A stretch of 28,397 nucleotides of DNA from a virus, in the IMG/VR virus record IMGVR_UViG_3300009156_000074, positions 1-28,397 of that record; one strand, given 5' to 3'. Of this stretch, positions 1 through 28,397 are shown one piece after another. The translations under genes were made by a program, and so were the position numbers. Positions within the stretch are counted from its first letter, which is position 1, and the number at the start of each line of letters is the position of its first letter. The notes beneath the pieces are model-generated. The model had not been told where the DNA came from, ran no database searches, and saw only the letters and a program-made list of their open reading frames with translations.

Positions 1-6392: not shown

Positions 6393-9118
6393 TGGCAGTC
6401 GGCTTTGTAGCCTCAGCTACTAGCGGCTCGCAGGCTAGCGTCGCATCGTTCAACATCGGTACCCTTGGTACTGGTGCCCGTTGTGGTCTGGTCTTCGTTG
6501 CTACCCACGCTGCTGGTGACATCATTACTGGAGTCACCTGGAATGGCGTAGCAATGACGCGACTATTCCGAGCAGAGGACACAGATACAGAGCCCGGTTC
6601 GGTCGTCGCGTACTTCCTCGATAACGTCACCAACGGGACAATCACAGTCTCTCGTACTAACAACGCAAGCGTCACAGTCGGTTACGCGGTCTCGATCTCA
6701 GCTGCCGGTCCGTGTCAGGCATTCCAGACGATCACACGCGTCGCTGCTACACAGAACACGGACGCGAATACGTCTACGACGGGTACGGGTGCCTCTGGTG
6801 AGGTAGCGGTCTCCGACGGGTCTCCCGGTACTAACTCAATGCGTTTCGCAGCGGCTTATACGGGAGCTGCGTCACCTGTACTGCAAGGCACCAACAGTAC
6901 CCTCCTCCAGAGCCTTGACAGTACCGCTCTTGGATCATCCTTCGTCCGAGAGACGACTGCGGGACAGGGTAGTCGTAATGTAGGCTTCGCTACCGGCACA
7001 ACAGATGACTGGGCCCTGGTAGCGGTTGCTGTTCGTGAGAGTCCACCGCAGACTGTCACACTTGGACTGTTGGATGCGTCTGCAGCCCTTTACGCGCCTA
7101 CGATTGCGGGCTCGTCGCAGTCTGTAACTCTTGGGCTCCTAAACGCAGGTGCTACGCTTTACGCTCCGATAGTCAGTACCGGCTATCCTAGAGAGGTCTT
7201 CCCGGACACGCCAACTTCCTACTGGAGGTTGGGAGAGGCATCTGGAACTGTAGTTGACTCTGCAGGGTCGAATTCAGGATCGACTACAGGCACTGTTACG
7301 AGAGACGCCGCCGGATTGATCGGTCCTGACGATGATGGGGCTGTTAGCTTCGCTGCGAGCAGCTACATCAGCGGTTCTCTGGCTGCACCTATCGGCAACG
7401 TATTCTCGGTCGAGGCGTGGGTCAAGTTGCCCGCTTCCGGCACGACCACGATCTGTCCGTTCAGCACCAAGGGCACCGTTAGCAACATCAGTATGGAGAT
7501 CGCCCGCTCGGGCGGGGCTGGCAACAACTTTACGATCAAGGGCTTCGTGTACGACGGTGCTACCTACGACATCGTGGCTCTCAGCACGGACCTCGCGGTC
7601 GCCCCTGGTGGCACGTATCACATCGTCTGGACTCGAGCCGGGACGTTGGCAGCACAGAATAAGATCTATGTCAACGGCGTTGACGTCAGCGCGGTCGCGT
7701 CTGTCACGCAGGTCGTCGTCAACAGCGACACGACGTTCTACATCGGCGGTTTCGAGGGTACCGCCGAGACTTGGGTCGAGACAATTGACGAGGTCGCACT
7801 GTACAACGGTACGGCGCTATCTGCAGCTCGCGTCCTCGCTCACTACAACGCCGGGACGAAGCTACAAACGCTCACACTTGGACTTCTCGATAGTGGTGCC
7901 GCGTTGTACGCACCAACGCTGGTTGGCAAGAACGCAATCAGCCTTGGACTCCTCGATGCGGGTGCAGCGCTCTACGCAGTCACTCTCACGACTGTTAATG
8001 GCATCACGATTGGTCTCCTCGATGCGTCTGCTACGCTGTATGCTCCAACACTAGAGCAAACAGGTGGCGCAACGCAGCTCACACTCGACCTCCTTGACGC
8101 TGGTGCGACGCTTTACGCTCCAACGGTGTCGGCGATCAGCTCCGTCTCATTGGGGTTGTTGGACTCGTCGGCAGCGTTGTATGCACCTTCAGTCACGACG
8201 ACGAACACAATCAGTCTTGGTCTACTCGACGCTGCGAATGCACTCTATGCGCCGACGCTCTCAACTGTCAACTCTGTCACACTCGGACTTCTCGATGCTG
8301 CGAATGCATTGTATGCGCCTACACTCATTCAGGATCAGTTCGTCACACTGGACCTGCTTGACGCTGGCAACTCGTTGTACGCACCGACCTTTGCGACGGT
8401 CAATGGCGTAACTCTGCCGCTTCTGGATGCAGGTGGTGCGCTCTACGCACCAGACCTCATTCAGGATCAGTTCGTCACTCTGCCGCTCTTGGATTCCGGG
8501 CCAACGACATATGCGCCGTCACTCGCTGCAATCTCAACGTTGACGTTCGGACTTCTGGATGCAGGCGCAGCGCTCTATGCGCCTACAGTGATTCAGGATC
8601 AGTTTGTCACACTGCCACTGCTGGACGGTGCTGCGACGCTCTACGATCCGACTATCACTGTTGGTACGACGATCACGTTCGCGCTGCTAGATAGTGGCTC
8701 TGCTCTTTACGCACCGACGATCCTACAGCAGCAGATCCTCTCGCTGCCGTTGCTCGATGCTACCGCCGCGTTGTACGCCCCAACAGTGGTCCCGAGCGCG
8801 GTCACGATCGACGTTGGCTTCCTCGATGGGTCGCCAATGCTCTTCGCTCCTACAGTCGAACCTGCAGCTACCACCTTCACACTCGATCTACTGACGTCCG
8901 ATGCGGAACTCTACGCACCTCTGATTGACGTTGGTGCCGTCACGATAGGGTTGACACTCCTCGACGCTGGAGCCGCACTCTACGCACCCACAATCTTCGA
9001 ACCCGCTGGCGGACCCTTCGGGCCTATACGAATGAATTCCTCCGGGCAGATGACGGGCCGGGAAAGCCGCTACGCAACACGCATGCGCGAGAGTCGCGAA
9101 AGGATGACAAGTGGCTGA
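6392..9118 (+). CDS. Large repetitive adhesin-like virion protein with LamG-like domain
   Basis: This is a 908-residue secreted-type beta protein without enzymatic motifs. Residues 1-218 form a beta-sandwich similar in layout to the start of the hub gene at 17020. From residue 220 there are 19 copies of a ~22-residue motif with core L-L-D-x-x-x-x-L-Y-A-P-T. Between copies 2 and 3, residues 263-490 form a concanavalin/laminin-G-like domain: SYWRLGEASG, FSVEAWVKLP, YHIVWTRAG, KIYVNGVDVS and ETIDEVALYNGTAL. The last 35 residues are basic (RMNSSG, RESRYATRMRESRERM). The LYAPT repeat is known from phage tail and virion proteins. Carbohydrate binding by the LamG part is inferred. The gene sits between small head proteins and connector genes, an unusual place for a tail fibre, so a head-surface adhesin is an alternative. 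Confidence 0.75.
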   Translation: MAVGFVASATSGSQASVASFNIGTLGTGARCGLVFVATHAAGDIITGVTWNGVAMTRLFRAEDTDTEPGSVVAYFLDNVTNGTITVSRTNNASVTVGYAVSISAAGPCQAFQTITRVAATQNTDANTSTTGTGASGEVAVSDGSPGTNSMRFAAAYTGAASPVLQGTNSTLLQSLDSTALGSSFVRETTAGQGSRNVGFATGTTDDWALVAVAVRESPPQTVTLGLLDASAALYAPTIAGSSQSVTLGLLNAGATLYAPIVSTGYPREVFPDTPTSYWRLGEASGTVVDSAGSNSGSTTGTVTRDAAGLIGPDDDGAVSFAASSYISGSLAAPIGNVFSVEAWVKLPASGTTTICPFSTKGTVSNISMEIARSGGAGNNFTIKGFVYDGATYDIVALSTDLAVAPGGTYHIVWTRAGTLAAQNKIYVNGVDVSAVASVTQVVVNSDTTFYIGGFEGTAETWVETIDEVALYNGTALSAARVLAHYNAGTKLQTLTLGLLDSGAALYAPTLVGKNAISLGLLDAGAALYAVTLTTVNGITIGLLDASATLYAPTLEQTGGATQLTLDLLDAGATLYAPTVSAISSVSLGLLDSSAALYAPSVTTTNTISLGLLDAANALYAPTLSTVNSVTLGLLDAANALYAPTLIQDQFVTLDLLDAGNSLYAPTFATVNGVTLPLLDAGGALYAPDLIQDQFVTLPLLDSGPTTYAPSLAAISTLTFGLLDAGAALYAPTVIQDQFVTLPLLDGAATLYDPTITVGTTITFALLDSGSALYAPTILQQQILSLPLLDATAALYAPTVVPSAVTIDVGFLDGSPMLFAPTVEPAATTFTLDLLTSDAELYAPLIDVGAVTIGLTLLDAGAALYAPTIFEPAGGPFGPIRMNSSGQMTGRESRYATRMRESRERMTSG
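7049..8998 (+). repeat. Protein-coding tandem repeat array (19 LYAPT units of ~66 nt), interrupted by a LamG domain
   Basis: Nineteen in-frame units of about 66 nt encode variants of V-T-L-G-L-L-D-A-G-A-A-L-Y-A-P-T. Units 7-16 are all exactly 22 residues. Units 1-2 are separated from units 3-19 by the LamG-like insertion at about 7178-7862. Unit 17 has V-G-F-L-D with L-F-A-P-T, and unit 18 has L-T-S-D in place of L-L-D-A, so the ends are more diverged. Synonymous positions differ widely between units, so the array is old overall. Confidence 0.9.
8327..8616 (+). repeat. 132-nt higher-order repeat within the LYAPT array
   Basis: The sequence ATTCAGGATCAGTT (or its close variant) followed by GTCAC begins at 8327, 8459 and 8591, exactly 132 nt apart, or two 22-residue units. 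It encodes I-Q-D-Q-F-V-T at the junction of alternate units. Nucleotide identity here is far higher than between neighbouring units, which points to a recent two-unit duplication or gene conversion. Confidence 0.8.
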
Positions 9119-9749
9119 ACCGATTGACAGCCTGAGGGTCATGCTCAACGACCCAATCACTGACTACACGGACACGGCTTACGGTGATGGGGTCAAGACG
9201 ACCTTCTACACTTCCCACAAGCCGTTGTACGCAACGCCATCCGTGTCTGTTGACGGAAGTGCTGCGAGTCCAACTGTTACCCTCTCCTCTGGGAAGTTGG
9301 TGTTCCTAGCTGCTCCTGGAGATGGACTTCTCGTCGTCGCAGAGTACCAAGCAACGGTATTCACCGACGCGCAGATCCAGAGCTTCTTCGACGTCTCCGG
9401 GTTGGGAGCAAACCTCGACCTAGCGGCTGCAGCCGGGTGGAGGGCAAGAGCGGCACGGTACGTCGAGGAAGTGAACTTCACCGCTGACGGGGTGGAGGTT
9501 CAGAACTCGACCAAGTACCGTGCAGCGTTGCAGCAAGCACTCGCGTATGAGCAGAAGGGGAACTCGGCGAGTGCGCTGTTCTATTACAGTAGTGGCATTC
9601 CCACCGCCGGGGGTATCGATACAGACGAGAAGCGGTACCAGGAGGAGGATACCTATCGAGTCAAGCCTGCATTCGCTCGGGACATGATGCGCCCGGAGTT
9701 CGACACGGTCACTGCCGCACAAAGGATTACGTCAGAAGATGTCAGATAG
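9111..9749 (+). CDS. Head-tail connector (adaptor) protein
   Basis: This 212-residue protein starts at a GTG overlapping the repeat-protein gene by eight bases. The N-terminal part has DSLRVMLNDP, a beta region (DGVKTTFYTSHKPLYATPSVSVDG and KLVFLAAPGDGLLVVAEYQATVF) and then FTDAQIQSFFD, followed by an Ala-rich helix AAAAGWRARAARYV. This is the layout of connector proteins that sit under the portal (HK97 gp6 / SPP1 gp15 functional class), as seen in many actinobacterial phages. The C-terminus (about residues 175-212) is polar. The next structural genes are a stopper-like protein and a tail completion protein, consistent with a connector module. It overlaps the glycosyltransferase by 11 nt. Confidence 0.7.
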   Translation: MAEPIDSLRVMLNDPITDYTDTAYGDGVKTTFYTSHKPLYATPSVSVDGSAASPTVTLSSGKLVFLAAPGDGLLVVAEYQATVFTDAQIQSFFDVSGLGANLDLAAAAGWRARAARYVEEVNFTADGVEVQNSTKYRAALQQALAYEQKGNSASALFYYSSGIPTAGGIDTDEKRYQEEDTYRVKPAFARDMMRPEFDTVTAAQRITSEDVR

Positions 9750-10956
9750 CGTACTGCCGCCGCTAAACATTCTCTGGCACTCTGTTGCCCCATGGGTGGG
9801 AACCGGATACGGAGTGCAAACGAACCTCACTCTCAAGATGCTCAAGGCGTTGGGGCATGAACTTACGCTCTCCGCGTATTCGGGCATTGAGGGTGGGACA
9901 CTTCGCACTGAGGACTACCTCATCCTCCCGCCGGGTAGGAAGGCCTACGGGAACGACATCATCGCTGCACACGTCCAGAACATCAAACCCGACGTGGTGA
10001 TCAGCTTGTTGGATGTCTGGGTCCTGCGAGCGGACTTTGGTGAGAAGTGCGAGGGGAACTGGTACCCGTGGGTACCGATCGATCACGAACCGCTCGTGCC
10101 GCTAGTGAAGACTTGCTTGTCGACGGCCAAAGAGGTCATCGCCATGAGTGAGTTCGGTGCAAATGTTCTCCGAGCGGGCGAAGTCCCGCGCGTGACATTT
10201 ATACCGCATAGCTTCGACCCGGGGATCTACCAACCTTATAACGTTGAGCGTTTTAGGTGGCGAAAGCAGGTTCTAGGGCTCGCGCCGGAGGATTTCGTCG
10301 TAGGGATCGTCGCTGCGAACCATGGTATCCCGTCACGGAAGGCGTTCTGGGAAAACATTCAAGCCTTCGGCAGGCTTGCGAGGGAGCACGACAATGTCTA
10401 CCTGTATCTCCACACGGAGATCGATCAGGCTGACGACTACCACAACGCCGACATTCGCTACTACTTGGAGCAGGCCGGTATCCCAGAGGGGCGGCTTAGG
10501 TTCGCGGATGGGTACGGTCTCTGGTTGGGGTATGGTACGGCATACATGGGTGGCATGTACAATGGCCTTGACGGCCTTCTCTTCGCCTCCATGGGAGAGG
10601 GATTCGGTGTTCCCCTCATTGAAGCCGGTGGATGTGGTGTCCCCTCTATCGTCACGAACTTCTCTGCACAGCCTGAACTGATCCAGCATCAGGTGACCGG
10701 GTACATCGCTGATGTGGCGATCGAGACAATCATGCACAGTCCACCAAATGCGAAGCAGGTCATTCCGTCGGTGGACAGCATCTACGAAGGTCTTCGGTGG
10801 CTGTACGAGAATGCGAAGGATCCTGTGACGCGCGAGATTACGGCAGAGACCGCTCGTGCACGATGGAGCTCACCTGTTGTCCAGGAACAGTACTGGAAGC
10901 CATTCCTTGAACGAATTGCGGAGACGAAGCACGCGATGACGAATGCCTTCGCTTAA
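9739..10956 (+). CDS. GT-B glycosyltransferase (GT4-like)
   Basis: This 405-residue protein has a GT-B fold pattern. The N-terminal Rossmann-like half starts with LNILWHSVAPWVGTGYGVQTN (the Gly-rich acceptor/donor loop) and includes PDVVISLLDVW and VIAMSEFGANVL. The C-terminal half starts at FVVGIVAANHGIPSRKAF and contains the E-x7-E nucleotide-sugar motif, E287 in MGEGFG and E295 in LIEAGG, followed by CGVPSIVTNFSAQPEL. Together these are diagnostic of family 4 type retaining enzymes. It would transfer a sugar from a nucleotide-sugar donor; the acceptor is unknown and could be a virion protein, phage DNA or a host envelope polymer. It overlaps connector genes on both sides (11 and 14 nt), so it is expressed with structural proteins. 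Confidence 0.88.
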   Translation: MSDSVLPPLNILWHSVAPWVGTGYGVQTNLTLKMLKALGHELTLSAYSGIEGGTLRTEDYLILPPGRKAYGNDIIAAHVQNIKPDVVISLLDVWVLRADFGEKCEGNWYPWVPIDHEPLVPLVKTCLSTAKEVIAMSEFGANVLRAGEVPRVTFIPHSFDPGIYQPYNVERFRWRKQVLGLAPEDFVVGIVAANHGIPSRKAFWENIQAFGRLAREHDNVYLYLHTEIDQADDYHNADIRYYLEQAGIPEGRLRFADGYGLWLGYGTAYMGGMYNGLDGLLFASMGEGFGVPLIEAGGCGVPSIVTNFSAQPELIQHQVTGYIADVAIETIMHSPPNAKQVIPSVDSIYEGLRWLYENAKDPVTREITAETARARWSSPVVQEQYWKPFLERIAETKHAMTNAFA

Positions 10957-11353
10957 CTTCCCAGTTGACATGATCCGTAGGGACCAGGAAGCTGCGATGC
11001 CGGGTGTGTGCGTTCTCTCCCGCCCGACGATCACACGAGGTCCGCTAGGTGGAAAGGGAACCGCAACGGTCTACACCACTTTCGGGACTGTTGCTTGCCG
11101 CGTTCGTCCTCTATTTGGACAGGCAACTGAAGCCGAGATTGCTAACCGGTGGACCGATAGGGAGAACTGGCTCATCTCTATCCCGTACGACTCGCCGACG
11201 TTGCAGCCACAGGATCGAATCGAGTATCGGAACCCAAATGTCCATACGCAGGTTCAGGTATTCGACGTCCACAATGACGACGACGCTAAAGGCGAGTGGG
11301 ATACGGTTCGACGGATAGTTGCGATGCGAACTGGTGGAGGTGGAGCAGTCTAA
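10943..11353 (+). CDS. Head closure / stopper-like protein
   Basis: This 136-residue protein overlaps the glycosyltransferase by 14 nt and ends in a one-base overlap with the next ATG. Its pattern (RRDQEAAMPGVCVLSRPTITRG, then TVACRVRP, TDRENWLISIPYDSPTLQPQDRIEY, then a final VRRIVAM strand) fits the small beta-barrel head-closure proteins of siphoviruses. In that class the barrel with the L-Q-P-Q-D-R-I loop plugs the connector (SPP1 gp16 class and actinophage equivalents). Position between the adaptor and the HK97 gp10-like protein supports the call. The sequence alone is not strong evidence. Confidence 0.65.
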   Translation: MPSLNFPVDMIRRDQEAAMPGVCVLSRPTITRGPLGGKGTATVYTTFGTVACRVRPLFGQATEAEIANRWTDRENWLISIPYDSPTLQPQDRIEYRNPNVHTQVQVFDVHNDDDAKGEWDTVRRIVAMRTGGGGAV

Positions 11354-11802
11354 TGGCGTCGCCGGCTATCTACGCAAGCCAAATTGGTAAGGCCAAGAGG
11401 CAGGCTGTAGGTACCGGATCGCATGCCATTGTGGTGAAGCTCGAGAAGCGCCGCCTTGAGATGCTTCGTGGAAGCGCAAAGGGCAACTTGACCAAGATGG
11501 TCAAGAAGATGGCGAACGACGTCTTGTCGTACGCACAGATGTTCGTCCCTGTAGATACAGGTACGCTGAAGGCGTCGCTTAAGATCTACGACGACGTGAC
11601 GGGGCTCTTTCACCAGGTCGGTGGAACCTTCCTGATCGCCATTGCTGTAGGATCGCCTTTGGACTACGCCATCTACCCGGAGTACGGAACTTCGAGACAA
11701 GCTGCGCAGCCGTACCTCGGACCGGCGTTCGAACTGGGAACGAAGAACATCGAGGTCATGGTCGAAGAGTACCTCGTTCGCAAGGGGCTACGTGGTGGCT
11801 AG
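11353..11802 (+). CDS. Tail completion protein, HK97 gp10-like
   Basis: This 149-residue protein starts at the ATG sharing one base with the preceding TAA. The longer open frame to 11296 lacks a better start. It has the hallmarks of the gp10-like family: a basic N-terminal helix (VVKLEKRRLEMLRG), VPVDTGTLKASLKI at residues 65-78, then an Asp-Tyr-Ala-x-x-x-E-Y-G-T block at 104-113 and Q-P-Y-L-G-P-A-F at 119-126. These proteins join tail to connector or finish the tail end. It overlaps the next gene by 11 nt at a GTGGTG pair. Confidence 0.82.
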   Translation: MASPAIYASQIGKAKRQAVGTGSHAIVVKLEKRRLEMLRGSAKGNLTKMVKKMANDVLSYAQMFVPVDTGTLKASLKIYDDVTGLFHQVGGTFLIAIAVGSPLDYAIYPEYGTSRQAAQPYLGPAFELGTKNIEVMVEEYLVRKGLRGG

Positions 11803-12220
11803 TATCGACGTCTTCTCCGCATTCGAGACGAAGCTCGATGCACGTCTCATCGGTAGTACCGCACTCGTAACCTTCCTTGAGGGTCAGTTCGTTTACAACC
11901 ATGTGGCGTATCCGGAGGCCCCAGGCTCCGGGTACGTCATCTATCAGAACCAGACGCAGGTAGCGACACAGGTTCAGGCTAAGGGGAACTACTCGCTACT
12001 GTACTACATCAAGGGTGTGGTAGCCGGTCCGGAGAACATCGAACGGGCTGCGTACATCAATACACTCATTCGGCAGGCGGTAAATGAACAGCCTGTCGAC
12101 ATGACAGCAGATGGATACCTGAACTTCAGGATCCGCGAAGAAGGAGGGCAGAAGTATCCGGACAACTTTGGATACTGGCACCACGGCGGACTGTACCGCG
12201 TTCTCATCGAAGAGCAGTAG
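11792..12220 (+). CDS. Tail terminator-like protein
   Basis: This 142-residue protein lies between the gp10-like protein and the tail tube, the standard slot for the tail terminator (lambda gpU / DUF3168 functional class). The sequence has a helical start (IDVFSAFETKLDARLIGSTALVTFL), a central beta part (GSGYVIYQNQ, then YSLLYYIKGVVAGP), the helix IERAAYINTLIRQAVNEQ and an end YRVLIEEQ. This alpha/beta order suits the class. Two adjacent in-frame GTG codons (11792 and 11795) are possible starts. The call relies mostly on position and overall architecture. Confidence 0.65.
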   Translation: MVASIDVFSAFETKLDARLIGSTALVTFLEGQFVYNHVAYPEAPGSGYVIYQNQTQVATQVQAKGNYSLLYYIKGVVAGPENIERAAYINTLIRQAVNEQPVDMTADGYLNFRIREEGGQKYPDNFGYWHHGGLYRVLIEEQ

Positions 12221-12229
12221 GAGGAACTA

Positions 12230-12628
12230 GTGGCCATCCACACCGGTGTTAACGGTAGTGTGGTCGTTGTCATCGCTGGCACGACAGCTACTGTGACCAA
12301 GGTGTCCGAGTTCAGTGTGGAGATCGAACCGGCGACGACTGAGTTCCGCATTCTCGGTGATGTCTGGCAGAACCGAGTGTATGTCGGGAACGACGCTTCT
12401 GGCACGTTCACGGCACAGTGGGATCCAGCAGATACGTCCGGTCAGGTCGCGCTCACGAACGCGGCACTAGGTGGAACCGCAGTCCTGTTGAAGTTGTACG
12501 ACACCGCGTCCAACTACTGGCAGGGTTCTGCGTTCATCAACGGACTGTCTCAGGCAGTCAGTAACGACGAGGTTGTCTCTCGCGAGTTCAGCTTCGGTGG
12601 TACTGGCGCTGCTTGGACGTACACCTGA
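12230..12628 (+). CDS. Major tail tube protein
   Basis: This 132-residue protein starts at a GTG behind a strong TAGGAGGAA ribosome site, in keeping with a highly expressed subunit. Beta-strand pattern: SVVVVIAGTTATVTKVSEFSVEIE, TTEFRILGD, then GTFTAQWDPADTSGQVALTNAALGG and VVSREFSFGGTGAAW. The GTFT...D..DTSGQ..L strand-turn is typical of small tail tube proteins, which stack as hexameric rings around the tape measure. It comes after connector genes and before chaperones and tape measure. No sheath gene accompanies it, so the tail is non-contractile. Confidence 0.78.
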   Translation: MAIHTGVNGSVVVVIAGTTATVTKVSEFSVEIEPATTEFRILGDVWQNRVYVGNDASGTFTAQWDPADTSGQVALTNAALGGTAVLLKLYDTASNYWQGSAFINGLSQAVSNDEVVSREFSFGGTGAAWTYT

Positions 12629-12633
12629 GCCGA

Positions 12634-12948
12634 ATGATCACGGGCGGCGAAGGGCGTATCACGCAGCAGTTGGAAGAGAGTTCACTCCGAACACAGGTTG
12701 GTACCTTCTCGGAGTGGACTCTCGACATCAACTTGCCGATCGCTCTCGGACTGCCTAACGGTGCTTTCGGTACCGTGTGTGACGTTTGGTACGACGACTA
12801 TCTGTTCCATCCCGAACTGCCTGTGTGGCTCGAGTTGTCAGATGGTCGCGGGTCGTATCAGGTAATGCCAGACACGCGACCGGAAGTCGGGGAATTGTCA
12901 TCTTGGAAGTCGGTTGCTTCGGCAGCCTACGTCCCAAAGGAGTTGTAA
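12634..12948 (+). CDS. Hypothetical tail-region protein
   Basis: This 104-residue protein lies between tail tube and tail chaperone. The first ATG in frame is at 12634, six bases after the tube stop; a TTG at 12613 would overlap the tube gene. Neither has a clear ribosome site, so reinitiation from the tube gene is likely. The sequence is beta-rich (FSEWTLDINLPIALGLP, CDVWYDDYLFHPELPVWLELSDG) with no recognised family. A minor tail component or tube-related protein is possible. Its stop abuts the next GTG directly. Confidence 0.55.
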   Translation: MITGGEGRITQQLEESSLRTQVGTFSEWTLDINLPIALGLPNGAFGTVCDVWYDDYLFHPELPVWLELSDGRGSYQVMPDTRPEVGELSSWKSVASAAYVPKEL

Positions 12949-13392
12949 GTGGAAACTGCCGCTAGTGAGGGCCAGGAGGTCACCACTATTCCCGAGACAA
13001 CGGAGCCAACGAACGGGAAGCGTTACGCGACTCGTGAGGAACTCCTCTCATACTCGCCACGAGCTACAAAGGACGTCTACTGGGAGCCTCTTCAGATGTG
13101 GTTCCAGCTGACCGAGTTGTCGGTCACGCGCCAGGACCGAATCCGAGACTCCGTGATGCGTCCAGCCAAGACTCGTGGTGGAGATCCGGAAGTTGACATC
13201 TCCGGCTTCCGTCGCAAGTTGGTCATCGAGTGTCTCATCCAGCCCAAGTTGACTCCAGAAGACTTCACGGCCCTCGGTGAGATCGGTGGACAGCTCTTCA
13301 ACGCGCTGCAGGATGCAGCTGCGAAGCTCAATGGCGTGGATGAGGATTCCCAGAAGGAAGCTGAAAGGGACTCACCGACGACCCAGAGTTGA
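12949..13392 (+). CDS. Tail assembly chaperone, first component (gpG-like)
   Basis: This 147-residue protein starts at a GTG right after the preceding TAA, with AAAGGAG 5 nt upstream. Features of actinophage-type chaperones are an unstructured start rich in Glu and Thr and a central helical domain (WFQLTELSVTRQDRIRDSVMRP). A D-P-E-V-D-I-S-G-F-R-R-K-L-V-I-E-C element, PKLTPEDFTALGEIGGQLFNALQ and a charged end follow. It lies immediately before a small basic gene and the tape measure, the conserved chaperone position. It should keep the tape measure protein soluble and recruit tube subunits. Its stop overlaps the next ATG by one base. Confidence 0.75.
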   Translation: METAASEGQEVTTIPETTEPTNGKRYATREELLSYSPRATKDVYWEPLQMWFQLTELSVTRQDRIRDSVMRPAKTRGGDPEVDISGFRRKLVIECLIQPKLTPEDFTALGEIGGQLFNALQDAAAKLNGVDEDSQKEAERDSPTTQS

Positions 13393-13574
13393 TGCTCAAG
13401 TTCGCCCACGTACTTGAGCTGAAGTCCGGGACCTTCGAAGAGGTCATGGGCCGCACTGGGACGAGAGAGTGGGTCCGCTGGAGAGCGTTCTACGCTCGAA
13501 GGCAACAGCTCGAAGAGGAAGCACAGAAGAAGGCCGAGGAACGGGCCAAACTGAAGTCTCATCGAAGAAGGTAG
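13392..13574 (+). CDS. Tail assembly chaperone, second component (gpT-like)
   Basis: This 60-residue, strongly charged helical protein (LKFAHVLELKSGTFEEVMGRT, W-V-R-W-R-A-F-Y-A-R-R, then a Glu/Lys/Arg coiled-coil end) lies between the first chaperone and the tape measure. In many phages this part is made only as a -1 frameshift extension of the first chaperone. Here the frame is -1 relative to it, but a TGA at 13362-13364 limits any slip to 13365-13392, where no canonical heptamer is visible. The TGATG junction instead points to termination-reinitiation at the ATG at 13392; a TTG one codon earlier is also in frame. Confidence 0.65.
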   Translation: MLKFAHVLELKSGTFEEVMGRTGTREWVRWRAFYARRQQLEEEAQKKAEERAKLKSHRRR

Positions 13575-13577
13575 CCA

Positions 13578-16500
13578 ATGCCCTTCGGTTCTGAGATCGC
13601 GCGACTCTACGTCGGAATCGCCGTCGACCATGGTGCGTTTGATGCCGGGATGTCTGCAGTAGACCGCCGGCTCGTTGGGACTGCGAATACACTGTCGAGT
13701 CTCGGCACCAAACTTACTGTTGGCTTGACCGCTCCAATGATCTACGCCGGTCTCGGAGCTCTAGACATGGCGAAGAGCTTCGACAAGGCGATGCACAACG
13801 TGAACACCCTACTTGGGTTGCCTCACGAGTCCATCGTCGGATTGAGAAACGACCTCAACGATGTCACAATGGAGGTGCGTGAACTCGCGAAGGTCTTCCC
13901 GCAGACTCAGACTCAACTCGCGGAAGGGTTGTACTTCATCGCGTCGGCTGGGTACGATACGTCAGACTCGCTAGACATCCTACGGGTTGCAGCACAAGCT
14001 GCGTCTGCGGGTTTGACCGATACGGAGACCTCGAGCCGCGCCATCATCTCCACACTGCAGGCGTACGGATTGGAGGCCAGTGACGCCGGTCGTATCTCGG
14101 ACATCCTCTTCGAGAGCGTCTTCCAAGGCGTGTACACGTTCGAGCAACTGTCGAACTCCATCGGTCGTGTCATTCCAAATGCCGCACAGCTGAAGATCCC
14201 ATTCGAGGACGTCAACGCTGCGATTGTGACCATGTCTCGTGTCGGTCTCTCAGCCGACAAGTCGGTGACAGGCATCAACCAAGCGATGACCTACTTCCTG
14301 AAGCCAGGGAAGGACCTCGAGAAGCAGATCTCTAAGCTCGGATACGCGAATGGGTCTGCGATGCTGGAGGCCCTCGGCTTCCATGGGTCGCTTATGGCAC
14401 TTAGCGAGTCGGTTGGCGGCAGTGATGACGCCATGGCTCGAATGTTCCCACACGTCACTGCGTTGCGTACCGCACTGTTCCTCACATCCGAGCAGGGTGC
14501 GAAGACGTTTACGGAACAGCAAGAGAAGATGCGCAACGCGACTGGAGCTACGTCGGAAGCGTTGCTCGAGCAAGCCAAGTCGCTTGACTTCCAAGCTCGT
14601 CTAACTGCAAACGCATGGCGCGAAGTCGGGTTGCAGTTCTTCGACATCCTGAAGCCCGGACTGATCGATGCAACCGAGCGGATGCGAAAGCTCGCGGAGG
14701 CCATTCAGGACCTCACACCGGAGCAGAAGAAGCTCACAATCGCGGCTGTAACATTCTTCGCTGTACTCGGTCCAGGACTGATTGTCGCCAGTCGGTTCAT
14801 CAAGTTGCTGGTGTTCTTCAACGGCGTCTTGGGGAACGTCGGAAAGGGGATTCTCTTCCTCGCAGGTCGAGAGAAGTTCCTCGCTGACCGACTGAAGAAC
14901 GCTAACCTGTTCCTCAATCGGCAGTCGGGTGAAGCAACTAAGGCGGGCAGAGCCAAGCGAGACGCTGCACGTGGGGTCTCCGAGCTCACCAGAGCCGAAG
15001 GCGCGCTGATGCGTGTGGTCGAGAAGTTCAAGGGCGGAACGCGCATCGTCACGACGAAGTTCATCCAGTCAGGGAAGGCACTTCTCAAGATCCCAAAGAA
15101 CGTCACGCAGACAGTCACACGAAAGTTCAAGGTCGTTGGCAAGCTACCGGATCTGCTGAAGGACCTTACAGAGACCATTAAGGTGAAGGTCCAAGCGACT
15201 GTGACGATGCCTTCGAAGATTCCGGGACAGGAGTTCGGAGAGCGCATCGCTGCAAACATCGTCTCCGGTATCGCTGGTGCCATTGCTGGTCTCATCTCCG
15301 CTTGGCTCGCTACCGGTGGAGCTGCGGTGATTGGTGAAGCGCTTATGGGCGCACTTACTGCTGCAGGCGGAGCGATCCTTGTAGCGGCTGGTGGGTGGGT
15401 GCCGCTACTTATCATCGGATTGGCCGCGTTGGGAGCTGCACTGATCGTCGTCTTCAATGAGCAGATTGGGCAACTCATCGATTGGTTCTGGTCGGACATG
15501 TTGCCGTGGCTCAACGAGACCATCGTCGACATCGTTGGAGAACTTCCTTCCATCTTCGGTGGTGTCCTTGGTGGTATCTCCGCGTTCATGGTGAAGCTCT
15601 GGGTCGAGGCGTGGGCGTTCCTACTGGATCTGCCATTCAACCTCCTTGCGATCATTGGTGACATCCTTGGGCCAGTTGTCGACGCGTTTGCAACATTTGC
15701 AGATGACGTCGTTTCGAACGTCGGGGGTGCATTCGAGGATGCGTTCAACGCCGTTCACGATTGGTTGGCGGAGACGACTGGTGCAATCCTTACATGGATC
15801 GGTGAGATTCCGGGACACCTGACTCGCTTCGCGGGTGACGTCCTCGTTGCACTATCGATGTTGGGTCCGACTATCCTCACGGTGTTCATCGACGTTGGGC
15901 GATTCATCGATGAGCAAGTACGTGCCATTATTGCGAACGTGCAGACGTGGATTGGACAGATTCCAACGATCTTCACAACCGCCGTCGGTGAGGCGTTCAA
16001 CTTCGTCACGGTCACGCTGCCGCAGATCAGTCTACAGTTCTTCACCTGGATTGGGACACTACCAACGCAAGTCATTGGCTGGCTAACCGCCATTGTTACT
16101 GCGTTCACTACATGGATTGGTGGTTTGCCCGCTCAAGTCCTTACGTGGGTAACGCAGATTGCGACCGACTTCTTCAATGCTATCTCTCCCATTCCAGGGA
16201 ACGTCCTTACGTGGCTCACAGATGTCGTCAATACCTTCACGACCAAGATTGGAGAGATCCTCACTGCGCTTCTCGGGTTTAATCCTCTCGAGGCAATCGC
16301 AGGTGGTATCGCGGACTTCATCGAAGGTTGGTCGACGTGGTGGGATACTGTCCTTGGAGACACGAAGGACAAGATCAACGACATTGTACAAGCAGTCGTT
16401 GGGCTCCCCGGTCGGATCATCAAACTGGGTAAGAACATCCTTTACGGCCTCATGGAGATCGCGCGCCAATTTGCGAAGGTAGTTACTGACGTCGTCGGGA

Positions 16501-17033
16501 AGGCGTGGGATCTCGGTTGGGACATCGTTGGTGGGATCGTTGATGGGATTCAAGCAGCTCCAGGTCGAGTTGCTGATGCCATTACTGGCGCAGTTGGTGG
16601 AGCCTTTGAGTGGGCGAAGGACCAACTAGGAATTGACTCTCCGTCGAAGGTTGCCGCTAAGGTACTCGGTCTTCCCATTGGTCAAGGTGTTGCTGTAGGT
16701 ATCCTGCAAGCCACTGACCCAGTTCGGAAGGCAATGGAAAAGTTGACGGATCCGATGCGAATGGCGACATCGCCGGCCTTCGCGTCGGCGGTTGGTACCT
16801 GGGAGGGGCAAGCGGCAGCGCCTCTCCCAGGGACCCTTCCCATGTATAGTGGCGGAGGTGCCGGCGGAGCACCCATGTACGTGAATGTGACGGTTGAGGA
16901 TCACACGCTGGTCGGAATGACGCCTTCAGTGCGCCGAGAGCTTAGTGAGACTATCGGCGAAGGCATCTTCGAATACGGTCGTCGGAAGGGGTACGTTCCC
17001 AGAACCGCAGGAGTAAGCCGTGGTCGCGGCTAA
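13578..17033 (+). CDS. Tail tape measure protein
   Basis: This 1151-residue protein is the longest gene in the window. It sets tail length and is injected with DNA. Residues 1-350 resemble the PhageMin_Tail family (LYVGIAVDHGAFDAGM, LGTKLTVGLTAP, SFDKAMHNVNTLLG, TQTQLAEGLYFIASAGYD, DAMARMFP). Hydrophobic stretches at about 390-420, 555-625 and 655-700 are candidate membrane-inserting segments. Residues about 735-895 carry repeated T-W-I-G-x-(I/L)-P modules. The C-terminus has the common LGIDSPSKVAAKVLG motif. By the usual rule of about 0.15 nm per residue the tail would be near 170 nm. The ribosome site GAAGG lies 7 nt before the ATG. It overlaps the hub gene by 14 nt. Confidence 0.92.
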   Translation: MPFGSEIARLYVGIAVDHGAFDAGMSAVDRRLVGTANTLSSLGTKLTVGLTAPMIYAGLGALDMAKSFDKAMHNVNTLLGLPHESIVGLRNDLNDVTMEVRELAKVFPQTQTQLAEGLYFIASAGYDTSDSLDILRVAAQAASAGLTDTETSSRAIISTLQAYGLEASDAGRISDILFESVFQGVYTFEQLSNSIGRVIPNAAQLKIPFEDVNAAIVTMSRVGLSADKSVTGINQAMTYFLKPGKDLEKQISKLGYANGSAMLEALGFHGSLMALSESVGGSDDAMARMFPHVTALRTALFLTSEQGAKTFTEQQEKMRNATGATSEALLEQAKSLDFQARLTANAWREVGLQFFDILKPGLIDATERMRKLAEAIQDLTPEQKKLTIAAVTFFAVLGPGLIVASRFIKLLVFFNGVLGNVGKGILFLAGREKFLADRLKNANLFLNRQSGEATKAGRAKRDAARGVSELTRAEGALMRVVEKFKGGTRIVTTKFIQSGKALLKIPKNVTQTVTRKFKVVGKLPDLLKDLTETIKVKVQATVTMPSKIPGQEFGERIAANIVSGIAGAIAGLISAWLATGGAAVIGEALMGALTAAGGAILVAAGGWVPLLIIGLAALGAALIVVFNEQIGQLIDWFWSDMLPWLNETIVDIVGELPSIFGGVLGGISAFMVKLWVEAWAFLLDLPFNLLAIIGDILGPVVDAFATFADDVVSNVGGAFEDAFNAVHDWLAETTGAILTWIGEIPGHLTRFAGDVLVALSMLGPTILTVFIDVGRFIDEQVRAIIANVQTWIGQIPTIFTTAVGEAFNFVTVTLPQISLQFFTWIGTLPTQVIGWLTAIVTAFTTWIGGLPAQVLTWVTQIATDFFNAISPIPGNVLTWLTDVVNTFTTKIGEILTALLGFNPLEAIAGGIADFIEGWSTWWDTVLGDTKDKINDIVQAVVGLPGRIIKLGKNILYGLMEIARQFAKVVTDVVGKAWDLGWDIVGGIVDGIQAAPGRVADAITGAVGGAFEWAKDQLGIDSPSKVAAKVLGLPIGQGVAVGILQATDPVRKAMEKLTDPMRMATSPAFASAVGTWEGQAAAPLPGTLPMYSGGGAGGAPMYVNVTVEDHTLVGMTPSVRRELSETIGEGIFEYGRRKGYVPRTAGVSRGRG

Positions 17034-19290
17034 GGTCCAGCAGGCTGTTGGCCATGCGCTTATTGCGGACGCGAATGTAAGCGCAACGCTCGCTAGTCCT
17101 GCAAGTGCGGGTAATCTTCTAGTTGCGTGTCTAGGGTACCGAGGGACTTCGACGTCGCACTCTAACCCTAGTGGTTGGACGTTGCACGCTAACGTTGCTG
17201 GCCCCGGGTTTGACGGTGGTCGACAACTCCTCTACACCAAGGTGGCGGTAGGCGGTGAGACTAGTCTAACTATTGGGTGTTCGGCACACAACAAGGACCT
17301 TTACCTTGCTGAGTGGTCCGGAGTCGGCGATGTAGACGTTGTCGATTTCGCGAGTAACGTTGGTGCATCGTCGTCGTTGACTACGGATGCGTTGACGCCT
17401 ACTGTCGCTGGTGGAGTCATCTTCGCAGGCTTCAACCAGTCCGCACGTAACCCGTCAATCGCAATGGGTGGAGGGTTTACCGAAGACTGGGACGAGGACG
17501 TTGATGCCTCTGGTCCATCCGTTGTCTTCGGCCATCTGATCGACTCCACATTCAGCGGGTCGTATACCGCTACTGCAACATCGAGTCACTCTAAGGGTTA
17601 CGGGTGGTTCATTGTCTCCTTCGCCGAAGCGACCATCATTCCGGCGGAGTTTTCGGGCACACCAACGTCGGGTAATGCACCACTCGAAGTTGACTTCACC
17701 GATGAGACTGGCGGAACACCTACAACATGGGCGTGGACCTTCGGTGATGGTGGCACGTCAACGTCGCAGAACCCGACGCACATCTACACATCACCTGGTG
17801 TCTATACCGTCACGCTTCTCGTCAACGACGTGTCGTTCGTCACACGAACTAACTACATCACTGTCACCTCGCCTGGTGCGGTCATTGGTGATCCAGGTGC
17901 GTTTGTCACACTGCCTTGGCAGGACATCGTCTCATGGAGGATCAACTTCGATGGGAGTCAGGCGGTAGGGAAGGGGAACTACACCGGGACGGCAGTTGTC
18001 CGTTTGGTCAACCGCAACGATAGGTACAACCCCGAGAACGAGTCGAGCGATATCATCGACAAGCTTCGCGATGGAACGCGCATTTGGTTGGGGATCAACG
18101 AAGATGGGACCATTGCACCGGATGACGCGAAGACTGTTTACGGACAGTTCGCGGGTCGCATTCGTTCCATTAACGTTGAGACACAAGGTGGAACGGGAAT
18201 CCCGCAGTTTGTGGAGTTCGACTGTCTTGACGCAATCTCGTGGCTCTTCGAGACACCAGTAGTCATCGTAGCCTCACGCTTGCGCAGTCACTTCACGCTG
18301 CGAACGGACATCTTGAACGAGGCAGCGCAGCTCGCTGTAGACCTAGCACCTGAACCTATGACAATGCCTCTGTCCTATGGTGAAGGAACGGCTGGTGAAC
18401 TGCTAGCGGAACTCAACCTCGTGACAGGAACGAGGCACTATGCGAAGCCCGCTGATGACCCAGAGACCTGGTACACCTACACGACAGTTCGACGCACCCA
18501 GAAACTATCTGGTGTCGCGGATGTAACGATTGACGCAGACGCGGATGTGAAGGTCTCACCACCTAACTGGGAGACGAACGCAGAGACTGTCGTCAACCAG
18601 CAACGCGCGACCATCGAACCTGCTTACTTCACTACCTACCAGATGGTGGTATGGGAGAGTGAGGACGTTCCCTTCCCAGCGTCGAGTAGACCAGAGCTCT
18701 TGGTCGAGTTCGATGACTACGTCGAGGGCGCAATCGTTGCGATGAACTTTACAGGCACTGTAGGTGTCGGAATCACGAACTACGGACTCTCGGCGTTGAT
18801 CGCGCTGACCGGATCGGGAACGGTTACCAGCCTACGCGTTCTAGGATCGCTTACACGTCGCGGAGTTGCAGAGACTATCATCATCGACGATGAGGACTCG
18901 CAAGATCCAACGCGCGGTATCCGAGAGAGCCCGGAGATCTCTAGCGACTACCTTGGGACCATCCGTGGTGCACACGCGATTGCGTCACATGTTGTGTGGC
19001 GATACGCAGATCCAAAACGTACACCTGACCTACAGGTGACGAACTGGATTCCGGAGCAATTCACAACCCGAATGTACGACGTGATAGCGTTCTCCTCTGA
19101 TCAGATCGGAGTCGCGTCTCGCCTCTTCGAAGTGATCGGGATCGAACACAGCGCCATCCTAGCGGCTAGACCGGATGCAGTGCTTCACTACACCACATTC
19201 AAGTTGTTCGAGTCCAGAGTGCAAGCGCCATTTGGGTGGTTTACTCTAGACGATTCACTGTTGGACGGAGACGATGTTCTTGCATACTGA
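17020..19290 (+). CDS. Tail hub/minor tail protein with N-terminal beta-sandwich and PKD domain
   Basis: This 756-residue protein starts at a GTG inside the tape measure end. Residues 1-204 are a beta-sandwich (AGNLLVACLGYRG, LYLAEWSGVGDVDVVD, GYGWFIVSF). Residues 208-284 are a PKD domain, with WAWTFGDGGTS at 237-247 and HIYTSPGVYTVTL. Residues about 290-756 resemble siphovirus minor tail/hub proteins: VVRLVNRNDRYNPEN, DKLRDGTRIWLGI, VYGQFAGRIRSI, ECLDA-like FDCLDAISWL and a late FTTRMYDVIAFSSDQIG. Hub proteins form the ring at the tail tip and hold fibres; PKD domains mediate protein or polysaccharide contacts. The position directly after the tape measure supports a distal tail or hub role. 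Confidence 0.75.
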   Translation: MVAAKVQQAVGHALIADANVSATLASPASAGNLLVACLGYRGTSTSHSNPSGWTLHANVAGPGFDGGRQLLYTKVAVGGETSLTIGCSAHNKDLYLAEWSGVGDVDVVDFASNVGASSSLTTDALTPTVAGGVIFAGFNQSARNPSIAMGGGFTEDWDEDVDASGPSVVFGHLIDSTFSGSYTATATSSHSKGYGWFIVSFAEATIIPAEFSGTPTSGNAPLEVDFTDETGGTPTTWAWTFGDGGTSTSQNPTHIYTSPGVYTVTLLVNDVSFVTRTNYITVTSPGAVIGDPGAFVTLPWQDIVSWRINFDGSQAVGKGNYTGTAVVRLVNRNDRYNPENESSDIIDKLRDGTRIWLGINEDGTIAPDDAKTVYGQFAGRIRSINVETQGGTGIPQFVEFDCLDAISWLFETPVVIVASRLRSHFTLRTDILNEAAQLAVDLAPEPMTMPLSYGEGTAGELLAELNLVTGTRHYAKPADDPETWYTYTTVRRTQKLSGVADVTIDADADVKVSPPNWETNAETVVNQQRATIEPAYFTTYQMVVWESEDVPFPASSRPELLVEFDDYVEGAIVAMNFTGTVGVGITNYGLSALIALTGSGTVTSLRVLGSLTRRGVAETIIIDDEDSQDPTRGIRESPEISSDYLGTIRGAHAIASHVVWRYADPKRTPDLQVTNWIPEQFTTRMYDVIAFSSDQIGVASRLFEVIGIEHSAILAARPDAVLHYTTFKLFESRVQAPFGWFTLDDSLLDGDDVLAY

Positions 19291-19299
19291 GGTGCGGTA

Positions 19300-19845
19300 A
19301 TGCCCTGGACTACTCCACCGACCTTCAGTCCGGGTGCGGAGCTGACGGCGGACGAACTGAACATCCTCTCCGACGACCTGAACTACCTGAAGGGTATTGC
19401 TGACGGCGTTTCGATCAACGGTGTAATCGTCACACGCGCAGCTACACAGTCCATCTCGACCTCAACGTCGACGACGGTCTCTTTCAGTGCGGAGGTCGAT
19501 GACTACGGTGGATGGTGGTCTTCGGGTACTGACATTGTCGTTCCAGCAGGTGCCATTCCAGCCGGGTTCACACATATCCTAGTAGACATCGACGCAGAGT
19601 GTCGTTGGGCAGCGAATGGTACCGGTGCACGCGTCCTAGTGATCTACATCAACGGTGTGGCTCAAGACCCCGGTCGGCGTATGGCTGCTGTCGGTGGAGG
19701 TGACTCAACTGATATGGGCATTAGTCGTAAGTTCAAAGTGGCGGCTGCAGATGTGATTACCCTTCGTTGCTACCAGAACTCAGGTAGCTCGTTGAACATC
19801 TCGAACGTCGTCTTCTCTTGCTTCCGGTACGCACCAGCTGACTGA
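19300..19845 (+). CDS. Tail protein with C1q-like C-terminal domain
   Basis: This 181-residue protein has GAGGTG as ribosome site. The N-terminus (PWTTPPTFSPGAELTADELNILSDDLNYLKG) is a recurring virion-attachment segment of tail fibre proteins. Residues about 45-181 form a jelly-roll of C1q/TNF-like type: QSISTSTSTTVSFSAEVDD, D-I-V-V-P-A-G-A-I, AECRWAANGTGARVLVIYINGVA, and a final ISNVVFSCFRYAP. In phages such domains often trimerise and bind receptors. It shares a one-base TGATG overlap with the fibre gene downstream. The attachment segment is well supported; receptor binding is inferred. Confidence 0.68.
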   Translation: MPWTTPPTFSPGAELTADELNILSDDLNYLKGIADGVSINGVIVTRAATQSISTSTSTTVSFSAEVDDYGGWWSSGTDIVVPAGAIPAGFTHILVDIDAECRWAANGTGARVLVIYINGVAQDPGRRMAAVGGGDSTDMGISRKFKVAAADVITLRCYQNSGSSLNISNVVFSCFRYAPAD

Positions 19846-21257
19846 TGAAAGAGACACGTCAGACCGGTCGTAGTAAGCGACGCGTCCAGATCCATGACCA
19901 CTCGGACACGAACTCTGGTGGGCAGCTGCGACAGAGTCGAGCCATTGAGGGTGGACTAACGGTAATCACCGGTTCCATTCCGCCATCAAGTGGTTCCGCA
20001 CTGACAGTCAAGGACGAAGGTACTCCACTTGCGTCCGATGCTACATCGCTCGACTTTGTAGGAGCCGGTGTCACGGCAAGTGGAACGGATGTCGCTAAGA
20101 CGATCGCGATCACGGACGAGAAGGCGAAGGTTTCGGCGAACGACACGACGCCGGGTTACCTCAACGGCAAGCTGGTAGCGGGAACTAACGTCACCCTAAC
20201 CGAGAATAGCGACGGGGCGAACGAGACACTCACCATCGCAGCATCAGGTGGAGGAGGTGGTAGTGGTACACCTCCGGATGCTGATACCTTGTACTACACG
20301 ACTGGTAATATCACGCACACTAGTACGACGCTGTCGGCGTTGTCTGGTCCGCGAGACCTCGTTGTAGACGCTCAAATCGGCGACGTGATATCCGTTGACC
20401 TTGGTGCACAACCGAACTCGGCAGCTGCACAATCTATGGCGTTCGACTACGCGGTTATGGTTGGCGGGTCTCCTGTACGCTATCTGAACTCTGGTACGTC
20501 TACTCCGAACAACATCCCTACACACTGGTACATTGCGTCGAACGAAGGTAGTGGAACAGGCGGGGCGATGCACTACGTCGTTCAATCAGGTGACCTATCT
20601 GGTGGGACAATTACGTTACGGCTGTATTGTCGCGTGTCTGGGTCTCGTACAGTCAACGCGTCGTCGTCAGCACCACTGTTCATGTCGGTCGTCAACTTAG
20701 GGCGACCGGGTAGTGGCGGTGGTGGTATACTCGACGTTGACTCCCTTCGCTATACGGCAGGCGACATTACCTGCGTTGCCAACAATGCCTGGGAGAACAT
20801 GCCGAGTGTCGGCACTCTAACGCTCGTAGCGACAGAGGGAGACTGGATCCAAGTCGGCGTGTCGTTCGGGGTGTTCAATACAACAGCACAGAGCATCAGC
20901 TTCGACGTCGGGACTGAGGTGTCATCGTCGATTGTCAATCACATCTCTTCGGGTGCAGCGCCAGACGATGCTCAGTTCGGTATCGCGGGTTGGCGCGTAC
21001 CGGCAAGCGCGCAGGGTAGTGCTAGTGGGTCAATCTTTTACCAACTCCAGTCGAGCGACATCTCTAGTGGCACTGTCACCCTTCGTCTCCGAGACCACCC
21101 CGAGGGGTCGACTGACCGAGTAGTTAACGCGTCTACCGCTCGGCCCCTCCACTTTTGGGCAATCAATCTTGGGCAAGTGGGCGGGGCCTCAAGTGACACT
21201 ACACCGGCAGTCGTTCTGGCAGCCGGTCGAATCTATGGAGCTGCAACGTGGAGATGA
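19845..21257 (+). CDS. Tail fibre with two tandem receptor-type domains
   Basis: This is a 470-residue fibre. Residues 1-35 are basic and contain IHDHSDTNSGGQL, a motif frequent in tail fibres. Residues 50-135 have a beta-helix-like segment (ALTVKDEGTPL, SLDFVGAGVTASG, LVAGTNVTLTEN). Glycine linkers (from about 135 and about 293) precede two homologous domains, about 143-292 and 298-450. Both share D-x-L-x-Y-T-x-G-x-I-T, G-D-x-I-x-V, A-Q-S-(M/I)-x-F-D, S-G-T-x-T-L-R-L and R-x-V-N-A-S-(S/T)-x-x-P-L. They are therefore an internal duplication with strong divergence. Host receptor recognition is the likely role. The start overlaps the preceding stop. Confidence 0.72.
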   Translation: MKETRQTGRSKRRVQIHDHSDTNSGGQLRQSRAIEGGLTVITGSIPPSSGSALTVKDEGTPLASDATSLDFVGAGVTASGTDVAKTIAITDEKAKVSANDTTPGYLNGKLVAGTNVTLTENSDGANETLTIAASGGGGGSGTPPDADTLYYTTGNITHTSTTLSALSGPRDLVVDAQIGDVISVDLGAQPNSAAAQSMAFDYAVMVGGSPVRYLNSGTSTPNNIPTHWYIASNEGSGTGGAMHYVVQSGDLSGGTITLRLYCRVSGSRTVNASSSAPLFMSVVNLGRPGSGGGGILDVDSLRYTAGDITCVANNAWENMPSVGTLTLVATEGDWIQVGVSFGVFNTTAQSISFDVGTEVSSSIVNHISSGAAPDDAQFGIAGWRVPASAQGSASGSIFYQLQSSDISSGTVTLRLRDHPEGSTDRVVNASTARPLHFWAINLGQVGGASSDTTPAVVLAAGRIYGAATWR

Positions 21258-21260
21258 TCA

Positions 21261-21671
21261 GTGGCTGGTAATGTCGCACCGATCTTTGAAAACCTTCCCT
21301 GGGTCAGCGGTGTTCAGTACGTCGCCGCCGATGCAGCGAATACGAAGAAGACGCTCGTTGCTGCTGCCGACATTCCGGCTGAGGGGATGCGCATCGATCA
21401 GATCAGCGTCGTCTCCACCGACACGGCCACGAAGGTGTTCCGAGTTTGGCAGAACATCGGCGGTACGGACTACTTGTTGCTCGATTACACCATCCCGATT
21501 GGTGCGGGAACTGGCACGACGCCTATCGTGGACCTGATTCAGTTCATCGCTCCGGTGCTCGGTTACATCATGCTCCAAGATGCCGACATCTTGAAGGTGG
21601 AGAACGTTGCTGCTCTCACAGCGGCCAAGACGGTCGACATCGTCGCTCGCGGAGGGAAGCTCACAGCATGA
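21261..21671 (+). CDS. Tail-tip protein, unknown
   Basis: This 136-residue protein starts at a GTG three bases after the fibre gene, with GGAGATG upstream. It is beta-rich with a terminal strand pattern (GMRIDQISVVSTDTATKVFRVWQ, YLLLDYTIPIGAGTG, ILKVENVAALTAAKTVDIVARGGKLT), which suits a small virion surface protein. Its last bases overlap the next ATG (ATGA). No named family is recognised. Position between fibre and another tail-tip gene suggests a fibre-associated component. Confidence 0.6.
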   Translation: MAGNVAPIFENLPWVSGVQYVAADAANTKKTLVAAADIPAEGMRIDQISVVSTDTATKVFRVWQNIGGTDYLLLDYTIPIGAGTGTTPIVDLIQFIAPVLGYIMLQDADILKVENVAALTAAKTVDIVARGGKLTA

Positions 21672-22339
21672 CGTTCGGATCATACCCGCGAGGCGCCAAG
21701 GCCAGTATCGTGTTCATCCGAGCGGCCACTACCTACGACGCTGGTTCGGACGAGAGCACGTCCTCTGCCATTGGCCCGACTGCTGCGGGTGCTGCGCTGC
21801 TCGTGGCGGCTGGAGGTGACGGCGGTGATGGCTACCACGTCGCCGGTCCGAGCGCGGAGCGATTTCGGAGGCTGGCGGGATCAGCCGTGAACACCAGCTA
21901 CCGCGGCTGTAATCTGTGGTACGCTACGCCGGAGGAGACGGCGAGGGAGTTCAGCGCGTCAGGTGCGGCGTTAGCGATCTCGGGCTCAGGACAGTTCGGC
22001 CACGGAGTCTACATGGAGATCCTCCCCGGATCGTTCAAGGGCGAAGTCTTAGAGGGTCGCTCAACTTGGGGTGCGGGAACCGCGACGCTCACCGCGCCGT
22101 TGATGCCGAAGGCGTTCAAAGACAGGAACCTGTACGTGGCGGTACTCGGTGGGCTGCGTTCGGGAGGTGCAGGCATCGCCAACAGGCCGACTGTGACGCC
22201 ACACTCAGGGTACTTCGGGGGCGACCACACGCTCAGTGGCTTCCACCTGTTCCGCTATATGCCCGGCACGCAGCCAACTGTGGTCTGGGCGTTCGGCCGA
22301 GCCGCGAACAACTCGCTCGCCTACTACATTCTGCGATAA
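21668..22339 (+). CDS. Tail-tip beta-sandwich protein, unknown
   Basis: This 223-residue protein starts at an ATG overlapping the preceding stop (ATGA); the frame is open upstream to 21446 but inside the previous gene. It has a beta-sandwich pattern: GAALLVAAGGDG, R-G-C-N-L-W-Y-A, VYMEILPGSFKG, GTATLTAPLMPKAF, NLYVAVLGGLRSG and a final VVWAFGRAANNSLAYYILR. The order of LLVAA, the acidic M-E-x-x-P-G step and the terminal W-x-F strand resembles the first domains of the genes at 6392 and 17020, tentatively the same fold. It is likely a virion surface protein. Its stop overlaps the next micro-ORF by one base (TAATG). Confidence 0.58.
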   Translation: MTFGSYPRGAKASIVFIRAATTYDAGSDESTSSAIGPTAAGAALLVAAGGDGGDGYHVAGPSAERFRRLAGSAVNTSYRGCNLWYATPEETAREFSASGAALAISGSGQFGHGVYMEILPGSFKGEVLEGRSTWGAGTATLTAPLMPKAFKDRNLYVAVLGGLRSGGAGIANRPTVTPHSGYFGGDHTLSGFHLFRYMPGTQPTVVWAFGRAANNSLAYYILR

Positions 22340-22428
22340 TGACTAACGAAGTGTTCGTCGTTGTGCTCATCGCGTCTGTTGCATTCATCATTGGGTTCAT
22401 CGTCGGAGTAGGTTCAAGTGGCAAGTAG
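22339..22428 (+). CDS. 29-residue single-pass membrane peptide
   Basis: An ATG sharing one base with the preceding TAA opens a 30-codon frame ending at 22428. The peptide is MTNEV, then a ~20-residue hydrophobic segment (FVVVLIASVAFIIGFIVGVG) and S-S-G-K. Composition and length are those of a single transmembrane helix with a Lys at the C-terminal end. The TAATG coupling upstream and the 11-nt overlap with the TadE-like gene downstream place it in the same translational chain. The function is unknown; it could help the pilin-like neighbours or act as a small lysis or membrane factor. Confidence 0.6.
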   Translation: MTNEVFVVVLIASVAFIIGFIVGVGSSGK

Positions 22429-22810
22429 AGGTCAGGCGATAGTAGAGTTCGCTCTCAGTCTGCCTATCCTACTCTTTATGATGCTTGGGTTTGCGGAAGC
22501 AGCCTTCATGTTCGCGGAACGCGACTTGGTGCAGCGAAGTGCGAACGTCCTCGCCGATGTAGCCGCTAGTAAGATGGCTATCGAACCAGGCGAGAGTTGG
22601 CAGGCGGGTTGGAATTCTCTTGTAGCACAGGAGGCAGCTAACGCGGGTTGTGACTTGGTAGACTCGTTCGTAACCTTCCCGGACGAGACACACAACGAAG
22701 GTGATCGGGTGCGCGTCCAGATCCGCTGTCGTTACCATACACGCATTATGCACGACTTGTGGCCTGGCCTGATTCTCATGGGTGAAGGTACTTCGGTAGT
22801 GAGGTCGTGA
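22418..22810 (+). CDS. TadE-like pseudopilin
   Basis: This 130-residue protein starts at a GTG inside the 29-residue peptide gene. It opens with MASRGQAIVEFALSLPILLF. A short basic leader ending at Gly5 is followed by Q6, with Glu10 at +5 and Phe11 at +6, then a hydrophobic helix to about residue 32 and F-A-E-R-D-L-V-Q-R-S-A-N-V. This is the class III prepilin pattern and matches TadE-like pseudopilins (PF07811) throughout its first 50 residues. The C-terminal globular part (residues 55-130) contains C78 and C104, a possible disulphide, and ends in V-V-R-S. TadE proteins are minor components of Flp/Tad pilus assembly, cleaved by a dedicated peptidase. No other Tad assembly gene is in the window, so host machinery would be needed. 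Confidence 0.8.
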   Translation: MASRGQAIVEFALSLPILLFMMLGFAEAAFMFAERDLVQRSANVLADVAASKMAIEPGESWQAGWNSLVAQEAANAGCDLVDSFVTFPDETHNEGDRVRVQIRCRYHTRIMHDLWPGLILMGEGTSVVRS

Positions 22811-22817
22811 GGGCAAT

Positions 22818-23390
22818 GTGGCTTGGAGTGGAAAGGAGCGTCGAAAGCAGCCCCGCCCAACTGTTGGGACGCCTACCTACATCGTGGAGAAAGACGCACC
22901 AGCGTGGAAACACCCACAGTCGTACGATGGGAGATGGATACGGAAGGCGATTGATAAGGTCCGTGGTCCAATTCACGACGCCTATCCGGATCATGAAATT
23001 CCATTCGAGGATATGCAACGGCAACTGCCAATTGTGGCAGAACACCCGAGGCCAAGAGTTCGAGATGGTGATGCACACTTGATCGTCGTCGGAAAGCACG
23101 CCTCAAAGGTCGTACCGCTAGTAGGAGTAAGCCTAGCGAAAGTCGACTTCGGAAAGCGAATGGTCCAAGCGTGGATCCTCAACTCAATCAAGGAGGCAGT
23201 GGACGAAGTGCTAGCACTAGACGAAGAGCACGACAAGGGCCAAGGTCTCGCTGAGTACGCGCTGATTCTCGCACTGATCGCCATTGTTGCGATTATCGCG
23301 CTTACCATCCTCGGACAGCAGATTGCGCAGGTCTTCACCGACCTTACGAACAACCCAGGTCTTGGTGGTGGCGCGACTCCTGCCCCATGA
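22818..23390 (+). CDS. Flp pilin-like protein with long N-terminal extension
   Basis: This 190-residue protein begins at a GTG, eight bases after the TadE-like gene, with GAGGG upstream. Residues 140-178 are Flp-like: DKGQGLAEYALILALIAIV and onward, with Gly141 as cleavage residue, Q142 as +1, Glu146 at +5 and Tyr147 at +6. A ~20-residue hydrophobic helix and QQIAQVFTDLTN follow. The end is Gly/Pro-rich. Flp pilins are normally 50-75 residues with short leaders; here about 141 residues precede the cleavage site. An in-frame ATG at 23160 (residue 115) would give an ordinary 76-residue pilin, but the upstream 114 codons are open and protein-like (GDAHLIVVGKHASKVVPLVGVS). It overlaps the next gene by four bases. 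Confidence 0.75.
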   Translation: MAWSGKERRKQPRPTVGTPTYIVEKDAPAWKHPQSYDGRWIRKAIDKVRGPIHDAYPDHEIPFEDMQRQLPIVAEHPRPRVRDGDAHLIVVGKHASKVVPLVGVSLAKVDFGKRMVQAWILNSIKEAVDEVLALDEEHDKGQGLAEYALILALIAIVAIIALTILGQQIAQVFTDLTNNPGLGGGATPAP

Positions 23391-23794
23391 CAGATCCGAC
23401 GCGTCGTCCAGATCGTCGTGGTTCTGACACGCGCCTGTTCATTGTCGAACGCGACTTGGCTCGTCTGCTCGTAGAGCAGGAGCGCACAAACGTGAAACTT
23501 GACAAGGTAGTCGAAACGCTCTCGAACATTCAGGCCGAACCCGAACAGTTCCCGGCAGGTAGAGCATTACTACGACGCGCCGACTCGAATAGGAGCATGA
23601 TCAACAAGCACACCGAAGACATCGAAGCGTTAGAGAAGGCGATGCCTGACAACGCGGAGCTGCGGATCAAGACCCTCGAGGCGAAGGACAGCGAGCGCGA
23701 CGGTGCGTGGAAGTTCATGCTACGCATTCAGACCGTAATCGGGATCGGACTCGCCTTCCTTGCGTTATACGCCTTCACGCAAGGCAAACCGTAG
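23387..23794 (+). CDS. Coiled-coil protein with C-terminal membrane anchor (lysis-cassette candidate)
   Basis: This 135-residue protein starts at an ATG overlapping the pilin stop (ATGA). Residues 1-16 are basic; residues 16-105 form charged helices with coiled-coil character (RLFIVERDLARLLVEQERTNVKLDKVVETL, then INKHTEDIEALEKAM and RIKTLEAKDSERD). A single membrane helix lies at about 111-130 (MLRIQTVIGIGLAFLALYAF), with a short tail. This architecture is that of XhlA/hemolysin-like proteins that accompany endolysin and holin. The next genes are a peptidase and a holin candidate, so a lysis accessory role is likely. Service to the pilin-like genes upstream is an alternative. Confidence 0.55.
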   Translation: MTDPTRRPDRRGSDTRLFIVERDLARLLVEQERTNVKLDKVVETLSNIQAEPEQFPAGRALLRRADSNRSMINKHTEDIEALEKAMPDNAELRIKTLEAKDSERDGAWKFMLRIQTVIGIGLAFLALYAFTQGKP

Positions 23795-23833
23795 GGGCAC
23801 AACTGTGCAATCAAGCTGTCGCTAGGAGATACG

Positions 23834-24544
23834 ATGCCATACGATCCAAGTCCTCGAGACGCGAAGGTTCGTAGGTTCCTCGAGGCGAACCGCTACCAAC
23901 AGTTCGGGCAGGTAGGTGACTACAGCGCATTCGATGGTGCTACCGGCTGTACACATGTGTGCTGGCAGAAGATCGCGCAGTTGTGGACGGGCAAGAAGTA
24001 CACCATCGACCAGATCAGCAAGTTCGCGGGTTACTATCGGGAGCGCAACGAAGACGGCGTCATCCGAGGTATGAACGCCGGCGAGGCGCAACGACTAGTC
24101 AACACGCTGAACTTGCCATACGCGATCAAGTTCGATATGCCGTGGGAGGAGATCTGGGAACGGATCGACAAAGGCCCGGTGCTGTACGCAGTCCGGTACG
24201 GTTCAGAACCCGATTGGAGGGGTTACGTCTACAATGGTCATCGTGCTGACGGTTCGCCGAACGGCTTTGCACGACAGGCAGGACGCACACAGCTGACCGG
24301 GTTCGAGAACGGTGCACACGCGGTAGTTGGTGCTGCCAAGATCGCGATGCGAAGTTCGACCGGGAACCTGGTTCGGACAGACCTCTTCCGCGTTGACCCC
24401 AACCATGGCTCGGGTTCGCGACCGGAGAAGCCGCCGTACGACATCATCAGCTCGGCACAGGGCAAGAAGGAGTACAACGACTACCGGGATCGACTTGGTC
24501 GTAGGCTTATGGCTTGGGTGCCCACCAAGAGCTTGCCGGCCTGA
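23834..24544 (+). CDS. C39-like cysteine peptidase, probable endolysin
   Basis: This 236-residue protein has TAGGAG 7 nt upstream. Residues 36-45 (ATGCTHVCWQ) carry Cys39 and Cys43 in a helix-start context as in papain-like C39 peptidases. GPVLYAVRYGS (114-124) is the usual first strand. H162 in GAHAVVGA and D188/N190 in RVDPNHGS complete a possible Cys-His-Asp set. The helical part (DQISKFAGYY, GMNAGEAQRLVNTLNLPY) matches phage peptidases of this type. There is no separate wall-binding domain. It would cut peptide cross-links of peptidoglycan during lysis. The fold and catalytic residues are reasoned from pattern. Location just before a holin candidate fits an endolysin. Confidence 0.65.
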   Translation: MPYDPSPRDAKVRRFLEANRYQQFGQVGDYSAFDGATGCTHVCWQKIAQLWTGKKYTIDQISKFAGYYRERNEDGVIRGMNAGEAQRLVNTLNLPYAIKFDMPWEEIWERIDKGPVLYAVRYGSEPDWRGYVYNGHRADGSPNGFARQAGRTQLTGFENGAHAVVGAAKIAMRSSTGNLVRTDLFRVDPNHGSGSRPEKPPYDIISSAQGKKEYNDYRDRLGRRLMAWVPTKSLPA

Positions 24545-24556
24545 AAGGAGACTGTC

Positions 24557-24688
24557 GTGATTATGCAGATGACCGACAACGAGAAGAACGACCCAATCCC
24601 CGAGGACACTGAAACCGCCAACGAGGCTCCGCCGTCTGACGACAACTACGAAGAAGACGAAGCAGATGATCAGCCGGACGGAGATTGA
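24557..24688 (+). CDS. 43-residue acidic protein
   Basis: A GTG with a perfect AAAGGAG 6 nt upstream begins a 43-codon frame; ATG codons at 24563 and 24569 are alternatives. The peptide is MIMQMTDNEKNDPIPEDTE at its start and then an Asp/Glu/Pro-rich tail without hydrophobic core, so it is disordered and strongly acidic. It overlaps the next gene by 23 nt in another frame. The strong ribosome site supports translation. The function is unknown; it may mainly position ribosomes for the downstream gene. Confidence 0.55.
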   Translation: MIMQMTDNEKNDPIPEDTETANEAPPSDDNYEEDEADDQPDGD

Positions 24689-24959
24689 GGAAGCCAAGCT
24701 CGCGGAGCGGAACCAGACCTTCGCGGATACTCTCCCGAAGCACATCAGTCTGACCGCTCCCGAACTGCGAGAGTTGGAGCACATCCAACTCACCATTAGT
24801 CACTATGATGAGCTCCTTCAGGTGCTCCTCAGAGGTGCAGATCTTCGAGTAAAGGAGGCCCTACGGATTAGAGGGATCGAGTTGCCGCCGACACACGCCT
24901 ACCAGGTGAATGTCGCGGGAGGGACGTTGGATCTAATGCAGAAGGAGACACCAGGATGA
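24666..24959 (+). CDS. Small helical hypothetical protein
   Basis: This 97-residue protein starts at an ATG within the acidic gene, with no good ribosome site of its own, so coupling is likely. The N-terminal two thirds are helical and charged (RTEIEEAKLAERNQTFADTL, then LTAPELRELEHIQLTISHYDELLQVLLRGADLRVKEALRIRG). The end is a short beta segment. The pattern recalls small phage DNA-associated or chaperone-like proteins, but no family is recognised. It ends in an ATGA overlap with the holin candidate and is part of the lysis region. Confidence 0.55.
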   Translation: MISRTEIEEAKLAERNQTFADTLPKHISLTAPELRELEHIQLTISHYDELLQVLLRGADLRVKEALRIRGIELPPTHAYQVNVAGGTLDLMQKETPG

Positions 24960-25213
24960 CGGGCCCAGCCACGCAGACCGGTGCAGTAGGTGCACTAACC
25001 GACGGAACCGGCGTTTCGCCTATCACAGCCACAAAGTGGGTCAAGGACTTTGTGGCTGACGTGTTACTGTCGGGTGCAGCTGCCCTCGCAGCGGCTCAGA
25101 TCGTTGACGTTGGGTCCGCAGTAGATCAACCGCAGGTAGTGACGTTCGCGCTCGTCGGCGCACTTGTACGCTCCGCATACCGGATTGTGTTGCGCTGGGC
25201 CACGACTACCTGA
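24956..25213 (+). CDS. Holin candidate (r1t-like)
   Basis: This 85-residue protein starts at an ATGA overlap. After about 25 polar residues it has W28-V-K-D-F, then a first hydrophobic helix (residues about 32-50, VADVLLSGAAALAAAQIV), a short polar loop, and a second one (about 59-80, PQVVTFALVGALVRSAYRIVLRW). It has a charged end. The W-x-K-D-x start and two-helix plan match the r1t-type small holins that follow endolysin genes in actinobacterial phages. It would make the membrane lesion that releases or activates the peptidase. It is the last gene before the terminator. Confidence 0.62.
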   Translation: MTGPATQTGAVGALTDGTGVSPITATKWVKDFVADVLLSGAAALAAAQIVDVGSAVDQPQVVTFALVGALVRSAYRIVLRWATTT

Positions 25214-25221
25214 CAATTCTG

Positions 25222-25238
25222 TCCGTCGAGTAGACGGA
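25222..25238 (+). other. Short hairpin after the last late gene
   Basis: TCCGTC (25222-25227), loop GAGTA, GACGGA (25233-25238) form a perfect 6-bp stem starting eight bases after the stop. There is no T tract, so it is not an intrinsic terminator by itself. It may protect the mRNA 3' region or act as a processing site. Confidence 0.4.
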
Positions 25239-25320
25239 TTGTTGGAACTCGCAGTAAGGAGGCGGATAGGTAGTCTCACATAGCTGAACACCGGTTGTGC
25301 TTGGCAGAGCACTTGGGGTT

Positions 25321-25351
25321 AAAAGAGGCCATCGAAAGGTGGCCTCTTTTT
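25321..25351 (+). terminator. Rho-independent terminator of the late operon
   Basis: AAAAGAGGCCA (25321-25331) pairs perfectly with TGGCCTCTTTT (25340-25350) around the eight-base loop TCGAAAGG, with a T run through 25351. It lies about 107 nt after the holin candidate and ends the late transcript. Because the stem begins with A4 it could also act on the opposite strand. Confidence 0.92.
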
Positions 25352-25400
25352 CTGCCATCAGGTTCACAGCTGCGGGTGAAAAATTGACGCCATGGATCCC

Positions 25401-25429
25401 TTGATTTTTCCAATGGGGCCACGTATAAT
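25401..25429 (+). promoter_or_regulatory. Sigma70-type promoter of the second operon
   Basis: TTGATT at 25401-25406 and a perfect TATAAT at 25424-25429 are separated by 17 bp. The start of transcription would be near 25436, about 47 nt before the preferred GTG of the first gene. The local sequence is AT-rich compared with the rest of the window. It is the only clear consensus promoter seen and matches the host's housekeeping sigma factor, as expected for early genes. Confidence 0.82.
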
Positions 25430-25434
25430 TGATC

Positions 25435-25460
25435 TGACGGTCAAAAATCTGGCCGGTCAA
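25435..25460 (+). promoter_or_regulatory. Candidate operator at the promoter start site
   Basis: TGACGGTCA at 25435-25443 is a perfect 9-base palindrome centred near the predicted +1. CGGTCAA occurs at 25438-25444 and again at 25454-25460, 16 nt apart, close to one and a half helical turns. An inverted TTGACG lies at 25384-25389, upstream of the promoter. Repressor or activator binding is inferred. Confidence 0.45.
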
Positions 25461-25466
25461 TAGCGT

Positions 25467-25475
25467 GGAGGAAGG
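25467..25475 (+). promoter_or_regulatory. Ribosome binding site that favours the GTG at 25483
   Basis: GGAGGAAGG lies 7 to 11 nt before the GTG at 25483. The longer in-frame start (GTG at 25465) would put this site inside the gene and has no Shine-Dalgarno of its own, so 25483 is preferred. Confidence 0.7.
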
Positions 25476-25482
25476 CGATAGT

Positions 25483-26067
25483 GTGATTGCGGACCCGCCG
25501 AAACTTACCACATGTCCGGGATGTGGAAGTAGCCGGATGTACGGTCCCATACCAGACGAAGGGATCGTCAAGGGGTGTTTCCTGTGCAGTAACTGCTACG
25601 GTGTATGGAACCCCGATGGCAGCAAGAGGGTATCACCCCCAAGTGCCGAGCACATCCACGAGGTAAGCTCAGCAACCGGGTATTGCAGTTGTGGAGGGAA
25701 GATCGAGAAAGACAAGTTGGCACGTGCTGGCGTCGCAAGCAGTGTGGAGAAGATCAACTGCAAAGGCGTCAGGTCTGATGGACGAGATTGTACCGGTTGG
25801 GCAATGGCCAACGGGTATTGCACGTGGCATCAGGATCAGGCAGACCCAGACTACGTTCCCAAGGTGAAACCCGTTACAGCCGCTACGAACACGGGAGCGA
25901 AGGTAGAATGCAAGGGTACCCGGACGGACAAGAAACCATGTTCCGGATGGGCGCTTGCAAACGGGTACTGCTATTTCCATCAGGATCAGGTTCCGAAGGA
26001 GACCCCACCAAGTGACAGCGACAGCACCGGAGAACCCGAACACACGTCTGCCGATGCCCAAGCGTGA
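25483..26067 (+). CDS. Tandem zinc-finger protein, first gene of the second operon
   Basis: This 194-residue cytoplasmic protein is very rich in Cys. Residues 11-38 hold a zinc ribbon (C11, C14, C35, C38; C32 is extra). A C68/C70 pair with H57 and H59 follows. Residues 93-116 and 143-166 are two copies of a C-x9-C-x9-C-x2-H finger with shared core C-x-G-x-R-x-D-x-x-x-C-x-G-W-A-x-A-N-G-Y-C-x-x-H-Q-D-Q. The finger resembles small CxGTT/K-x-C...GYCxxH zinc-binding modules in phage and bacterial proteins. The end is acidic and disordered. As the first gene after the promoter it may be a regulator or nucleic-acid-binding factor; this is inferred. The preferred start is set by GGAGGAAGG. Confidence 0.72.
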   Translation: MIADPPKLTTCPGCGSSRMYGPIPDEGIVKGCFLCSNCYGVWNPDGSKRVSPPSAEHIHEVSSATGYCSCGGKIEKDKLARAGVASSVEKINCKGVRSDGRDCTGWAMANGYCTWHQDQADPDYVPKVKPVTAATNTGAKVECKGTRTDKKPCSGWALANGYCYFHQDQVPKETPPSDSDSTGEPEHTSADAQA

Positions 26068-26329
26068 CGATGCGCTTCTGGAGAAGACCATCGTCTTCAA
26101 GCTCTGGCAGGCGCTTTCCGCTGAGGGACCGATGGCTTCGATGGTTGGAAAGGACGCAATCGTCGCAGCCACCAACGCCAAGAAGGAACTCATGAACCGA
26201 GGGAGGAGCTCGGAAGAGGTCAACGCGCTTTGGACTAATTGGGTTTCCAGTAGTGGATTCGAAGTTTCGGAGTCGCATCCGGCGTTCAAGTTCTACGAGC
26301 CGTTCTTCGCCTTCACCAACGAAGTGTGA
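26012..26329 (+). CDS. Small hypothetical protein of the early operon
   Basis: The preferred start is a GTG at 26012 with AAGGAG (25996-26001) 10 nt upstream, giving 105 residues and a 56-nt overlap with the zinc-finger gene. An ATG at 26054 would give 91 residues but has no ribosome site. From residue 15 the protein is helical (MPKRDDALLEKTIVFKLWQALSAEG, VAATNAKKELMNRG, EEVNALWTNWVSS) and ends in an aromatic segment (HPAFKFYEPFFAF). No family is recognised. It overlaps the resolvase gene by four bases (GTGA), so it is coupled to DNA-processing genes. Confidence 0.6.
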   Translation: MTATAPENPNTRLPMPKRDDALLEKTIVFKLWQALSAEGPMASMVGKDAIVAATNAKKELMNRGRSSEEVNALWTNWVSSSGFEVSESHPAFKFYEPFFAFTNEV

Positions 26330-26730
26330 GTAACCTGCTCGCCATTGACCCAGGGGATACAACAGGCGTAGCTGTCATCGATCTGGAGACGGAACATGTC
26401 GTGGGTGGTTACATCCTCGACAGTGTAAAGGGACTTGTGGGGATCTTCAACGCATACACACCGAAAGTGGTTGTGTGCGAAGAGTTCAACCGAGTCCACG
26501 GATCGAGTGGTCCACACACCAGGACCATGAAGCTCATCGGTGCGATTGAGCTTCTGTGTGTTCAGAACGGTGCACAGCTCGTCATGCAGTCCAACACCAT
26601 GAAGGACAGCTATGCCAATGAGGCAGCTGCTGATGACATGGTACAAGCATTGCCAGGTACCTCACGACGACATGTACGTGATGCTTTGGCACATGGGAAG
26701 TTCTATCTCGCCAAGAGGAAGATGGCGTGA
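26326..26730 (+). CDS. RuvC-like Holliday junction resolvase (RNase H fold)
   Basis: This 134-residue protein starts with MSNLLAIDPGDTTGVAV, the first strand of RuvC-type nucleases with catalytic Asp8. E52 or E53 in VVVCEEF and D119 in RRHVRDALAHG give the remaining acidic metal ligands in the usual order; H116 and H123 flank the last. Length is on the short side for RuvC and fits phage-type resolvases. It would cut branched DNA (replication or recombination junctions, or branched concatemers before packaging). The GTG start overlaps the preceding stop and its own stop overlaps the helicase start, so it is translated with both neighbours. Confidence 0.8.
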   Translation: MSNLLAIDPGDTTGVAVIDLETEHVVGGYILDSVKGLVGIFNAYTPKVVVCEEFNRVHGSSGPHTRTMKLIGAIELLCVQNGAQLVMQSNTMKDSYANEAAADDMVQALPGTSRRHVRDALAHGKFYLAKRKMA

Positions 26731-28355
26731 TTCACGGGCTATTGGACGGAACGGCGTCGCATCCACAACTGCGCATTACGTTCGACCCCAATAGCCCCGA
26801 ACGTGTCGTCATGCAAGTTCCGGGGAGGGTGAAATCTGGTCCTAACTGGATCACCTTCCCACGGGACTTCACCATCGTACGTATGTTGGACTATGCCGCC
26901 AAGGCAGTGAACCTCGAAGTGAGTTGGAACTACGGGGTCCTGCCATGGCTCGCGGAGGAGTCCGTCCGCTACCGAGAGACGGTTGAGGTCACGAAGAAGA
27001 CAGACACGATCGGGGATCCACGACTACATCCATACCAACGAGTGGGTGTAGAGTTCCTTCGTGTGGGTGAACGAGTCCTCCTAGCGGATGCACCCGGACT
27101 TGGGAAGACAGTACAGGCATTGATGGCTCTCGCATACGAGAAGCCAAAGCGTACACTGATCATCAGTACCGGTGCCAAGTGGAACTGGCGGCGTGAAGCT
27201 GCTAAGTGGGACTTCGAACCAATCGAAGTCGCAGATGGCGAACGGCATATGCGGTACAAGCTGCTTCGCAGTCACCCACCGCGCGTAGCCATCAACTACC
27301 ACATGCTGCTCACGTACCCAGAGATCCTTCAGACCAAGTGGGACATCATCATTGCGGATGAGGTCCACCACCTGAAGAACCACCAAACGAACTGGACCAA
27401 GAAGTCGTACACGCTGAAGAGCGAGCAGTTCTGGGGACTGACCGGTACGCCACTCATGAACAATGTGGACGAGATCTGGTCGCCACTTCACCTTCTGGAT
27501 CCGCACCGGTTTACCAGCTACTGGAGGTTCTTGGACCAGTACGCCATCCTAGAAGAGAACTACGCGTACGGTGGGAAGGAAGTCAAGGGGCCCAAGAACG
27601 TCTACTGGCTGAACCAGCTACTCGCACAGTACATGCTCCGACGTACCAAGTCGGAAGTGCTGGAACAGCTGCCACCGATGATCCCAAAGACCATCGACGT
27701 GGAACTGAGTGACGAACACCTAGCACTCTACCGGAAGGTGAAGAAGAACCTACTGGCAGAGATCAAGGAGTTCGGACTACTCCCATCTGATAACGCAGCA
27801 ACACTAGCAATTCGCCTTCGACAAGCTGTTAGTTGTCCACAGGTCCTTGGGTTACCCATCAAGAGTGCTAAGACCAAGGTCGCTGTCGACCTACTTGAGG
27901 AACTGATTGCGAATGGACAGAAGACCATTGTCTTCGGGTACTTCCGAGCCACATGTGAAGACCTTCGCGATCTCGCTACCGCTAAGAACTGGCCCGTTTA
28001 CTTCACAACTGGCGAAGTTGAACGCCGCCATCGTGACCCTACAATTGAAGCATTCAAAGCACATGAAGGCCCAGCGGTACTGGTGGGCACAATCGGCGCG
28101 TTGGGAGAGGCTTGGGACATCCCACAAGCCAACAACGTCATCTTCATGGAGAAGTCCTGGGTACCGTCGGATAATGAGCAAGCGTGGCAACGTGCGCACA
28201 GGGCGTCGACGGAGCACCAGATCATGGTCTACTCTCTCGTAGCGCGGAAGACCACAGACGTGCACCAAGAGAACGTCCTTGCACAGAAGGAAGGCAACAT
28301 TACGGAGGTGCTATTCTGGCACGAGATGATGCGCAGCCTCTTGGAGGAGGGATGA
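26727..28355 (+). CDS. SNF2-type superfamily 2 helicase/translocase
   Basis: This 542-residue protein starts at a GTG overlapping the resolvase stop. Residues 100-111 (LHPYQRVGVEFL) are the Q-motif region; 119-128 (LADAPGLGKT) is Walker A, with D-A-P in place of the usual D-E-M. D211-E-V-H (IIADEVHHLKN) is Walker B, and LTGTPLMNN (238-246) is motif III. YMLRRTKSEV, then TIVFGYF, VGTIGALGEAWDIPQANNVIFMEKSWVPSDNEQAWQRAHR supply motifs IV-VI, with arginines near 488-491. The first ~95 residues are a separate N-terminal domain. Phage SNF2 proteins use ATP to move along DNA or reshape DNA-protein complexes, often in replication or recombination. All core motifs are present, so it should be active. 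Confidence 0.92.
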   Translation: MIHGLLDGTASHPQLRITFDPNSPERVVMQVPGRVKSGPNWITFPRDFTIVRMLDYAAKAVNLEVSWNYGVLPWLAEESVRYRETVEVTKKTDTIGDPRLHPYQRVGVEFLRVGERVLLADAPGLGKTVQALMALAYEKPKRTLIISTGAKWNWRREAAKWDFEPIEVADGERHMRYKLLRSHPPRVAINYHMLLTYPEILQTKWDIIIADEVHHLKNHQTNWTKKSYTLKSEQFWGLTGTPLMNNVDEIWSPLHLLDPHRFTSYWRFLDQYAILEENYAYGGKEVKGPKNVYWLNQLLAQYMLRRTKSEVLEQLPPMIPKTIDVELSDEHLALYRKVKKNLLAEIKEFGLLPSDNAATLAIRLRQAVSCPQVLGLPIKSAKTKVAVDLLEELIANGQKTIVFGYFRATCEDLRDLATAKNWPVYFTTGEVERRHRDPTIEAFKAHEGPAVLVGTIGALGEAWDIPQANNVIFMEKSWVPSDNEQAWQRAHRASTEHQIMVYSLVARKTTDVHQENVLAQKEGNITEVLFWHEMMRSLLEEG

Positions 28356-28397
28356 TCACGCAAATCCCCGGTGCAAGTAGCGACCCCATGGAACCGC
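28352..28397 (+). CDS. Start of a further gene (3' end outside window)
   Basis: An ATG overlapping the helicase stop (ATGA) with GGAGGAGG upstream opens a frame that runs to the window end: MITQIPGASSDPMEP. The ribosome site is excellent and the coupling is like the other junctions, so a gene is very likely. Too few residues are present to say what it is. Confidence 0.65.
   Translation, partial: MITQIPGASSDPMEP

Follow-up and report, generated by a model that had tools for sequence, protein, structure and literature searches.

To our knowledge, virion glycosylation has so far been shown only for a few mycobacteriophages, in which the glycan shields the particle against antibodies. Glycosylated virions have been described for Che8, Corndog and Myrna (Freeman et al. 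2023, as related in PMC12363180, PMC12619734 and PMC11256854), with the glycans located at the C-termini of the capsid and tail tube proteins (PMC12363180, PMC12619734). Essential roles have been reported for Che8 gp110 and Corndog gp38 (PMC12363180, PMC12619734), two proteins that are grouped together by structure (PMC12363180). These systems comprise phage-encoded glycosyltransferases (GTs) and a methyltransferase. In Wildflower the gene order is portal, O-methyltransferase, GT, GT, GT, protease and capsid, so that the cluster lies inside the head operon, as do the GTs of the family described below. We take Wildflower to be a cluster O phage and kin of Corndog through the gp110/gp38 group.

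The window analysed here, a 28.4-kb IMG/VR virus record that represents a fragment of a genome, carries a GT gene inside its virion operon (9111-12628), as in the cluster O mycobacteriophages. Its gene order runs from a Mu-like portal gene, a ChaB/Mu-I-type gene, cement, capsid, small genes and a phrog_644 gene, via a 72-aa gene, a modular fibre, adaptor, GT, stopper, HK97-gp10 and terminator, to the tail tube, a TAC-like protein and the tape measure. The features on which the analysis relies are the following:

2727..3101, plus strand, capsid cement protein (PF09956, 1e-5)
3128..4072, plus strand, major capsid protein (phrog_1005, 7e-90)
5737..6165, plus strand, phrog_644 gene, upstream partner of the fibre module (phrog_644, 2e-21)
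6174..6392, plus strand, 72-aa gene that accompanies the fibre module (39-62% identity beside the module in five unrelated contigs)
6392..9118, plus strand, modular fibre-like protein (N-terminal module of residues ~1-217, LamG-like domain, 22-aa LLDxGxxLYAPT repeats)
9111..9749 (start at GTG 9111 or at 9141), plus strand, probable head-tail adaptor (phrog_1732, 1e-7)
9739..10956, plus strand, GT4-like GT-B glycosyltransferase of phrog_2170 (Pfam and PHROG profiles, invariant catalytic residues, AF2 model and Foldseek)
10943..11353 (start at 10943 or 10997), plus strand, head-tail stopper or head completion protein (PF05521, Phage_HCP, 9e-6)
11296..11802 (likely start 11353), plus strand, HK97-gp10-like tail completion protein (PF04883, 5e-9; phrog_5, 1e-15)
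11792..12220, plus strand, tail terminator (phmmer to terminators of GT loci, 4e-9)
12230..12628, plus strand, major tail (tube) protein, candidate acceptor (phrog_1407, 4e-9; 20.5% Ser+Thr)

The initial annotation had read 9739-10956 as a complete GT-B enzyme with an intact E-x7-E motif, and all lines of analysis agree with this. The frame is open on the plus strand from an ATG at 9739 and encodes 405 aa; the start is secure, as there is no alternative in-frame start upstream of the conserved NILWHS motif. The product matches Pfam Glycos_transf_1 (PF00534, 37 bits against a curated cut-off of 26.4) and Glyco_trans_1_4 (PF13692, 36 bits against 27), while the phrog_2170 glycosyltransferase profile covers most of its length (residues 12-360, E=1e-27). 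Both glutamates of the motif, E287 and E295, are conserved without exception in 16 relatives, together with G23, Y24, G25, D115, H116, H157 and K201. A Foldseek search with the AlphaFold model (pTM 0.81, mean pLDDT 74) retrieved the GT-B enzymes MshA (TM ~0.7), BshA, PimA and WaaG, together with phage "RfaG" proteins from the viral library. These bacterial GT4 enzymes share the GT-B fold and the E-x7-E motif with the window protein; however, structural identity is only ~13-17%, and they act on small-molecule or lipid acceptors, whereas the acceptor proposed here is a virion protein. Hence, 9739-10956 is confirmed as a real gene for an intact GT4-like (GT-B) glycosyltransferase.

This gene had also been described as overlapping connector genes on both sides, which was taken to imply co-expression with virion assembly rather than accidental cargo. 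The 11-nt overlap with the upstream gene (9111-9749) is certain; the 14-nt overlap at the 3' end exists only if the stopper begins at ATG 10943, and ATG 10997, with AGGA in front of it, is an equal or better candidate that would leave a 40-nt gap. Since approximately 11 of the 32 junctions in the window overlap, the arrangement supports co-transcription, yet it is nothing special. Promoter- or terminator-like sites around the GT gene were no more frequent than expected by chance.

A search of IMG/VR with the single GT returned 22 loci (~34% identity), while a profile recovered at least 590 family loci. The genome collection yielded 18 matches, mostly on short MAG contigs, and the pattern scans differed slightly between the two collections, so that this contrast is qualitative; even so, the family is clearly virus-rich. 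Phage records contained only four matches at 1e-5, and members from cultured phages are gp10 of Pontimonas phage phiPsal1, WWT39943 of Microcystis phage Mae-JY09 and gp14 of Synechococcus phage S-CBS4, which share both family and head-operon position with the window enzyme. Across 12 close family pairs dN/dS was 0.05-0.14, and the family is thus under strong purifying selection.

For synteny, genes were called, neighbours clustered and profiles built, giving sets of 81 and 121 non-redundant loci or GTs. In 116 of the 121, a capsid gene lies upstream of the GT and/or neck or tail-tube genes lie downstream, and in none of the 121 does the GT follow the major tail protein gene or precede the capsid gene. 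The capsid gene is found at most 1.5 kb upstream in 68 of 81 loci (median 483 nt). The capsids of these loci belong to two non-homologous families, an HK97-like one (phrog_10) and a phrog_267-like one. In one capsid lineage (MCPb), the GT is present in 49/49 loci with at least 3 kb of downstream sequence, and its slot varies (after the capsid, adaptor or stopper, or before the tail tube) while the gene itself is kept. Thirty-five of these contigs, counted by comparing contig names from the GT-based and capsid-based searches, were reached through the capsid gene alone, and all 35 carry the GT. The seeds of the capsid search were GT-positive loci, and capsid identities down to ~43% were covered without any GT-negative locus. 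Among the 121, the gene also lies between terminator and tail tube (L077, L094, L102, L284) or after the stopper (L253, L260, L264). The window GT, placed between adaptor and stopper without a companion, has a comparable slot only in L085. PHROGs lists phrog_2170 as a moron/auxiliary metabolic gene, whereas a gene of virion assembly is suggested by where it lies and by its companions. Two members of the MCPb lineage, L236 and L249, have two GT-family copies each in the head operon.

Most relatives have companion genes beside the enzyme, namely GT2-like, nucleotide-sugar epimerase/dehydratase, GT34-like and Methyltransf_24 genes, as well as fusions of FkbM and CmcI-like methyltransferases. The commonest of these, the GT2-like one, has homologues in Wildflower gp35 (7e-12) and Che8 gp109 (7e-8), and another companion (c23) is homologous to Che8 gp108 (5e-9). 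In S-CBS4, gp15 is matched by a companion profile and gp14 by the GT profile. A lone GT such as that of the window occurs in 13 loci; scans of the incomplete 28-kb window recognised no companion GT or methyltransferase gene. Fusions of up to ~890 aa that combine GT, FkbM and CmcI-like methyltransferase stand directly behind the capsid gene in L005-L023 (e.g. L011:6026-8647). Furthermore, a 130-aa protein (c6) is encoded between capsid and GT in L034, L036 and MCPb loci, sometimes as two tandem copies. It gave no PHROG or Pfam match and was recognised in 39 of the 49 GT-positive MCPb loci but not in the other 10; it is likely a decoration protein and possibly an acceptor.

We consider that glycosylation of a virion protein during assembly is the best explanation for 9739-10956, and a probable one. 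We infer activity, donor, acceptor and benefit as follows. A soluble GT-B enzyme would be produced alongside the head, neck and tail proteins, would draw a sugar from the host nucleotide-sugar pool and would place it on one of the virion proteins while the particle is being assembled or earlier; subunits of the capsid, the decoration or the tail tube are the likeliest targets. A second GT may then extend the sugar in the majority of relatives, with epimerase or methyltransferase products of the same operon modifying it; in the window virus only the first enzyme is seen, and its glycan would therefore be simple. As the relatives occupy the same particle-building block in other, mostly uncultured phages, the enzyme probably decorates the phage's own shell or tail with sugar. 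Family-wide position, companions and the homology of the companions to the mycobacteriophage clusters thus favour the general idea, raised in the initial annotation, of a virion-glycosylating enzyme co-expressed with assembly; they do not extend to the acceptor favoured there, the repeat protein. Several points count against virion glycosylation: the GT-family profile gave no match to the experimentally implicated Che8 gp108-110, the 28 kb show no companion, the capsid lineage of the window lacks the gene, and the enzyme sits on a long branch. The place of a gene in its operon is not in itself proof of what the enzyme acts on. As for size, the implicated Che8 gp110 (211 aa) and Corndog gp38 are small, whereas the conserved enzyme here is a GT-B of ~400 aa.

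The window is a mosaic of a capsid from a GT-free lineage and a neck and tail from enzyme-bearing lineages. For cement and capsid, every match is a phrog_1005 locus without the GT, and none of the 31 capsid relatives with 5 kb of downstream sequence carries the GT; inheritance of the enzyme together with this capsid is thereby rejected. The stopper, gp10, terminator, tail tube and tape measure find their matches mainly in GT-bearing loci (phmmer 2e-11 for the stopper), and the adaptor matches adaptors of GT loci weakly (~1e-5). The enzyme hence came with, or into, the neck-tail half, which weakly suggests a neck or tail-tube acceptor in the window virus. The nearest relatives of the tail tube, L260 and L262 (4e-15), are both GT-bearing, and in all three of its matches (L260, L262, L284; a small sample) the GT is shifted to the neck/tail side. 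In the bulk of the family the GT lies beside the capsid and c6 genes, which points to a putative head acceptor; the MCPa and MCPb capsid proteins inspected from GT loci have no Ser/Thr-rich C-terminal tails. The mosaic junction maps to 4072-9111, where the fibre module is located. An 8.8-kb contig from another metagenome (L027) is 99.9% identical to window positions 1-6777; it ends within the fibre gene, and the GT region is thus not covered by it.

The acceptor originally favoured was the repeat protein at 6392-9118, whose Thr/Ser-rich repeats the GT would glycosylate. It is an operon neighbour of the enzyme and is indeed Thr/Ser-rich, although moderately so (21.6% Ser+Thr against a window median of 12.5%), and not above other tail proteins, with 22.6% for 19845-21257 and 20.5% for the tail tube. 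The 72-aa gene and the N-terminal domain of ~217 aa, often with the phrog_644 gene (adjoining in L131, L132 and L135), form a module that is shared at 74-84% identity by otherwise unrelated contigs (window 6174-7051, L131-L136). Its N-terminal domain is predicted to be all-beta, with no significant Foldseek match and none in the PDB. The repeat arms that follow are entirely different between viruses (LLDAGAALYAPT, ATGGGVAT, SFTADAVIKRTQ, PAAAAITIGTATP), and the whole resembles a mobile anchor for fibres whose arms have been exchanged. If related phages kept GT and repeat protein together, as the initial annotation proposed to check, the pairing should recur; the N-module is present in only one of 120 other non-redundant GT loci, and the repeat protein itself is missing from all of them. 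That single locus, L134, does have a homologous N-module directly upstream of a phrog_2170 GT, accompanied by an epimerase-like and two GT-A-like genes. Of five longer contigs that carry the module, themselves fragments, four show no GT in the sequence available. An obligate partnership is rejected as a general rule, and with repeat arms so variable we regard this protein as a quite unlikely substrate.

A host wall or phage DNA target is less likely than a virion one. GT4 enzymes commonly act on cell-envelope glycans, and the presence of WaaG and PimA among the structural matches would suit an enzyme that acts late in infection on sugars of the wall or LPS, e.g. to keep progeny off debris or other phages out. 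Against this, window scans recognised no GtrA/GtrB-type membrane partner or flippase, and the GT has no membrane-spanning stretch (its highest Kyte-Doolittle mean over 19 residues is 1.17), unlike GtrAB serotype conversion; its position is linked to head-neck genes rather than lysogeny genes, and the retention in all 35 independently reached contigs of one capsid lineage also speaks against it, so that modification of the host surface appears unlikely. Glycosylation of hypermodified DNA, as performed by T4 enzymes, has precedent in that virus-encoded DNA glycosyltransferases exist (Pyle et al. 2024, as cited in PMC12619734). We nevertheless hold it to be very improbable, considering that the genes accompanying it in the head operon of relatives encode epimerases and sugar O-methyltransferase-like proteins; no base-hypermodification gene was recognised in the window either, a weak argument given that the window is incomplete. 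Finally, the GT could be recently acquired cargo with no role in the virion, a single gene absent from the capsid lineage of the window and on a long branch (nearest relative at 2.6 substitutions per site, join support 0.37), the length of which means that function could have diverged. This is scarcely credible, however, for a gene with GC and GC3 like those of its neighbours, a translationally coupled start and conserved catalytic residues, in a family under purifying selection that tens of lineages retain in the same operon.

With virion glycosylation as the preferred reading, it may be, though we advance this tentatively and with some doubt, that large lineages of uncultured environmental phages have sugar decoration of the virion as a core trait, close to obligatory. 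A GT-B enzyme belongs to the head-to-tail assembly operon in every sampled member of one capsid lineage, and its slot moves among capsid, neck and tail-tube genes, perhaps tracking its acceptor. Antibodies are not an evident threat to these phages, so the glycan would have a part in assembly, stability or adsorption and not in shielding from immunity. A different enzyme family, retained beside sugar-tailoring genes in the head-neck operon of many unrelated environmental phages, suggests that a sugar coat is common among virions and that its role is an older one. As far as the open-licence literature searched shows, the kind of system is known; what is new is the enzyme family and that environmental lineages have it as a core gene. 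The cultured members Mae-JY09, phiPsal1 and S-CBS4 make virion glycosylation directly testable.

Two further regions of the window deserve mention. Between the tail and lysis-region genes, 22418-23390 encodes a TadE-like protein (PF07811, 8e-8) and a second protein with a Flp/Fap pilin-like C-terminus (PF04964, 1.7e-5, below the cut-off). At the end of the record, 26727-28355 holds an SNF2-family helicase beside a small protein with weak similarity to DUF460.
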